64,000 bases of DNA, from assembly GCF_007747445.1 (NCBI RefSeq), contig NZ_CP036425.1, positions 1 through 64,000 of the forward strand. The letters run 5' to 3'. This document shows, piece by piece, positions 1 to 64,000 of this stretch. The notes under the pieces were generated by a model. It saw only the letters and a list, made by a program, of their open reading frames with translations. It had not been told where the DNA came from and ran no database searches. The DNA is from Poriferisphaera corsica (GTDB lineage Bacteria; Planctomycetota; Phycisphaerae; Phycisphaerales; Phycisphaeraceae). Position numbers and translations under genes: made by a program. Every line of letters starts with the position of its first letter. Position 1 is the stretch's first letter.

Positions 1-1416
1 ATGGCGAAACTCGATAACACCCAGTGGCGCGAGATGATGACATACTTGCGCAAGAAACATCCCTCCATCTGCCGCCAGTGGTTCGAGGACCTTACTCCTA
101 TTACCCTCGATTCCGGCCTACTGCAGATCCAAACCACAACCCCACTCCAACAAAACTATCTCCAAAAACGCTGCCTCGATCAATTCACCGAAGCCGCTCA
201 AGCCATCACCGGCAACCTCGTCGCCGTTCGCTTCGTCGATCGGCCCGCAACTCCCAAAACCCCACCGGCTCCAACCGGCCCAACCACCGTCAACACCGGC
301 GTCCGACCCGTCCTGCAAAACGGCCAGACCTCCCTCGAAGCCGACCAAATGGTCATCAGCCCCGACTACTCCTTCGAAAACTTCATCACCGGCCCCAACA
401 ACCAGCTCGCTTACGCCGCTTCTGTCGCCGTCGCTAACCAGCCCGGCACAGCCTACAACCCACTCTTCATCCACGGCGGTGTCGGCCTCGGCAAAACCCA
501 CCTCCTCCAAGCCATCTGTCAGCAGATCCTCTCTGCAAACCCCGACACAAATATCCTCTACGTCTCATGCGACGCATTCATGAATCAGTTCCTCGAATGT
601 GTCCAGTCCGGCCAGATGAACGAATTCCGTCATCGATACCGCCACGTGGACGTCCTCGTCATCGACGACATCCACTTCCTCGCCAAGCGCGACCGCACCC
701 AGGAAGAGTTCTTCCATACCTTCAACGAACTCTACCAATCCAACAAACAAATCGTGCTCAGTTCCGACGCCGCACCATCCGAAATCCCCGACCTCGAAGA
801 CCGACTCGTCTCACGCTTCCAGTGGGGCCTCGTCACTCAGGTCACAAAGCCCGGCTTCGAAACCCGCGTCGCAATCCTCAAAGCAAAAGCACGTCTCCGT
901 GGCATCGAACTCCCCGAAGACGTCATCAACTACATCGCTTCGAAGATCGACTCCAATGCCCGTGAACTCGAAGGTGCATTCACCACCGTTCAAGGCCACG
1001 CCGCCCTCCAAGACCAACCCATCACACTCAAACTCGCACAAACCGCCCTCGGCGACACCCTCGCCGCCTCCGGCCCCAAATCAAATCAGGTCACACTCCA
1101 AAACATCATCGACGTCGTCACCGAGTTCTACAACGTTCGCTTGTCCGACCTCCAGTCTCGCCGCCGTCACAAATCGGTCACCGAACCTCGTCAGGTCTGT
1201 ATGTTCCTCGCCCGTAAGCGCACCCGCTTCTCTCTCGAAGAGATCGGCGGCTACTTCGGCGGCCGCGACCATACCACCGTCATGCACTCGATCCGCACGA
1301 TCGACGACCGTATGAAGAAAGACGAAAACTTCGGCATCCAAGTCAACCAACTCGACGCCCAAATCGGCAACGCACCCGCTCACCCCACAACCCCCCCATT
1401 AGCCGAACGCGTCTAG
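1..1416 (+). CDS. dnaA: Chromosomal replication initiator protein DnaA
   Basis: DnaA is the AAA+ ATPase that binds DnaA boxes, melts the origin and loads the replicative helicase. The 471-residue protein has the family layout: an N-terminal domain I, a Pro/Thr-rich linker (about residues 80-110), the AAA+ core with Walker A GGVGLGKTH (about 159-167) and Walker B VLVIDDIHF (about 217-225), and a C-terminal helix-turn-helix with the DnaA signature GRDHTTVMHS near residue 421. Length is normal. The ATG at base 1 is the only sensible start; because the window begins there, the promoter and any autoregulatory boxes lie outside it. The gene is C-rich on the coding strand, unlike the G-rich operon at 10-24 kb. 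An origin candidate lies about 5.5 kb downstream rather than next to the gene. Identification is firm. Confidence 0.98.
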   Translation: MAKLDNTQWREMMTYLRKKHPSICRQWFEDLTPITLDSGLLQIQTTTPLQQNYLQKRCLDQFTEAAQAITGNLVAVRFVDRPATPKTPPAPTGPTTVNTGVRPVLQNGQTSLEADQMVISPDYSFENFITGPNNQLAYAASVAVANQPGTAYNPLFIHGGVGLGKTHLLQAICQQILSANPDTNILYVSCDAFMNQFLECVQSGQMNEFRHRYRHVDVLVIDDIHFLAKRDRTQEEFFHTFNELYQSNKQIVLSSDAAPSEIPDLEDRLVSRFQWGLVTQVTKPGFETRVAILKAKARLRGIELPEDVINYIASKIDSNARELEGAFTTVQGHAALQDQPITLKLAQTALGDTLAASGPKSNQVTLQNIIDVVTEFYNVRLSDLQSRRRHKSVTEPRQVCMFLARKRTRFSLEEIGGYFGGRDHTTVMHSIRTIDDRMKKDENFGIQVNQLDAQIGNAPAHPTTPPLAERV

Positions 1417-1504
1417 CCCCCGGAAGTGCTGACCACTTCCAACTTGACCGTTCACTTGCCCCGATGAATCAACAAGTGACTGACCTAACAACTAAATAGA
1501 CACC

Positions 1505-1537
1505 AAAAAAAGCTGACGCACAAACGTCAGTTTTTTT
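1505..1537 (+). terminator. Intrinsic terminator after dnaA
   Basis: Stem CTGACG (1513-1518) pairs with CGTCAG (1525-1530) around a six-base loop, followed by seven T. An A-run just upstream means it could also work weakly in the opposite direction. It lies 97 bases after the dnaA stop. Confidence 0.75.
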
Positions 1538-1599
1538 ATTATTTATATTTCCAATGATCGCCAACTTCCCGATCACGTTCCCCAAAGAACGATCACACC

Positions 1600-2523
1600 T
1601 CAAACCCCCAACTCATCACACGTCTTATGTCCCGCATCAACCGATTCGATCCCCACTCCCAACTTCTGGGAAAGATATCGCCCCGCTGAATAACTCTTCC
1701 AACCTTCCTTCACCCATTTTCGAAGACTGTAATGATCCCACAACACCCAATACTCATATCCCCCCACCTCACGTTCAATTAAAAACCCCACCCAGCTCCG
1801 CCTCGTATCATGAGTCTCATTCCCCCGCCTCACATACGTATCACGGCTAACATCAATAAACTTCACAATCTCATCAGCCTCAAACCGCACCCCCACATTC
1901 TCCATCACCACCGACCTCTCCCTGAAATTAACAACAATTTTCGCCCCCCACCTTTTCATATGTCGATTATAAATATTAGCCGTAAGAATAATCACAAACA
2001 TTGGGACAATGACAAAGATCAAAATAGCAGCACTGCTTGATCCAAACACATTTCCATTCAAATACATCACACGCGAACCAATCAACCCAAAAATAACCAT
2101 AACCACATACAACAACACCATTGGTATCTGCCGCGCGCCAATAATCAACTGATCATGTTTAATCTGAAACCCCAGTCTCAGATCACTGACCCGCATCTTG
2201 AATTGCTTTAATACATCCCTCCGCTCTAGATCACTATCGTATAGCCGTACAATCCCAAATTTCTTTCCCGCCTGAATCCGATCATACGCACTCATCGGCC
2301 CAATCGATTTCTCAACCACCTTTTCGACATCATGACTTCTACCAATCTTCTTCTCATCAACATCTAATGCCTGATTCGTCTTCACACCCCGATCAAGCTT
2401 TGCTTCTACATTTTTATTCGTTTCAGCAAAAATATCTGTTTTTGTAGCTCCCTCTTTAACCTTCTTTTCAACCGCTTCCCCATACTTATGCTGCTTCAAA
2501 TCTTGACTCGAAAACTTCGCCAT
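1600..2523 (-). CDS. Hypothetical protein with two membrane segments
   Basis: I do not recognise this 307-residue protein. The N-terminal third (residues 1-100) is charged and lysine-rich with no signal peptide (it begins MAKFSSQDLKQHKYG), suggesting a cytoplasmic helical or coiled region. Two adjacent hydrophobic segments follow at about residues 133-155 and 163-185, then a C-terminal soluble domain with several Trp and Tyr residues. The layout resembles membrane proteins carrying a PH-like domain after a hairpin of two helices, but that is only an impression. The ATG at 2523 fits a real start. It is transcribed away from dnaA and lies 70 bases downstream of the chitinase-like gene on the same strand, so the two may be co-transcribed. 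Confidence 0.7.
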   Translation of the reverse strand: MAKFSSQDLKQHKYGEAVEKKVKEGATKTDIFAETNKNVEAKLDRGVKTNQALDVDEKKIGRSHDVEKVVEKSIGPMSAYDRIQAGKKFGIVRLYDSDLERRDVLKQFKMRVSDLRLGFQIKHDQLIIGARQIPMVLLYVVMVIFGLIGSRVMYLNGNVFGSSSAAILIFVIVPMFVIILTANIYNRHMKRWGAKIVVNFRERSVVMENVGVRFEADEIVKFIDVSRDTYVRRGNETHDTRRSWVGFLIEREVGGYEYWVLWDHYSLRKWVKEGWKSYSAGRYLSQKLGVGIESVDAGHKTCDELGV

Positions 2524-2593
2524 CTATTTTGCTCCCGTTTCAACATCGTCATATCTCTACATTCCAGATGCCCACCCGCACAATCACCTCTAT

Positions 2594-4117
2594 CTAACCA
2601 TTAGACTTATTCCCCACAATCACCGTCAGCGCCTTCCCGCCATCCTTCCAACTCTTCTTTACAATCCCAACATCTTTCCCATCAACCTTCCCGTCCGCAT
2701 TCAGATCCCCCATCCCCCACGCCTTCTCAACATCCTCTTCCCCCAGCGTCTCCTCCAACCAATTCCGCCGCATCATCATCAAATCTCCCTTCGTCAACAT
2801 CCCATCAAAATTCAAATCCGGCAAACCCTTCTTCATCATGATCTCCTTATAAATCGCCTTCAAAAGCGACTTCTCACCCACCGCATCCTGCCCCAACTGC
2901 CAGATCATCACACCCTTAAGCCGCTTATCAATCGCCCACGCAACCCGCTCACGCATCGACTTGATATTCGTAAACGCAACCCCCTTCACCTCATCCACAT
3001 CCTCACTAATCCCCGGATTCTCCTTCAAAATCGTCCCATACCCCTTCGCCTTGCTCCACGTCTTCAAATCCCTCCCATAAAACGGCACCCCCATCACCAA
3101 CTTCTCTTCCGCATTCTTAATCCCATTCTTCTTCATCAAACTCAGCCAGTAATTCACCGATTCCTTCACCTTATCAATCGGACTATTCACCGGCTGAAAA
3201 TCGTACGTCATCGTCATCACCGCATCCTGCGCAAACCCACGCTTGAGCAGCATCGGTATCTTCTGCATCACCGCCGTACCCACCGTCTTCTTCCCACCCT
3301 TCAGCGCCATCGTCAGCTCATATAAAAACTCCGAATACCCCTTCGTCTGCTCACCCGGATCCGGATACTCCCAGTCCAAATTAAAACCATCCAACCGGTG
3401 CTTCTTCACAAACAGCGAAATCTCTCTCACCAACTTCCGGCGCAACTTTAGCGTCGTCATCACCTTCACATACTTCTTCTGTATCTCAGCCGTCCGCCAC
3501 CCACCAATCGCCACATGAACCTTGAGCCCCTTCCCTTTCGCCGCCCGGCTCATCCGCTTCAAAAAATCAACATTTCCCTGCCCCATCGAAACTTCAGCCT
3601 CAATATTCATGCCCGCCTTAAAAAAAATCACATCCGTCAGGTACTCCATCTTCACCTTCGGCCAGAAAGCCTTCACATAATCCGGCATGTATCCATACAC
3701 GCGAAATTCCGCCGCTTCCAAACCCCTTACGGGCCGCACCCCACCCACTTTTAATTCATCCTTCACCGCCGCACGTTCTTGCATCGCCTTCTCGCGCGCA
3801 GCCTTCCGCTTCGCCTCCATCTCCTCTCGTTTCTTCCGCAGCGCCTCTTCTCGATCCTTCTCAGACCCCTCATCATCCGCAGCCTTTTCCTCCCCACTCT
3901 CCTCCTCTCCAACCTCTGCCTTTTCCTCCGTTTGCTCATCCACTTTCTCAATCTGCTCCGCGCGTTCACGATCCCGCATCCGCCGCCTGCGCGATCGACT
4001 CCGATCAGCCCCCCACCCATCCTCTACCACACAAAACAGCACCGCCCCCACCAACAACGCGCAGAAACACACCCGCCCCATTTCCGTTAACTTCTTACAA
4101 TCATTGAACATACTCAT
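2594..4117 (-). CDS. Secreted GH18 chitinase-like glycoside hydrolase with dockerin-like tail
   Basis: This is a glycoside hydrolase family 18 protein, probably cleaving beta-1,4-GlcNAc-containing polymers such as chitin or peptidoglycan-like glycans outside the cytoplasm. The signature DGFNLDWEYP holds the DxxDxDxE catalytic motif, with the acid/base Glu near residue 250. Before the catalytic domain are a hydrophobic signal segment (CFCALLVGAVLFCVV) and a highly charged Arg/Glu/Lys linker of about 100 residues. After it are two Asp/Asn-rich loops (LNFDGMLTKGD and LNADGKVDGKD) that look like a type I dockerin or paired calcium-binding repeats. The open frame extends to a TTG at 4147; I prefer ATG 4117 (4111 and 4081 are alternatives) since no strong ribosome-binding site decides it. 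The substrate cannot be deduced from context. Confidence 0.85.
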   Translation of the reverse strand: MSMFNDCKKLTEMGRVCFCALLVGAVLFCVVEDGWGADRSRSRRRRMRDRERAEQIEKVDEQTEEKAEVGEEESGEEKAADDEGSEKDREEALRKKREEMEAKRKAAREKAMQERAAVKDELKVGGVRPVRGLEAAEFRVYGYMPDYVKAFWPKVKMEYLTDVIFFKAGMNIEAEVSMGQGNVDFLKRMSRAAKGKGLKVHVAIGGWRTAEIQKKYVKVMTTLKLRRKLVREISLFVKKHRLDGFNLDWEYPDPGEQTKGYSEFLYELTMALKGGKKTVGTAVMQKIPMLLKRGFAQDAVMTMTYDFQPVNSPIDKVKESVNYWLSLMKKNGIKNAEEKLVMGVPFYGRDLKTWSKAKGYGTILKENPGISEDVDEVKGVAFTNIKSMRERVAWAIDKRLKGVMIWQLGQDAVGEKSLLKAIYKEIMMKKGLPDLNFDGMLTKGDLMMMRRNWLEETLGEEDVEKAWGMGDLNADGKVDGKDVGIVKKSWKDGGKALTVIVGNKSNG

Positions 4118-4305
4118 ATCATCCCAGATCCCCCCCCCATCCTGCAACCCTTTTTCATATCAGCCCAAAACCACTTTTTTCTTTCATTCATTGCGCCTCT
4201 CCAACACTTCACCTCTGCCATACCAAAATCGCTTTAATTCAAGCTTTTTTCACATATCCTCAATAAATACAGCACATTCACCTCCCTTGTTTCTGAGCAG
4301 AACCC

Positions 4306-5622
4306 ATGAAAAAATCCAGCTTCCTCCTACCCATCTGCCTCACCACATTGCTCGCCCCCAACCTCTCCGCCCTCGATTCCCAATTCGGCTCACTCGGCCG
4401 CTGGACCGAAACCGCCACCAACCCCAACACCGGCGCAATCGGCGACCACGGTTCACCCATGACCGTCACATGGTCAATCGTCCCCGACGGCACACCCATG
4501 TCCGGTAGCCGTATCGAACCGGGCACGACCAGCTCCTTCATCTCTCTCCTCGACGGCCGATTCGACCCCACACACACCGGCGGCAGCGACCTCACCAAAC
4601 GCGCATGGTTCCCCACCATCAGACAAGCATTCGACCGCTGGGACGAACTCTCAGGCCTAACCATGAAATACTCCGTCGATGACGGCGCAACACACAAACC
4701 ATTCGGCGCTGAAGGTAAACTCGGCGTCCGCGGCGACATCCGCATCGCCTCTTCCGACTACTCACCCGGGTCACTCGCCTACAGCTACTACCCAAACCTC
4801 AGCGAAATGGTCATCAAATCATCCACTGCAAATTCCTGGCACCTCTTCAAACCCTCAAAACCCATCAACCACCTCAATAACCCATACCTCAACAACCTCA
4901 TCGCACACGAATCCGGCCACGGACTCGGACTACCCCACCTACGCTCCGACAACACCAAACAACTCATGGAACCTAACCTCCAAACCTCATTCTTCGGCCC
5001 ACAAATGGATGACATCCTCCGTATCCATCGACTCTACGGCGACAAATACGAAACCATCCGACGCAACGAATCCTTCCAGCACGCACTCAACATTGGCAAC
5101 CTCAACCAAAACACAAACTTCGCCATCGGCCTCGATGCCGATCGTAACCACGACCAACTCGTCCAGTACAACGAAGCCGACTTCGTCTCAATCGACGATA
5201 ACTCCGACCGCGATTTCTACAAATTCTCACTCGATTCTAACTCTCTATTAGACATCGCACTCAACCCCCAAGGCATCAACTTCCTACGCAACAACATGGA
5301 ACCCTCCGGCGAACCTCGACTCCCTCAACTCAACTACGACATGACCGCCCTCTCAAACCTCGGCTTCGTCATCTACGATGACGCCGGCAATGCCATCCGT
5401 TGGCGTAACAGCAACTCCAAAGGCTTCAGCGAATCACTCAACGACTACTTCCTCGCCGCCGGCGATTACTTCCTCCGTGTCTACGGCCAGGACGACAACA
5501 CACAATTCTACTCACTCGAAATCAACGCCGTCGCCATCCCCGAACCCGCATCACTCCTCATCCTCTCCTCACTACTCATCCCCTTAACGCGACGCCGACC
5601 GACCGCAAAAATAACGTCATAG
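4306..5622 (+). CDS. Matrixin-like zinc metalloprotease with PEP-CTERM anchor
   Basis: This is a secreted zinc protease. The N-terminus (MKKSSFLLPICLTTLLAPNLSA) is a signal peptide. The motif HESGHGLGLPH near residues 200-210 matches the metzincin zinc site HExxHxxGxxH, as in matrixins. A second half with Asp/Asn-rich stretches resembles bacterial pre-peptidase C-terminal domains. The tail IPEPASLLILSSLLIP followed by TRRRP is a classic PEP-CTERM sorting signal: Pro-Glu-Pro, a hydrophobic helix, then Arg. In known systems the tail is processed by an exosortase and the protein is delivered to the outer surface or matrix; no exosortase gene lies in this window. The upstream 150 bases are AT-rich and separate it from the divergent chitinase-like gene. 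The substrate is unknown. Confidence 0.85.
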   Translation: MKKSSFLLPICLTTLLAPNLSALDSQFGSLGRWTETATNPNTGAIGDHGSPMTVTWSIVPDGTPMSGSRIEPGTTSSFISLLDGRFDPTHTGGSDLTKRAWFPTIRQAFDRWDELSGLTMKYSVDDGATHKPFGAEGKLGVRGDIRIASSDYSPGSLAYSYYPNLSEMVIKSSTANSWHLFKPSKPINHLNNPYLNNLIAHESGHGLGLPHLRSDNTKQLMEPNLQTSFFGPQMDDILRIHRLYGDKYETIRRNESFQHALNIGNLNQNTNFAIGLDADRNHDQLVQYNEADFVSIDDNSDRDFYKFSLDSNSLLDIALNPQGINFLRNNMEPSGEPRLPQLNYDMTALSNLGFVIYDDAGNAIRWRNSNSKGFSESLNDYFLAAGDYFLRVYGQDDNTQFYSLEINAVAIPEPASLLILSSLLIPLTRRRPTAKITS

Positions 5623-5664
5623 CACCACAAAACAGCCCATGGAATCAGATTCTCCTGATCCTCC

Positions 5665-5702
5665 AAAACCGCTACGTATCTATCGGGACGTAGCGGTTTT
5701 TT
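5665..5702. terminator. Strong bidirectional intrinsic terminator
   Basis: A perfect 13-bp stem (AAAACCGCTACGT at 5665-5677 with its complement at 5688-5700) has a ten-base loop and is followed by T. It sits between convergent genes, and the stop codon of the leftward gene falls inside the loop, so it probably serves both. Confidence 0.85.
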
Positions 5703-6072
5703 CTTGCCCATGCCCATCCGCATCCCCCCAATCAAACACCCTGATCTCGTCCGCGATCATCCCATACACATGATTCATCCTTTTCGTAGCCTCGCTCTTC
5801 TTCAGCCGCTGACGAAGCCCGATCATATACCGCAAGCACAACAGACAAAACATATCCATCACGCGATCTCCCAATTGTCTATCATTCACCCGCTCACTCA
5901 ATTCATCAATCCCGTCCAGAAAATCTAATTGAAGCTTCACATACCCATCCTCCCCGATGCATGCCCATGCCCGCGGGTGTTCTCGCTCAATCATCTCGAT
6001 CAACAACATCCCATCCCGCCGCATCTGTTCGATACTCATAACCTCATCTATTTTTTGCCCAGCATTCGACAT
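5680..6072 (-). CDS. Hypothetical protein, 130 residues
   Basis: I do not recognise the family. The product is soluble, acidic and helical, with no signal peptide or membrane segment; it begins MSNAGQKIDEVMSIEQMRRDG and contains a short Cys pair (FCLLC). The frame is open to 6102, but ATG 6072 is preceded by a good ribosome-binding site (AAGGAG, spacing about 6), so I place the start there. The reading frame has the G-rich coding strand typical of leftward genes in this part of the window, which supports it as real. Its stop overlaps the bidirectional terminator shared with the protease gene. Beyond it to the left-hand side of its promoter begins the large gene-free stretch with the origin candidate. 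Confidence 0.65.
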   Translation of the reverse strand: MSNAGQKIDEVMSIEQMRRDGMLLIEMIEREHPRAWACIGEDGYVKLQLDFLDGIDELSERVNDRQLGDRVMDMFCLLCLRYMIGLRQRLKKSEATKRMNHVYGMIADEIRVFDWGDADGHGQEKTATSR

Positions 6073-6231
6073 GATTTGCTCCTTCAGACATGATCTTGTC
6101 ACCTCCCATCCCTTCTAAAGACGCATGCTCTGCTCCCATATTTCACCTCGCAATCATTTTCTACTCGTAACACACAGACAACGATGTGGTCGTCCAATCT
6201 CAAATAAATAGGGAAGTGAAATCACGGGACG

Positions 6232-6345
6232 ATCAGGGCAATGGAGAAGGAAGAGGGCAGGGGATCAGAGGTGAGAAAAAGGAGGCAAAAGGAGAGGGGG
6301 AGAGATGAGGGGATGAGGTGGGGGGGATGAGGGGGGATGGGGGGA
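6232..6345 (+). other. Polypurine tract with G-quadruplex potential
   Basis: From about 6240 the top strand is almost entirely purine and contains successive G-runs at 6296-6300, 6309-6312, 6320-6326, 6331-6336 and 6339-6344. Five runs of four or more G with short spacers satisfy the usual G-quadruplex pattern. It lies in the gene-free region between the small gene at 5680-6072 and the origin candidate. No coding frame explains it. Confidence 0.6.
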
Positions 6346-6920
6346 TGGATCGCACGGAAATATTTTATGGCGCGCATCTGTGCGCAAATTCAGTCGTGAT
6401 AAAGCTGTGTTTTTAACCATTCATTAGCTTCAAACGCACCAAACCTTAATCGTTTCACGACAAAACTCGCGATTTCGTAACTGTTTTGAGCCTTTACCAA
6501 ATTCATCTCTAACAACTTATCAAACCAAGATTTAGCACTGAAAACACAGAAAATAGGCGCGTTTGTGCGCGCTGCAACCATTTTGAAAATTCGTTCAGCC
6601 AACCCTCATGCCGCGCGCACACACCGCGCCGACTGCTGTCATTTTCGTGCGCCCATCACACACTTTCCCCCCAACAAATAGCATTCCAAAGGAGCTCCGC
6701 ATTCGTATCTCCGCACACCCAACCTATCGCCTATCTCTCACCTCAATTCATCGCTCGTATCACTCCCATCACCCCCCCCCATCGCCCCTCCATTTCTTAC
6801 ACCGTGTCAATAACGCCCGATAACTGCGCGAGCGCCCGGCGCGCGCGCATTATCGGACAGTACTGCAACCTATCCTCTCAACTCATCACTCCGATTCACC
6901 TCGAATGACACCGCGCTCAC

Positions 6921-7076
6921 TTACCGACAACCGCACCTAATCCCTACAAACCTCACCACTTAACATCGCGCGCTATCGCCACGTTATCCACAGAAATTGT
7001 GCATAAGCGTCCCCCCACTGTCGTTAACAATGCGCAACCCTCAGTTACCGACAAGGCGGATCTCAAGTTACCGACA
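6921..7076 (+). repeat. Three TTACCGACA repeats
   Basis: The nonamer TTACCGACA is found at 6921-6929, 7045-7053 and 7068-7076. It differs from the DnaA box TTATCCACA at two positions. Its repetition in the same orientation around a perfect box suggests low-affinity DnaA sites or binding sites for another initiator-associated protein. Confidence 0.55.
6984..7006. promoter_or_regulatory. Inverted pair of DnaA boxes
   Basis: TTATCCACA (6984-6992) is a perfect consensus DnaA box. Five bases further, TGTGCATAA (6998-7006) is the inverted complement of TTATGCACA, one mismatch from consensus. A further single-mismatch box, TGCGGATAA, lies at 7127-7135 on the opposite strand. Confidence 0.7.
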
Positions 7077-7312
7077 GTCGCGCCCGATAAAGCGCTGCCG
7101 TCTAACCATGTGTTTGTCAGTTAGCCTGCGGATAACCGGGGGGAAAACTGCCCTTTCGCGCCGCCCATATGTCTCGGAGCGCGCGCCGCGCGGTCCTATA
7201 ACTGCGCGAGCGCGCGCCTCACCAGTACTGGCAAGCGAGTTATTATCGGCGCTTCGGCGCGTACCGGCGCCTAAATGACAAGTTTTCAAGCCCCTGGTAA
7301 GTAAAACGTAAA

Positions 7313-7348
7313 TCATCGTAAATATTTAATTAATAAGATTTTATACCA
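7313..7348. other. AT-rich tract, possible unwinding element
   Basis: About 35 bases are almost only A and T (around AAATATTTAATTAATAAG), next to the GC-rich boxed region. A second AT-rich patch with repeated TATATATC lies at about 7428-7442. Either could serve as the duplex-unwinding element of the origin candidate; no start codon or gene is associated with them. Confidence 0.45.
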
Positions 7349-7449
7349 TGCTTAAGAGATCTGTTTCAGGCTTCCGGGGGAGCTTTCCACAAAGCGCCAG
7401 CATAACTACTAGGTAAGAAGAATATATATCTATATATCTCTTTAGAACT

Positions 7450-7876
7450 GTCATCTTTCGATTCAACCAACAACCGCACCTTTGATTCTTTCAACCCGAT
7501 CTCATTCAGCCACTAGCAAGCTGTTATTCCACATCACACACACCAACTCACCTTCTTTCTAGGTACCACAGAATCCCCTCTCATGCTGCACTCTGGCACA
7601 CAACACCCAACCACATCAATCACATCCACCTCGCCCGCAAACACCCCTTCACAAGCGTTCCTGACCCGCATCCCCACAAAGCCTAGCCTGCTGAGCGCCG
7701 CTATAGATTTTCATCTCACAAGCGTGATCATACCTCAGCATAACAAGCTTTATTTATCGGACGTTATGTCAGTAAGCCGGTGCAAAGCCCATGGAAATCA
7801 TCCCTCCCTGTCATCCCCGATCCCCTCACTATCTCTACTCACCACCTCAAGCCGAACCGGGGGGAAAGAGGGGGGA
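7450..7876. other. Gene-free, C-rich stretch
   Basis: I see no supported gene here. Short open frames exist but lack ribosome-binding sites and a plausible protein composition. The sequence is C-rich on the top strand up to about 7850 and becomes G-rich immediately after, at the end of mutM. Confidence 0.5.
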
Positions 7877-8725
7877 TCAGTGTTGGCAAGTGGTGCAGTA
7901 AACGGTGGTACGGCCGGCAAGGGTGGTTTGCTTTAGCGGATGGCCGCAGGTTGGGCAGGGGTGACCGGACGGTTTGCCGTAGACGAGATGATTGAGTTGA
8001 TAGGAGCCAAAATCACCTTGGCCGTTGACGAAGTCGCGGAGCGTGGAACCGCCTGCATCAATCGCAGCTCGCAGAACAGTTTGGGTATGCTCAATGAGGA
8101 TCTCAGATTGAGGTTTGGTAATTCGGTCAGCTCGGCGCTTGGGTGAGAGCTTGGAGAGATGGAGGATTTCATCGACATAGATGTTGCCGAGGCCGGCAAC
8201 GAGGGATTGATCGAGCAGAGCGGCTTTGAGGTTGCGGCGGGTGCGTTTGAGGCTGGCATAGATTTGGGATGGGGTGATAATAAGCGCGTCGGGGCCGAGT
8301 GCTGCCCAGCGGGAGGAGAGGAGGGTATTGAAGTTGGGCAGGAGGTGGAGCGAGCCAAAGCGGCGCGGGTCACGGAAGATGAGCCGTTGCGGGGATGAGG
8401 TTTTTAGGTTGGGATTGGTGACAGTGAAGGAGAGGTGGGTGTGTTTGGGGAGTAAGGTGGGTGTGTTATGAGTCGTTAATTGACCGGTCATGCCGAGGTG
8501 GCAAACGAGGATGAGATTGCTTGAGGTTTGGATTGCGAACTGTTTGCCGCGGCGATGGAGGGCGGTGATGGTGGTGTTTTTAAGTTGGCTGATTTTTAGT
8601 GGTGGCGACTGAGGAAAGGTTTGGAGGAAGTCGGGTCGGTGGAGTGTGATGGATGAGATGCTGCTACCCATGAGGATGGGTGTGAGGGAGCGGACAACGT
8701 TTTCGACTTCGGGCAGTTCAGGCAT
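7877..8725 (-). CDS. mutM: Formamidopyrimidine-DNA glycosylase (Fpg/MutM)
   Basis: This bifunctional DNA glycosylase/AP lyase removes 8-oxoguanine and formamidopyrimidines in base-excision repair. The 282-residue protein begins MPELPEVENV, giving the catalytic N-terminal proline (after Met removal) and Glu of the family. The helix-two-turn-helix region (LLDQSLVAGLGNIYVDEIL) is intact, and the C-terminus holds the four-cysteine zinc finger CPTCGHPLKQ...CTTC. Length is normal. It is the first gene right of the origin candidate, transcribed toward it, and its codons are C-rich, so the top strand is G-rich. No neighbour suggests an operon. Confidence 0.96.
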   Translation of the reverse strand: MPELPEVENVVRSLTPILMGSSISSITLHRPDFLQTFPQSPPLKISQLKNTTITALHRRGKQFAIQTSSNLILVCHLGMTGQLTTHNTPTLLPKHTHLSFTVTNPNLKTSSPQRLIFRDPRRFGSLHLLPNFNTLLSSRWAALGPDALIITPSQIYASLKRTRRNLKAALLDQSLVAGLGNIYVDEILHLSKLSPKRRADRITKPQSEILIEHTQTVLRAAIDAGGSTLRDFVNGQGDFGSYQLNHLVYGKPSGHPCPTCGHPLKQTTLAGRTTVYCTTCQH

Positions 8726-8826
8726 GGCAATTTTGTAATTGTGAGATTTATGGTGATTAATTATTGTAGCTTGTGATGATATGAAGTGAATGGTTGCTAA
8801 AAGAAATGATACCGAGGGTTGGCGAA

Positions 8827-9513
8827 ATGAGATCGAGTATTTTTGTTTTTATGATCGTGTTGATTGGGGCAACGGGTTGTGCGAAACAATATCGTTATTC
8901 AATACATGAGAACGATCTACATCATGAGATTGTGACTGGGGTGGAAACATTTAGTCGCTTGGAAGTCAGGACTGAAGCGTATCCCTGGACATGGCATACC
9001 TATGTGACGGGGTGTTACTGGTTGATCGATGGGATTGGTGATATTGATGTTTTTCGGGTAGCGAAGCGATGTGATTGGTATATTCTGGAACGTGGATTGT
9101 TGGAGGCGTTGGGGAAGAAGGTTGAGCCACGTGTTGATCCTTGGCCATTGGATTATTCGATTGAATATCATAGGCGATTGACGATTGTTTCTTATGATCC
9201 GGTGGTGGTGATTGTCAGTGAACAGAAGGATTTGCCGGTGTTGGATGAATGGGCGGCAATTTTTTATTGGCCGAATAAGGCAAGAGTTGGAAATAAGTGT
9301 ATAGATGTTGGCTATGGTTTTGCGTACGGATCGCGGATTCGCTATTGGGGAGGTGATGTGTTTTGGTTTTCGCCAGATCTCGATTCGGGTTTGAGGCGGT
9401 TGTATTTTGATGAGGAAAGTGTGGCAGCAATTGGGGTTGATTGGGGGAAGTTGAAGATTACAAAGGGAAAAGAATTTCTTACCGTGGAAGGTTTGAATCG
9501 TGAAGATTTGTAG
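8827..9513 (+). CDS. Hypothetical lipoprotein
   Basis: The family is not recognised. The N-terminus from ATG 8827 (MRSSIFVFMIVLIGATGC) is a typical lipoprotein signal ending in the lipobox GATGC, so the mature protein is likely lipid-anchored by its cysteine. The remaining ~210 residues are rich in Tyr and Trp (YSIEYHRR, FYWPNKARVG, YWGGDVFWFSP), compatible with an extracytoplasmic beta-rich domain. An open frame begins upstream at a TTG (8794) and an ATG (8806), but 8827 gives the clean signal peptide and has a GAGGG-like ribosome-binding site. It is followed after 64 bases by an ankyrin-type gene on the same strand; a shared transcript is possible. Confidence 0.7.
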   Translation: MRSSIFVFMIVLIGATGCAKQYRYSIHENDLHHEIVTGVETFSRLEVRTEAYPWTWHTYVTGCYWLIDGIGDIDVFRVAKRCDWYILERGLLEALGKKVEPRVDPWPLDYSIEYHRRLTIVSYDPVVVIVSEQKDLPVLDEWAAIFYWPNKARVGNKCIDVGYGFAYGSRIRYWGGDVFWFSPDLDSGLRRLYFDEESVAAIGVDWGKLKITKGKEFLTVEGLNREDL

Positions 9514-9577
9514 TTAATGACCTCTAAGTGATCGGCAAGTCATAGAAGAGGCGGTTTCGATTAAATATGATTTATCA

Positions 9578-10081
9578 ATGGAAAACAAAAAGTTATTATT
9601 GGTTGTGATTGTTTCGGCAATAATTGTCGTGTTTATATTGATCAATATTGTTGAGTTGGATGTCACATATCAAGTGAATGGGTCAAGACATAATCCTTTG
9701 ATTGGTGTATTGCTGGAAAGAGATTTGAATCAAAATGAAATTAAAGAGGATATGTACAAAGGGTATATTCCAGAATATGATGAGATGGGGTATGCGCCAA
9801 TACATGTAGCTGTTGATCGGAATCGTCGTAAAGCCTTAGATTATCTATTAAAAAGTAGCGATGTTAATTGGGGGATTCGGATGTCTGACGGACGTAATAA
9901 TTACACATCTTTGCACATTGCGGTAATACAAAACAATGCAGACATTGTGCAATTATTGATTGAGCATGGAGCGGATATTGATGCAAAAGGTGACGATGGG
10001 ATGACACCAATTGATATGATTGATGTGTATGGTAGTGATAAAAGTTTAGAGAATGTAATAATTGGAAAAAGTAAAAAATAA
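9578..10081 (+). CDS. Membrane-anchored ankyrin-repeat protein
   Basis: A 167-residue protein with an N-terminal membrane segment (LLLVVIVSAIIVVFILINIV) and then two to three ankyrin repeats. The repeats are visible as GYAPIHVAVDRNRRKALDYL, YTSLHIAVIQNNADIVQLLI and HGADIDAKGDDGMTPIDMI. Ankyrin repeats mediate protein-protein contacts; the partner cannot be inferred. The orientation (short N-terminal tail, then helix) suggests anchoring with the repeats either in the periplasm or the cytoplasm. The gene is noticeably more AT-rich than its neighbours (lysine, isoleucine and asparagine codons rich in A/T), which could mean foreign origin. No clear ribosome-binding site precedes the ATG. Confidence 0.75.
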   Translation: MENKKLLLVVIVSAIIVVFILINIVELDVTYQVNGSRHNPLIGVLLERDLNQNEIKEDMYKGYIPEYDEMGYAPIHVAVDRNRRKALDYLLKSSDVNWGIRMSDGRNNYTSLHIAVIQNNADIVQLLIEHGADIDAKGDDGMTPIDMIDVYGSDKSLENVIIGKSKK

Positions 10082-10285
10082 TTGAATGCAGGATAGATTT
10101 TTGGATTAGTGATTATATTTGAGGTTGGAGTGGTTATTGGGACGGTGGGGTGGGTTGGCAAAATAGGGAGAGTTGAGGGGGGAGAAGCCGATAAGGGGGT
10201 GGGGTCCAGTCATTTTTGATGTTTGTCTGTTGCTGTAGCTTTATCTGCTATTGAGTTGTGATATTACTGTGACTGGAGCGGTTAT

Positions 10286-11434
10286 ATGTCGAATGAACGT
10301 GATGATGTACGTGGTGATACTGATAGGGATGCTACTGATAATCAAGTGCCTGGTAAAGGATCTGAGCAGAGCGAGGGTGATGTCGAGAAGGTGATGGGGA
10401 AGGTTGAGGGGGTGGTGAATGGATTAAAGGCTGAGATCGGCAAGATTGTGGTGGGTCAGGATGAAGTGGTTGAACAGTTGTTGATTGCGCTGTTTACAAG
10501 AGGGCATGCGGTGTTGGTGGGTGTGCCGGGGCTGGCGAAAACGTTATTGGTGTCGACGGTGGCGAAGTCGTTGGGGTTGGGTTTTAGCCGGATTCAGTTT
10601 ACGCCGGACCTGATGCCGAGCGATATTACGGGGACGGAAGTGATTGATGAACGGCGGAGTGGTGAAGGTGAGATGAGGCGTGAGCTTCGGTTTATTGAGG
10701 GGCCGGTGTTTTCGAATGTGATTTTGGCGGATGAGGTGAACAGGACGCCGCCGAAGACGCAGAGTGCGCTGCTGGAGGCGATGCAGGAAGGGCAGGTGAC
10801 GGTGAGTGGTGTGAGGCATGTTTTGCCGGAGCCGTTTTTTGTGTTGGCGACGCAGAATCCGATTGAGCAGGAGGGTACGTATCCTTTGCCGGAGGCGCAG
10901 CTGGACCGGTTTATGTTCATGATCAAGGTGGGGTATCCGAGTGAGGCGGAGGAGTTAGAGATCATGAAACGAACGACAGGCGATGGTGGTGGTGTGGTGG
11001 GTGAGGTTGTGAGTGGGGAAGATGTGGCGATGTTGCAGCGGCTAGTTAGAGAGGTGCCGATATCTGATCATGTGATGGGTTATGCGGTGAGGCTTGTAAG
11101 GGCGACGCGCGATGAGGGAGGTGATGGTGGAGCGAGTCATAAGGGAGGGATTGAGGTGGTGAAAAGGTATTTGCAGTGGGGGGCTGGGCCGCGAGCGAGT
11201 CAGAATTTGATTTTGGCGGGGAAGGCGCGGGCGGTGCTGTATGGTCGGAATTGTGTGGGGGTTGAGGATATTGAAGCGGTGGCGAAGCCGGTGCTTAGGC
11301 ATCGGTTGATTGTGAATTTTGCGGGTGAGGCAGAGGGTGTGAATTCTGATGATGTGGTGGATCGGTTGCTTGAGGTGGTGCGGCCTGAGGGTGTGATTGA
11401 TGGGCGATTGGATCGTGTGATGAAGTCGGCGTGA
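10286..11434 (+). CDS. MoxR-type AAA+ ATPase
   Basis: MoxR ATPases act as chaperone-like remodelling factors, typically working on von Willebrand A (VWA) proteins encoded beside them. The 382-residue protein has a charged N-terminal tail (about 40 residues), Walker A GVPGLAKT (near residue 80), Walker [10 protein letters not shown] and the typical [22 protein letters not shown] (shown by its first part [10 protein letters not shown]) sensor region. A GGAG ribosome-binding site precedes ATG 10286. It is the first gene of an eight-gene run to 23.9 kb with 38-base spacing to the DUF58 gene, matching the widely conserved MoxR-DUF58 pairing. The N-terminal tail is longer than in many homologues. 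The family call is firm; the client is inferred to be the VWA proteins downstream. Confidence 0.93.
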
Positions 11435-11472
11435 CCGAATGGGTTGCTTAGGGGCTGGCCAAGGAAGGCGAT

Positions 11473-12654
11473 ATGAGCGACGGCATGCAGGGACAGATGG
11501 GTTATTTGGATCCGCGCGTGATTGCGGAGATTGGGAGTCTTGAGCTGCGCGCTCGGATGGTGGTTGAGGGGTTGGTGACAGGGATGCATCGTTCGCCAGT
11601 ACAAGGGTTTAGTGTGGAGTTTGCGCAGCACAGGCAGTATGCGGCGGGAGATGATGTGCGATTTTTGGATTGGAAGGTTTATGGGAAGACAGAACGGCTG
11701 TACCTGAAGCAGTATCACCAAGAGACGAATCTGGACCTGGTGGTGATGTTGGATGTTTCGGAGTCGATGGGGTATGCGGGTCGGGGTCAGAAAATCGAAG
11801 CTGTGGATGGTGGGAAATCGGGATTAAATAAAAGTGGAAAAAGTGTCGTTAATTATTTTACTGATAAGTTATCGGTCGCTATGGGCGGCGCTGATCGTGC
11901 TTTAACAGGGGATTCGGTGGGTGTTGGGTTGTCGACAGGCTCTGTGGAGGGGCGTGGAAAAGTGAATAGTGGGGCTTGGGGGAAATATGACTATGGCGCG
12001 ACTTTAGCGTCGGCGGTGAGCTATCTGGCGCTAAGGCAGCAGGACCGGGTGGCGCTGAGTTTATTGGATGAAGATGGGGGGAAACAGGTGACACGGCTGT
12101 CGAATAAGCAGGGGCAATGGCGGACGATTGTCGAGCAGTTGGAGCAGGCAAGGGTGGGTGTTTGCGAGAAGGTGTCGGCAGGGGCGATGCGTAGTGAGGG
12201 GAAGAAGGGTGGTGATGTGAAGCAGGGAGAGGATGGAGAAGGCGGATTTTTTGATCGGGCGGTAAGGAATCTGACACGGCGATCGTTGGTGGTGCTGGTG
12301 AGTGATTTGTATATGGATGTGGAGCGTTTAAGGGAGGCGATGGCGCGGTTGTCGTTTGGTGGGCATGATTTGATTGTATTGCAAGTGGTAGATGGGGACG
12401 AGGTTGATTTTGGTTTGGCGGATGGTGTCGAATTGATTGGTTTGGAAGGTGAGGGGAAGTTGGGGGTTGATCCGAAGGGGTTGCGGAAGGCGTATATGGA
12501 GGCTGTGGCGAGGCATGATGCGGCGATTGATGATGTGGTGAGGGGGTTTGGGTATGAGGTTTTGCGGATGCGAACGGATGAGCGTTTTACAGGGGCGCTA
12601 CGGAAGTTTTTGTCGCGGCGAGGCGCGATGGTTGGCGTAAGAGGGGGGCGATGA
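11473..12654 (+). CDS. DUF58 domain protein with VWA-like fold
   Basis: DUF58 proteins are VWA-like partners of MoxR ATPases. The signature block is present (HRQYAAGDDVRFLDWKVY, then TERLYLKQY), followed by the metal-site motif LDVSESMG near residue 97. Family members usually continue with a shorter segment; here about 60 extra residues follow the metal-site motif (around 110-170: lysine, serine and glycine rich), apparently an insertion. The C-terminal half ends with a conserved-looking RFTGALRKFLSRRGAM segment. No membrane helix is obvious. The stop is separated from the next ATG by a single base, so translation is probably coupled. Confidence 0.9.
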   Translation: MSDGMQGQMGYLDPRVIAEIGSLELRARMVVEGLVTGMHRSPVQGFSVEFAQHRQYAAGDDVRFLDWKVYGKTERLYLKQYHQETNLDLVVMLDVSESMGYAGRGQKIEAVDGGKSGLNKSGKSVVNYFTDKLSVAMGGADRALTGDSVGVGLSTGSVEGRGKVNSGAWGKYDYGATLASAVSYLALRQQDRVALSLLDEDGGKQVTRLSNKQGQWRTIVEQLEQARVGVCEKVSAGAMRSEGKKGGDVKQGEDGEGGFFDRAVRNLTRRSLVVLVSDLYMDVERLREAMARLSFGGHDLIVLQVVDGDEVDFGLADGVELIGLEGEGKLGVDPKGLRKAYMEAVARHDAAIDDVVRGFGYEVLRMRTDERFTGALRKFLSRRGAMVGVRGGR

Positions 12655-12655
12655 G

Positions 12656-14854
12656 ATGGATGGTTTGATGCTGATGATGGGGGTTGGTTTTTTGGTGCCG
12701 GGGTTGGCGGTGGCGGGTGCTGTTGCAGTGGGGTTGCCGGTGTTGGTGCATTTGCTGAGCCGAATAAAAAGAAAGAAGTGGTATTGGGGGGCGATGCGGT
12801 TTTTAGATGAGGCGATCAGGCGACAGCGAAGGCGATTGTTGTTGGAGCAGTGGTTGCTGTTGATGATGCGATGTTTAATCGTGTTGTTATTGGGTTTTGC
12901 GATGGCGGGGATGTTGGTTGATCGTGCATGGTTGCGAGGTTTGATGGGGCAGGGAAAAGGACGGTTGGTGCATGTGGTTTTGGACACATCACTGAGTGGA
13001 GGGATTGTTGAGGGAACAAAGAGTCGGTTGGAATTAGGAAAAGATGCGGCTAATCGTGTGATAGACGGGTTGGATGGACGAGATGAGGTTGTGATATGGG
13101 GGATGGGTCGAGGGGCTGGTGGGGATGAGCTGTTGTGGGAGGGGATCAAGGGTAAGGATGTTGCGTGGCGAGAGGCTATGGATGGGATTGATGTGGGGCG
13201 TGGTGGGCATGATTGGGAGGGTGTTATGCGGGGGATGTCGGCGCGACGCGAGGCGATGGGTGAAGGTGTATATGATGAAGAAATAGTCTATGTATTTAGT
13301 GGATTTAGCGATTCAGATGGGTATTTAGATGGTGAAGTAGGCGATCGGATGTTGGGTGATGGGGTGAGGTATGTGGTGAGTGAGCCACGTGATGGGGTGG
13401 GGGAAAGTTGGGGGAATGTACAGGTACTGGATGTGGAGATGGAGTCGGAATGGGTGCTGCGCGAGATGGGACGTGAGGTGGTGGTGGGGCTGAGGGCGAA
13501 GTTGCGGCGGTTTAGTGATCAGGAAGGGCGAGGCAGGGTATTGGTTCAGGTTTACTCGCTGCGGGGGGATGTAATGGGTCATGCTGAGTTAGAGGTTGTG
13601 TGGGAGGATGCTGAGCGAGATAAAGCAGTGAATGTACCGGTTGTGATTGGAAATGGCGCAGGGGATGTGCGAGTCGAGGTGAAGTATGAGGCGGAACGTG
13701 GGGATGTGATTGCGGCTGATAGTATCGTGCAGCGGATGGTTAGGTTAGAAGAAGGTGTGAAGATTGGCGTATTTGGTGAGGCGTGGTCGGGTGATGGGAG
13801 TGAGTGGTTGGAGGTAGCGTTGTCGCCGAGCGTTATGGGTGATGATGGGGTGGGGGTTGTGAGGCTGGGTGATGTATCGCGTTTAGATGAGGTTGATGTG
13901 TTGGTGATTGTGGGAGAGGTATTGGGTGAGGCAGCAGAATGGATTGAGGTGAAGGATTGGGTGGAAGGTGGGGGACATGTTTGGGTGTGGCCGGGCAAGG
14001 TGGGTGAGAAGAAAGGGTGGATTGGCGAAGGGATGAGGGCTGTTAATAGTGATTGGGAGGTTGTGGGGTTTGCGTATGGTAATGGGTATAGTGCGCGGTT
14101 AGCTGATTCGGTGGAGCAAGCAGAGCGGCTAAAAGGTGTACGCGGTGAGTGGGGGGATTTGGTGAGAACGGTACAGGTGAATGGGTTGGTGCGCTACAAC
14201 CGGGATGAGGATGCGGGTGATGAGGGTGTGCTGGTTAAGACGCGGAATGGTGAGGCGGTGGTGGTGAGTGATGTGGTTGGGAGAGGTGAGGTGGTGTGGT
14301 GGGGTGTTGGTTTGAGTGAAGGTTGGGGGAACATGGTTTCGAAGCCGATCTTTGTTGGGTTGGTGCATGAGATGTTGAAGGGTGTGATGAGTGGTGGGGT
14401 GAAGCGGGGTATTGCGCGGGTAGAGTATGGGGATGAGGTTGGAGGGGATATGTTGCGGGTGTGGGGAGAAGCTAATCAAGGGATAGGTCATGGTGTGTAT
14501 GTGAATATCGATGATGGAGGGGAAGATGAAAAAGTTGTGATTGTGGAGACGGCGATGAGCGCGGGGGATGTGAGGGTTATTGATCGGGGTGATTTTGAAC
14601 GTTATTGGGGACAGTTTGGTGATTGGATGATGGTTGGGTGGGATGAGCCGGAAGTTGGGTTAAGGGTTGATCAGGCGGGGATGAATGTGAGTTGGTATTT
14701 GTTATGGGCGGTTTTAGGTTTGGTTTTAGGAGAGATGCTGTTGGCGAGGAAGATGAGTTATGCGGTTGATGAGAGCAGGCGGACGGTATGGGGCCGGGCG
14801 CGTGGTGTGCTGATGAGATTGCGCGATCGGGAAGGAGGGACGAGTCATGGTTGA
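12656..14854 (+). CDS. BatA-type membrane protein with VWA-like region
   Basis: A 732-residue membrane protein. The first ~90 residues match the BatA N-terminal pattern: a hydrophobic helix, PVLVHLLSRIKRKKW, then a second helix (LLLMMRCLIVLLLGFAMAG). A VWA-like domain follows (VVLDTSLSGG), in which the usual DxSxS metal motif reads DTSLSGG and may still bind metal. A large middle region probably includes a beta domain and a class I glutamine amidotransferase-like domain, and a C-terminal helix (WYLLWAVLGLVLGEMLLA) ends the protein. Its role is inferred from neighbours: a membrane component acted on by the MoxR ATPase. It overlaps the next gene by eight bases, indicating translational coupling. 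Confidence 0.8.
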   Translation: MDGLMLMMGVGFLVPGLAVAGAVAVGLPVLVHLLSRIKRKKWYWGAMRFLDEAIRRQRRRLLLEQWLLLMMRCLIVLLLGFAMAGMLVDRAWLRGLMGQGKGRLVHVVLDTSLSGGIVEGTKSRLELGKDAANRVIDGLDGRDEVVIWGMGRGAGGDELLWEGIKGKDVAWREAMDGIDVGRGGHDWEGVMRGMSARREAMGEGVYDEEIVYVFSGFSDSDGYLDGEVGDRMLGDGVRYVVSEPRDGVGESWGNVQVLDVEMESEWVLREMGREVVVGLRAKLRRFSDQEGRGRVLVQVYSLRGDVMGHAELEVVWEDAERDKAVNVPVVIGNGAGDVRVEVKYEAERGDVIAADSIVQRMVRLEEGVKIGVFGEAWSGDGSEWLEVALSPSVMGDDGVGVVRLGDVSRLDEVDVLVIVGEVLGEAAEWIEVKDWVEGGGHVWVWPGKVGEKKGWIGEGMRAVNSDWEVVGFAYGNGYSARLADSVEQAERLKGVRGEWGDLVRTVQVNGLVRYNRDEDAGDEGVLVKTRNGEAVVVSDVVGRGEVVWWGVGLSEGWGNMVSKPIFVGLVHEMLKGVMSGGVKRGIARVEYGDEVGGDMLRVWGEANQGIGHGVYVNIDDGGEDEKVVIVETAMSAGDVRVIDRGDFERYWGQFGDWMMVGWDEPEVGLRVDQAGMNVSWYLLWAVLGLVLGEMLLARKMSYAVDESRRTVWGRARGVLMRLRDREGGTSHG

Positions 14855-17153
14855 GTTTATGTACAGCGGGTGGTTAGATTGGATGCTGGGTTTGAGAGAT
14901 GTGAGTGTGTTGCGGGAGGGAAGCCGAGTGATGGTTGGGTGGGAGATGCCTGGTTGGATGTGGGGTGTGGTTTTGTGTGTTGGATTTTTGGTGAGCGGGT
15001 TGAGTTATCAGCGGTTACACGGGAAGCGGTGGGTCAGGATTGGGCTAAGTTTAATGAGGGGGAGTGTGATTGGTTTATTGGTATGGCTGCTGCTTGAGCC
15101 GATGGTTGTGGAACGTGAAGAGCGGGTTGAAGAGGATGTTGTGGTTGTGATGTTGGACCGATCGGGCTCGATGGGGACGCGGGATATGGAGGGCGGGGAA
15201 AGCCGATTTGAAGCTGGGATGATGGGGGCGGAGATATTGTTGGACGGGATTGATGATGAGCGTGAGGTGAGTGGGGTGATGTTTGATGTGGCGGTTCATG
15301 GTTATGAGCGTGGGGAAGAAAAGGTGAGTGGTGAGGGAACGGATCTTGGGGGGAGTTTGGTTGAAGCGGTGAAGCGGCAGGGTGATAGGCCGATTGGCGG
15401 GGTTGTGGTTTTGAGTGATGGGCGTGAAGTGGGTGGTATGGGTCGGGGCAACTTGCGATGGTTGAAGGAGCGAGGGGTCGCGATTTATCCGGTGGTATTG
15501 GGGCGGGGTGATGAGATGTTTGATGTCATGATTGAAAGAGTGGATGCGCCTAAGCGCGTGTTTGAGGGAGATCATATTCCGATGAGTGTGCGTTTGAAGG
15601 TTCGGGGTGATCAAGAGAACGCGCTTGGTGTTGGTGATATTGTGATTAAGGTGGTGGACGAGAAGGATGGGCGTGTTGTTGCAGAGAAGGCGATGGGGGG
15701 TGTGATGAATGGTGTGGTAGAGCTTGTCGTGAAAGAAGGGGCTGGTGGCGGGGGGTTGTATCGGGTTGTTGCGGAAGTCCAAGGAGATCAGGTTGAGCGT
15801 GAGATTGGGAACAATGAGCGTACGGTAAGGGTGGAGGTTGTGGATGAGCCGATGCGGGTGCTGTATGTGGAGGGGTATCCGAGATGGGAGCATCGGTATT
15901 TGAAGAATATGTTGGTGAGGGAGAAATCGATACGGTCGAGTATGTATTTGTTTAGTGCGGATCGTGATTTTGCGCAGGAGGGTGATGATCCGATCAAGCG
16001 TTTGCCGCGGGTGAGAGAGGAGATGGGTGTTTATGATTTGGTGGTGTTGGGAGATGTGTCGCCGGGACAGTATGAGACGGGTTTTTTGGAGGGGTTGAAG
16101 GATCTTGTTGCGGATGAGGGGATGGGTTTGGTGATGATTGGTGGGGAGCGTTTTATGCCTCGCGTTTATGCGGGTACGGTTTTGAATGATTTGATGCCGA
16201 TGAAATCGGCGAGCGGTGTGCAGCGCATGGTTAGAGGTAGTGGTCGGTATCAGTTTGAGGTTACGGGTGAGGGGGTAGAGATGGGGATATTCAAGGTGGG
16301 AGAAGGTGAGCAGGATGTATTGGGTGGTGGTGGAAGGTTGCAGATGCCTGCGTTTTCGTATGCACAGGATTTGGGTGATTTGAAGGTATCGGCAGAGGTT
16401 TTAGGGCGGTTTGTTGATGCGGAGAGTAATGGACGTCAAGGGGAATTGGCTGGTGAATCGGGTGTGGTTTGGATGCGATATGGTGCGGGGCGGGTGTTGT
16501 ATGTGGGTACGGATGAGTTTTGGCGGTGGCGGTATGGGAAGGGTGAACGGTATTTTGAGCAGGCATGGTTGGGGATGCTGCGCTTTGTGGGGCGCGGGCG
16601 TGTTGGGAAAATTGGTGAGGGGGATGCGCGGGTTGTGGTATCGCAAGATCAGGTGGAAATAGGTGATGGTGTGTTGATTGAGTTGGAGATACGGGGTGGC
16701 GGCGTTGGTAGCCATGAAGTGCTTGAGGTGGTACAGATCAATGATGATGGTAAGCGAGATGCGGGGAAGGTGCGGATGCAGCGGGTTATGGATGGTGGGC
16801 GTGGATTAGGTGGGTGGGCAAGGTATGTAGGTGAGTTTATGGGAGAGGGTGTGGGTCGGTTTGAGTTGCGGTATGGCGAGAGTACGGGACGGGTTGAGGT
16901 GTTAAGTGGTGAGGACGAGATGTTGGATGTGCGGGCGGATATTGCGGGGATGCGTCAGCTTGCGGAACAGACAGGGGGAGAGTTGATTGCGTTTGAGGAT
17001 GTGGGAGATTTGAGGGGGCTAATACCGAGTCGAGCGCGTGTGGTGCCGATGGATCGGAAAGAGGGTTTGGGGAGGTCACCGGGCGTGTTTGGGTTGTTGT
17101 TGTTGCTTTTGGGGATTGAGTGGGTTGGCCGAAAGTTGGTGCGTTTAGCGTGA
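14847..17153 (+). CDS. VWA-domain membrane protein with amidotransferase-like domain
   Basis: A 768-residue protein with two N-terminal helices (about residues 33-50 and 65-85), then a VWA domain with an intact metal-site motif (VVMLDRSGSMGTRD). A beta domain of the kind found in complement- or CARDB-like modules follows. Next is a segment beginning LYVEGYPRWEHRYLKN, typical of the glutamine-amidotransferase-like domain seen in planctomycete and verrucomicrobial VWA membrane proteins (no catalytic Cys is evident). A C-terminal helix (FGLLLLLLGIEWVG) precedes the end. It is a natural partner of the BatA-like protein, and the two share architecture, suggesting an ancient duplication. The 37-base gap to the next gene contains no terminator. 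Confidence 0.82.
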   Translation: MVEFMYSGWLDWMLGLRDVSVLREGSRVMVGWEMPGWMWGVVLCVGFLVSGLSYQRLHGKRWVRIGLSLMRGSVIGLLVWLLLEPMVVEREERVEEDVVVVMLDRSGSMGTRDMEGGESRFEAGMMGAEILLDGIDDEREVSGVMFDVAVHGYERGEEKVSGEGTDLGGSLVEAVKRQGDRPIGGVVVLSDGREVGGMGRGNLRWLKERGVAIYPVVLGRGDEMFDVMIERVDAPKRVFEGDHIPMSVRLKVRGDQENALGVGDIVIKVVDEKDGRVVAEKAMGGVMNGVVELVVKEGAGGGGLYRVVAEVQGDQVEREIGNNERTVRVEVVDEPMRVLYVEGYPRWEHRYLKNMLVREKSIRSSMYLFSADRDFAQEGDDPIKRLPRVREEMGVYDLVVLGDVSPGQYETGFLEGLKDLVADEGMGLVMIGGERFMPRVYAGTVLNDLMPMKSASGVQRMVRGSGRYQFEVTGEGVEMGIFKVGEGEQDVLGGGGRLQMPAFSYAQDLGDLKVSAEVLGRFVDAESNGRQGELAGESGVVWMRYGAGRVLYVGTDEFWRWRYGKGERYFEQAWLGMLRFVGRGRVGKIGEGDARVVVSQDQVEIGDGVLIELEIRGGGVGSHEVLEVVQINDDGKRDAGKVRMQRVMDGGRGLGGWARYVGEFMGEGVGRFELRYGESTGRVEVLSGEDEMLDVRADIAGMRQLAEQTGGELIAFEDVGDLRGLIPSRARVVPMDRKEGLGRSPGVFGLLLLLLGIEWVGRKLVRLA

Positions 17154-17190
17154 ATCATGTTATTGCAGCGGAAGAATAGACGAGAAACGA

Positions 17191-20100
17191 ATGGATCAGA
17201 TTATTCGCCAATTGAAGCTGGTGAGGGAGACGGGTAAGTGGTTGCTGCTGACGCAGATGTTGTTGCGTTGGGGGATGGGTTTGGTTGGTGTGTTGTTGTT
17301 GTTGGTTTTACTGGATTACATGTTTGTTTTGCCGGGCTGGCTGAGATTGGGGATGGGTGTGGTTTTGGGGTGGGTGTTTGTGATGGGGGTTGGTGTGAGG
17401 GTGAAGCACTTAATGCGGTTCAATCCGGGGTTGGAAGAGGTGGCATTAAAAGCGGAGCAGGGGATTGGTGTGGTGAGGGGCGAGCTTGCGAATGCGGTGA
17501 GTTTGTGGATGAATCGTGTTGGTGAGAAGACAGAAGAGATGGGTCGTGTTTTTGCGAGGGGTGCGGCGCGGCGGGTGGTGAGAAAAATGGATGGCGTGAG
17601 TTTGATGGGGTTGCTAGATGTTGGGGGTGCGAGGCGGGCGATGTGGGGGATGATGTTTTGTGTTGGTGTGTTGGTGATATTGATGGTGAGTGCGCCGCGA
17701 TGGCTGGAAACGGGGGTTGGACGATGGGTGTTGCCGTTAAGTGATGTTGTGTGGCCGCAGCGTGTTTATGTGCAAGATCTGACGGGGGAAAAGGTTGTTG
17801 CGCGCGGAGGTGGGGTGAGGTTTGTTGCGGGTGTTGAGAAAGGGTTTGAAGATGGGTTGCGGGTACGGGTGCATTACAGAGTGTTTGATGAGGTGGGGAA
17901 AGGCGTTGGTGATTGGGAAATAGGTTTGATGAATCTGCAGGGGTTTGCTCGTTTTGATGTTGCGCATGAGCAGGTGGCGGTTGAGCGCGGTATTGGTGTG
18001 GGCGAGGGGATTGTCGGTCCGCGTTATGAGAAGATTGTGGTGCTGGATGGAGAGAAGGCGGGGGCGGGTTGGATTCGATATTGGATGGCAAGTGGTGATG
18101 ATCGGACGGAGGTTAGGGAGATGCGTTTGGCGGATCGGCCGGGTGTTGTACGGGGGGAAGTACGGGTCGAGATGCCTGGGTATGCGAAGGGTTTGGTAGA
18201 AGATTGGGAAGCGGTAGTTATTGGTGAGGAAGGTCATGATCAAGATGGGAAAAAAGAGGGCATGCGAAAAGTGCTTGAGCATGCTGAAGTTGAGTTGCGG
18301 CTATGGGGAAATAAGGAGATGGCTAATCAGCGGATAGAAGATCGGTATCCAGGATTAGTCCGGGGGCAGGTATTGCGTGATCATGAGGATCAGGGTGAGG
18401 AGATGGATGTGTTGAGGTGGAAGATGAGCGAGGATGTTGCGTCGATGGTGCGATTATTGGATGTGGATGGGATCGAAGGGGAAGAAGATGGTGTGCTGAA
18501 TTTGAAAGTCAGGAAGGATGAGCTGCCGCGGGTTGAGATGGAATTATTGGGCGAGCGGGGAGAAGTGAAGATGTTGGGTAGTGGTGAATTGGAGGTAGTG
18601 ATTGAAGGCCGAGATGATGTTGGGATGGAGGGGTTGTGGTTGATGATCGATGCGCCGATGCGGAGTGGCGAGAAGAATGATGGAAATGTTGGGACAAGAG
18701 AGGTGCTTGAGGTTAAGCGGGTTGCGGTGAGGCAGGCTGAGGCTGAGCTGAGGGCTGTGGTGCGGCTGAGTGATTATGAGCTTGATGCGGGTGATCGGGT
18801 TGAGGTGTTTGGTGTGGGGCAGGATGTTTATGAAGTAGGTGATGAACGGCATGAGAAGGTGAGGACGGGGCGAAGAGTGGTCCGGATTGTGGATGAAGTC
18901 GAGCTTGCGGAGGTTTTACGTGCGGATTTGGGATTGGTCCGGCAACATGCTGTGAGAGCTGAGCGGTTGGAGAGAGGATTGCTTGGCAGGGAAAATGCGG
19001 TGCGCACCGATGAGCAAGCGGGTGTGCGAAAGCGCGTGGAGAAGATGGGGGAGATGTTAGATGAAGTCGTAAAGCGAATTGAGCGAAACAAGGTTGCGGA
19101 TGATTCGCTGATGAAGATTGTGGATCAGGCAAAAGCATTGGTAGATGAGGTAGAAGAACAAAGTAAAGAGATTGAAGAAAAGTTGGAGAACGGTCAGATG
19201 GACCGTGCTGCGATGGAGGGGATGGTCGCGAAGTTGGGTGAGATGATTGATGTGCTCAGTCAAGGGAAGGATGTGTCGGGGTTACAGATGCGGCTTAAGC
19301 AATTAGAAGCGATACAGTCGTCGATTAGAGAAGATACGCGGGAGTTGTTGCCGAGGACGATCGGAAGGAAGACTGAGGATTTGGATGAGCAGACGAAGCG
19401 GGAGTTGGGTGAGATTGCGAAGCGGCAGGCAGAGTTAAGTGAGCAGGCGGGAGCTATGGTGCAGCGGATGCAGCAGGTGGCTGAGCAGATGCGGCGGAGT
19501 GATGATGAAGCGGAGCGTGCGGCGGGTGAGGTGATGATGGCGGCGGCTGCGATTGCGAAACGCCAGGGGTTATCGGAGAAGATGGAAAAGGCAGGCGAGG
19601 AGGTTGAGCAAGGGCAGTTGTCGCAGGCGGGTCAATCGCAGAGTGATGCGATGAGCGTGATGGGGCAGATGATGGGGGCGATGCAGGATCAGAAGAAGGT
19701 GAAGGCGATGATGTTGAAGCGGCGGTTAAAAGATCTGAGCGATCAGTTGGAAGGATTGGTGGTTGATCAGGAGGCGGCGCTTGGGCATTTACGGAAGGCG
19801 GATGTGCTGGATGGGCTAGAGGATGAGCAGGTCATGTTGCGGCGGCGGACTATGTCGGTGGGTGAACTCGCTGGAAAGGAAAAGGTGACAGTGGAGGTTG
19901 TGGGTGTGATCGATGAAGCAGTGAGAAAACAGGGTGAAGCGATTTTGGGGATCAGAGCGCTGAGCAGGGACATGACTGAGCGAGCTGAGGAGCGGGCTGT
20001 GGCGTTGTTGTCGGAGGCGCTAAAGCGGGTTCGAGAGCAGGAACGTCAACAGGAACTTGAAGAGCTCATTGAGGAAAGAGCTGCATTGATTGAGCGGTAT

Positions 20101-20727
20101 CGCGCATTAGCAAGTATGCAGCGGACGATTAGAGATAAGACTGGTGTATTGGGTCAATCTAATGAGAAAGGACGGAAGTTACGGGTGAAGTGGTTAGCTG
20201 TCGCTAAGGAAGAAGGTGAGGTTCGTGAGAAGGCGGCTGAGTTGGGTGAAGAAGTGAAGGAGCATGTGGTTTTTGTGTATGAGCATGGACGGGTAGATGA
20301 TGATGCAGATCAAGTACAGCAGATGTTTAGACGGGGTGTACGTCGTGAGGATGAGCTGAGGGGTGCGATACGACTGCAAGAAAGGATTGTGCGGTCGTTG
20401 GAGATGATGGCTGATGTATTAGAACAGCAGAATGAAGAGAGTCAGTATGCGATGAATGAGAGCGGTGGGAATAGTGGGGGTGGGGATGGCGCGGGGGGGG
20501 AGGATGCGAAGATGATTCCGCCGATTGCGGAATTGCGGCTGCTTCGTGCGATGCAATTGGATGTGAACGAAAAGACGGTGGAGGAAGATGAGGTTCGTGA
20601 TATGGCTGAGCTATCTCAGCGGCAGATGGATATTGCACAGTTAGGTGAACAGATGTTGAAAAAAATGAATGAAAAGAAAAACGCGGCAGATGCAACTAAG
20701 CAAGTTGTTGAGGAGGTGGGGTCATGA
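17191..20727 (+). CDS. Giant membrane-anchored coiled-coil protein (DUF4175-like)
   Basis: A 1178-residue protein. Two N-terminal helices (about residues 27-70) and a third near 155-172 (MFCVGVLVILMVSA) anchor it. A middle beta-rich region of about 400 residues follows, then 500-plus residues of Gln/Glu/Arg/Lys-rich heptad-like coiled coil, interrupted by a glycine/asparagine-rich patch around residue 1090 (GGNSGGGDGAGG). The layout resembles the DUF4175-type proteins that accompany MoxR/VWA operons in several phyla. The function is unknown; a structural or scaffold role in the envelope is inference. The stop overlaps the next start in an ATGA arrangement. Its coding strand is strongly G-rich, giving the Val/Glu/Gly/Arg bias shared by the whole operon. 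Confidence 0.78.
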   Translation: MDQIIRQLKLVRETGKWLLLTQMLLRWGMGLVGVLLLLVLLDYMFVLPGWLRLGMGVVLGWVFVMGVGVRVKHLMRFNPGLEEVALKAEQGIGVVRGELANAVSLWMNRVGEKTEEMGRVFARGAARRVVRKMDGVSLMGLLDVGGARRAMWGMMFCVGVLVILMVSAPRWLETGVGRWVLPLSDVVWPQRVYVQDLTGEKVVARGGGVRFVAGVEKGFEDGLRVRVHYRVFDEVGKGVGDWEIGLMNLQGFARFDVAHEQVAVERGIGVGEGIVGPRYEKIVVLDGEKAGAGWIRYWMASGDDRTEVREMRLADRPGVVRGEVRVEMPGYAKGLVEDWEAVVIGEEGHDQDGKKEGMRKVLEHAEVELRLWGNKEMANQRIEDRYPGLVRGQVLRDHEDQGEEMDVLRWKMSEDVASMVRLLDVDGIEGEEDGVLNLKVRKDELPRVEMELLGERGEVKMLGSGELEVVIEGRDDVGMEGLWLMIDAPMRSGEKNDGNVGTREVLEVKRVAVRQAEAELRAVVRLSDYELDAGDRVEVFGVGQDVYEVGDERHEKVRTGRRVVRIVDEVELAEVLRADLGLVRQHAVRAERLERGLLGRENAVRTDEQAGVRKRVEKMGEMLDEVVKRIERNKVADDSLMKIVDQAKALVDEVEEQSKEIEEKLENGQMDRAAMEGMVAKLGEMIDVLSQGKDVSGLQMRLKQLEAIQSSIREDTRELLPRTIGRKTEDLDEQTKRELGEIAKRQAELSEQAGAMVQRMQQVAEQMRRSDDEAERAAGEVMMAAAAIAKRQGLSEKMEKAGEEVEQGQLSQAGQSQSDAMSVMGQMMGAMQDQKKVKAMMLKRRLKDLSDQLEGLVVDQEAALGHLRKADVLDGLEDEQVMLRRRTMSVGELAGKEKVTVEVVGVIDEAVRKQGEAILGIRALSRDMTERAEERAVALLSEALKRVREQERQQELEELIEERAALIERYRALASMQRTIRDKTGVLGQSNEKGRKLRVKWLAVAKEEGEVREKAAELGEEVKEHVVFVYEHGRVDDDADQVQQMFRRGVRREDELRGAIRLQERIVRSLEMMADVLEQQNEESQYAMNESGGNSGGGDGAGGEDAKMIPPIAELRLLRAMQLDVNEKTVEEDEVRDMAELSQRQMDIAQLGEQMLKKMNEKKNAADATKQVVEEVGS

Positions 20728-21467
20728 AGCGATGGCATTTAAATTTTGAGGTGTGTGTGTGGTCATTGATTTTGTTTGCGCTGCTTATAGGCGGCCTTGG
20801 GGGGATGGTGTGGGGCCAATCACTTGACGAACTTTTAGGTCTTGAGGGTGATGGGGAAAATGTGGAGCAGAAAGAGATTACTGAAGAAAAACCCAGTTTG
20901 GAATTGGAGCTAATGCAGGGGGAGGATGAGTTAGTAAGAATGTTGCGGGATGAGAATCCAGCGGATTTGTTTGAACAGGTGATTGTAGAGATGCGCGATG
21001 TGGGTGGTTGGTTGAAAGGTGGGGAATTCGGCGATCAGACGCAGCGCGGTCAACGTGAGATTGTTTTAAAACTCGATCAGATTATTGCTCAGGCGAAACA
21101 AAACCAGGGCGGAAAAGGTGGTGGGAAAGGCGGACAAAAACAGAAGCAGTCGAATCAGGATCGATCAGGGGAGCAACAAGCAGGTCAGAAGAAAGGGCAA
21201 GGGGGTCAGCAGGGTAAGGCGCAACGGAGTCGGGGTGAGAATAAGGGGCAGGCGGGTGTGAGTGAGGCGAGGAAGGCTGTGGGAGATGAGGGTAAGTTAC
21301 GTGAATCAAGAAGTGAATGGGGACAGTTGCCGGAACGTGTTCGGAAGGAAATTGAAGAAGGTATGAATGAGCGGTATAGCGTGAAGTACCGGCGATTGAC
21401 AGAGCTGTACTACAAACGTCTGGTTGAGTTGCAAAATGAAAAACAATCGCAAGGGGATCAGCAATGA
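20724..21467 (+). CDS. Exported Gln/Gly/Lys-rich hypothetical protein
   Basis: A 247-residue protein with an N-terminal hydrophobic segment (LILFALLIGGLGGMVWG) likely to be a signal peptide. A helical acidic part follows, then a low-complexity stretch (about 125-185) dominated by Gln, Gly and Lys (KGGGKGGQKQKQSNQDRSG). The C-terminal ~50 residues are more regular and end with a helix (YYKRLVELQNEKQSQGDQQ). I do not recognise the family; short proteins of this composition commonly accompany the DUF4175-like gene in planctomycete operons of this type. ATGA overlaps on both sides place it firmly inside the operon. It may bridge the coiled-coil protein to the toroid protein downstream. Confidence 0.7.
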   Translation: MKRWHLNFEVCVWSLILFALLIGGLGGMVWGQSLDELLGLEGDGENVEQKEITEEKPSLELELMQGEDELVRMLRDENPADLFEQVIVEMRDVGGWLKGGEFGDQTQRGQREIVLKLDQIIAQAKQNQGGKGGGKGGQKQKQSNQDRSGEQQAGQKKGQGGQQGKAQRSRGENKGQAGVSEARKAVGDEGKLRESRSEWGQLPERVRKEIEEGMNERYSVKYRRLTELYYKRLVELQNEKQSQGDQQ

Positions 21468-22519
21468 GCTATTTTATGGTTAGACGATGGTTTTATCTGG
21501 CGGTGATGATTCTGTTGATGGTGTTGGTTTGCTCGAATGATGTCATGGGGATTAGTGGTGAAGGGCGGGGGGCTGAGGAGGTGGGGTTTGATGAGATTAC
21601 GGTTGAGATGAGGGAGGCGGTTGATCGGGCGCTGGGGTATTTGGCTGGGGCGCAAGCTGCGGATGGGAGTTATGGTTCTGAAAGATATCCGAAGCATGTG
21701 GGGATGACGTCTTTGGCGGCGATGGCGTTTATGGCGGATGGTCATTTGCCGGGTCGGGGGAGGTATGGGCGGAATGTTGAAAAGGCGGTGGATTTTGTAT
21801 TGCGTAGTGCGGCAGAGTCGGGGTTCATCTCGGCGGATACGTCGCATGGGCCGATGTATGGGCATGGGTTTGCGACGCTGATGTTGGGGGAGGTGTATGG
21901 GATGACGGGGGATTCGCGAGTGAGGGAGATTTTGATTAAGGCTGTGCGGTTGATTGTGAATACACAGAATCATGAGGGAGGGTGGCGGTATCATCCGATC
22001 CCGTTTGATGCAGATATTTCGGTGACGATCTGTCAGATTATGGCGTTAAGGAGTGCAAGGAATGCGGGATTGAGCGTGCCGAAGGAAACGATTGATCGGG
22101 CGGTGAAATATGTGAGGCAATGCCAAAACCCGGCGGATGGTGGGTTTCGGTATATGTTGTCGTCTGGTGGCTCTGCGTTTCCGCGGTCTGCGGCGGGGGT
22201 TGCGAGTTTGTTTTATGCGGGGGTGTATGAGGGAGAGGATATCAAACGCGGGGTGAATTATCTGATGACAGAGGGTGGGAATATCACGTTTCGCAGTGGT
22301 GGGCATTATTATTATGGGCATTATTACGCGGGGCAGGCGATGTATTTGGCGGGTGGACAGTATTGGGAGGTGTGGTATCCACGGATACGTGATGAGCTGG
22401 TGAGTAAGCAAAATGAGGATGGGAGTTGGGACTCATCACATGGGGGATCGTATGGAACTTCGATGGGTTTACTTATTTTGCAAATACCGAACCGTTTATT
22501 GCCGATATTTCAGAGGTAA
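21464..22519 (+). CDS. Exported alpha/alpha-toroid protein (prenyltransferase/squalene-cyclase repeat)
   Basis: A 351-residue exported protein made of prenyltransferase/squalene-oxidase-type repeats: ALGYLAGAQAADGSYG, YRQCQNPADGGFRYM-like and QNEDGSWDSSHGGSYGTSM segments. These are QW-type repeats of an alpha/alpha toroid, as in terpene cyclases and in the complement-like alpha-2-macroglobulin thioester domain. An N-terminal helix (YLAVMILLMVLVCSNDVMG) looks like a signal peptide. The DxDD catalytic motif of class II terpene cyclases is not evident, so enzymatic cyclisation is doubtful. Location in the MoxR/VWA operon suggests a binding or structural role in the envelope. It starts inside the ATGA overlap with the preceding gene. 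Confidence 0.82.
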   Translation: MSYFMVRRWFYLAVMILLMVLVCSNDVMGISGEGRGAEEVGFDEITVEMREAVDRALGYLAGAQAADGSYGSERYPKHVGMTSLAAMAFMADGHLPGRGRYGRNVEKAVDFVLRSAAESGFISADTSHGPMYGHGFATLMLGEVYGMTGDSRVREILIKAVRLIVNTQNHEGGWRYHPIPFDADISVTICQIMALRSARNAGLSVPKETIDRAVKYVRQCQNPADGGFRYMLSSGGSAFPRSAAGVASLFYAGVYEGEDIKRGVNYLMTEGGNITFRSGGHYYYGHYYAGQAMYLAGGQYWEVWYPRIRDELVSKQNEDGSWDSSHGGSYGTSMGLLILQIPNRLLPIFQR

Positions 22520-22577
22520 GAGCGCCTGTATTTTTTATTAACTGATCAGGGCAGGGTGTTGGGTGAGAGTAGCCATT

Positions 22578-23873
22578 ATGCGAAGAATGTGTACGGCATA
22601 TTTGATGGGGGGGCTATTATCGGTTCTAATCGCTGGTTCGACAGCGTGGAGCGCTGTGCCGATGTTGGTGATGGATAAGCAACTGCGGGAGCAGCGGGTC
22701 TATTTGAAGGGGGTTAATGATGGTGAGATTGTTTATTTAGATGCGCAAAGACGGTTATACAAGCGATCGATCGATAAATTTGTACGTTTGGAAGAAGTCT
22801 CAGAGCGTGAGTTAGAAATACCGGTTGATGTGGGTGTGATCGAGTTTGTGGATGGTCAGCGGATTAGAGGGAAGATTAGTGTCGGGGATGCGACGGATGA
22901 GGGCGGTTTTTATTGGGAGTGTATGATTGGTGACCGCTGGGAGAAGCAGGCAGAGATCAGCGCTTTTGAGCAGGCGGTTGGTGTGAATCAGCGTGAGCAG
23001 GATGTTGAGGAGGGATATCGTGAACGGATCGCGGTTAATCTGGATGAGGTTAGACGGATTACGTTCGGTGGTGAGCCGAATGAGATTGTGGTCGGGGCTG
23101 AAGATGTTTTGGTGATGAAAAACGGGGAATTGATCAGAGGGTTTGTGATTGAAGCGAAGGGGGATGTGTTTCGGTTTCAGATGGAAGATGCGGAAGAGGC
23201 GATGGATGTTGGTATTGGGCAGGTGAGAGCAATAAGCTTGATGAATCAGGTGATGGAAGGGGATCGCGGTGAGTATGTGGTGAATATGAAGGATGGCGGG
23301 AGGTTCTATGCGAATTCGCTACGGATGTCGGACAAAGTTGTGGGTATGGAGATTAGTCTGACGGGGCAGGGTGAACGAAGTGTTGAGGTTCCGCTTGAGA
23401 TGGTGGGTGAGATTGATGTTTTGAAGAGTGGGTTTCGGTTGGCGTACTTGAGTGAGATGGATGTGGTGGTTGAGGAGCCATCGGTTGTCTTTGGAAAATC
23501 ATATCGGCATGAGATCAGTCAGCGGGTGATGAAGTTGCATGCTCCGTTGAGTTTGCGGTTTGACTTGCCACGGGGTGTGGTGAGGTTGGGCGGGATTGTT
23601 GAGTTGGATGAGGATGAGGATGTGCCACAGCTTGCGGGTTGGGCGGACATGAATGTGGTGTTTCGTGGGAATGGTTACGAGAAAAAATATCGGTTAAACG
23701 GCGAGGCGCGTCGGCATGATATTGAGGTGAATCTGGAGGGTAAGCGTGAGGTGTTTGTGGAGCTGGATGAGGGGTTGAATGGGCCGGTATTGGATCGGAT
23801 GCGGTTGCTGGATGCAAAGCTGCTGATCAGGGTGAGGCGTGAGGATACGACACGGACGGGTATGATGGAATAA
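22578..23873 (+). CDS. Exported hypothetical protein ending the MoxR/VWA operon
   Basis: The family is not recognised with certainty. The N-terminus from ATG 22578 (MRRMCTAYLMGGLLSVLIAG) is a signal peptide. The remainder consists of short beta-rich modules: repeated segments such as VIEFVDGQRIRGKI, VLVMKNGELIRGFV and VVNMKDGGRFYANS look like a repeated small beta unit that recurs in planctomycete NPCBM-associated proteins. The C-terminal ~130 residues (from SYRHEISQRVMKL) resemble the start of an NPCBM/carbohydrate-binding-like domain. A GTG at 22563 is an alternative start. It lies 58 bases after the toroid gene with no terminator between, so it probably belongs to the operon, although no overlap proves it. 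Confidence 0.68.
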   Translation: MRRMCTAYLMGGLLSVLIAGSTAWSAVPMLVMDKQLREQRVYLKGVNDGEIVYLDAQRRLYKRSIDKFVRLEEVSERELEIPVDVGVIEFVDGQRIRGKISVGDATDEGGFYWECMIGDRWEKQAEISAFEQAVGVNQREQDVEEGYRERIAVNLDEVRRITFGGEPNEIVVGAEDVLVMKNGELIRGFVIEAKGDVFRFQMEDAEEAMDVGIGQVRAISLMNQVMEGDRGEYVVNMKDGGRFYANSLRMSDKVVGMEISLTGQGERSVEVPLEMVGEIDVLKSGFRLAYLSEMDVVVEEPSVVFGKSYRHEISQRVMKLHAPLSLRFDLPRGVVRLGGIVELDEDEDVPQLAGWADMNVVFRGNGYEKKYRLNGEARRHDIEVNLEGKREVFVELDEGLNGPVLDRMRLLDAKLLIRVRREDTTRTGMME

Positions 23874-23936
23874 GCTGAATTTTGGCTGTGTTATTGGGGA
23901 TAAGCAATTGTGGGCGAAAGATTAACAGAAAATTCA

Positions 23937-23967
23937 TTGACATTTGAGGCGGGGTGGTGTGTATTCA
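23937..23967 (+). promoter_or_regulatory. Possible promoter for ppk1
   Basis: A perfect -35 hexamer TTGACA (23937-23942) is followed by TATTCA-like sequence about 19 bases later (23962-23967). The match at -10 is partial. It lies about 95 bases before ppk1, in the 188-base gap after the operon. Confidence 0.35.
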
Positions 23968-24061
23968 ATAGAATGAGAGGTGAGGAAGGGGCAAGGGTAT
24001 TGCGTGTTGGTAGATGGGGCAATTTTGACAGATCGATTGAAGAGGAAGCGAGAATCGCGAG

Positions 24062-26308
24062 ATGACGATGAATCAAGATGTGACGCCGATTTCGAAAACG
24101 GAGAGCAGTGTTCCGACGAAGGAGCAGGAAGCGGTTCGTGCGGAACGGGCGAAGTTTTTTAATCGAGAATCGTCGTGGCTTGAGTTTAATAAACGTGTGC
24201 TATATCAGGCGTTGGATCCGAGGACGCCTTTGTTGGAGCGGGTTGGTTTTTTGGCGATTTTTACTTCGAACTTGGATGAGTATTATCAGAAGCGTGTGGG
24301 TGGGTTGAAGCGACAAATTGGTTTGGGTATCACGACGCGTACGCCTGATGGTTTATCGTCAGAGGATTTGTTGGCGTTGATTCGTGAACGTGTGCTTCCG
24401 ATGTTAAAAGAGCAGGCGGATTGTTATGAGAAGATTATCAGGCCGGCGCTTGCGAAACACGGGATCCATATGTTGGATTGGGAGGAGTTAACGGAACGTG
24501 GTAAGGCGCTGGCGGAGGAATATTTCAGACGGAATTTATTTCCGGTGCTGACGCCGATCGCGGTTGATCCGGGGCATCCGTTCCCGTTTATCAGTAATTT
24601 GAGTACATCGTTGGGTGTGATGTTGCGAGCGCCTGGTGAATCGGTTGCTGTCAACGAAGATGCGATTGATCCGGATGAGGTTGGTTTACAGTTTGCTAGA
24701 GTGAAGGTACCCGCGGTGTTGCCGGGATGGATTCCGTTAAAAGATCCAGATCAACCTCAGAATAAAGAGTTGCCAGACGATGAGTATCGATATATCAATC
24801 TGAACGATTTGATTACGCACAATCTTGATGATTTGTTTTATGGGATGGAGATTGTGGAGGTTGAGCCGTTTCGGATTACACGTAATGCGGATGTTGAGCG
24901 AGATGAGGAAGATGCGGAGGATTTGCTTGAATTGATTTCGCAGGAATTGCGAGATCGCCGGTTTGCAAAAACGGTTAGGTTGGAAGTATCGGATGATCCG
25001 TATCGGCCTATATATCAGGTGATCACGCAGCAGTTAGGTTTAGGTAAAGATGATGTGTATGAGATGCCGAGCCTGCTTGACTATACGGATTTATGGACGA
25101 TTCATGGCTTGAATAAGCCGGAGTTGAAGTACAAGCCGTGGAAGCCGCAAACGCCGCCGCGATTAGCGGATGAAGATGCGGATATTTTTAGTGTCATCAA
25201 AGCTGGTGATATTCTTGTACATCATCCATATGAATCGTTTACATCAAGTGTTGAGCGGTTTATTAAAGCAGCGGCACAAGATCCGAATGTGGTGACCATT
25301 AAGTTAACGCTCTATAGGACGAGTAAAGATTCGCCATTCTTGCCTGAGCTGATACGTGCTGCGGAAATGGGCAAGCAGGTTGTGGTTTTGGTTGAGCTTA
25401 AAGCGCGGTTTGATGAAGAGCGGAATGTGCAGATTGCGCGGCAGCTTGAACAAGCGGGTGTGCATGTGGTGTATGGTGTGGTTGGTTTAAAGACGCATAC
25501 GAAAACTGCGCTTGTCGTCAGGCATGAAGAAGATGGGATGCGGTGTTATGCTCACATCGGGACAGGGAACTACAACTCGAAAACAGCAAAGCTTTACACT
25601 GATTTGGGAATCTTTACATGTGATCCACGTCTAACCAATGATTTGGTTGAGATGTTCCACTTCTTGACAGGTCGAAGCTTAAAGAAAGATTTTAAACACT
25701 TACTCATTGCACCGGTCAATATGCGGCGGCGATTTATCGAGAAGATAGAACGAGAGATAGAGTATTGTGATGCTTGGCATGAACGGGGTGCGGATCCTGA
25801 GGATAAAAACAGACCTACCATTATTGCGAAGATGAATAGTCTTGAGGATCGGACGATTATTGAGAAGTTGTATGAAGCTTCGCAAGCAGGTGTAAGGATA
25901 AAGCTTATTGTTCGCGGGTTCTGCTGTTTGCGGCCGGGTGTTGAAGGTATGAGTGAGAATATCACGGTGACATCGATCATAGGCAGATTCTTGGAGCATT
26001 CTCGGATTTATTTTTTCCAGAACGATGGATCGCCTGAGTATTACATTGGTTCTGCAGACTGGATGTATCGCAACTTAAATAATCGTGTTGAGTGTATTGC
26101 GCCGGTATATGATCTGAATCTACAGAAACGTTTGAAACAGATTATTGATGTTTGTTTGGCGGATCAGCGGTCTGCATGGGATTTGCAGCCGGATGGGTCA
26201 TATATTCATCGTCAGCCTGATCCGGATCGACCTGAAACAGCAATCGGTACGATGCAAACATTGATGGATGTTACGATGCAAGATGTCAATAAGACGTTAT
26301 TGAAGTAA
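24062..26308 (+). CDS. ppk1: Polyphosphate kinase 1
   Basis: Polyphosphate kinase makes long-chain polyphosphate from ATP and can run in reverse. The 748-residue protein has the family's domains in order: the N-terminal helical domain (RESSWLEFNKRVLYQALD), the head domain (TPIAVDPGHPFPFISN), and two phospholipase-D-like C-terminal domains. KLTLYRTSKDSPF, HTKTALVVRHEEDG and HIGTGNYNSKTAKLYTDLG carry the catalytic His and nucleotide-binding residues. Length is slightly above the usual 690 or so because of extensions at both ends. ATG 24062 is chosen; ATG 24068 is possible. The gene stands alone between the operon and a strong terminator. The AT content is closer to average than in the strongly G-rich operon. 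Confidence 0.97.
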   Translation: MTMNQDVTPISKTESSVPTKEQEAVRAERAKFFNRESSWLEFNKRVLYQALDPRTPLLERVGFLAIFTSNLDEYYQKRVGGLKRQIGLGITTRTPDGLSSEDLLALIRERVLPMLKEQADCYEKIIRPALAKHGIHMLDWEELTERGKALAEEYFRRNLFPVLTPIAVDPGHPFPFISNLSTSLGVMLRAPGESVAVNEDAIDPDEVGLQFARVKVPAVLPGWIPLKDPDQPQNKELPDDEYRYINLNDLITHNLDDLFYGMEIVEVEPFRITRNADVERDEEDAEDLLELISQELRDRRFAKTVRLEVSDDPYRPIYQVITQQLGLGKDDVYEMPSLLDYTDLWTIHGLNKPELKYKPWKPQTPPRLADEDADIFSVIKAGDILVHHPYESFTSSVERFIKAAAQDPNVVTIKLTLYRTSKDSPFLPELIRAAEMGKQVVVLVELKARFDEERNVQIARQLEQAGVHVVYGVVGLKTHTKTALVVRHEEDGMRCYAHIGTGNYNSKTAKLYTDLGIFTCDPRLTNDLVEMFHFLTGRSLKKDFKHLLIAPVNMRRRFIEKIEREIEYCDAWHERGADPEDKNRPTIIAKMNSLEDRTIIEKLYEASQAGVRIKLIVRGFCCLRPGVEGMSENITVTSIIGRFLEHSRIYFFQNDGSPEYYIGSADWMYRNLNNRVECIAPVYDLNLQKRLKQIIDVCLADQRSAWDLQPDGSYIHRQPDPDRPETAIGTMQTLMDVTMQDVNKTLLK

Positions 26309-26324
26309 CGAATGATTAGAATGT

Positions 26325-26354
26325 AAAAAGCCGCCTATTAAGGCGGCTTTTTTT
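26325..26354. terminator. Bidirectional intrinsic terminator between ppk1 and dacB
   Basis: AAAAGCCGCCT (26326-26336) pairs with AGGCGGCTTTT (26341-26351) around a four-base loop, followed by T and preceded by A. It lies between two convergent genes and should terminate both. Confidence 0.9.
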
Positions 26355-26373
26355 GTTGGGTATATTTGTAAAG

Positions 26374-27894
26374 CTAATTGCTGTTGACACGCTCTTCCAT
26401 GAGTAGTGCGTTTTGAATTTTTGAAATCATTTTGTCTTGCAGGTTTTTGATTTGGTATGCTTGCACGGGCGGCTTCACGTTATTGAAAAGGAAACTGAAC
26501 GCAATGGTGCGTGATATTTCGGGATTTTGTGGTGAGGGATAAATGTAGTAACCGCTAACCGTGACAACGCCGGTGAGGTAGCCGGTTTTACCGAAGACCC
26601 AATGACCTTTGTTGAGATCACGGAAACGTTTGCGAAGTGTTCCGGCGGCTTGGCGTTCATTTAAGTTAGTTTTGCCAGCGTATGCGAGAGATTCGCGATA
26701 CATGTCCATTTTTTCAGGGTCTTCGTACATTGAGCTGAGAAGCTGAACGATCATATTGCTTGATATGCGGTTGGAGCGTGAAAGTCCGCTGCCATCAGAG
26801 ATTTGTGCGGTACTTGCGGTAGGGCCAACGAGGTTACGCAAGAAGTAACGCATTGCGGCAGCACCGTTATTCCAGCTACCGGGTTCGCCGGTGATTTTGT
26901 TGCCGATGCGCTTGAAGAGTGATTCCGCATACAAATTTACAGAATCCTGATTGGTTCTTGCGAGGACAAGTGGGAGTGTGGTGCGAATGACATGAAGGAC
27001 CTTGCCAGTAGGAAGTGCATCAATAATATCAGGTCGTACGATTTGATCGACAGTGATATTTCTCTTTGTCAATTCACTGATTAGATAGCGTGAGAAGAAG
27101 ATTGCTGGTTCATGAACGGTAATCTGAACGGGTTTGGTGAATGCGTTTTTAACGGTACCGTGAAAGGTCAGCTCATTACGATCAGGTGGGCGGCTAATCC
27201 AGAAACGATCGTGCTTACCGGTTTTTGCTCTGTTGCTGGTTGTTAGAAACGGCGCATCAGGAAAAATGAGAACGCGCGGTTCTTGCGCGAGATATCTGCT
27301 TGGGATGGGTGTAACATCGATGCAATTGAGGTAAAAATTAAGACCGCTGATTTCCGCACCGTAGTGGTTAAGGAGATCGTTTTTTTCCCAATCTGGGTGG
27401 GTAAGTTGGTAATCAAAGATGCGGTCATCAAGATACAGATTTTGAAAGTGTGTTTGGCCGGAATCAACGATGGCTTTGATCCACATATCGAGGATATCTT
27501 CGATGCCAAGATTGTGCTCTCGAAGGAGGATGGGATCACAAAATGCGGGGTCGCCATCACCTTTAATGATCAATGAGGGCAGATTGCCGTTTTCGTTTTC
27601 AATAAGACGTAGTTCGGTCCCAAAAACAAAGTCAGTGCCAAGGATATCAATTGAAGCGGCGGTGGTGAGGAGCTTCATATTGCTGGCGGGCATTAGGAGG
27701 AGTTCAGAATTAATCTGCGCAAGGTACTGATTGTAATCCAGATCCTTGACGGTGATGCTGTATTGTGTGTCGCCGAGGTTACTGGTTTGGATAAGGTTTC
27801 GGAGTGGGCTTTCGATATCGATTGCATGAGCGTTACTGCAAAAAAGTAGCACGGGAATCAACAAATACTGATAAGCACGCTTAAAATGAAGCAT
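26374..27894 (-). CDS. dacB: D-alanyl-D-alanine carboxypeptidase/endopeptidase (PBP4 family, S13)
   Basis: A penicillin-binding protein of peptidase family S13 that trims or cleaves peptidoglycan cross-links in the periplasm. All three active-site motifs are visible: SxxK as ASNMK (about residue 70), SxN as SGLSRSN (after DGSG) and KTG as FGKTGYLTG (about residue 430). The N-terminus (YLLIPVLLFCSNAHA) is a signal peptide. At 506 residues the length matches the family. The ATG at 27894 has an AGAGG ribosome-binding site. The gene is followed 180 bases upstream (on the same strand) by a small transporter gene; no terminator is visible between them, but the gap argues against tight coupling. Confidence 0.93.
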   Translation of the reverse strand: MLHFKRAYQYLLIPVLLFCSNAHAIDIESPLRNLIQTSNLGDTQYSITVKDLDYNQYLAQINSELLLMPASNMKLLTTAASIDILGTDFVFGTELRLIENENGNLPSLIIKGDGDPAFCDPILLREHNLGIEDILDMWIKAIVDSGQTHFQNLYLDDRIFDYQLTHPDWEKNDLLNHYGAEISGLNFYLNCIDVTPIPSRYLAQEPRVLIFPDAPFLTTSNRAKTGKHDRFWISRPPDRNELTFHGTVKNAFTKPVQITVHEPAIFFSRYLISELTKRNITVDQIVRPDIIDALPTGKVLHVIRTTLPLVLARTNQDSVNLYAESLFKRIGNKITGEPGSWNNGAAAMRYFLRNLVGPTASTAQISDGSGLSRSNRISSNMIVQLLSSMYEDPEKMDMYRESLAYAGKTNLNERQAAGTLRKRFRDLNKGHWVFGKTGYLTGVVTVSGYYIYPSPQNPEISRTIAFSFLFNNVKPPVQAYQIKNLQDKMISKIQNALLMEERVNSN

Positions 27895-28075
27895 GAAAAC
27901 CTCTTCGCTATATCGAGTCTCGAATCATCTGTAAACAACACAAACATTGCACGGGTTACGTTAAGAAAGCACTGCTTAATGGGATAAATCGTGCAATGAT
28001 AAAGTTACACGAAATTGTGAGTTTTCGCATCTGTGAGCGTTGAAAAAGAAATGATGTTTCTCAGATCATGAAGAG

Positions 28076-28501
28076 TCAGGTAGTGGATAGGATAATAATG
28101 CCGCCGACGGTAAGCAGCATACCGATGACGATTTTTATGGTGATGGGGTCGCCGTCAATCGTAATCGCGAGAATTGCTCCGAAAAGTGGTGCGGTGAATG
28201 CGACAGGCATGACTCGGGGGAGTTGACCATTTTTGATTGCAGCATAGAAACAGAGCATGCCAATCGTACCTGCCAGAACACCGCCGCCCAGCACCATTAG
28301 AGACAATGATTTAAAGCCAGCTTGAGGAATTTCTTTCCACTGAGGATAGCTGAGAACCGAGAGAATCAATAATGCGACACCCGTACGGATAAATGAGCCA
28401 ACCTGTGGTGTAAGGTTGCCTGCTTGTAAGCCTTTTTTCTCAAAATAGCCGCCGACACCCCATGCAATCGCAGTGAGGATGGCATAGATCATGGCAAGCA
28501 T
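28076..28501 (-). CDS. Half-size EamA/DMT-type membrane transporter
   Basis: A 141-residue protein with about five hydrophobic segments (MIYAILTAIAWGVGGYF, VALLILSVLSY, VLGGGVLAGTIGMLCFYAAI, VMPVAFTAPLFGAILAI, IVIGMLLTVGGIIIL). It corresponds to a single EamA domain of the drug/metabolite transporter superfamily, most like the single-domain YhbE/EamA proteins. Typical full-length members have two such domains in tandem, so this would need to form dimers. The substrate is unknown. ATG 28501 has an AGGG ribosome-binding site. The copy of the 127-bp repeat lies directly upstream of the start, occupying most of its 5' region. Confidence 0.85.
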   Translation of the reverse strand: MLAMIYAILTAIAWGVGGYFEKKGLQAGNLTPQVGSFIRTGVALLILSVLSYPQWKEIPQAGFKSLSLMVLGGGVLAGTIGMLCFYAAIKNGQLPRVMPVAFTAPLFGAILAITIDGDPITIKIVIGMLLTVGGIIILSTT

Positions 28502-28525
28502 ATCATATCCCTGGATTTTGGGTTT

Positions 28526-28652
28526 TAGAGCGTTTTGTGTAAATATCTGCCGCGTTGACCAGTGGGTCGTTGCGATAAAAAAGCATCCTCAATGTAACTG
28601 CTGCTGTTCGTGACATTGGTTTACACGGCAATTAATGATGCAAGCTGCTCTA
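28526..28652 (-). repeat. 127-bp MITE-like element, copy E
   Basis: Full-length member of the dispersed family: TAGAGC at 28526-28531 and GCTCTA at 28647-28652. It is inverted relative to the other copies. On the minus strand it shares TTGCA, ATTATTGCCGT-like and ACTGGTCAACGCGGCAG blocks with the copy at 53368-53494. It contains no gene. Confidence 0.8.
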
Positions 28653-28677
28653 GTTATATTACTATTCGTTGATTAGC

Positions 28678-29037
28678 TTATGAGGAGACCCAGACCCAAG
28701 CTTCATCCATTTCATCTGATGTAAAGTGTTTTACTTCGCCGTGCATAATGAGGTCGGTTAGTTTGGCCATATGCGCTTGCCATTTCTTGTCACCGACCAT
28801 CGCAATACGCTTAAATTTTGACCAGTGTGATACGTCAAATTTCAGATCTTGAAACAACGCGGCAAAGCTAGCGCCTTCGTAATGCTTGAGATAGACAAGA
28901 ATACGTAATTCACCAGTATCTTCGATGAGTTGCTCGCAGATTGGGATAATACGGCGGTAGTCATCTGCATGTAGTTTGCCATCTATACTGAAGCCAATGG
29001 CATTATCGACGCCATCACGTTGAATTGGATCAATCAT
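28678..29037 (-). CDS. SpoIIAA-like (STAS/SEC14-type) protein
   Basis: A 119-residue soluble protein matching the SpoIIAA-like family (DUF3478-type, STAS fold): GFSIDGKLHADDYRRIIPI near the start, a central LRILVYLKHYEG strand and KRIAMVGDKKWQAHMAKL followed by VKHFTSDEMDEAWVWV at the end. The conserved C-terminal Trp ending is typical. These proteins are thought to bind lipid or act as small regulators, but their activity is not known. No signal peptide or membrane helix is present. Upstream and downstream genes give no clear functional link; the copy of the 127-bp repeat lies between its stop and the transporter gene. Confidence 0.85.
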   Translation of the reverse strand: MIDPIQRDGVDNAIGFSIDGKLHADDYRRIIPICEQLIEDTGELRILVYLKHYEGASFAALFQDLKFDVSHWSKFKRIAMVGDKKWQAHMAKLTDLIMHGEVKHFTSDEMDEAWVWVSS

Positions 29038-29163
29038 GGTTTACTCGCTTTCTATCAATGGGCACGACGAATCGTAGGATCGAAAAGCGCATGAATCCTA
29101 TTTTGCGATCGTTAATCCTATGGTGCTGATAATCTTATGATTAAGTTGTTTAGAAATGCGATT

Positions 29164-30291
29164 TTATTCAGACGGGTTAAGAGTGATATCGTAAACCGCT
29201 TCATATGCGCGGTGCATGGCTTGTTGTGTGAAGTTTTGGCGAAGATGTTCGTTGCCCGCTTGACCCATTCGAGATCGGAGCTTTTCAGATTGAAGTAATC
29301 TCAAGATGTGATTAGCCAATTGTTTGTGGTCTTGTCTGGGAGCAAGTAACCCGGTGGTATCGTGTTTGACGATTTCAGCGTTGCCGCCGACATCGGTCGC
29401 GGCGATTGGCTTATTTGCCGCACATGCTTCTAATAATGTGACACTGATGCCTTCACTTAGGCTCGATAGCGTGAATACATCCGCAGCAGCGAGCACTTGA
29501 TCAACGTCTTCACGGACACCTTCGAATTGAATGCGGTGCTTAATGCCCAATTCTTCTGCAAGTTGCTCCATGCGGGGTTTAAGCTCACCATCTCCGATCA
29601 AGATAAGTTTGGCATTGGGTTCTTGTTCCAGAACCTGCTTGAATGCGCGTATGCTGGTCTCATGATCTTTGACTGGGTGGAAACGAGCCACTTGCATAAT
29701 GACTAAGTCTTGAGGTTGCAGGTTCAGCTTATTACGTGCCTCAGATCGATTGCTGCCTGCGAATTGGTCGGGGTTTATGCCGTTATAGATCACATCAATG
29801 TGCTTGTAACGGATTCCCTCATTTTCGATCAAGGCGCGGCGAATGAATTGGCCTACTGCGGTGACCTGATCATGTTTTCTTAGCAAGAAACGATTGGCGA
29901 TTAAGCGTTTGGTACTTGCGATATCTGGATAGTTCCTGCCGTGCTCGGTGAAGATAATGGGCGGGGTGCTGCGAAATAGTCCTCGTGAGGCAGAAGCATA
30001 GAAGAAGGGGGTGTATTGATGAGCGTGGAGAAGATCGATTTTATGTTCTAGTGTGAGCTTGCGGATTTTCTTTGCAACACGCATGTCGATGCCCGGTTTG
30101 CGGCCAAGCTCAATGACTTCAAACCCTTCGCTTTGTAATTGCTCACCAAGTTGGCCGATTCCGTCGAGGCAAATAAAAGTGAACGCCCAGCGGTGCTTTA
30201 ACTCTCGCGCCAAGCCAGCAGCAAGCACCTCAGCTCCGGCAAATTGGAGCTGATGTAGCACGTGTCCGATTCTGGGTTTTCTCTCTCGCAT
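29164..30291 (-). CDS. Glycosyltransferase, GT4-type
   Basis: A 375-residue glycosyltransferase with two Rossmann-like domains (GT-B fold). The C-terminal nucleotide-sugar binding region holds the family's EGISVTLLEACAANKP block (the E-x7-E motif, about residues 285-300) after LILIGDGELKPRMEQLA, and GLLAPRQD follows. The N-terminal GHVLHQLQFAGAEVLAAGL contains the usual glycine-rich start. It transfers a sugar from an activated donor, probably for surface polysaccharide or glycolipid synthesis; donor and acceptor cannot be told. No other polysaccharide genes surround it. ATG 30291 is a plain start. Confidence 0.92.
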   Translation of the reverse strand: MRERKPRIGHVLHQLQFAGAEVLAAGLARELKHRWAFTFICLDGIGQLGEQLQSEGFEVIELGRKPGIDMRVAKKIRKLTLEHKIDLLHAHQYTPFFYASASRGLFRSTPPIIFTEHGRNYPDIASTKRLIANRFLLRKHDQVTAVGQFIRRALIENEGIRYKHIDVIYNGINPDQFAGSNRSEARNKLNLQPQDLVIMQVARFHPVKDHETSIRAFKQVLEQEPNAKLILIGDGELKPRMEQLAEELGIKHRIQFEGVREDVDQVLAAADVFTLSSLSEGISVTLLEACAANKPIAATDVGGNAEIVKHDTTGLLAPRQDHKQLANHILRLLQSEKLRSRMGQAGNEHLRQNFTQQAMHRAYEAVYDITLNPSE

Positions 30292-30543
30292 GAATTAAAT
30301 CATTGGGTTGTCTGCTCAGATGTTGTCACGAAAGTGACGTATCGCGTTTGAATGCAGGTAAATCCCACTAAGCAGTTGTATAAATAAACACGGATTCTTA
30401 CATAAGACCTGCATGTTGCTAATGGTATTATCGGTTACTTGTATGCGCTGACAAGACATATCTCACCGTTATATATGTACTTATCGGTATCCACGGATTG
30501 TGCACAGCTTTTTAAGTATTAGAATAACTAATGTTATGTTTTA

Positions 30544-30571
30544 TTGACATTAACAGAGCTAATGATATACT
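30544..30571 (+). promoter_or_regulatory. Promoter of the LysR gene
   Basis: TTGACA (30544-30549) and TATACT (30566-30571) are separated by 16 bases, close to the housekeeping sigma consensus. The start of transcription would fall at about 30578, one base before ATG 30579, so the messenger may have no leader. Confidence 0.6.
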
Positions 30572-30578
30572 TCTACTC

Positions 30579-31523
30579 ATGCAGACGTTGCGCTTGTTCT
30601 ATGATGTAGCACGCTGCCACAGCTTTTCACAAGCTGCAGCGATGCACAGTATTACCCAGTCTGCAGCCAGCCAGCGTATCAGCCAGCTGGAGAAGCGACT
30701 GGGGGTAGTGCTGATCGACCGCTCGGTGAGGCCGTTAGCCTTGACCGAGGCGGGACAGACATTCCTTGAAGGGTGTGCGGGGATTATTGACAAGTACGAC
30801 AAGCTGGCCGCTCAGGTGGCTCTAATTAAAGAGGACCCTGTCGGCACGGTGCGCGTTGCCTCGATTTACTCAGCAGGTATTGATCTGCTTGGGCGCATCG
30901 CAGATCAGTTTCATATTGAGCACCCACGGATCAACGTGGAGATTCAGTACACCAAGCCCGACGATGTTTATCGATTGGTTGAGGAGAATGAGGCTGACTT
31001 TGGCATATTGGCGTACCCGCAGAGCTGGCGAAAGCTAGGCATCATTCCGTTGCGTGACGAGATCATGGCTGTGGTTTGCAATCCGAAGCACCCGTTGGCT
31101 CAACTCAAAGAGGTTACCGCTGAGGTCTTAACGGCCTACAACATGGTGACATTCGATACTAATCTGCCCGTTGGACGTGCTCTGCACCGATACCTGCGAG
31201 AGCGGGGTGCGAGGCCTCGGATTGTTTCGACCTTTGATAACATTGATACGATAAAAAATGCGGTCGCGTTAACCGACGGCATTTCAATCCTACCAGGACG
31301 CACAGTTCTTCATGAAGTTGAAGCTGGCGTCCTCTCAACCATTCGCCTGCTGCCTCAAATGGTTCGACCGATGGGTGTGGTCTACCGGCGAAAACACAAA
31401 ACGCAAAGCGCATCCTTTGCCCCAGCTGTTCAGCAGTTCGTTGATTATCTGCTCGAACAGGCAGGGCCCGACAGTGATCCCGCCCATGAATGGATCGCAG
31501 ACAGCCAGCTTGCTGGCACATGA
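30579..31523 (+). CDS. LysR-family transcriptional regulator
   Basis: The N-terminal winged helix-turn-helix (MQTLRLFYDVARCHSFSQAA...QSAASQRISQLEKRLG) is typical of LysR regulators, and the rest matches the substrate-binding fold (VRVASIYSAGIDLLGRIAD; DFGILAYPQSWRKLG). It is 314 residues from ATG 30579; an upstream in-frame ATG (30531) would place the -35 and -10 hexamers inside the gene and is rejected. LysR proteins usually bind a small metabolite and activate a neighbouring gene. The gltB-gltD pair starts 217 bases downstream on the same strand, so a role in glutamate synthesis control is plausible by position, although GltC-type regulators are usually divergent. Composition is less G-biased than the upstream operon. 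Confidence 0.92.
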   Translation: MQTLRLFYDVARCHSFSQAAAMHSITQSAASQRISQLEKRLGVVLIDRSVRPLALTEAGQTFLEGCAGIIDKYDKLAAQVALIKEDPVGTVRVASIYSAGIDLLGRIADQFHIEHPRINVEIQYTKPDDVYRLVEENEADFGILAYPQSWRKLGIIPLRDEIMAVVCNPKHPLAQLKEVTAEVLTAYNMVTFDTNLPVGRALHRYLRERGARPRIVSTFDNIDTIKNAVALTDGISILPGRTVLHEVEAGVLSTIRLLPQMVRPMGVVYRRKHKTQSASFAPAVQQFVDYLLEQAGPDSDPAHEWIADSQLAGT

Positions 31524-31740
31524 CATTGTGATCGACGGACCGATTCATAGCTGACGTTTTGCCGCCCTAACCGAACACGATTCGGCAGGGCTTTATCTCC
31601 AACTGTCAGCAACGCAATCACTCAGCCAACTCATGATTCAATAATCGGCTCATAGATTTGCTTATTCAGTACCCCGTGCACGACTCGCACTAACGTATCT
31701 ATATAGATGCAGGGATGGAACGATGAAGAAGGAATGGGAC

Positions 31741-34700
31741 ATGGAATATCTTGAACAACAGCCGATCGGCTTCCCAGAAAAGCAGGGTCTATACGACCCA
31801 GCCAATGAACAAGACTCATGTGGTGTGGGTTTCATTGCTCAGCTTAAAGGCAAAGCCTCGCACGATATCGTAATCGATGCCCTTGAAATGCTTCACCGCA
31901 TGGACCACCGCGGTGCTTGTGGTTGCGAACCTAACACCGGTGACGGTGCTGGCATTCTCACTGCTATCCCACACGCACTATTCAATCGTGAATACAAGCA
32001 GGCGGCAGGCAAAGATCTCCCCGCACCCGGTCACTATGCAGTCGGTATGTTCTTCCTCCCACAAGACGAAGAAAACCGTGCGGCTTGTAAGAAGATCGTT
32101 GAGAAATATATCGCTGAGCATAACCAGACGCTTCTCGGCTGGCGTGCTGTACCCATTTCTGCAGACAACGCAGACATCGGCCCGTCCGCTCGCAAGACCG
32201 AGCCATTTGTCGAACAGGTTTTCATCGGCGCATCCACCGGTGAGTTCGGTGCTGACTGCGATCATGATCAAAATGCATTCGAGCGTGAACTCTACACCAT
32301 CCGTAAACAAGCTTTCCACGACATCAAGAAAGCGGGCGTTGACGATGGCATGTTCTATGTCCCATCGCTCTCATCCAAGATCATCACCTACAAAGGTCAG
32401 CTCACCAGCTACCAGGTACCTCAATACTACGCAGACTTGCGTGACCCTGACTACACCTCGCATCTAGCGATGGTGCACTCACGTTTCTCAACCAATACTT
32501 TCCCATCATGGGATCGTGCTCAGCCGCTCCGCTGGATGAGTCACAACGGTGAAATTAATACGCTTCGTGGTAACTCCAATTGGACTAAAGCGCGTCAAGG
32601 TCTCATGAAGTCCGAACTCTTCGGCGAGAACCTCGACTTGCTTATGCCGGTCATCGACCCGACGACTTCTGACTCCGGCACATTTGATAACGTACTTGAG
32701 CTTTTGATCCTGTCTGGCCGTTCACTCCCAGAAGCGGTCATGATGATGATCCCTGAAGCTTGGGAAAATCACGAGTCGATGTCACCATCCAAGCGGGCCT
32801 TCTACGAGTTCCACGCCAACCTCATGGAAGCATGGGACGGCCCAGCCTCTGTCGTCTTTACAGACGGCACCTACATCGGCGCTACCCTCGACCGTAACGG
32901 TCTACGTCCTTCACGCTATTACGTCACCAAAGACGATCGCGTCGTCATGGCCTCCGAAGTCGGTGTTGTGCCAGATATCCCAACCGATCAAGTGGTTGCG
33001 AAAGGTCGTCTCCAGCCCGGTAAGATGTTCCTCGTGAACTTCAATGAAGGCCGCATTATTGCTGACGAAGAGCTTAAGTCTCAGATCGCAACCACTCGCC
33101 CTTATGGCCAGTGGCTTCAAGATCAGCGCATCGAGCTTTCATCTATCCCCGGCACAGATCGTGATCTCGACGTTAACCGTGTTGGACAAGATGAAATCCT
33201 TGAAAAACTTCAAGCCTTCGGCTACACAACCGAGCATCTCAACATGCTCCTTCGCCCCATGTGTCTCGATGGTAAAGACCCCATTGGCTCTATGGGTAAC
33301 GACACCGCGCTTGCCGTTCTTTCCGACAAGCCGCGTCTATCCTATGAATACTTCAAGCAACTTTTCGCTCAGGTCACCAATCCGCCGATCGACTCGATCC
33401 GCGAAGAAATCATCATGTCCCTCCAGACCTTCGTAGGTCCGGAAGGCAATGTGCTTGATACGACTGAAAAGCAAGCTCATCGCATTCACCTTCCACAGCC
33501 GATCCTGTCTAATGCAGAGTTAGATGCGTTGAAAGATGTGGATCATCGTGGTTTCAAAGCGAAAACAATCGACATAACTTTCCACGTTGCTTCCAGCGAC
33601 GAGGAAAACACCGCAAATATGGTTGCCGCAATTGATCGTATTTGTGAAGAAGCACGTCAAGCGATTGCAGACGGCTATCAACTTATTGTTCTCTCTGATC
33701 GTGCGACTAGCCATGACCGTGTGCCCATCAGCTCTCTGATCGCTGGCGGAGCGGTTCATCATCACTTGGTCAACCACCAACAACGTACACAGGTTGGCAT
33801 CGTGCTCGAATCCGGTGAGGCTCGTGAAGTACACCACTTCTGTCTCCTCATCGGTTACGGTGTCGACGCCATCAACCCATACATGGCCTTCGAAGCCATC
33901 TTCAAAATGCGTGATGAAGGTTTCATCGATCCCGATGCACTCACTGCTGAAAAAGCGGTCGCCAACTACATCAAAGCAGTCGGCACCGGCATCCTCAAAG
34001 TCATGTCCAAGATGGGCATCTCCACCGTTGCTTCCTATAAAGGTGCTCAGATCTTCGAAGCCATCGGTCTACACGACGAAGTCATCACTCGCTGTTTCAA
34101 CGGCACAGCCTCTCGCCTCCAAGGTGCAGGCTTTGACATTATCGCAGCCGAATCCAAACGTCGTCACGCACTCGGCTTCCCACGACAGAAAACCGTTAAG
34201 CTCCCCACTCTTCCTAACCCCGGTGACTACCACTGGCGGGCCGGCGGTGAGAAGCACCTCTTCAACCCACAATCAATCGCGAATCTTCAAGCAGCTGGGC
34301 GGACAAACTCGCGTAAGGCCTACGAAGATTACGCTGTCATGATGAACGATGATGCGAAGACCCGTTCAACCTTGCGTGGCCTCTTCAAGTTCAAGTTCGA
34401 TCAATGCAACGAAATCCCTATCGACGAAGTGCAACCCGCACAGGAAATCGTCAAACGTTTCCGTACCGGCGCGATGTCCATGGGCTCACTTTCTAAAGAA
34501 GCTCACGAAACACTTGCTGTTGCTATGAACCGTATCGGCGCCCGATCAAATTCTGGCGAAGGCGGCGAGGATATCGCTCGCTTCAAGCCATCACCCGATG
34601 GTGACCTTCGTCGTTCTGCTATCAAGCAGATCGCCTCAGGCCGCTTCGGTGTCACTTCTCACTATCTCTCCAATGCGGATGTCCTTCAGATCAAAATCGC

Positions 34701-36372
34701 CCAAGGTGCTAAGCCCGGCGAAGGTGGTCAGCTCCCCGGCTTCAAAGTCGATCAAGCCATCGCCTCACTCCGCTACTCCACCCCAGGCGTCGGCCTCATC
34801 TCCCCACCACCTCACCACGACATCTACTCCATCGAAGACCTTGCGCAGCTCATCTACGACCTCAAAAACTCAAATCCATATGCTGACGTTTCCGTCAAGC
34901 TCGTCTCCGAAGTCGGTGTCGGCACAATCGCCGCTGGTGTTTCCAAAGCACACGCTGACCACATCCTCATTTCCGGCCACGACGGCGGTACCGGTGCTTC
35001 ACCGCTTACCTCCATCAAACATGCCGGTCTCCCATGGGAACTTGGTCTCGCAGAAACTCATCAAACGCTCGTGCTCAACGACCTCCGCTCGCGTGTCCGT
35101 CTCGAAACTGACGGCGGCCTCAAGACCGGTCGTGATGTCATCATCGCTGCCATGCTCGGTGCTGAAGAGTACGGTTTCTCAACCGCACCACTCATCACAC
35201 TCGGCTGCATCATGATGCGAAAGTGTCACCTCAACACCTGCCCTGTCGGTATCTGTACGCAAGACAAAACATTGCGTAAGAAATTCAAAGGCACACCCGA
35301 AAACGTCATCAACTTCCTCTTCCTCGTTGCCGAGGAAGCACGTGAAGTCATGGCCAAGCTCGGCATTCGCACCATCGATGAACTCATCGGCCAAGTCCAG
35401 CTTCTCGACACACGAGATGCCGTCGATCACTGGAAAGCAGATGGCCTCGATCTCACACCAATCCTCACACCCGCAAACAAGCCACACGACAACGTCGGGA
35501 TCCGCAAACTTGTCCAACAAGATCACGCTCTTGAAGAAGTACTCGATCGTGAACTGATCAAGCAAGCCATGCCTGCGCTCAAGAAAGCTCAGTCCGTTAC
35601 TTTCGATCTGCCAATCGAGAACATCAACCGTACCGCCGGTGCCATGCTCTCCAACCAGGTTTCTCGTAAGTACGAAGCAGCCGGCCTGCCAGCCGACACA
35701 ATTACCGTGAACTTTAATGGTTCAGCCGGTCAGTCTTTCGGTGCGTTCCTCGCACCAGGCATCACCTTCAACCTCGAAGGCGACGCCAACGACTACGTCG
35801 GCAAGGGCCTCTCAGGCGGACGTGTTGCTATCTTCCCACCGAAGAATGCAACCTTCCAAGCTGAAGACAACATCATTGCCGGCAACGTCTGCCTTTATGG
35901 TGCAACCTCAGGTGAAGCATACTTCCGCGGCGTAGCCGCCGAACGTTTCTGTGTCCGTAACTCAGGCGCCAAAACCGTCATCGAAGGTGTCGGCGACCAC
36001 GGTTGCGAATACATGACCGGTGGCCGCACCGTCATCCTCGGCCCAACAGGCCGTAACTTTGCCGCAGGCATGTCAGGCGGGATCGCATACATCTACGACC
36101 CCGAAAATAACTTCCTGCATAACTGCAATCTCGGCATGGTCGAGCTTGAAAAACTCGATCAACCCGAAGACCAGTCCGAAGTCCGAACCCTCATCGAAAA
36201 TCATCTCAAGTACACCGGCTCACCGGTCGCTGAGAAGATCCTTAACGATTGGGACAACGCTACCGCAAACTTCGTCAAAGTCATGCCCATCGACTACAAG
36301 CGAGTTCTTAAAGAACAAAAACTCGCCGCAGTCGCCACAGCAGCCCACGACGATATGCCCAGTTACGGATAA
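31741..36372 (+). CDS. gltB: Glutamate synthase, large subunit
   Basis: GltB moves the amide nitrogen of glutamine to 2-oxoglutarate with electrons from GltD, making two glutamates. The 1543-residue protein contains in order: a class II glutamine amidotransferase domain whose catalytic Cys follows NEQDS (CGVGFIAQLKG), the central domain, the FMN-binding synthase domain with GHDGGTGASP, the 3Fe-4S ligands in MRKCHLNTCPVGICT, and the C-terminal beta-helix with repeated glycine patterns. I start it at ATG 31741, with AAGGA seven bases upstream; ATG 31723 gives six more residues. The upstream gap contains a palindrome ATCTATATAGAT. It is co-directional with gltD, 123 bases ahead of it. Confidence 0.97.
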   Translation: MEYLEQQPIGFPEKQGLYDPANEQDSCGVGFIAQLKGKASHDIVIDALEMLHRMDHRGACGCEPNTGDGAGILTAIPHALFNREYKQAAGKDLPAPGHYAVGMFFLPQDEENRAACKKIVEKYIAEHNQTLLGWRAVPISADNADIGPSARKTEPFVEQVFIGASTGEFGADCDHDQNAFERELYTIRKQAFHDIKKAGVDDGMFYVPSLSSKIITYKGQLTSYQVPQYYADLRDPDYTSHLAMVHSRFSTNTFPSWDRAQPLRWMSHNGEINTLRGNSNWTKARQGLMKSELFGENLDLLMPVIDPTTSDSGTFDNVLELLILSGRSLPEAVMMMIPEAWENHESMSPSKRAFYEFHANLMEAWDGPASVVFTDGTYIGATLDRNGLRPSRYYVTKDDRVVMASEVGVVPDIPTDQVVAKGRLQPGKMFLVNFNEGRIIADEELKSQIATTRPYGQWLQDQRIELSSIPGTDRDLDVNRVGQDEILEKLQAFGYTTEHLNMLLRPMCLDGKDPIGSMGNDTALAVLSDKPRLSYEYFKQLFAQVTNPPIDSIREEIIMSLQTFVGPEGNVLDTTEKQAHRIHLPQPILSNAELDALKDVDHRGFKAKTIDITFHVASSDEENTANMVAAIDRICEEARQAIADGYQLIVLSDRATSHDRVPISSLIAGGAVHHHLVNHQQRTQVGIVLESGEAREVHHFCLLIGYGVDAINPYMAFEAIFKMRDEGFIDPDALTAEKAVANYIKAVGTGILKVMSKMGISTVASYKGAQIFEAIGLHDEVITRCFNGTASRLQGAGFDIIAAESKRRHALGFPRQKTVKLPTLPNPGDYHWRAGGEKHLFNPQSIANLQAAGRTNSRKAYEDYAVMMNDDAKTRSTLRGLFKFKFDQCNEIPIDEVQPAQEIVKRFRTGAMSMGSLSKEAHETLAVAMNRIGARSNSGEGGEDIARFKPSPDGDLRRSAIKQIASGRFGVTSHYLSNADVLQIKIAQGAKPGEGGQLPGFKVDQAIASLRYSTPGVGLISPPPHHDIYSIEDLAQLIYDLKNSNPYADVSVKLVSEVGVGTIAAGVSKAHADHILISGHDGGTGASPLTSIKHAGLPWELGLAETHQTLVLNDLRSRVRLETDGGLKTGRDVIIAAMLGAEEYGFSTAPLITLGCIMMRKCHLNTCPVGICTQDKTLRKKFKGTPENVINFLFLVAEEAREVMAKLGIRTIDELIGQVQLLDTRDAVDHWKADGLDLTPILTPANKPHDNVGIRKLVQQDHALEEVLDRELIKQAMPALKKAQSVTFDLPIENINRTAGAMLSNQVSRKYEAAGLPADTITVNFNGSAGQSFGAFLAPGITFNLEGDANDYVGKGLSGGRVAIFPPKNATFQAEDNIIAGNVCLYGATSGEAYFRGVAAERFCVRNSGAKTVIEGVGDHGCEYMTGGRTVILGPTGRNFAAGMSGGIAYIYDPENNFLHNCNLGMVELEKLDQPEDQSEVRTLIENHLKYTGSPVAEKILNDWDNATANFVKVMPIDYKRVLKEQKLAAVATAAHDDMPSYG

Positions 36373-36391
36373 GGCTAATCATCGATTAGCC
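36373..36391 (+). other. Hairpin after gltB stop
   Basis: GGCTAATC (36373-36380) pairs with GATTAGCC (36384-36391) around a three-base loop, directly after the gltB stop codon. There is no T-run, so it is not a standard terminator; it may stabilise or process the gltB-gltD message. A related sequence, GGCTAA...TTAGCC, spans 38041-38059 at the gltD stop. Confidence 0.55.
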
Positions 36392-36495
36392 CTCCCGTCA
36401 ACACATGCTTTCAACTACGACCCGGACTGACGAATTAAAACAAAACTGCCTCCATCTGGGCATCAAATCAGATGGTAAATAAGAAGAGGTGAACA

Positions 36496-38046
36496 ATGGG
36501 TAAGCCAACAGGATTCATGGAATACAAGCGTAAGCCGATGTCAAACCGCGCAGCCGATGTGCGCATTAAAGACTTCGACGAAATCCACGAACACGCGAAC
36601 ACCGACAAGCTCAAAACCCAAGGCGCTCGCTGCATGGACTGCGGCGTCCCCTTCTGCCAATCCGATACAGGTTGCCCAATCGATAACCTGATCCCCGAGT
36701 GGAACGACCTTGTCTACCACGAAGAATGGCGTGAAGCCCTTGACCGTCTACACAAAACCAACAACTTCCCCGAATTCACCGGCCGCGTCTGCCCCGCTCC
36801 TTGTGAAGGCTCCTGCTGCCTCGGTGTCATCGAACCACCCGTGACCATCAAGTCCATCGAGTGCGCTATCATCGATCGTGGCTACGAAGAAGGTTGGATC
36901 AAACCTCAACCCCCACAATCACGCACCGATAAAACCATTGCCATCATCGGCTCAGGCCCTGCGGGTCTCGCCGCAGCCGACCAACTCAACAAAGCCGGCC
37001 ACACCGTCACCGTCTATGAACGCCATGACCGCCCAGGCGGCCTGCTCATGTATGGCATCCCTAACATGAAGTTAGACAAGAACTACGTTCAGCGACGCAT
37101 CGATCTCATGATCGAAGAAGGTGTCACATTCATTACCAACGCATTTGTTGGCGGTTCACCCCAGCTCAAAGCCGGTGCTGTGGACAACGATGAAAATACA
37201 CAGTTCATCGACATCAACGACCTTCGTGGTGATTTCGACGCAGTTCTCCTCGCAACCGGCTCAACCACCGCACGCGATCTCCCAGCTCCTGGCCGCGAAC
37301 TCAACGGCGTACACTTTGCCATGGAGTTCCTACACCAAAACACAAAATCCCTCCTCGACTCAAACCTTGAGGACGGCAAATATATCTCCGCGAAAGATAA
37401 GGACGTGATCGTCATCGGTGGCGGCGACACAGGCACCGACTGTATCGGTACTTCCATCCGTCACGGTGCGACCTCAGTCGTGAACTTTGAACTGTTGCCC
37501 AAACCTCCTCAGGAACGTGCAGCCGACAACCCGTGGCCACAATGGCCCCGCATCCTCCGCACGGACTACGGCCACGAAGAAGCCATCGACACCTACGGCG
37601 ACGATCCACGTGAATACCAGATCCTTACTAAAGAATTCGTTGGTGACGACGAAGGCAACCTCACCGGCGTTAAAACCGTTCGCGTCTACTGGCGTAAAGA
37701 TCAAAACGGCCAATGGCAGATGACCGAAGTCACCGGCTCTGAGCAAATCTACAAAGCCGATCTCTGCTTCCTCGCTATGGGTTTCACCGGCCCCGAGAAA
37801 ATCCTCGCCGAAAAGCTTGGCCTCGAAACCGACAACCGTTCAAACTTCAAAGCGGAGCACGGCGAATACGCCACCAACGTCGAAGGCCTCTTCGCCGCAG
37901 GTGACTGCCGTCGTGGTCAATCGCTTGTCGTCTGGGCTATCAATGAAGGCCGCGGCGCCGCCCGTAAGATCGACGAATACCTCACCGGTGCTTCCGAGCT
38001 TCCCGCTCCAGACGTCGAAACACAATTCGCCTCAACCGCAGGCTAA
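36496..38046 (+). CDS. gltD: Glutamate synthase, small subunit
   Basis: GltD supplies electrons from NADPH through FAD and iron-sulfur centres to GltB. The 516-residue protein begins with the cysteine-rich region [10 protein letters not shown]...[12 protein letters not shown] (4Fe-4S ligands), followed by the FAD-binding [19 protein letters not shown] (about residue 150) and the NADPH-binding [11 protein letters not shown] (about residue 305). Length matches the family. ATG 36496 has AAGAGGTG upstream with good spacing. A terminator follows, so the LysR-gltB-gltD region forms a self-contained block. Confidence 0.97.
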
Positions 38047-38081
38047 TCACCCGTTAGCCACTAAACACAACCAAACAAAGG

Positions 38082-38105
38082 CCCATGCACTTCGCATGGG
38101 TCTTT
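38082..38105 (+). terminator. Intrinsic terminator after gltD
   Basis: CCCATGC (38082-38088) pairs with GCATGGG (38094-38100) with a five-base loop ACTTC, followed by TCTTTT. Confidence 0.85.
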
Positions 38106-38273
38106 TCATTATTTGAACCAGTTGTATGCATATTTATAAAACTAATATGTAAATGTAAACAAGCAGACCAGCTACATTTTTCATTCCATCTCATAATCAT
38201 CCTGCTAATTAACCGGTTGGTATTTACAGAAAAGATTCTAGACCTGATCACCGTTTATTTATAGTATCCATCC

Positions 38274-39212
38274 ATGGACTACGCCCGTTTGCATTCCTCA
38301 TACACTTTCATCATTTTGTTCGCTGCCCTCTTTGGCTACTTCCTCCTCCCCATCGAAATCTACCAATCGACACGCGACTTCATTCCGCTCATGCTCGCAC
38401 TTGTTATGCTTGGCATGGGCCTCACCATAACTCCTCACCAACTCAAAGCACTACGTTCAGCTGGCCTCTTTCTCATTCTCGGCATCATCCTTCAATACAC
38501 CATCATGCCTCTTACCGCATTCGCCATTGCTAAAATCCTCAACCTTCCTCCACTTCTCATTCTTGGCATCATCCTTGTTGGTTCTTCACCCGGCGGCACA
38601 GCCTCAAATGTCATCACCTATCTTGCCCGTGGTGATGTCGCGCTCTCCATCACCCTCACCACAGCCTCCACACTCCTCGCCCCGCTACTCACACCTCTTT
38701 GGGTATATCTATTGGCATCTCAATGGATCCCCATCGCACCGGCGCCGTTGTTTATCACCATCACTAAAATTATCCTTGTCCCCGTCATTCTCGGCATCCT
38801 CATCAGAATTTATTGGCATCCATCTAAGCGAATATTAAATCAATTTCTTCCAGTTTTTTCTATGCTAATTATCGCGATCATCGTCGCCGTCGTTGTTGGC
38901 TTGAATCGCACGACGATCCTTTCCTCATATCTCATATTCATCGCTGTTGCCATTCAATTCACCATCGGCCTAACCGCTGGTTACTTCAGCTCAAACTTCA
39001 TCCAATCCAAACAAAGCCGCGCAAAAAACAAACCGCGCTCTCGCGCCGTCGCTATCGAAGTAGCTATGCAAAACTCCGGCCTCGCCGTTGCTCTTGCCCT
39101 TGCACATTTCGACCCACTCGCCGCCGTACCCGGCGCAATTTATTCGATCTTCCACAACATTGCAGGCGTTATACTCGCCTCATATTGGCATAGCCAACCT
39201 TCCAAGACATAA
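38274..39212 (+). CDS. Bile acid:sodium symporter family (BASS) transporter
   Basis: A 312-residue membrane protein with about nine to ten hydrophobic segments. MLALVMLGMGLTITPHQL (about residues 40-60) and LVGSSPGGTASNVITYLARGD (about residues 104-124) carry the BASS family patterns, including the substrate/sodium-binding GGTASN motif. QNSGLAVALALAHF near the end is also conserved in the family. In bacteria, BASS proteins move organic anions such as pantoate or 2-keto acids with sodium; the substrate here is unknown. It follows the gltBD terminator and faces a convergent gene whose stop is two bases away. Confidence 0.92.
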   Translation: MDYARLHSSYTFIILFAALFGYFLLPIEIYQSTRDFIPLMLALVMLGMGLTITPHQLKALRSAGLFLILGIILQYTIMPLTAFAIAKILNLPPLLILGIILVGSSPGGTASNVITYLARGDVALSITLTTASTLLAPLLTPLWVYLLASQWIPIAPAPLFITITKIILVPVILGILIRIYWHPSKRILNQFLPVFSMLIIAIIVAVVVGLNRTTILSSYLIFIAVAIQFTIGLTAGYFSSNFIQSKQSRAKNKPRSRAVAIEVAMQNSGLAVALALAHFDPLAAVPGAIYSIFHNIAGVILASYWHSQPSKT

Positions 39213-39213
39213 T

Positions 39214-40620
39214 TCACGAACCGAGTGGCTTACGTTTCACTATCTCCGGGTCTTCATCACCATAAATCCGATCAAGTTCTATTTGCTCGTTTCTTAATTG
39301 GCGAATCATTAACCGTGCATCCTTAGCTTGATTTGATTCTGGGAACAGCCGGAGCAACGTTTCAAGTTCCACAATCGCAGCTCGTCTGTTGCTTTTCTTT
39401 ACAAATTTTCTTGCGTTATTAAAGAAGCGATTAACTTCTTCTTTCTCTAGTTGCTTCGCGATCACCTTACCGTACTGATCACCTTTGCGGATGGCTTCAA
39501 TTTTATTAATCGCGACCTTACCAGATTCTGTTAAACGAGCATGTTCCTTCAACCAGATATATAAATGATATGCTTTGATAATGTCAGTTTTTTCCAGCGC
39601 CCGAGCTTCATTCAATTTACGTTCAAGCAGAACAGGCGATAATTTATTGCCTGATTGCTTACGCACATTTTTCAACCGCCTCATGTCCATCTTTCCTTTC
39701 GGCGGGTTTGTGATTAATGAATGTATAGCTTTTAATTTTGCGATAAAAAAATCCTCATCTTTTGTTTTCTGAATCAAAACCGGATCATTCAAAATATAAC
39801 GATGAATGGTTTCAGCTAAATCAATCATACGATCACGTAGCCGTTCATCATAAATCGACATCATGTCTAAGCGATTAACCTTCTCCATCAACAAATCCAG
39901 ATTCTCCATCTTTGCCGCACGTTTAGCGATCACAATCTCCCGTTTAACACGTTCAACTTCTTGATCATCCATTCGATACGTTTTAAATTTACCCACCTCT
40001 CGCATATCTGCGATTAAACCTTGCTCGCCTGTTGTGTATTCACCTTTTGTTTCCCCAAATTCAACATTCGCATATAGTCGTTCCAGCGCGCTTTTTAATA
40101 CAATAGGATGCCCAATCCAGAGCAGCTTACTCTCTTTCGATAAGATACATACCTGTGGCACATCATCAATCTGTAATCGCTTTGCTAAGACTTCTGCATG
40201 ACTTTGATCAGAAAAAAACTGAGGCCATTTCAACATAAACTTTTGTCGTGCTGCTCTAACAATTTTTGCATTTTTATCTAAACTCACACTGACCAGCATC
40301 GCATTGCGTTTTTCAATGTCCGGCCACAACTCCTTCAAATACAGCAAACTCTCACGACTACCCACATGCCAACTCGCCCAAAAATGTAACACCACATATT
40401 TTCCTCGCATCGATCGTCTTGATATCGGCTCACCCCCGATACATCGCAATTGATAATCAACTTGATCGCCAATATTCCACTTATCATTATTGGCTACAAT
40501 TTTCCCTTTATGACTTTGGCCGGATATAAAGCCAATACAGATAAACAAAATGAATATCAAACAAGCATTGACAGGTAACCATTTCAGTCTCAGCAAACTT
40601 TTACAATTATAGATCATCAA
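39214..40620 (-). CDS. Thioredoxin-fold protein lacking the CXXC motif
   Basis: A 468-residue exported protein whose N-terminal part (signal helix ACLIFILFICIGFISG) leads into a TlpA/AhpC-like thioredoxin domain. Where the active site should be, the sequence reads FWASWHVGSRES, so both cysteines are absent. The rest of the fold is recognisable by comparison with the neighbouring gene: VSVSLDKN and LWIGHP correspond to VSLDSDRG and WVGHP there. The C-terminal ~250 residues are helical and Lys/Arg-rich, with TPR-like character (AIVELETLLRLFPESNQAKDAR). Redox activity is therefore unlikely; a binding or scaffolding role is inference. It is 97 bases from its paralog on the same strand. Confidence 0.85.
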   Translation of the reverse strand: MMIYNCKSLLRLKWLPVNACLIFILFICIGFISGQSHKGKIVANNDKWNIGDQVDYQLRCIGGEPISRRSMRGKYVVLHFWASWHVGSRESLLYLKELWPDIEKRNAMLVSVSLDKNAKIVRAARQKFMLKWPQFFSDQSHAEVLAKRLQIDDVPQVCILSKESKLLWIGHPIVLKSALERLYANVEFGETKGEYTTGEQGLIADMREVGKFKTYRMDDQEVERVKREIVIAKRAAKMENLDLLMEKVNRLDMMSIYDERLRDRMIDLAETIHRYILNDPVLIQKTKDEDFFIAKLKAIHSLITNPPKGKMDMRRLKNVRKQSGNKLSPVLLERKLNEARALEKTDIIKAYHLYIWLKEHARLTESGKVAINKIEAIRKGDQYGKVIAKQLEKEEVNRFFNNARKFVKKSNRRAAIVELETLLRLFPESNQAKDARLMIRQLRNEQIELDRIYGDEDPEIVKRKPLGS

Positions 40621-40717
40621 TATTCTCCACCAATATCTGTAGCATCACTTCATACTAAAAAATCCGTCTATATAACTAGACGGATTCATTCAGCTTATAT
40701 TTCAAATGTCGTGATTT

Positions 40718-41965
40718 TCACTCTTTAGGCATATTCTTTAGCAAATCCTTTGCTTCATATATCTCTTTAGCCGCCTTTGGGCATTCTTCCAATACCTTTT
40801 CATACATCTCTCGAGCACTCTTGACTTCCCCTAATTTCTGCATGGTCTTGCCTGTTTTAAGTAGCTGCTCCGCTTTTTTACCCTGCGACCAAACCTCATA
40901 ACCTGTCATGAATTTTTGGTTTTTACGCTTTGTAAGCACCCAATCAACCGCCTCACGACCAGCATCACTGTTTGGCGATTTTTCCATGAGCCACTCATAA
41001 ACATCGTAAGCCTCATACTCACGGTCGCTTTTCGCATAAATCTTTGCTTGTTTTAGCTTCTTCGCCAACACCCGATCACTGATCTTCTTGTTGACAAGCC
41101 TGTTTGTTTTCTTACTGGTAGGTTTTTGTTGGACGACAACTTTCTTTTCAGTAACTTCTTTCACAGATTTTATTTGATCCTGAATCCCCATTAACTGTTT
41201 TTGTAAATCAGGATTCTGAACCAACATCATCACAGCTTCCGGGTTATTCAGAACATCACGCTGCAATTTTTCTAGTATCTGCTCCGCCTCTTTTCTAACC
41301 CGAGCATCCATACCCGCCTGTGGATCTACTTGTGATAACACTTCAAAAATCTTCGCGAAATCACCTTTCTCAAGCAATTTCCTCGCCTCACCCATCTGTG
41401 CAATCGCCGCTTTAATCGTTTCCTCATCTACTTCTTTAACAACCTCTTCGCTCGCGCTTCCTTCTAGCTGATCTTGAAACTTCAAATAGACATCTCGCAA
41501 CGGCGCATCCATATTCGCCGGATGTCCCACCCATGCAACCTCACCATTCGGATCTATGATATAGATAGACGGGATACCATTGACCCCGAAAAAGGCCGCT
41601 TCCCGTGAACTTCTCCCACCAAATACATGTGTCCAATCCATTCCTTTCTGTTTCACGAACCTCGCCATCTTCCCACGGTCACTATCCAGGCTCACCCCCA
41701 TCAGCACAACCTTCTTGCCCTGTGCTGCTTTATTCACAGCCTTCATGTGTGGTATCGCTTCAATACAAGGCGGGCACCATGTTGCCCAAAAATCAATAAT
41801 CACAATGTTCCCACGCAAACTCTCCAACGAAACTTTCTTTCGCTGCAACGTCGTGAACGTGAACGTGGGCTTGTCCCCCTTCTTGACCGCTGCTTCGCTC
41901 TTAACCCCAACCCCCAGCATCAGCGCTACCACGCACACCATCACAATTACCCGCTTTATAGCCAT
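40718..41965 (-). CDS. TlpA-like thiol-disulfide oxidoreductase with TPR-like tail
   Basis: The N-terminal signal segment (VIVMVCVVALMLGVGVKSEA) is followed by a TlpA/ResA-type thioredoxin domain with the active site FWATWCPPCIEA, and GIPSIYIIDPNGEVAWVGHP later. Such proteins reduce disulfides in the periplasm, for instance in cytochrome c maturation. The C-terminal half is helical with a TPR-like last repeat (GEVKSAREMYEKVLEECP). I place the start at 41965, where AAGG is at ideal distance; the frame is open to 41992. It is the upstream gene of a pair; its companion has lost the cysteines. No cytochrome genes are nearby. Confidence 0.9.
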   Translation of the reverse strand: MAIKRVIVMVCVVALMLGVGVKSEAAVKKGDKPTFTFTTLQRKKVSLESLRGNIVIIDFWATWCPPCIEAIPHMKAVNKAAQGKKVVLMGVSLDSDRGKMARFVKQKGMDWTHVFGGRSSREAAFFGVNGIPSIYIIDPNGEVAWVGHPANMDAPLRDVYLKFQDQLEGSASEEVVKEVDEETIKAAIAQMGEARKLLEKGDFAKIFEVLSQVDPQAGMDARVRKEAEQILEKLQRDVLNNPEAVMMLVQNPDLQKQLMGIQDQIKSVKEVTEKKVVVQQKPTSKKTNRLVNKKISDRVLAKKLKQAKIYAKSDREYEAYDVYEWLMEKSPNSDAGREAVDWVLTKRKNQKFMTGYEVWSQGKKAEQLLKTGKTMQKLGEVKSAREMYEKVLEECPKAAKEIYEAKDLLKNMPKE

Positions 41966-42117
41966 GCTCATCACCTTATTTACTGTCATCAAATATTGAT
42001 CGATACATCAAAGATCCCCATCTCCCACCACTATTATCATCAAATATCGCCCCATACTTTGCAACGATCTTCTGATAATTACCCCATATTCGCATATAAA
42101 TCCCCGTTTTATCCCGC

Positions 42118-42567
42118 TCACGCGCGATCCATCAACCGATTTACCGCATCACGCATCGCCTCAGCAGTCACCACCTCTTCGACTACAACCTCATTCGCCC
42201 CCGCCTCGCCCGCCATCAACCCGCGGCTCAGGAAATTGGTTCTCGCCACAATCTTCAAATCCCCTCGCATCTTCCTCGCAATGCGGCACGCTTCAATCGC
42301 ATCCCCCTCATCCGGGATCGCAATCACCAGAACATCAGCCTCCATAATCCCCGCATTCCGCAAGACCCCCTCATCCAGAATATTTCCAAATTTCGCTCCC
42401 TTATTCCGCTCCAATCGCATCAATACCGTATCCGGATTCGTATCCACCACCGTGACCGCATATCCGCTCGCCTCTAAATGCTCGCCAACAATCCGACCCG
42501 CCGGGCCATACCCCGCAACAATCGCGCTGCCCTGCGTTCCTGCTTGATGTCCTTTCGCTTCTTTCAC
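42118..42567 (-). CDS. TrkA-N/RCK-type NAD-binding protein
   Basis: A 149-residue soluble protein with a Rossmann fold: AIVAGYGPAGRIVGEHLEASG (glycine-rich loop), VVDTNPDT (acidic end of the second strand), LDEGVLRNAGIMEADVLVIAIPDE and LKIVARTNF. This matches the RCK/TrkA-N domain that gates potassium channels and transporters by binding nucleotide; no channel portion or TrkA-C domain is attached. The frame is open to 42642, but a GTG at 42567 has a near-perfect ribosome-binding site (AGAGGAG, seven-base spacing), and the extra N-terminal residues would be encoded by the repeat element copy A, so I start at 42567. Which channel it controls is unknown. Confidence 0.82.
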   Translation of the reverse strand: MKEAKGHQAGTQGSAIVAGYGPAGRIVGEHLEASGYAVTVVDTNPDTVLMRLERNKGAKFGNILDEGVLRNAGIMEADVLVIAIPDEGDAIEACRIARKMRGDLKIVARTNFLSRGLMAGEAGANEVVVEEVVTAEAMRDAVNRLMDRA

Positions 42568-42581
42568 ACGCTTAGTCTCCT

Positions 42582-42670
42582 CTAGAGCAGTTTGTATCAT
42601 TATGCCGTATAAGCATTCAATACGTAACGACCAACTGGTCAACCCGGAAGGTCATAACGCAAGACGCTCA
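42582..42670 (+). repeat. 127-bp MITE-like family, shortened copy A
   Basis: Starts CTAGAGCAGTTTG and ends in AAGACGCTC, with the family blocks ATCATT.TGCCGT and CGACCAACTGGTCAAC in between, but is about 89 bases long, so an internal part is missing. It directly abuts the RCK gene start. Confidence 0.7.
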
Positions 42671-42769
42671 AAAATGACTGATAACCAAACAAATACCCTG
42701 CCATTCTCTCAACTCCACACCAACTGTCTAGCCTTTCTCATCCATATCAACATACAATATCGCATCTCA

Positions 42770-42896
42770 TAGAGCAGTTTGCGTGATTATTCACAGGTCT
42801 TGCCTAAGTAAGTAAACAGCAATATAGCTTACCACGCCTCATTAAATCGTCATCGACCTTCTGCTCAACAAGTGAGTATTGACGCCAAACGCTCTA
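42770..42896 (+). repeat. 127-bp MITE-like element, copy B
   Basis: Full length with TAGAGC at the left end and GCTCTA at the right. By hand alignment about 102 of 127 positions match copy C at 50469-50595 without a gap, including AAGTAAGTAAACA and GTGAGTATT blocks. It ends 14 bases before the phzF-like start. Confidence 0.85.
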
Positions 42897-42910
42897 GAAA
42901 GGTTCCCATT

Positions 42911-43786
42911 ATGCCTAACTCGCTAACATCGCTTCCTCTCTATCAAGTCGATGCTTTTACCCAGACTCCATTCGCCGGTAATCCTGCCGCTGTATGCGTG
43001 CTCCCCGAAAAGGAACGCTCACCCTCACATATCAATGATGCATGGATGCAAAACCTTGCCGCTGAGATGAACCTATCTGAAACCGCGTTTCTTCAGCCAC
43101 TCTCAAGAGATTCTCAAAACCAGTTTCTCATTCGCTGGTTCACCCCCGCTGCCGAAGTCGAACTCTGTGGCCACGCCACCCTCGCATCTGCCCATATTCT
43201 CTACCAAACCGAGCGTCATCCTGAACATCAACCGCTGCATTTCCAAACCTTGCACGCCGGTCAGCTTACCTGTTCACTGACGACCCACAACCAAATCCTG
43301 ATGGATTTCCCCGCAGATACTCCCCAACCACTCCCCATTGACCAATTACCCTCCGAACTCATCACACATCTCAATATCACCTCAGCCGAGATCGTCAACG
43401 CATTCAAAAATTCATGGGATATCCTCCTTGAACTCAAATCCGAATCACTTGTACGAAATCTCACTCCAAATTTCCACGCACTCGCTCAGTTCGCATCCCG
43501 TGGTATCGCCGTAACCGCTGCAGCTGATCCCAACACTGATTACGATTTTGTCTCACGTTTCTTCGCCCCCGCCTTGCGTATTAATGAAGACCCCGTCACC
43601 GGCTCACTTCATTGTGTACTCGCTCCATACTGGGCAAAGAAACTAAATAAAAATCCGCTCGTCGCTTATCAAGCCTCATCACGCGGCGGCCTGCTCAACC
43701 TTCATTGCAAATCACATGACAATAAACACCGCATCGAAATTGCAGGTCATGCAACAACCATCTTCAATGCCAATCTCATCCTCTAA
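42911..43786 (+). CDS. PhzF-family epimerase/isomerase-like protein
   Basis: A 291-residue protein of the PhzF family (diaminopimelate-epimerase fold). The N-terminus reads YQVDAFTQTPFAGNPAAVC, followed by AEMNLSETAFL with the catalytic Glu, and later TPAAEVELCGHATLASAHIL and DPVTGSLHC, which form the two halves of the active site. PhzF itself isomerises an intermediate of phenazine synthesis; most bacterial members have unknown substrates and no phenazine genes lie here. The frame is open to 42872, but ATG 42911 is the natural start, with AAAGG upstream. Part of that ribosome-binding site lies against the end of repeat copy B. Confidence 0.93.
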   Translation: MPNSLTSLPLYQVDAFTQTPFAGNPAAVCVLPEKERSPSHINDAWMQNLAAEMNLSETAFLQPLSRDSQNQFLIRWFTPAAEVELCGHATLASAHILYQTERHPEHQPLHFQTLHAGQLTCSLTTHNQILMDFPADTPQPLPIDQLPSELITHLNITSAEIVNAFKNSWDILLELKSESLVRNLTPNFHALAQFASRGIAVTAAADPNTDYDFVSRFFAPALRINEDPVTGSLHCVLAPYWAKKLNKNPLVAYQASSRGGLLNLHCKSHDNKHRIEIAGHATTIFNANLIL

Positions 43787-44103
43787 TTCGACAACATTTC
43801 AGTGCCCAACCAAACCATCGGGTCGATAGTGATTCTTCAGCTACAGTTAAGTTATTTCTTATGTAAACGTTTTCTCAATACCAGCCCAATTTTATTGAGC
43901 AATAACTTATTAATAACGGCAATTGTTTCTCGTTAGAGATAAAAACAAATCCCGTAATTTCATATATAATTTTAATGCGCCCTTATTAATCATCATTCGT
44001 TCTCATCAGCGCTATCAAATCGCTATTTAAATGTTGCCTAAACATGTACTAATTAATGCGAATCAAATAGCGTTTGTTCTATAGTTCTGCATGTTGATGA
44101 AAC

Positions 44104-44142
44104 AAAAAAAAGCGCCTTACTGAACGATGCCAGTAAAGCGCC
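44104..44142 (-). terminator. Intrinsic terminator for the His/Cys-rich gene; otherwise empty gap 43787-44287
   Basis: TTACTG and CAGTAA (with flanking GCGC pairs) form a stem around an eight-base loop, and on the minus strand eight T follow. It lies about 150 bases after the leftward gene at 44288-45310. In the remainder of the 500-base gap I see AT-rich sequence and no gene. Confidence 0.6.
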
Positions 44143-44287
44143 TTCCGGGGGCAAAATGCTGTTATTCTCCTGCCGTTTGGCTTCCCATCACCAATCAACA
44201 GGCTTATTTTCTTCGATTAGTATACTTGATTCAATCGGTACTTACCAGCCTAAATGATAGGTTTTATACTCTCAATCATCATGATAC

Positions 44288-45310
44288 CTATTGAACAACC
44301 TTGGTTACAAGCAAACTATTCCCAGGCAAACGCAAACCCTCAACTTTTATCTTTTGGCCATGCGTTCCCTGTTTACCTTGAATTAAATCAGCAGACTTTG
44401 CGGTCGGAATATAGTTAAATATTCTTCCCTTTTCATCCTGCAAATGATGCAGGTGACCAAGCTTGCAGTTATGTGGTAATTCATCAACATCGAGTTGGCA
44501 TTGGCAACCATTCACACCTTCCAAAACTACTTTTATGCCATCAATTGATTCATACTTAGAAGTATCAATCTTCTGCTTCTTAGCTTCCTTTTGACTTAAC
44601 ACATTCACATCATCGAGATACACCAAACCACCATGGTTGTATGCTTTACCTTTTGCCGCAACCATGCTGCCAATCTCTACACTAGACAATGCCGCTTTAT
44701 TATCCGGCGTCTCAATAAAGTGATAAACACCCTTCTCAGTAACCAAAACCATATCCGTCAGCTTGTCTAACTTGCGCATAGCTGGTGTTTCATTATCCGC
44801 CGCATCAAAAAAACCTGTCAACTGTTTGACCACACCCACCTGATCAAACCCGCTTACCTTCGGCATGCACTTCGTGCAGGTCGCGCCACTGCATTCCTTA
44901 CCGCAAGCAACCTTCGCATCACCATCTTCATCATGATGTTCCTTCTCAGCAGCTTTCAGTGGACATTTCTTAATCTCACAATCTTCGTTTTTTTCCGCCT
45001 TCTTAGCTTCGCACTTCGCACACGTGCATCCAGCCTTACACTTGCTCTTCTCGGTGTGGCCGCTCTCAGCATGTCCATCGTCATGATCCCCACTCTCAGC
45101 ATGCCCGTGTTCATCATGCTCATCGTGACTTTCCCGGTCACCTTTGCCGTCATTCTCATGCAGCCCGCCGTGATGCATTTCCACCGCAGCTTCCTTACCA
45201 TCACACGATCCGCAATGCGCCATCGCCACACCACTGATCGCAAAAAGTCCTACAAACATAAACATACCGACAACCAGCAATTTTAAGCTGGGCTTCAATT
45301 GACAACACAT
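44288..45310 (-). CDS. Exported His/Cys-rich putative metal-binding protein
   Basis: A 340-residue protein with a signal peptide (LLVVGMFMFVGLFAISGVAMA). The next ~120 residues are dominated by His, Asp, Glu and Cys: HHGGLHENDGKGDRESHDEH, then a metallothionein-like CKAGCTCAKC, and a second cluster CGKECSGATCTKC. The C-terminal ~190 residues form an ordinary, more conserved-looking domain (GFDQVGVVKQLTGFF; VYLDDVNVLSQKEAK; CQCQLDVDELPHNCKLGHLHH). The composition strongly suggests binding of a soft or transition metal (copper, zinc or nickel) in the periplasm. AGGAG precedes ATG 45310. No transporter or metal regulator is adjacent, so the metal is unknown, and I do not recognise the family. 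Confidence 0.8.
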   Translation of the reverse strand: MCCQLKPSLKLLVVGMFMFVGLFAISGVAMAHCGSCDGKEAAVEMHHGGLHENDGKGDRESHDEHDEHGHAESGDHDDGHAESGHTEKSKCKAGCTCAKCEAKKAEKNEDCEIKKCPLKAAEKEHHDEDGDAKVACGKECSGATCTKCMPKVSGFDQVGVVKQLTGFFDAADNETPAMRKLDKLTDMVLVTEKGVYHFIETPDNKAALSSVEIGSMVAAKGKAYNHGGLVYLDDVNVLSQKEAKKQKIDTSKYESIDGIKVVLEGVNGCQCQLDVDELPHNCKLGHLHHLQDEKGRIFNYIPTAKSADLIQGKQGTHGQKIKVEGLRLPGNSLLVTKVVQ

Positions 45311-45514
45311 ACGTTGTTCTCCTGTTACTTAACCCTGGCCCGCGAACGCAGCCGTTATTGAAAACTACTCATTGATAGAATCACCGGACATACAACACCC
45401 TTCGTACGCATCATATTCCCATACTGCAATATTTTTTTTCTTTTAAAATCTTTGAGTCACTATCTTTAGCGATTCTAATTTGCCCAACCCGCTCACTACT
45501 GAGACAATACCCAT

Positions 45515-45928
45515 ATGCCGGGAATCAAAAACAAATCCAATCAACCTCTCCAGCCACCCGCGAACTGCATCACTTGTGATTACAATCTCGCTTACCTCAC
45601 CACCACCTCTTGCCCCGAATGTGGCCGACCTTTTGATCCTTCCGATCCACAAACCTATATCAATCCCAAACAAGTCAAAATTCAGCCACCCCCATTTACA
45701 CCCTATTTCCTATCCATCATCCTCATCACAACCTTCCTCACCCTCATCCCTTACGTTCAGTTGCTCAACTTCTTCATCCTCATCCCAACCCTCTTCATCT
45801 CCATCGTCGCGCTGACAGATCAAGATTACCAACGCAAACCTCTTGCTCTTTTTACCTGCTTATACATTATCACCATGTTCTTTTTCTCAATTCTACTTCT
45901 CAACTTTTACCTTACCCTTCCTCTTTAA
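45515..45928 (+). CDS. Zinc-ribbon membrane protein
   Basis: A 137-residue protein with an N-terminal zinc ribbon (CITCDYNLAYLTTTSCPECGRPFDP: two CxxC pairs) followed by two or three hydrophobic segments (FLSIILITTFLTLIPYVQLL, FFILIPTLFISIVAL and LFTCLYIITMFFFSILLL). The CPECGRPFDPSDPQTY pattern is a recurring planctomycete motif of unknown function. Its stop codon overlaps the stop codon of the convergent MarC gene by four bases. No strong ribosome-binding site precedes ATG 45515. Confidence 0.72.
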   Translation: MPGIKNKSNQPLQPPANCITCDYNLAYLTTTSCPECGRPFDPSDPQTYINPKQVKIQPPPFTPYFLSIILITTFLTLIPYVQLLNFFILIPTLFISIVALTDQDYQRKPLALFTCLYIITMFFFSILLLNFYLTLPL

Positions 45929-46587
45929 GAACTAACGATTAAAAAGTTTCGCACACCGGCCATCATCAGTTGTGCCGCTAACACGCAAAACACCAAACCT
46001 GTAAGTTTGCTAAAAATCGTTAAACCCCGTTGACCAATGACTCGCTCCACAACACTTGCTCCAAACAGCAGCAATCCCACGGTCAATATCGCACCAAGCA
46101 GCCCCCCATATCCCACCGCTTGTTCCTGTAATGTATCCAGTTCAGAACCAATCACAAGCATCGCGCCAATCGTCGCCGGTCCAACAATAATCGGTATCGC
46201 CAACGGCACCACCCACTCCCCCTCATCATGCCCACTCTTGCCCATTCTCGTCTCCTCCATCCCTTCAGTCTCAACACCAACCTGCCCAGCCCGATGACTG
46301 CTTTTAACTAGCTCAATTCCCGACAAAAATAAAAGTACCCCTGCGCCAATCCGGAAAGCATCGATCGTGATCCCAAACAATCCAAAAATCCACGTACCGA
46401 AAAAATACAAAGTCGTTGATAACACGATCACCGCCGCCGTAACCTTCAGCGCCGTTCGATGCCGCTTCGATACGCCTTGATCTTTCGTCATCGCCAAAAA
46501 AATCGACACCCCCGCAAACGGCGTCAACAAAAAGAAAAACTTAATATAGTTGTTTACGAACAAATTTAAATACTCACCAACACTCAT
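45925..46587 (-). CDS. MarC-family integral membrane protein
   Basis: A 220-residue membrane protein with six hydrophobic segments, matching MarC: FFFLLTPFAGVSIFLAMT near the start, the glycine-rich GAGVLLFLSGIELV, and the conserved PLAIPIIVGPATIGAMLVIG. A hydrophilic insertion of about 30 residues (MEETRMGKSGHDEGEWV) separates the halves. MarC proteins were once thought to be antibiotic-resistance factors, but their function is unknown. I start at ATG 46587, where GGAG is six bases upstream; ATG 46599 is the alternative. It shares overlapping stop codons with the convergent zinc-ribbon gene. Confidence 0.93.
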   Translation of the reverse strand: MSVGEYLNLFVNNYIKFFFLLTPFAGVSIFLAMTKDQGVSKRHRTALKVTAAVIVLSTTLYFFGTWIFGLFGITIDAFRIGAGVLLFLSGIELVKSSHRAGQVGVETEGMEETRMGKSGHDEGEWVVPLAIPIIVGPATIGAMLVIGSELDTLQEQAVGYGGLLGAILTVGLLLFGASVVERVIGQRGLTIFSKLTGLVFCVLAAQLMMAGVRNFLIVSS

Positions 46588-46726
46588 CACAATCTCCATT
46601 CTCTCATCACAATTGCACGAGGCCTAAACTAACCCGAAGTTAGATCTGGTCATACATTATCTCCTCTCCTCATCTTACATGCAATATTGTCTCCCAACCC
46701 ACGTTCTTCCCTTTAAGGAGATCTCT

Positions 46727-48202
46727 ATGAAGCATATTCTCATTACCCTATTCACGGTTTTACTGCTCCTTCACACCACCCATGCTCAACCCGCCGCAAT
46801 ACTCACCTATCCCATCGTCGACACCAACCAGATCCGCTCTTTCGATAACCACAGCCGTATCTCCATCCCATCACCCAATCAGCCATTCTTCGGCCAAGAC
46901 GCCAACTATACCGGCCTCACCCCTGCTTACCGCAATAACAAAGACGGCACCATCACCGACCTAAACACCGGCCTCATGTGGCAACAATCCTATCAACGCG
47001 CTACCTACCAGCAAGCCCTTTCCGGGGCTGCCAAATGCCGTACTGCCAGTCATTCCGATTGGCGTCTCCCAACGATCAAAGAACTCTACTCCCTCATTCT
47101 TTTCTCCGGCACAGATCCCGATCCACAAGCCTCATCCTCATCATCTATCCCATTCATAGACGACCAATTTTTTGATTTCTCTTTCGGCAACACCTCGCGC
47201 AACGAGCGCATCATCGACGTACAATTCTGGTCTTCGACTCAATACACCTCCACTACCATGCATGGCAACAAAACCGTTTTCGGCCTCAACCTCGCCGATG
47301 GACGCATCAAAGGTTATCCAAAAACCTCCCCTCACAACCCCAACCAAAAACGCCTCGTCCGCTACGTCCGCAGCAACCCCGACTACGGCAAAAATCATTT
47401 CATCGATAACAACGACGGCACCATTACCGACCTTGCGACCGGCCTAACCTGGGCTAAAAATGATTCTGACAAACCTATGACTTGGCAGCAAGCCCTCGAA
47501 TATTGCAACAAGCTCAATCTTGCAGATCAAAAAGATTGGCGCCTCCCCAACGCCAAAGAACTACAATCCATCGTTGACTACACCCGCTCACCCGATGCGA
47601 CTCATTCGCCCGCCATCAATCCCATCTTCAACACAACCGCGATTAAAAACGAAGGCAACAAAACCGACTACCCACAATTCTGGACCTCAACCACACATCA
47701 ATCCCAACGAGGCGGGCAAGCCGCCGTTTATATCGCTTTCGGCCGCGCTCTCGGTTACATGACTAGCGGCCCACCCAACCAAAATCGGCGTTCCACTTCA
47801 AAAACCAAACTCATGGATGTTCACGGCGCAGGGGCTCAGCGTTCTGATCTCAAATCCGGCAACCCTAAAGACTACCCGCATGGCCTTGGTCCGCAAGGCG
47901 ATGTCATCCGCATCTACAACTACGTACGTCCTGTTCGCAGTGGAGCTGCAAACATCACAACCACTGAGCCGCCACTCACCAAGCAAGAAAAACAACAATA
48001 TAAACAATCTAATCCAGCATTAGACAATTTTATCAATCGTCTTGATCATAACGGCGACAATAAAGTCTCGCGTTCCGAATTCGACGGCCCATCTCAGCAT
48101 TTCAAATATCTTGATCGCAATAACGACAACTACATCACACTAGATGAAGCCCCTTCTGGCCCACCAAACCAACAAGCTCCCCCTCCACGCAAAAGACGCT
48201 AA
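46727..48202 (+). CDS. Exported DUF1566 (Lcl-like) protein with EF-hands
   Basis: A 491-residue exported protein with signal peptide (ILITLFTVLLLLHTTHA). Two copies of the DUF1566/Lcl C-terminal unit are clear: DGTITDLNTGLMWQQSYQ...DWRLPTIKELYSLI and DGTITDLATGLTWAKNDSD...DWRLPNAKELQSIV. The C-terminus holds a pair of EF-hand-like calcium loops (DHNGDNKVSRSEF and DRNNDNYITLDEA). Lcl proteins of Legionella bind sulfated glycans, and a carbohydrate or surface-binding role is plausible. ATG 46727 has a strong AAGGAG; the frame is open to 46679 but the upstream part is not needed. It ends next to the convergent amidase gene, whose stop is one base away. Confidence 0.88.
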   Translation: MKHILITLFTVLLLLHTTHAQPAAILTYPIVDTNQIRSFDNHSRISIPSPNQPFFGQDANYTGLTPAYRNNKDGTITDLNTGLMWQQSYQRATYQQALSGAAKCRTASHSDWRLPTIKELYSLILFSGTDPDPQASSSSSIPFIDDQFFDFSFGNTSRNERIIDVQFWSSTQYTSTTMHGNKTVFGLNLADGRIKGYPKTSPHNPNQKRLVRYVRSNPDYGKNHFIDNNDGTITDLATGLTWAKNDSDKPMTWQQALEYCNKLNLADQKDWRLPNAKELQSIVDYTRSPDATHSPAINPIFNTTAIKNEGNKTDYPQFWTSTTHQSQRGGQAAVYIAFGRALGYMTSGPPNQNRRSTSKTKLMDVHGAGAQRSDLKSGNPKDYPHGLGPQGDVIRIYNYVRPVRSGAANITTTEPPLTKQEKQQYKQSNPALDNFINRLDHNGDNKVSRSEFDGPSQHFKYLDRNNDNYITLDEAPSGPPNQQAPPPRKRR

Positions 48203-48203
48203 C

Positions 48204-49007
48204 TCACTTCCGCCTCAACAAACCCAATCCCCCCAGCAGCATCAGTATCCCAACGCTCGGCTCCGGTATCCGTGATTCCACTCGACTAATCAATTCTTCC
48301 CAAGGAAACATCGCTCCCGGATCTCGTCTATTCCATGGCTGCACCTGACCATGACCTACCAATCCCGCTTGATTAAAATCAATATCCCTAACAACTTCCC
48401 CATTCTCTTTATGCCAAGCCGCCTCGCCCTCCGGATGTATCAGCGGAATATCATATCGTTGTACATAATACGCAACCACATCTGCTAACGTATCAAGATT
48501 CGACCGATACCCATCCCCCGGCGTAGGATCATGTACATCCTCGGGCTCTCCTACCTCATACCGCCATGTATCCACCCTGTCATCATTCGGATCAACGTGA
48601 CCACGCGAAAATCCCGACATCTCAATCCCAATCGATCGCCGGTTGTAATACGTCCCATGCCACGCCCTTCTCGTCGAGTCCACCATCTGTGTCACACGAC
48701 CATCACGCGCAATCACAAAATGCGCAGAATTACTATTATTACCTGAGTTTCGAAACCACCTCACTGTATTCTCATACACACCCGACCCTTCAGTTGTATG
48801 CATCACAATCGAATCAACCTTTGTTCCCCATCGATTGCTCGCATTCTTTGCCCCCTTAAATTCAAATTCCTGCCACCCCTTATTCAGGATTTGCTGCAAA
48901 TCCGCAAAATCACTCCCCGCTTCCTCGAATCCTCTCGCTTGCTCCATTCCAAAGACGATCGAAACACACAATAACAATACACATCTCATCAAAGTTATGC
49001 GCATCAT
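48204..49007 (-). CDS. N-acetylmuramoyl-L-alanine amidase (Amidase_2) with PEP-CTERM
   Basis: A 267-residue exported peptidoglycan amidase that cuts between muramic acid and the stem peptide. The zinc-site pattern is visible: IVMHTTEGSG, HFVIARDGRVTQMVD, RSIGIEMSG and GLVGHGQVQPWNRRDPGAMFPW (here shown in parts). A signal peptide (VLLLCVSIVFGMEQARG) starts it, and the tail IPEPSVGILMLLGGLGLL then RRK is a PEP-CTERM sorting signal. A peptidoglycan amidase anchored by PEP-CTERM is uncommon. AGGAG precedes ATG 49007. The upstream region contains repeat family R2 copy 1 (49061-49131). Confidence 0.92.
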   Translation of the reverse strand: MMRITLMRCVLLLCVSIVFGMEQARGFEEAGSDFADLQQILNKGWQEFEFKGAKNASNRWGTKVDSIVMHTTEGSGVYENTVRWFRNSGNNSNSAHFVIARDGRVTQMVDSTRRAWHGTYYNRRSIGIEMSGFSRGHVDPNDDRVDTWRYEVGEPEDVHDPTPGDGYRSNLDTLADVVAYYVQRYDIPLIHPEGEAAWHKENGEVVRDIDFNQAGLVGHGQVQPWNRRDPGAMFPWEELISRVESRIPEPSVGILMLLGGLGLLRRK

Positions 49008-49060
49008 GTACTCCTAAATAATAACAAATAAAAATATCTCTCATTCATCAGTAAGATTAT

Positions 49061-49131
49061 GTAACATATCACACAATCTCATATATCAATACAAAAATCA
49101 CTCAGTATTATCCATATCTCAATTTTGAGAT
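49061..49131 (+). repeat. Dispersed repeat family R2, copy 1
   Basis: About 71 bases (beginning GTAACATATCAC) recur at 50633-50703, sharing ACATATCACA.AATCTCATAT and ATCAATACA plus ACTCAG.ATTATCC blocks. It contains an imperfect inverted segment ATCTCAATTTTGAGAT. No gene is inside it. Confidence 0.65.
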
Positions 49132-49221
49132 ATTCGCATAAAATTTCATATAAAACACAATTACGCGATCATCTCATTCACATAGATATCGCATACAGTA
49201 ATGATGATCGGGATCACAATC

Positions 49222-50055
49222 ATGAACCTCCATTCCATTGGCCTCCAGTCAGATCTGCTTTTTTTCAATCAAAATTCAATCATCACCCATCAGCCCGATC
49301 ACCTCATCATTAAAACCCCACAAAACCCCACTTTTTTTCAAGGCAACCTTCTCATCTACAACCATCCACCTTCATCAACCCATCTCACAAACTGGGAAGA
49401 TGCAGCCAATCAAGCATTCAGCGATCAACCCCTCACTGCTCACCGCTGTTTCGCGTGGGATATTAATCCCGCCGATCCACTCACTGACCCCATCACTTCC
49501 AAAGCCGTCGCTACTTTCGAATCTGCAAACTACGAATACGAGCAATCCATCATTCTCACAACCAACACCATTAACTCGCCAAAGCATCCAAACTCCGACA
49601 TCCATATCAAACCCATCACCGCTCCCGCGCATTGGCAAGCCGTTACCGAACTCCAAATCGACATCGGTTCAAAAACCTACAACGAAAAACTGTACCGCCC
49701 TTTTATGCTTCAGCGCATCAAAGATTGGCAACACATGATCAACAACAATCAAGGTATTTGGCTCGGTGCTTTCCTGGGCAACACGCTCGCCGCCGATCTC
49801 GGCTTCTTTTGGAACCAATCTCTTTCACGCTTCCAACACGTCGAAACCCACCCCGACCATCGCAACCAAGGCATCTGCGCCACCCTCGTCCATCATGCAT
49901 GTCAGCTCGCCTTAAACCAAAACCCGCAAACCACACTTGTCATGGAAGCCGATGAATCCTACCACGCCGCCCGCATCTACCAATCCCTCGGCTTCGCCCC
50001 CACTGAACGCATCAGCTATCTCACTAAATACAACAAACAAATCTGGAACGCTTAA
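49222..50055 (+). CDS. GNAT-family N-acetyltransferase
   Basis: A 277-residue protein. The C-terminal ~110 residues are a GNAT domain: LGAFLGNTLAADLGFFW, then the acetyl-CoA loop VETHPDHRNQGICATLVHHAC (a Q/R-x-x-G-x-C/A pattern) and YHAARIYQSLGFAPTE. The N-terminal ~150 residues (SIGLQSDLLFFNQNS; NPTFFQGNLLIYN) form the extra domain common to a subfamily of GNAT proteins, so this is a two-domain member. The substrate is unknown. ATG 49222 is chosen because it makes the conserved-looking N-terminus start cleanly; ATG 49201 is also in frame. The coding strand is C-rich (Thr, Pro, His, Gln bias), opposite to the operon at 10-24 kb. Confidence 0.85.
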   Translation: MNLHSIGLQSDLLFFNQNSIITHQPDHLIIKTPQNPTFFQGNLLIYNHPPSSTHLTNWEDAANQAFSDQPLTAHRCFAWDINPADPLTDPITSKAVATFESANYEYEQSIILTTNTINSPKHPNSDIHIKPITAPAHWQAVTELQIDIGSKTYNEKLYRPFMLQRIKDWQHMINNNQGIWLGAFLGNTLAADLGFFWNQSLSRFQHVETHPDHRNQGICATLVHHACQLALNQNPQTTLVMEADESYHAARIYQSLGFAPTERISYLTKYNKQIWNA

Positions 50056-50104
50056 TAACCTACCCACAAATTCGAACAAGCATAAGCACCCGATCCAAAT
50101 CAAG

Positions 50105-50353
50105 CCCACGACCACCGGTCGTGGGGTGTCCTGCAATTTCCATTCATTTGCCTGCAATCAAAAAACCATCTCCCACCTCCAATCGAATTCTCTCTTACAA
50201 TTCAAGTAGCGGCTTCGCTCCTTCATTAGTAACGCCAACACCAATAGCCGGCGATCCGTGATCGCCGGAAACTCTCACTCATCAAGTCCCTTTCTCTCCC
50301 TCAATTATGAATCGTGCAACATCTCAAAAGTAGCCGCGGAGCCACGCTCCGCG
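50105..50353. repeat. Three short perfect palindromes in a gene-free gap
   Basis: Three hairpins each have an 8-9 bp stem and a three-base loop: 50105-50125 (stem CCCACGACC), 50248-50268 (stem CCGGCGATC) and 50335-50353 (stem CGCGGAGC). The sequences of the three stems differ. None has a T-run. The flanking sequence (50126-50247, 50269-50334) shows no gene. They resemble scattered REP-type palindromes. Confidence 0.55.
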
Positions 50354-50396
50354 CGCCCTCACCTTCTCACATCCCCTCATAACCCTTCTTCCTACA

Positions 50397-50429
50397 ACAA
50401 AAAAAGCTCACCATTAAAATGATGAGCTT
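50397..50429 (-). terminator. Possible terminator or stem-loop
   Basis: AAGCTCA (50404-50410) pairs with TGAGCTT (50423-50429); on the minus strand a run of T follows (50397-50405). No leftward gene ends immediately before it, because the gene at 50804 has its own terminator at 50744-50778; it may be a back-up, or a remnant. Confidence 0.4.
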
Positions 50430-50468
50430 CAATCCTAATTTTAATCGTAAATGAAAAACGATTTGCGA

Positions 50469-50595
50469 TAGAGCAGTTCGCATGAATATCCACAGGTCTA
50501 ACCAAAGTAAGTAAACATCAGAATAACTTACGAAACCTCATCAAATCGTAAACGAACCTTTGGTCAACCAGTGAGTATTTACGCAATACGCTCTA
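50469..50595 (+). repeat. 127-bp MITE-like element, copy C
   Basis: Full length, TAGAGC at the left (50469) and GCTCTA at the right (to 50595). About 80 percent identical to copy B by hand alignment, ungapped. It lies in the gene-free gap between the GNAT gene and the LamG/Asp-box gene. Confidence 0.85.
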
Positions 50596-50632
50596 TGTGA
50601 TAATAAAATCTCTCAGTTCTATCAATACTTAC

Positions 50633-50703
50633 GCAACATATCACATAATCTCATATATCAATACACGATTTACTCAGGATTATCCTTATCCGAAAATTGG
50701 GAC
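50633..50703 (+). repeat. Dispersed repeat family R2, copy 2
   Basis: Second copy of the ~71-base family described at 49061-49131 (ACATATCACATAATCTCATAT, shown in part). It lies 37 bases to the right of MITE copy C. Confidence 0.65.
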
Positions 50704-50743
50704 ATCGCTCCATTAAAGACGACGACAAAACAAACTTCTTCAC

Positions 50744-50778
50744 AAAAAAAGCATGCCGAGCCAACGTCCGACATGCTT
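50744..50778 (-). terminator. Intrinsic terminator of the leftward LamG/Asp-box gene
   Basis: AAGCATG (50749-50755) pairs with CATGCTT (50772-50778), with two more GC pairs after a mismatch; on the minus strand seven T follow. It lies 26 bases after the stop of the gene at 50804. Confidence 0.8.
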
Positions 50779-50803
50779 CTAATCATTCATTTCATGAACA
50801 ACT

Positions 50804-53062
50804 TTAATTTAACGTGATCTCAAATACACGCTGCTCATTATCAAAGAAATCAACAATGCAGCGTAATTTCCCATCAATCCCCTTAAAAAATCCAGGCGCA
50901 TAGTTATACATCTCTTTGATAGGCCGAGTATTTAGGCTCCCAAGACTAGCAATATAGTACCGATCATCAACATCGATTATTCCGTCAATAAACCGATGCA
51001 TCATGTTCTGCTGATGAGTGATACGATTAACACCATCTATAATACTGAACTTAACCGATGAAACACGTAACTCTGGAATTGCACTCGAATCTCGTGGTTT
51101 CATGCTGTACTCAAACAAATCTTCATCCGTGCAATAGGCAACAAAAATTGTCTGATCATGCTTAAATACATATGGCACATACGCATTATAACTCCTCCCA
51201 TCAATGTCACGTAACAAAGATTCGTAAACAATCTGACGATCTTCATGAACCCAGTCACTCACCGACTTGCCACCATTATTCGCAGTAACCGACCTGATAA
51301 CATTGTAATAATTCTCCTTGTTATCTGTGCCATAGACCTGCTTTTTAACCCCTTCCATCACGACCATGATCTTGTCATTGCCATCCGCATTCGCGTTTGG
51401 CTCAACCATCACGACCGACGCCATGCCATCTCGACTTAATTTTCCATTACCCGCAGGCTCCCGCGCCACAATAATTCGCGGTGACGATAAAGTAGATATC
51501 ATTCCATTGTTATACGTAGCATTCTTCATCGCAATCCACTGATGCCCAAGATATGACGGATCCGTGGTCTCATAGTCATAATAAATCTGTAACTCACCAT
51601 TAGAACGTCGAAACAAATATGGCGCACCAACAAAGCTGTATTTTGTCTGACCATCCGCAGTGAGATACGTACCACCTACTTCAACGACATGCAACCCCCC
51701 AGTACTAGGTATTGTTGTGTTATTAGGTAAAACACTATTTGTTGCGTTATGAATTTCATTAATACTAATGACATGCTTATTGGGGTTCACCGTGTTGTTG
51801 TGCTTCTTCATGCCATAAGAAACAAACATCTTATCGACCAACCCGCCATTGCCATTTTTTACACTCCCAGCCCAAATCATCGGGTCATGAATCGCTCCCA
51901 AATTAGTCGCCAAAAGATCCCTCATTCGCTGCCATGTCACACCATTATCTGTGCTTCGAAACAAATGAATCGAACTTTTGCCATCACCCAAAGGCTTCAC
52001 CACATACTCACCGTTCTCCAAAACGACCTCTTCATGTGGCCCCGGACGAACACCCCACAAACAACCATCAAATTCCGCGACAGATCGAATCGGGCCCGGG
52101 TTACTTGCCTTATGAACCGCAACAGCGGATCCATATCTTTTCATCAGTAACGCCGATTCTGGAAGTGCTGAATTACAAATCCGAACCTCATCAATCTTCC
52201 CGTCAGTCCGGTACTGCTCAACGCCGCTATACGTGCCATTACCAATACGCCAATAATAAGAATCGCCTCCCCCCGAACCGAGTATTTTCTTATTACTGCT
52301 GCTGTTGTAATTTGCCGTCCATAATCCTGGCTGATTATTCGATATATTATTGGCCTTGATATATAGTCTGAGCGTCTGACCATCACCAGTCACCGCGATG
52401 TCATACCAGAACGATGTCGCATTCTGTGACGGCGGCGTGATATGACCAGCTGGCGTTTGAACACTATGACTAATACCGTTTTCGTCCTTGACATACGCCA
52501 AAACGCTGCCATCCATCATATGCGCAACAAAGAAACTTGCTGGACCACTTGAACTGCCTGATCCCCCGATTTCAACATCATCACGGGATACTAAGACTCG
52601 GTGATCTGCCAAAGCCGCCGTATTTGGCTTATAGCTAACCTCAACCGTAAATTCCTTAAACTCAGCCTTCTCAACATCTGTATGTATCGGATGGTTTGGA
52701 AAATGCGTCGTCGTTACCTGAGCGTTGGTCTGTAGCACATGTGAATCACTATTGATTTCCAGATAGGTTAAATTGCTTTCTTGAGTCTGGTAAACCGTAA
52801 GAAATCTACCCCCAGCATCATTCGCTGTGGTTCGATTAGGAATCACAGAAGTTGCGTACAGCAAATTCCCATTGCCCGAAAAATCATAACCCGACCATGT
52901 ATTACTGTATTCAGTCGAGTCTTCAAACCGCCAGTACGCAATCATCGAATTCGGGTGCCTGGAATTATCAACGACATAATCATCCGCCACGATTACCCCA
53001 GACGATAAACCACTTGCAAATATCGCGAGTAATAAGAAATAAAGTTTTTTTATCGATCTCAT
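50804..53062 (-). CDS. Secreted LamG plus Asp-box (sialidase-like) protein, paralog 1
   Basis: A 752-residue exported protein with signal peptide (LYFLLLAIFASGLSSG). The first ~300 residues are a LamG/concanavalin A-like jellyroll (AYWRFEDSTEYS; KIDEVRICNSAL). The rest looks like a beta-propeller with an Asp-box (RSTDNGVTWQRM), as in sialidases and other BNR-repeat proteins. Shared features with the three genes at 57112, 59534 and 62185: LWGVRPGPHEEV, SRDGMASVVMVEPN, YNAYVPYVF and YCTDEDLFEYS. Catalytic residues of sialidases (FRIP, Arg triad) are not recognisable, so enzymatic activity is uncertain. Probably a glycan-binding or glycan-cleaving surface protein. It lies alone on the minus strand with its own terminator. 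Confidence 0.8.
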   Translation of the reverse strand: MRSIKKLYFLLLAIFASGLSSGVIVADDYVVDNSRHPNSMIAYWRFEDSTEYSNTWSGYDFSGNGNLLYATSVIPNRTTANDAGGRFLTVYQTQESNLTYLEINSDSHVLQTNAQVTTTHFPNHPIHTDVEKAEFKEFTVEVSYKPNTAALADHRVLVSRDDVEIGGSGSSSGPASFFVAHMMDGSVLAYVKDENGISHSVQTPAGHITPPSQNATSFWYDIAVTGDGQTLRLYIKANNISNNQPGLWTANYNSSSNKKILGSGGGDSYYWRIGNGTYSGVEQYRTDGKIDEVRICNSALPESALLMKRYGSAVAVHKASNPGPIRSVAEFDGCLWGVRPGPHEEVVLENGEYVVKPLGDGKSSIHLFRSTDNGVTWQRMRDLLATNLGAIHDPMIWAGSVKNGNGGLVDKMFVSYGMKKHNNTVNPNKHVISINEIHNATNSVLPNNTTIPSTGGLHVVEVGGTYLTADGQTKYSFVGAPYLFRRSNGELQIYYDYETTDPSYLGHQWIAMKNATYNNGMISTLSSPRIIVAREPAGNGKLSRDGMASVVMVEPNANADGNDKIMVVMEGVKKQVYGTDNKENYYNVIRSVTANNGGKSVSDWVHEDRQIVYESLLRDIDGRSYNAYVPYVFKHDQTIFVAYCTDEDLFEYSMKPRDSSAIPELRVSSVKFSIIDGVNRITHQQNMMHRFIDGIIDVDDRYYIASLGSLNTRPIKEMYNYAPGFFKGIDGKLRCIVDFFDNEQRVFEITLN

Positions 53063-53367
53063 CAGATTACCTTATTAGTAAGCATATGTAAGTATTAACA
53101 ACAATTAAACATCTGTAAAATAATAAATATGAAGCGCATCACGTACGAATAGCGAAATAAGCTATTAATTGAGCTATTATGCACAATTTTAGAGCTTGAC
53201 CATATCTATAAACAAACAAACCATACCAGAAGCATGATTTGTGGCATGGAAATACAAACTTTTGTACCCACCACCAAAAATATCGCTTTGCTCATACCCC
53301 GCATCCAGTTACACAAATGATTGAATAAGCCGTTTTTGGCGGCTCGAAAATAGACTCAAACACGACC

Positions 53368-53494
53368 TAGAGTAAGTTGCACCATTATTTGCCGTATTTC
53401 TCATCCCAACGATCGACAGCCAAACCATGTGTTCTGTGATTTTGATGAAACGACCGACTGGTCAACGCGGCAGGTATTTCTGCAAGACGCTCTA
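53368..53494 (+). repeat. 127-bp MITE-like element, copy D
   Basis: Full length: left end TAGAGT (53368; one base off the consensus TAGAGC), right end GCTCTA (to 53494). The right half matches copy E (inverted) and copy A over ACTGGTCAACGCGGCAG. The rest of the gap 53063-53691 is AT-rich without a visible gene. Confidence 0.8.
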
Positions 53495-53592
53495 GAAAAG
53501 ATCATCGCTCCTCCAGCAATATAGATTCCCTATCCTCCGCCAACACCTTCAAAGGCCCACCGGAAAGTGCCAACAAACAAAAAATCAATCAT

Positions 53593-53624
53593 AAAAAAAG
53601 CTCACCATAAACATGGCAAGCTTT
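53593..53624 (-). terminator. Intrinsic terminator of thrS
   Basis: AAAGCT (53597-53602) pairs with AGCTTT (53619-53624), and CCAT with ATGG inside; on the minus strand seven T follow. It lies 67 bases after the thrS stop. Confidence 0.75.
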
Positions 53625-53691
53625 GTGAATCTTCATCTATCAACAACAGTCAATCACAACCAGTCATATAGATAGTCAAACTATCTAATAA

Positions 53692-55824
53692 TTAGTTCGA
53701 CGCCTTCACCAGCGGCCCGAGCGCCTTCGTCTTGATCTCTTCCACGATGTTTGCAACAAACTCATCCGTAGGCACCGCACCAAGATCACCTTCGCTGCGA
53801 TGACGAACACTCACCGTGCCCGCTTCCTTATCCTTCCTGCCCACAACCAGCATGTAGCAAACGCGATCTTCCTGCGCGACCTTGATCTTACCATTCAAGC
53901 GATCATTACCCTTATCGATCGTCACACGCACACCTTCAGCAAACAGTTTGTCCTTCACCTCTTCAGCATAATCAACAAACTTATCACTGATCGGCAGCAC
54001 CCTCACCTGTTCAGGATTCAACCACAGCGGGAACGAACCATTAAAGTGTTCAATCAACACGCCAACAAAACGTTCCATCGAACCAAACGGCGCCCTGTGG
54101 ATCATGATCGGCGTATGTTCCGCGTTATCGCTGCCCACATAAGACAATTCAAAACGTTGCGGTAACTGATAATCAACCTGAACCGTACCGAGTTGCCACT
54201 CGCGCCCGATCACATCCTTTACGACAAAGTCGATCTTCGGACCATAAAACGCCGCTTCGCCAGGCTCCATGCTGAACGGCACGCCTAGGCTTTCCGCAGC
54301 CTTGATACATGCAGATTCCGCGCGATCCCAGTCCTCAGGATTACCAACATACTTCGTGCCGTCCGGATCACGTAAACTGACGCGAACTCTAAAGTCTTTC
54401 AAACCAAGAGTTTCAAAGATTACTTTCACCAAATCCAAGCAACCCTGTACTTCCTCATCCAATTGTTCAGGCATCACAAACAAATGAGCATCATCCTGAG
54501 TGAAACCGCGCACGCGGGTCATGCCGTTCAACTCACCCGACTGTTCCCAGCGGTAAACCGTGCCAAACTCCGCCAAGCGGATCGGCAGATCACGGTATGA
54601 ACGCTTCTCAGATGCGTAAATCTGGATGTGATGCGGGCAGTTCATCGGTTTGAGCATGTATCCGTCAACGTCGCCATCTTCAAGCATATTCGCGAGTTGT
54701 GAACATGAGCAGCCCTCATCTGCGAGCGATTTAATCTGCTCGCGGCTAATGATCGGCGGGAACTGCGAATCCTGGTAATACGGGAAGTGACCCGAGGTTC
54801 TATATAGATCCAGTTTCCCGATATGCGGCGTGAACACTTGGAAGTAGCCTTGTTTGGTTAGATGCTCGCCGATGAATTTTTGGAGTTCATCACGGATGAT
54901 TCCGCCCTTAGGTTTCCATAACACAAGGCCTTGGCCGACTTTATCGTCGATCGCAAACAAACCGAGCTTTTGGCCGATCACACGGTGATCGCGAGCTTTG
55001 GCTTCTTCGAGTTTTCCGAGATAGGTTTCGAGATCTTTTTCGGAGAAGAAAGCGGTGCCGTAAACGCGTTGGAAGCGATCGGAATTCACGTCGCCGTGCC
55101 AGTTGGAACTGGCAATCGACATCACCTTAGAAGCGCCGATCAATGATGTATTGGGGACGTGCGGCCCTTGGCAAAGGTCTTCCCAGTAACCTTCGGAAGT
55201 ATTTGCAGAATCATCAGTTGCGCATGCAGTATCGAGTGATGGATCGCCGGTGACGTACCATGAGAGTGATTGGGCGCCGCCTTCGATGGCGCGCTCGGCG
55301 TTGTCGATTTTGTATTTGTTGTTTTCGGCTTTGAGTTTGTCCATGCCTTCGGCGATGGGGAGATCGTAACGCTTGAATGGACGGTTACTTGCGATGATTT
55401 TGGCCATCTCGGCTTCGATCTTGGCGAAGTCGTCTGAGGAGATGGGTGTGTCGAGTTTGATGTCGTAGTAGAAGCCGGTCTCGAGAGGCGGTCCGTATGC
55501 TAACTCTGTGTCTGGCCAGAGGTTAGCGATGGCTTCGGCCATGACGTGTGCGGTCGAGTGGCGGAGGAGGTAGAGAGCGTCGTCCTGGTGAGCGGTGTCG
55601 CGGAACTTGGAGTTACCTTTTTTGTCCTGGCGAGGCGCGGTGATGATGGAAATATCGCAATCACTTGTGATAGGGGAAGTTACGTCGACGAGTGTGCCAT
55701 TGACGCGGGCGCCAATGGCGGCTTTGGCGAGGCCAGCACCGATCGAGGCGGCGACATCGTAGGGTGTTGAGTTCTGAGGGAGCTCAACGGAGTTGCCGTC
55801 GGGTAGTTTGACATTGATGTTCAT
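53692..55824 (-). CDS. thrS: Threonyl-tRNA synthetase
   Basis: ThrS charges tRNA-Thr and edits serine mischarging. The 710-residue protein has the full layout: an N-terminal TGS domain (MNINVKLPDGNSVEL), the editing domain with the HSTAHVMAEAI zinc-type motif, the class II catalytic core (MLKPMNCPHHIQIYASE with the zinc Cys; ELNGMTRVRGFTQDDAHLF; APFGSMERFVGVLIEH) and the anticodon-binding domain at the C-terminus. It is longer than E. coli ThrS (642) mainly in the editing/core region. GGAG lies 9 bases before ATG 55824. About 555 bases upstream, on the same strand, a threonine-rich leader and terminator may regulate it. The top strand is C-rich in the C-terminal half and G-rich in the N-terminal half, so the composition switch lies inside the gene. 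Confidence 0.97.
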   Translation of the reverse strand: MNINVKLPDGNSVELPQNSTPYDVAASIGAGLAKAAIGARVNGTLVDVTSPITSDCDISIITAPRQDKKGNSKFRDTAHQDDALYLLRHSTAHVMAEAIANLWPDTELAYGPPLETGFYYDIKLDTPISSDDFAKIEAEMAKIIASNRPFKRYDLPIAEGMDKLKAENNKYKIDNAERAIEGGAQSLSWYVTGDPSLDTACATDDSANTSEGYWEDLCQGPHVPNTSLIGASKVMSIASSNWHGDVNSDRFQRVYGTAFFSEKDLETYLGKLEEAKARDHRVIGQKLGLFAIDDKVGQGLVLWKPKGGIIRDELQKFIGEHLTKQGYFQVFTPHIGKLDLYRTSGHFPYYQDSQFPPIISREQIKSLADEGCSCSQLANMLEDGDVDGYMLKPMNCPHHIQIYASEKRSYRDLPIRLAEFGTVYRWEQSGELNGMTRVRGFTQDDAHLFVMPEQLDEEVQGCLDLVKVIFETLGLKDFRVRVSLRDPDGTKYVGNPEDWDRAESACIKAAESLGVPFSMEPGEAAFYGPKIDFVVKDVIGREWQLGTVQVDYQLPQRFELSYVGSDNAEHTPIMIHRAPFGSMERFVGVLIEHFNGSFPLWLNPEQVRVLPISDKFVDYAEEVKDKLFAEGVRVTIDKGNDRLNGKIKVAQEDRVCYMLVVGRKDKEAGTVSVRHRSEGDLGAVPTDEFVANIVEEIKTKALGPLVKASN

Positions 55825-56378
55825 GATTGCGGTCTCCGAATCTTTTAGGTTGCGCTGTATGTGCTGTGCTGGGCATGAGTTGTGTGAGGTGGTGCGGTTT
55901 GGGAAGTTGGTTTTGCCGATGTGGCGTTGTCCAACTTCCGAGGGGGATGGGGCGCACGGTTTGTATGGTAAACGGGCGCTGGAGTACGCACAAAAGCGCG
56001 TTTTGGGCCTGTTTTTCAGGCTAAGTGTTTTATTGTCAGTATTTTACTGCTGCAAGACCGTTTTTGCTTAAAAACGGCTAAAAACAACGGGTTTTGATCT
56101 TAAACAGGCTAGGTTTGGTGAGTTTTGGTGCGTTTTAGGTAAGAAATCTGAGTATTGAAATTTCTGTGTGCGGTTTGATGCGCGCTTTGCGAAAATTTCG
56201 TGCGATCCCCCCCCCGGAAATTGGGTCATGAAATAATGGGAGTAAGCCGTTTAGGTTGAGCGGGTTGCGTGATTGGGGGCGATCAGTTGCGGCGCGGCGT
56301 GCGGTTTGGGAAGCACGGTGTTTGGGGTTAATTTTCAAGGATTTCTGGGAGTTTTTGAGTTTGGAATGAGGGGCAATT
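55825..56378 (-). other. Long untranslated stretch between attenuator and thrS
   Basis: No supported gene. It contains a perfect 8-bp hairpin (56058-56077, stem CCGTTTTT) and a smaller stem GCCTG/CAGGC (56007-56021), plus a run of nine C at 56207-56215. No convincing promoter on the minus strand is seen, so it may simply be the thrS leader. Confidence 0.4.
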
Positions 56379-56411
56379 AAAAAAGCCTCGCGATTGGTAG
56401 GCGAGGCTTTT
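56379..56411 (-). terminator. Attenuator-like intrinsic terminator
   Basis: On the minus strand, AAAAGCCTCGC (56411-56401) pairs with GCGAGGCTTTT (56391-56381) and six T end at 56379. It begins 26 bases after the stop codon of the threonine-rich leader frame. The 5' arm can alternatively pair with CGAGGC inside the leader's codons 24-26 (top-strand 56452-56457), giving a possible antiterminator. Confidence 0.8.
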
Positions 56412-56437
56412 GATGATTGCTGTGATTTTGGAATCAA

Positions 56438-56527
56438 TCAGTGAGTCACCTGCCTCGTGCCGCGCGTGGTTGCGGTCGTGGTCGTTGTGGTGGTTTCCGC
56501 GGTGGTTGTGGTGACACGCTTGGTCAT
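56438..56527 (-). CDS. Threonine-rich leader peptide (putative thrS attenuator)
   Basis: A 29-codon frame, too short for usual gene calls. ATG 56527 is preceded by AGGA at seven bases. The peptide has Thr at positions 2, 6-9, 12-18, 20-21, 24 and 28: 16 of 29 residues, including seven in a row. A strong intrinsic terminator follows the stop codon by 26 bases. This is the architecture of amino-acid leader peptides such as thrL of E. coli. The next gene on the strand is thrS, threonyl-tRNA synthetase. A scarcity of charged tRNA-Thr would stall the ribosome in codons 12-21 and leave CGAGGC free to pair with the terminator. This is inference; the alternative is a chance low-complexity frame next to an unrelated terminator. 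Confidence 0.7.
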   Translation of the reverse strand: MTKRVTTTTAETTTTTTTATTRGTRQVTH

Positions 56528-56555
56528 GCTCGGTTCCTGAATGATTATCTATATC

Positions 56556-56584
56556 AAGGTATCGGTTTGTGGGGGTGGGTGCAA
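56556..56584 (-). promoter_or_regulatory. Weak promoter candidate for the leader
   Basis: On the minus strand TTGCAC (56584-56579) and TACCTT (56561-56556) are 17 bases apart, ending about 29 bases before the leader ATG. Both hexamers are imperfect. An AT-rich TATAGATAAT at 56553-56544 is an alternative -10 but would leave little room for the ribosome-binding site. Confidence 0.3.
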
Positions 56585-56675
56585 ATAGAAGGGAAGGGTG
56601 CGGTGATGGGCATACGCGTGAGGAATGGGGTAGGGGGGCGGATTGATTTTCATTGGTGATAGGGGGAATGGGTTG

Positions 56676-56961
56676 GTTGTGTGGGTGATAAGTACAAAAG
56701 TGTGATTGAAATGGGATATTTTAGTGTGTTTGGGCTATTGACTTGTGCGTCTTGACTATGGCGGTGCTGGGTTCGTTTGATAGATAATAGTCAATTGACA
56801 TCAGCACGAATATTGATGGCCGATCGTTCGATGGGTTGCGATATCTTTAACAGGCTCGGTTCTTTTCGTAGAGCATTGTGAAGCATGTGTTGTTTGGTGC
56901 TGCTGTATGTTACGGGCAATATTTAAGGGGTAGTGGGTCGGCTGCTATGTGGTAAGTCGAG
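56676..56961 (+). repeat. Duplicated upstream region, copy 1 (gap 56528-57111)
   Basis: Two blocks match the region upstream of the paralog at 62185: 56676-56760 (TTGAAATG.GATA.TTTAGTGT and TTTGGGCTATTGACTTGTG) and 56938-56961 (stem-loop TCGGCT, loop GCTATGTGGT, AGTCGA). The intervening sequence is not similar. No gene is visible in 56528-57111. Confidence 0.65.
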
Positions 56962-57111
56962 CGAGGTTATCGTATGCGATGAGCCAAGAGAATCATGTAG
57001 AAGTTCATCGTTCATTTTGTTGCAGGCAAATTGAGATTGTGGTGGTGTGTTTGTCTACAAACCTAAATTTTGTTGTTATATGAAAACAAACTTTATTGAT
57101 AAGGCGAGAAC

Positions 57112-59478
57112 ATGACGAATAGAGCATTTTGTTATTTATGTACCCTTATATCGTTCTGGTACATTACAGGATTAGCGTATAGTAGTATTCCGGCAACATA
57201 TGAGAATGAAAAATATGGGGTGCAGGCGTATTGGGCGTTTGATGACGATATTGATGAATACAATTCAAGTGGTAATTATTATAAGGATCACTCGGGGCAT
57301 AATCGAAATTTGATAACAGCGGTCATGCCTACTTTATCAAGCCCGAATTTCCAATCTCATCCACTCATAAACAGTCATTATCCCAAAGTACCAAATACTG
57401 GCCGGGTTAATGACGCGTATGTAAAGGTGAGTAAAGATCGTCGACCACTTATTTATATTTTTCCGGCAAATGAGCCTTTATGGCGAAGTTATACCATCGA
57501 GGGCAGCTTTCGACTTCGGGCGGATATAGATCAGATTACTGAGTTTAATAGATTTTTGTTTTCATTTGACCGTTCTGATTTTTTACCAAACCCAAATGAT
57601 ATTGATATATTTGTGAAGGATGATGGGCATCTAAAATTCTTAAGCGATCATCCGTACGTTAGTCTTACGATGACAAACCATCAGATTCAACACGACAAGT
57701 GGTACCATTTTGCAGTAGTTAGTGACGGTAAGACGCTGAGTTTAATACTTGGTTACAAGGACACTAATGGGGAATTTGTAACCGATGAGATCGTGCACAC
57801 CTATACGAATACTGCCGAACCATCTATCGTGGTAAGCGAAGCCCAAATAAGTGTAGGTGGTGTAGGAATCGATAGGGGATGGGGCGATTCAAATGCACTC
57901 GGTAATGGCGATATGGATGAGGTTCGTTTATCAAATATTGCAATTGCGCCTGCTGGCTTGTTGATGAATCAGAATATGAACAATGCGAGTTCACAGGTGG
58001 CTGTCGAATTTCCTATGAATAGTAGCAATGATGATTCTATTGAGGAGATAGCGGAGCCTGGCCCGATCAGGAGTATTACAAAATGGGGAGATTATCTGTT
58101 AGGTGTGCGGGTCGGACCAAATGAGAATATCGCTTCATTTTTAGGTAAAAATGTCCACGTTACATCACCGTATTTTTCCGGTGCTACTGAGGTGCAAAAT
58201 CTGGTCATTCATGTTTTTATGAGTCGTGATCAGGGTAGTACATGGGAGCGAATCAAAAATATTGATGTTCAAGGGGGGCAACCGTCAGGTCAAACTTACG
58301 CTAATCTGATTGTGCCAACAGATATCACGATCAGTGCGCAGGATGGTTTTGTCGTTGTGGCGTATCGCGCGGAAAAATATGATCTAAAAGAGTCGAATAA
58401 TTGGAAAAATGAGATCAAAGATTTCGACAAGATGGGTTTGCATGTTGTCAATCAGATACATGATCGCGTACCTTTAGAAGGCTATTATGGGGTGCGTGAC
58501 TCAAATTATGGCAACAAGATTATTGCTAGTAGTTTTACGGTTACACATAGAATTGAAACGACTCTGACGAGTAGGATTTATGAGCCAATCGAGTTGGTGC
58601 ATGTTGATTCGAAAGATATTTCTACTCAGGCTTATAATTCGAGTTTAGAAACATCATATTTTGTGGGGGCCCCGCATATTTATCGCGCTTCTGATAGTTC
58701 TTGTATCGTTTTTTACGACAATGAAGTCGCAGATAATGACCCGACCAATGGTCACAATCAGTTGATTGCTTATAGGCGAATAACGTTTGGTAGTAACCAT
58801 CACATAGCAGTTTTATCAAATGAGTATCAGTTAACAAAGACAGATAATCGGATTCTTAAACGGGATGGAATGGCGACGGTAGCGCGTGTTAAAGCAAAGT
58901 CGGGTGGCCGCGATAAGGTGTTTGTTGTATTTGAGGGTATTGAGGATAAGACGGGTGCCAATCGTAATGTTGTGTGGGGGTTAATCGGTGAATTGCCGCA
59001 GCATAATGCGGGGAGCTCGCATGCGTTTCAGAATGACGAGCCGTTTGAGGTCTATAAATCGCCTACGAAGCCGAATGGTCAGAAATATAATGCGTATGCG
59101 CCTTATATCGTGCGTTTGTATGATGGCGATGAGATTTTGAATGATTATCCCAATTATGCGATCGCATTTTGTACGGATGAGGATGTGTATTTGATCAATG
59201 ATAGGGCTCCGGCTGATTCACCGAGTGAGGATGTCATGAAGCGAAGATCAACGATCAAGGTTGTTTTTGGTAAGTATGCAGAAACGCCGTTATATCAACG
59301 TATTTTTAGTTCGCCCAAGACAGTATGGCCTGGGTATATGGTGGATGTAAGAGATCCGAATGAATTTCATAGCTATATGCCGGGTCTTGTGAGGCTGTCA
59401 GAAAATAGTCTTTACATCATTGTTGACTACTTTAATAACCATCAAGCAGGCTTCGGTTTCAGGCGTGCGGCTAATTAA
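57112..59478 (+). CDS. Secreted LamG plus Asp-box (sialidase-like) protein, paralog 2
   Basis: A 788-residue exported protein with a signal peptide (FWYITGLAYSSIPA region). N-terminal jellyroll (AYWAFDDDIDEYN; MDEVRLSNIAI) followed by a propeller-like region with Asp-box MSRDQGSTWERI. Shared blocks with paralog 1: LLGVRVGPNENI, KRDGMATVARVKAKS, YNAYAPYIV and FCTDEDVYLIND. It is the longest paralog. AAGGCGAG precedes ATG 57112. It is followed after 55 bases by paralog 3 on the same strand with no terminator, so the two are probably co-transcribed. Whether it is an enzyme is unclear, as sialidase catalytic residues are not obvious. Confidence 0.8.
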   Translation: MTNRAFCYLCTLISFWYITGLAYSSIPATYENEKYGVQAYWAFDDDIDEYNSSGNYYKDHSGHNRNLITAVMPTLSSPNFQSHPLINSHYPKVPNTGRVNDAYVKVSKDRRPLIYIFPANEPLWRSYTIEGSFRLRADIDQITEFNRFLFSFDRSDFLPNPNDIDIFVKDDGHLKFLSDHPYVSLTMTNHQIQHDKWYHFAVVSDGKTLSLILGYKDTNGEFVTDEIVHTYTNTAEPSIVVSEAQISVGGVGIDRGWGDSNALGNGDMDEVRLSNIAIAPAGLLMNQNMNNASSQVAVEFPMNSSNDDSIEEIAEPGPIRSITKWGDYLLGVRVGPNENIASFLGKNVHVTSPYFSGATEVQNLVIHVFMSRDQGSTWERIKNIDVQGGQPSGQTYANLIVPTDITISAQDGFVVVAYRAEKYDLKESNNWKNEIKDFDKMGLHVVNQIHDRVPLEGYYGVRDSNYGNKIIASSFTVTHRIETTLTSRIYEPIELVHVDSKDISTQAYNSSLETSYFVGAPHIYRASDSSCIVFYDNEVADNDPTNGHNQLIAYRRITFGSNHHIAVLSNEYQLTKTDNRILKRDGMATVARVKAKSGGRDKVFVVFEGIEDKTGANRNVVWGLIGELPQHNAGSSHAFQNDEPFEVYKSPTKPNGQKYNAYAPYIVRLYDGDEILNDYPNYAIAFCTDEDVYLINDRAPADSPSEDVMKRRSTIKVVFGKYAETPLYQRIFSSPKTVWPGYMVDVRDPNEFHSYMPGLVRLSENSLYIIVDYFNNHQAGFGFRRAAN

Positions 59479-59533
59479 TAAGAATAGGCGAATTGGAATA
59501 AATATAAATCACTCAATGTGAAGGAATATAAAG

Positions 59534-61711
59534 ATGAGATCATACAGTATGATCAGTTGTATCGTTGTGTTATTGATGAGTTGGTGTGGGGTTGTGCATG
59601 GGGAGTCGTGGCAGCGAGGTGTGAAGGCATATTGGCGGTTTGAGAAGAATCTTGCGGGGGATGGGATTCATCAGTTTGATGATAGCATGAAGAATGGAAC
59701 TGGTTTGTGGGGGTCGGCGTGGCCGGGCGAGAGTACGGATGTTCCGTTTAGTGGGGTGGTGTCTAACAATGGATATGCGACAGCGCATTCGTTATTTGTA
59801 GATGATGATCTTCATTTGATGACGAACACAGAAGCGCATATTAATGGTGGTCGGTTGGTGAAGGTTGATATTGAGACTCTCAGTTTTCGTCAGTTTACGG
59901 TAGAGGCGAGTTACAAGCCGGACTTTACGAATTATTCGAATAGTGGCTGGCGATCGGTGATTGCGTGTCAGGTTTGGAATAAGTATGAGGCGGGTCATGC
60001 GGTACGTGACGGGTCGTTTGTGAATGAAGTATTCCGAATATTGTGTAAGAGTGATGGTAGTATTGAGTTGCGAGTGGTTGGGCCAGACGATACTTATGTG
60101 ATCTCGACTCCAGCAGGTTACATGCCGACGAATGCTGGGAGTGAGCAGTGGTACAACATGGTGGCGGTCGGTGATGGTAAGACGGTCAAGTTTGTGATCA
60201 ATGGAGAGTTGATCGGTACGGCTATGATTGATCCGGCCCATAAGTTGAATTTCAGGATAGCGAATGATATTGCCAACAATGATACGATTGCTCGCTGGGC
60301 TGTTGGTTCTTCGCGGCATTGGAATAGTTCGAGTCAGGGTTTATTTGCACGGGGAAAGATTGATGAGGTTCGGCTGTCTAATATTGCATTAGATGAGTCG
60401 GCGTGGTTGCAGAACGACATGCCGACAATCGAGAATATGGTGTGGGAACAGGTTTATGGTCATGAGAAGGAGGACGATGGTGATCCTGCGACGGGGGCGG
60501 ATGATAATCCCGGGCCGTTCCGTCACATTACATCATGGGCGGGGCAGCTGTGGGGTATGACGGTAGAGCAACATGATGAAGATGGCAACGGGGTGGATGA
60601 GAATTATCTGGTTTTGTATTGGAGTGTCGATGAGGGGGATACGTGGACTCAACTGCAAAAAAGAGGCGAGACGGAAACACATGAATATAAAGATCCGATG
60701 TTCTTCTACGGGGATGTGAAAGATAGCTCGGGTAATATTGAGCAGCAGCTGCTTATTGCTTATCTCAAGAGGTATTCGGGGGCAAGTACAGGGCCTTGGT
60801 TTATGCATGTTGAAGAATATCTAAAAATACCGGAGAACGCGGCTTCAACTTCGAGTGCAGTGATAGGGTATTCGGATTCGCCGTATTTGCATGCATTGTC
60901 GGATGGGACGTTACAGTTGTATTACGTTTTTGAACCGAATTGGTCGCCGCATAATAATCGTACAAGTGGACGACAGGATCGGTATGTTGTGATGCGTCAT
61001 CTTACGTTCGATTCGGTAGCAGGGGTGGCGTTGGGTGATACAAATCATCAATCGGTTTGGGTGAGTGATTTGAGTAATTACATGACGAATGGGCGTCAGG
61101 ATGGGATGCCGAGCGTTGTGACGTTGAAGGAGGGGAGTTCGGGTAATGATGAGCTGTTAGTTGTGATGGATGGTGTTGATGAGTTGGAGAGTACGACGGA
61201 GCAGCCGCACAATATTGTGCATGGTGTGCGAGTGAGTAATGGCGGGAAGCTACAGGCGGATTGGGACAGTGGAGTGAGAAGTGTTTTATATGAGAGTACG
61301 AAGCATGGATATCACGGGCGAAAGTTTAATGCGTATTCGCCGTATGCGGTAATGCCGATGAGTAATCTTTATAACAATAGCTTGATGGATGGTGATGGGG
61401 AAGACCGTGTTTGGGTAGCGTTCTCGACGGATGAGGATTTTGAAGAGCATAGTGCGGACAGCCCGTTTACGCCTGAGGTTTTCAGACGATCATCGGTGAA
61501 GCTGATTGAGGTGAATACGGAGAATGGGGGGCTAAGTGTGCAGTCGGGCGGGCCAGCGGTTCTGTATACAGGGGATGAGAGTGATGATGTTGGCGATGTT
61601 CATCATTACGGGATTGGTCTACTCCGCATTGCTGATAATGAGGTCTATGGTGTTTTGGATTTCTTTAATGGAGATGTGAAGGGATTCAAATTGAGAGTGA
61701 ATGATGAATAG
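59534..61711 (+). CDS. Secreted LamG plus Asp-box (sialidase-like) protein, paralog 3
   Basis: A 725-residue exported protein with signal peptide (CIVVLLMSWCGVVHG). N-terminal LamG-like domain (AYWRFEKNLAGDG; KIDEVRLSNIALDES) and C-terminal propeller-like region with Asp-box WSVDEGDTWTQL. Shared blocks: LWGMTVEQHDED, GRQDGMPSVVTLKEGSSG, FNAYSPYAVMP and FSTDEDFEEHS. It is more G-rich than paralog 2. AAGGAATATAAAG is upstream of ATG 59534. A good terminator follows at 61744. Its divergence from paralogs 2 and 4 suggests old duplications rather than a recent tandem copy. Confidence 0.8.
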   Translation: MRSYSMISCIVVLLMSWCGVVHGESWQRGVKAYWRFEKNLAGDGIHQFDDSMKNGTGLWGSAWPGESTDVPFSGVVSNNGYATAHSLFVDDDLHLMTNTEAHINGGRLVKVDIETLSFRQFTVEASYKPDFTNYSNSGWRSVIACQVWNKYEAGHAVRDGSFVNEVFRILCKSDGSIELRVVGPDDTYVISTPAGYMPTNAGSEQWYNMVAVGDGKTVKFVINGELIGTAMIDPAHKLNFRIANDIANNDTIARWAVGSSRHWNSSSQGLFARGKIDEVRLSNIALDESAWLQNDMPTIENMVWEQVYGHEKEDDGDPATGADDNPGPFRHITSWAGQLWGMTVEQHDEDGNGVDENYLVLYWSVDEGDTWTQLQKRGETETHEYKDPMFFYGDVKDSSGNIEQQLLIAYLKRYSGASTGPWFMHVEEYLKIPENAASTSSAVIGYSDSPYLHALSDGTLQLYYVFEPNWSPHNNRTSGRQDRYVVMRHLTFDSVAGVALGDTNHQSVWVSDLSNYMTNGRQDGMPSVVTLKEGSSGNDELLVVMDGVDELESTTEQPHNIVHGVRVSNGGKLQADWDSGVRSVLYESTKHGYHGRKFNAYSPYAVMPMSNLYNNSLMDGDGEDRVWVAFSTDEDFEEHSADSPFTPEVFRRSSVKLIEVNTENGGLSVQSGGPAVLYTGDESDDVGDVHHYGIGLLRIADNEVYGVLDFFNGDVKGFKLRVNDE

Positions 61712-61743
61712 TTTGATGTGAATATGACATGTTAATTGAACTG

Positions 61744-61773
61744 AAGAGCGGAGCTTTTAGCTTCGCTCTTTTT
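61744..61773 (+). terminator. Intrinsic terminator after paralog 3
   Basis: AAGAGCG (61744-61750) pairs with CGCTCTT (61764-61770), and AGC with GCT inside; TTT follows. It separates paralogs 2-3 from paralog 4. Confidence 0.85.
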
Positions 61774-61841
61774 ATGTGGTGATATCGTAATGAAGTGATG
61801 GTGAATTGATATTCATGTGGTTTGCGTGTGGGATTTTGGCT

Positions 61842-62100
61842 GGTGTGGGCGTTATAGATAAAAGTTTGATTGAAATGAGATAATTTAGTGTATTTGGGCT
61901 ATTGACTTGTGGTTTTAGGTTATGGCTTTAAAGAGCTGTTATTAGGGATAATGGAGCTTGTACCGCGAAGGCTAGTACGAAGGAATGGATGAGTGGCGAG
62001 GTGGGTGGATGTAGATTGTGGCGCGAGTTCTTTGCTGGTGCAATTTCGGGAACAATGTGATTGAGGAAAGCATGATCGGCTTGCTATGTGGTAAGCCGAG
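61842..62100 (+). repeat. Duplicated upstream region, copy 2 (gap 61774-62184)
   Basis: Counterpart of 56676-56961. The blocks are 61842-61925 and 62076-62100; the second is a stem-loop with stem TCGGCTT/AAGCCGA and the same loop GCTATGTGGT. It ends 85 bases before ATG 62185. Confidence 0.65.
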
Positions 62101-62184
62101 AAGTGTTGTTTTGAGGAGAGATTAGTACGGATTGGAATGTTGTTTGTTTATTAATTTGATGCACTGAAGATAGAGGAAAATGAG

Positions 62185-64000
62185 ATGAAAAAATTATTAT
62201 GTCTGTGTTTATTTTTGTTATCAATAATGGGGGGGACGTTGTTTGCGGATGCAAGTGATAGTGTGTTGGCGTATTGGCGGTATGATGGGCTTACACAAAG
62301 CGTTTCGGGTGTTCCGTATTATCAAAATGATCATTCGGGAAGTGGAAACCATCTACGTAATTCAAATGGCCAGCAAGTTTATTACTCAAGTTCTGTGCCT
62401 TTTGATATTGTCCCAGAAACTTTATGGGAAAATTATCTAAGTTATTGGTTAGTTGAAACTGATATCACGCAATTGGCAAAATTTAATACTGACTATGTTA
62501 ATTATCCTTTGCCAAGTTCGCCTTCCCCAGATATTACGACAGCCAATTATGATTTAATGACAGTGGAACTAAATTATTATCCACAATTTACCGATTCATC
62601 TGGAAATCCGAATCTAAACGTTGGTGATATACGTAGTCTTTTATCATGCTATCTAAAGGATGGTAGTGGTTATGTCAGTCAACCCTTTGCGGTTGCAATG
62701 TTTGCCATTCAGGACCCGGTCAGTAGCGATGTACTGGGGAAATTCGTGACGGCTTATATTGATAACAGCAACAATATGCATTTTATTGAAGTGCCGGTTA
62801 ACGATTGTATTGTGGCGAACGCTGCTAATGAAAAGTGGTATAGCATTCGTGTTGTTAAAAGTAATACAGCTTTTGAATTATGGGTCGATGGTGAACTAAA
62901 AGCATCGGAGGCCATCTCAGGCGCGCAAACCACATTTAAGGCGCGTGGATCAGGTGAGATTTATCAGTGGAATTTAGGATATGGGCGAGATCATATCAAT
63001 GGTATTGATGGTTATACAGCTTATGGCAGATTAGATGAGATCAGAATTTCTAACAAGGTCGTTGATCAAAGTAATCTTTTGGAAACATACACTTGGAATG
63101 TTAAAGAAGAATTTAACGGGTCGGGCCCGTTTCGTAGTGTTGTGAATTTTAATGGTGCGCTGTGGGGCGTTCGAAATGGCCCGCATGAGATCGTTGAGTT
63201 GATTAATGGTGAGTATGTTGTCAAAAATCTGAACGATGGTAATAATGCAATCCATCTGTTTCGAAGTACGGATAACGGCAAGACATGGCAGCGTATGAGA
63301 GATCTGTATTATACAGATACTGACTTACGTGATCCTTCGCTATGGGCGGGTACTGTCACGGAAAGTGGTGGCACAGCGACAGCTAAGCTGCTGTTAGCTT
63401 ACGGGATTGTTAATAAAACGACAAAAAATTTCTCAGTCAAGGTTGGTATTGTGGATGGCGCATCGGCCACTACGTTGCCGAACAATTTGTCGTCGCCAAA
63501 TCTGAATAGCTCTTCAATCAAAACGATTGCAACTGGTGCTAATATTACGATCAACAAAGTGCCGAATGATCCCAATCAAGGTACCATGCCGTACCATACG
63601 TTTGTGGGGGCGCCATTTATTCTTCAAACGGGGGACAATTCTTTTCAAGTGTATTATGACAACGAGACAATAACACCATCAGACTATAATAGCGGCAATG
63701 GGTATCAGCAGATTACATGGCGAAAATTAGAATTTAACAATGGGTCGATTGTATTGCCTAGTGCTTCGCCAATATTTAATGATATTCCTATCGGAGCAAC
63801 TGGTTTGACTCGTGATGGTATGGCGACTGCGGTATCCCTTGGTAGTAATAAAATTATAGCGGTGATGGAAGGGATTAAAACAGAGACTTATCGAAGTGAT
63901 AACCAGGATAAGCCTAATGATTTTAATGTCGTGCGTTCGGTGGTATCGAATGATGGCGGTGTAACTTGGACGAATCGATCGATTATTTATGAATCTTCTA
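62185..64000 (+). CDS. Secreted LamG plus Asp-box protein, paralog 4 (cut by window end)
   Basis: The reading frame from ATG 62185 (ribosome-binding site AGAGGAAAA) is open to the last base of the window, giving at least 605 residues. The signal peptide is LLCLCLFLLSIMGGTLFA-like. The N-terminal LamG-like part begins VLAYWRYDGLTQ and includes ELWVDGELKA and RLDEIRISNK. The C-terminal part contains LWGVRNGPHEIVELINGEYV, the Asp-box RSTDNGKTWQRM and, near the end, SNDGGVTWTN. The Asp-box and following region are closest to paralog 1 at 50804 on the opposite strand (LWGVRxGPHE and RSTDNGxTWQRMRDL). AT-rich codon usage contrasts with paralog 3. The stop lies beyond the window. Confidence 0.85.
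   Translation, partial: MKKLLCLCLFLLSIMGGTLFADASDSVLAYWRYDGLTQSVSGVPYYQNDHSGSGNHLRNSNGQQVYYSSSVPFDIVPETLWENYLSYWLVETDITQLAKFNTDYVNYPLPSSPSPDITTANYDLMTVELNYYPQFTDSSGNPNLNVGDIRSLLSCYLKDGSGYVSQPFAVAMFAIQDPVSSDVLGKFVTAYIDNSNNMHFIEVPVNDCIVANAANEKWYSIRVVKSNTAFELWVDGELKASEAISGAQTTFKARGSGEIYQWNLGYGRDHINGIDGYTAYGRLDEIRISNKVVDQSNLLETYTWNVKEEFNGSGPFRSVVNFNGALWGVRNGPHEIVELINGEYVVKNLNDGNNAIHLFRSTDNGKTWQRMRDLYYTDTDLRDPSLWAGTVTESGGTATAKLLLAYGIVNKTTKNFSVKVGIVDGASATTLPNNLSSPNLNSSSIKTIATGANITINKVPNDPNQGTMPYHTFVGAPFILQTGDNSFQVYYDNETITPSDYNSGNGYQQITWRKLEFNNGSIVLPSASPIFNDIPIGATGLTRDGMATAVSLGSNKIIAVMEGIKTETYRSDNQDKPNDFNVVRSVVSNDGGVTWTNRSIIYESS

Follow-up and report, generated by a model that had tools for sequence, protein, structure and literature searches.

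The Thr-rich frame upstream of thrS in Poriferisphaera corsica is best read as the leader of a ribosome-mediated transcription attenuator that would control the gene for threonyl-tRNA synthetase, a reading to which we assign a probability of roughly 0.9. Such an attenuator had been proposed in a first-pass annotation of the window, i.e. the whole 64,000-nucleotide stretch of contig NZ_CP036425.1 that was analysed, and the proposal was supported by a conserved leader and terminator and by a covarying antiterminator pairing. Comparative sequence evidence strongly supports the attenuator as a real and conserved element.

The thrS locus and its leader

The gene that follows the leader frame on the same strand is thrS, an identity confirmed by a domain search of its product that returned TGS, tRNA_SAD, the class II core and an anticodon-binding domain (Table 1). 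The gene upstream of thrS is divergent and starts at 57112, and the intervening 1.3 kb should therefore hold the thrS promoter. Three similar-looking proteins of 725–788 aa with Laminin_G_3 matches, probably secreted, flank the thrS region.

The leader frame was found as annotated, with 29 codons of which 16 encode Thr, and so was its AGGA ribosome-binding site. ACC, ACG and ACA are mixed within the Thr run, which is no simple triplet repeat. Among the runs of at least five Thr codons examined elsewhere in the genome and here, only that of the thrS leader combined a short frame with a terminator. The strong intrinsic terminator claimed 26 nt past the leader stop codon, in thrS orientation, was likewise present and consists of AAAAGCCTCGC, a 9-nt loop and GCGAGGCTTTT. 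A scan for consensus promoters and terminators listed neither the leader terminator nor the leader promoter; the terminator was missed because the scan was limited to loops of 8 nt.

The candidate promoter boxes, TTGCAC and TACCTT, are spaced by 17 nt and form a block that is kept in P. corsica and P. heterotrophicis amid unconserved sequence. In 37 of 45 members of the group defined below, a TAnnnT motif falls within the 30 nt that precede the leader start, as compared to 4 of 45 farther upstream. It is mostly separated from that start by 10–17 nt, and a TTGAC is often seen some 20 nt upstream of it. The leader start of many relatives is only 6–10 nt from the -10 box, which leaves no space for a ribosome-binding site, so that these leaders may be leaderless or nearly so. 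At loci such as L132, L133 and L018 a -10-like TATACT precedes the leader ATG by only about 6–9 nt, and the leader mRNAs there are probably leaderless.

Table 1. Features of the thrS region of P. corsica (window coordinates) and riboswitch loci of relatives (coordinates within each locus).
Feature	Position	Strand	Basis or remark
thrS, threonyl-tRNA synthetase, regulated gene	53692..55824	-	Pfam TGS, tRNA_SAD, tRNA-synt_2b, HGTP_anticodon
Untranslated spacer, terminator to thrS, 554 nt	55825..56378	-	547 nt in P. heterotrophicis
Terminator U tract	56379..56384	-	sequence
Intrinsic terminator stem-loop, 11 bp, 9-nt loop	56381..56411	-	sequence; family-wide spacing
Antiterminator segment CGAGGC in last codons of leader	56452..56457	-	pairs with GCCTCG, 56402-56407
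Main Thr run, codons 12-21, proposed stall site with uncharged Thr-tRNA	56465..56494	-	sequence
Leader peptide frame, 29 aa, 16 Thr, MTKRVTTTTAETTTTTTTATTRGTRQVTH	56438..56527	-	translation
Ribosome-binding site AGGA of leader	56535..56538	-	read from sequence
Candidate -10 box TACCTT	56556..56561	-	same conserved block, 17 nt from TTGCAC
Candidate -35 box TTGCAC of leader promoter	56579..56584	-	conserved block; putative, unmapped
Nine-G run on the transcribed strand, in the spacer	56207..56215	-	surroundings C- and A-rich
Laminin_G_3 protein	50804-53062	-	domain match
Laminin_G_3 protein	57112-59478	+	domain match
Laminin_G_3 protein	59534-61711	+	domain match
SAM riboswitch RF00162, locus L271			
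SAM riboswitch RF00162, locus L275	1021-1135		
SAM riboswitch RF00162, locus L278	1128-1244		

Conservation of the leader and terminator

Genes for ThrRS were located in the family, order and class, and the upstream regions of 131 Phycisphaerae genomes were searched in thrS orientation for frames within 400 nt in which 6 or more of 12 codons encode Thr. This resulted in 46 genomes with a Thr-rich frame, P. corsica included, spread over eight families. A later detector that covered 420 nt (750 nt for Poriferisphaera) and called for a start close to the Thr run also returned 46. The corresponding counts for controls were a mean of 0.45 for dinucleotide shuffles, 0 for the antisense strand and 16 for Arg, the next amino acid. 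Examples are MITTRETTTTTTTTTTTTTTVRGQ in P. heterotrophicis, MLVTTTTTTTTTTTTRPPAIG in genome G002 and MNTTTTTTTQTTTTPSRQAVGA in genome G084. Thr codons are mixed across the leaders (ACC 210, ACG 160, ACT 41, ACA 21), which argues against a triplet microsatellite. Only the Thr run is conserved family-wide while the C-termini differ. Most of the leader-bearing genomes share no homologous upstream gene, and the leader is accordingly linked to thrS rather than to a neighbor.

Conservation in relatives, on which the first-pass annotation had staked its reading, was observed, as leader and terminator recur together in many Phycisphaerae genera. The terminator begins 24–48 nt past the leader stop (median 29) in 43 of the 46. 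With stricter terminator criteria, 42 of the 46 leader regions were positive against about 0.01 expected per region from shuffles, and just 6 of 84 leader-less thrS upstream regions were. In eight genomes the terminator is separated from the start of the thrS match by only 32–60 nt, too short a stretch to accommodate a second promoter, and thrS would have to be read through the terminator there.

A leader was not detectable in 85 of the 131 sampled genomes, meaning that this control is dispensable. No such leader was found in 23 planctomycete thrS regions outside the class or in 64 more distant thrS upstream regions, mostly from Verrucomicrobia and archaea, and thrC and leuS of the relatives had no comparable leaders. 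Within the class the leader is scattered on the ThrS tree, at the cost of at least 13 changes; one origin followed by many losses and repeated gain both fit this pattern. In three members of the family, an intrinsic terminator follows a SAM riboswitch (RF00162) ahead of a gene resembling thrC; no such riboswitch turned up at the best thrC loci in P. corsica or P. heterotrophicis.

Antiterminator pairing

The proposed complementarity between CGAGGC at the end of the leader and GCCTCG in the 5' arm of the terminator was borne out, and its counterpart in each genome was evaluated by pairing the region from the end of the Thr run up to the terminator with the terminator 5' arm and loop. The mean energy was -19.2 kcal/mol for leader tails with their own terminators and -16.0 kcal/mol when terminators were exchanged between genomes, with none of 20000 permutations as low as the own-pair value; shuffled leaders gave -14.1 kcal/mol. 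The difference held among 31 non-redundant members (-18.7 own, -15.9 exchanged, 0 of 20000 permutations). In P. corsica, the pairing of CGAGGC was better than that of shuffled leaders (fraction 0.01).

The terminator arms vary by lineage (GCCTCGC, GACGGCCGCCC, ACGACCGTCC, GAGCCCGGCC and GACGCACGGC) and the leader segment covaries with them. This segment spans the leader end and the stop codon, its own end falling between -10 and +24 nt from the stop, and a ribosome terminating at the leader stop would mask it. CGAGGC is common to P. corsica and P. heterotrophicis, yet the two species translate it in different frames (aCG AGG Cag and CGA GGC); what is conserved is therefore the RNA and not the peptide.

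Predicted folding around a ribosome and proposed mechanism

Folding with a ribosome footprint was used to predict, for 43 members, how far the terminator 5' arm is sequestered while the 3' arm has yet to be transcribed. The mean probability was 0.77 for a ribosome stalled in the Thr run, 0.32 for one at the stop and 0.74 for ribosome-free RNA, and the difference between the stalled and stop states exceeded 0.3 in 35 of the 43. Values for P. corsica were 0.62, 0.06 and 0.57, respectively, in line with the annotated claim that a stalled ribosome frees the antiterminator segment and that one at the stop masks it. At equilibrium, the terminator was favoured in the full-length P. corsica RNA in every ribosome state (0.95), and the switch would consequently have to be kinetic; in several relatives the antiterminator wins at equilibrium as well. 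A protector (1:2) hairpin was not evident, and the untranslated leader favours the antiterminator in most members, which suggests that the leader has to be translated for termination to occur.

According to the proposed mechanism, RNA polymerase would start just upstream of the leader. With ample charged Thr-tRNA the leading ribosome would pass the Thr codons, reach the stop and cover the antiterminator segment, whereupon the terminator would form and transcription would stop before thrS. With uncharged Thr-tRNA the ribosome would stall in the Thr run; the segment at the leader end, left free, would then pair with the terminator 5' arm ahead of synthesis of the 3' arm, and polymerase would continue into thrS. 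The parts, their conservation, their spacing and their covarying pairing were observed here; from them we infer where transcription starts, that the ribosome stalls, that transcription terminates and that thrS responds to threonine. We give even odds to the more specific proposition that this is a near-leaderless Thr-run attenuator of thrS, evolved separately and found class-wide, that has no protector hairpin and requires translation for termination.

Alternative explanations

The long spacer in Poriferisphaera raises the question of whether the element still acts on thrS. The distance of about 555 bases to thrS, named as a weakness in the first-pass annotation, is real; it is however peculiar to this genus, at 547–556 nt in both species and 32–193 nt in other members. 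A promoter within the spacer could drive thrS, with the attenuator of both species a relic whose leader RNA ends without consequence. The genus-specific spacer is consistent with this, as are an antiterminator core in P. corsica of only 6 bp, the thermodynamic preference for the terminator, and an identity of 54–60% between the two species in parts of a spacer that is otherwise poorly conserved next to the leader block. We nevertheless regard a relic as unlikely, since no other part of the thrS upstream region is as well conserved as the leader block, an island of 68–74% identity, and since complementary CGAGGC and GCCTCG are retained in both species though frame and peptide differ. The same spacing, more than 550 nt, together with a promoter-like block, a start and a terminator of its own, could be taken to mean that the frame encodes a small Thr-rich protein as a gene in its own right, unrelated to thrS. 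This is highly improbable given that the sequence beyond the Thr run differs between leaders and that the Poriferisphaera segment is kept in different frames, that the frame precedes thrS in eight families with differing upstream genes, that its end pairs specifically with the terminator, and that some terminators end 32–60 nt before thrS.

Control of thrS is achieved by other means elsewhere, as the E. coli gene is autoregulated and Firmicutes thrS genes are under T-boxes. It is conceivable on these grounds that ThrRS binding to the leader RNA or a T-box controls the gene here and that the Thr frame is incidental, but the chance of this appears very slim. The features conserved are Thr codons and an alternative pairing, and the 18 thrS loci searched contained no Rfam family at gathering score, a tRNA gene excepted. 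Direct ThrRS binding was set aside as no matching structure was seen, and T-boxes as no Rfam match was obtained in the window region or at the 18 loci. An attenuator acting on thrS remains the preferred reading.

Implications and comparison with known systems

Attenuation of this kind requires the leading ribosome to keep up with RNA polymerase, and the element therefore lends itself naturally as a reporter of how transcription and translation are coupled in planctomycetes. If the reading is true, the Phycisphaerae attenuator implies that coupling is tight. Spatial separation of transcription and translation was put forward for another member of the phylum, Gemmata obscuriglobus (Gottshall 2014, as cited in PMC6212462), a claim that has been disputed (PMC6554331). 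Cultures exist of both P. corsica and P. heterotrophicis, and public RNA-seq data for the latter are available under PRJNA768630 and PRJNA694614 (PMC10945688).

The Rfam model of the threonine leader (Thr_leader, RF00506) matched neither the window region (E up to 5) nor the 18 thrS loci at gathering score. A permissive Rfam search gave chance-level matches only, among them a sub-threshold match to Phe_leader RF01859 (21.8 bits against 55, E 2.7). The leader of thrABC in Enterobacteria (thrL) resembles the present element in its Thr-rich peptide, in its terminator after the stop and in stalling at Thr codons. It differs in that it controls biosynthesis with mixed Thr and Ile codons, whereas the P. 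corsica element precedes thrS, has long Thr-only runs, lacks both an Rfam match and an evident 1:2 protector hairpin, and belongs to a different phylum. The tRNA synthetase genes pheST of E. coli are under leader-peptide control. The pheMST leader is alike in attenuating an aminoacyl-tRNA synthetase gene, with Phe in place of Thr.

The literature searched, from which subscription papers were mostly absent, yielded no description of thrS attenuation by a leader peptide in planctomycetes. To that extent the first-pass remark that such control in a planctomycete was not known to be described holds, but a thrL leader is annotated upstream of thrS in Streptomyces lividans (PMC8079986). That leader is also short, also lies before thrS on a leaderless transcript and is also read as an attenuator; it has only two Thr codons (MKRVRPFLETTPGFVPAR) and no clear terminator (PMC8079986), as compared to 6–16 Thr and a strong terminator in Phycisphaerae. 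A published survey reported no conserved structures for threonine operons (PMC1262725). Leader attenuators of leuS and trpS in Streptomyces are further cases of classical attenuation of synthetase genes outside Proteobacteria, for other amino acids and in another phylum than here (PMC1262725).

Leader-peptide control of synthetases was therefore already known, and its application to thrS is, as far as found, new for Planctomycetota. Control of thrS in Phycisphaerae would differ from both the E. coli and the Firmicutes types, and the sequence evidence for it is far stronger than in the Streptomyces thrS case. The element would thereby extend leader-peptide attenuation to a further phylum.
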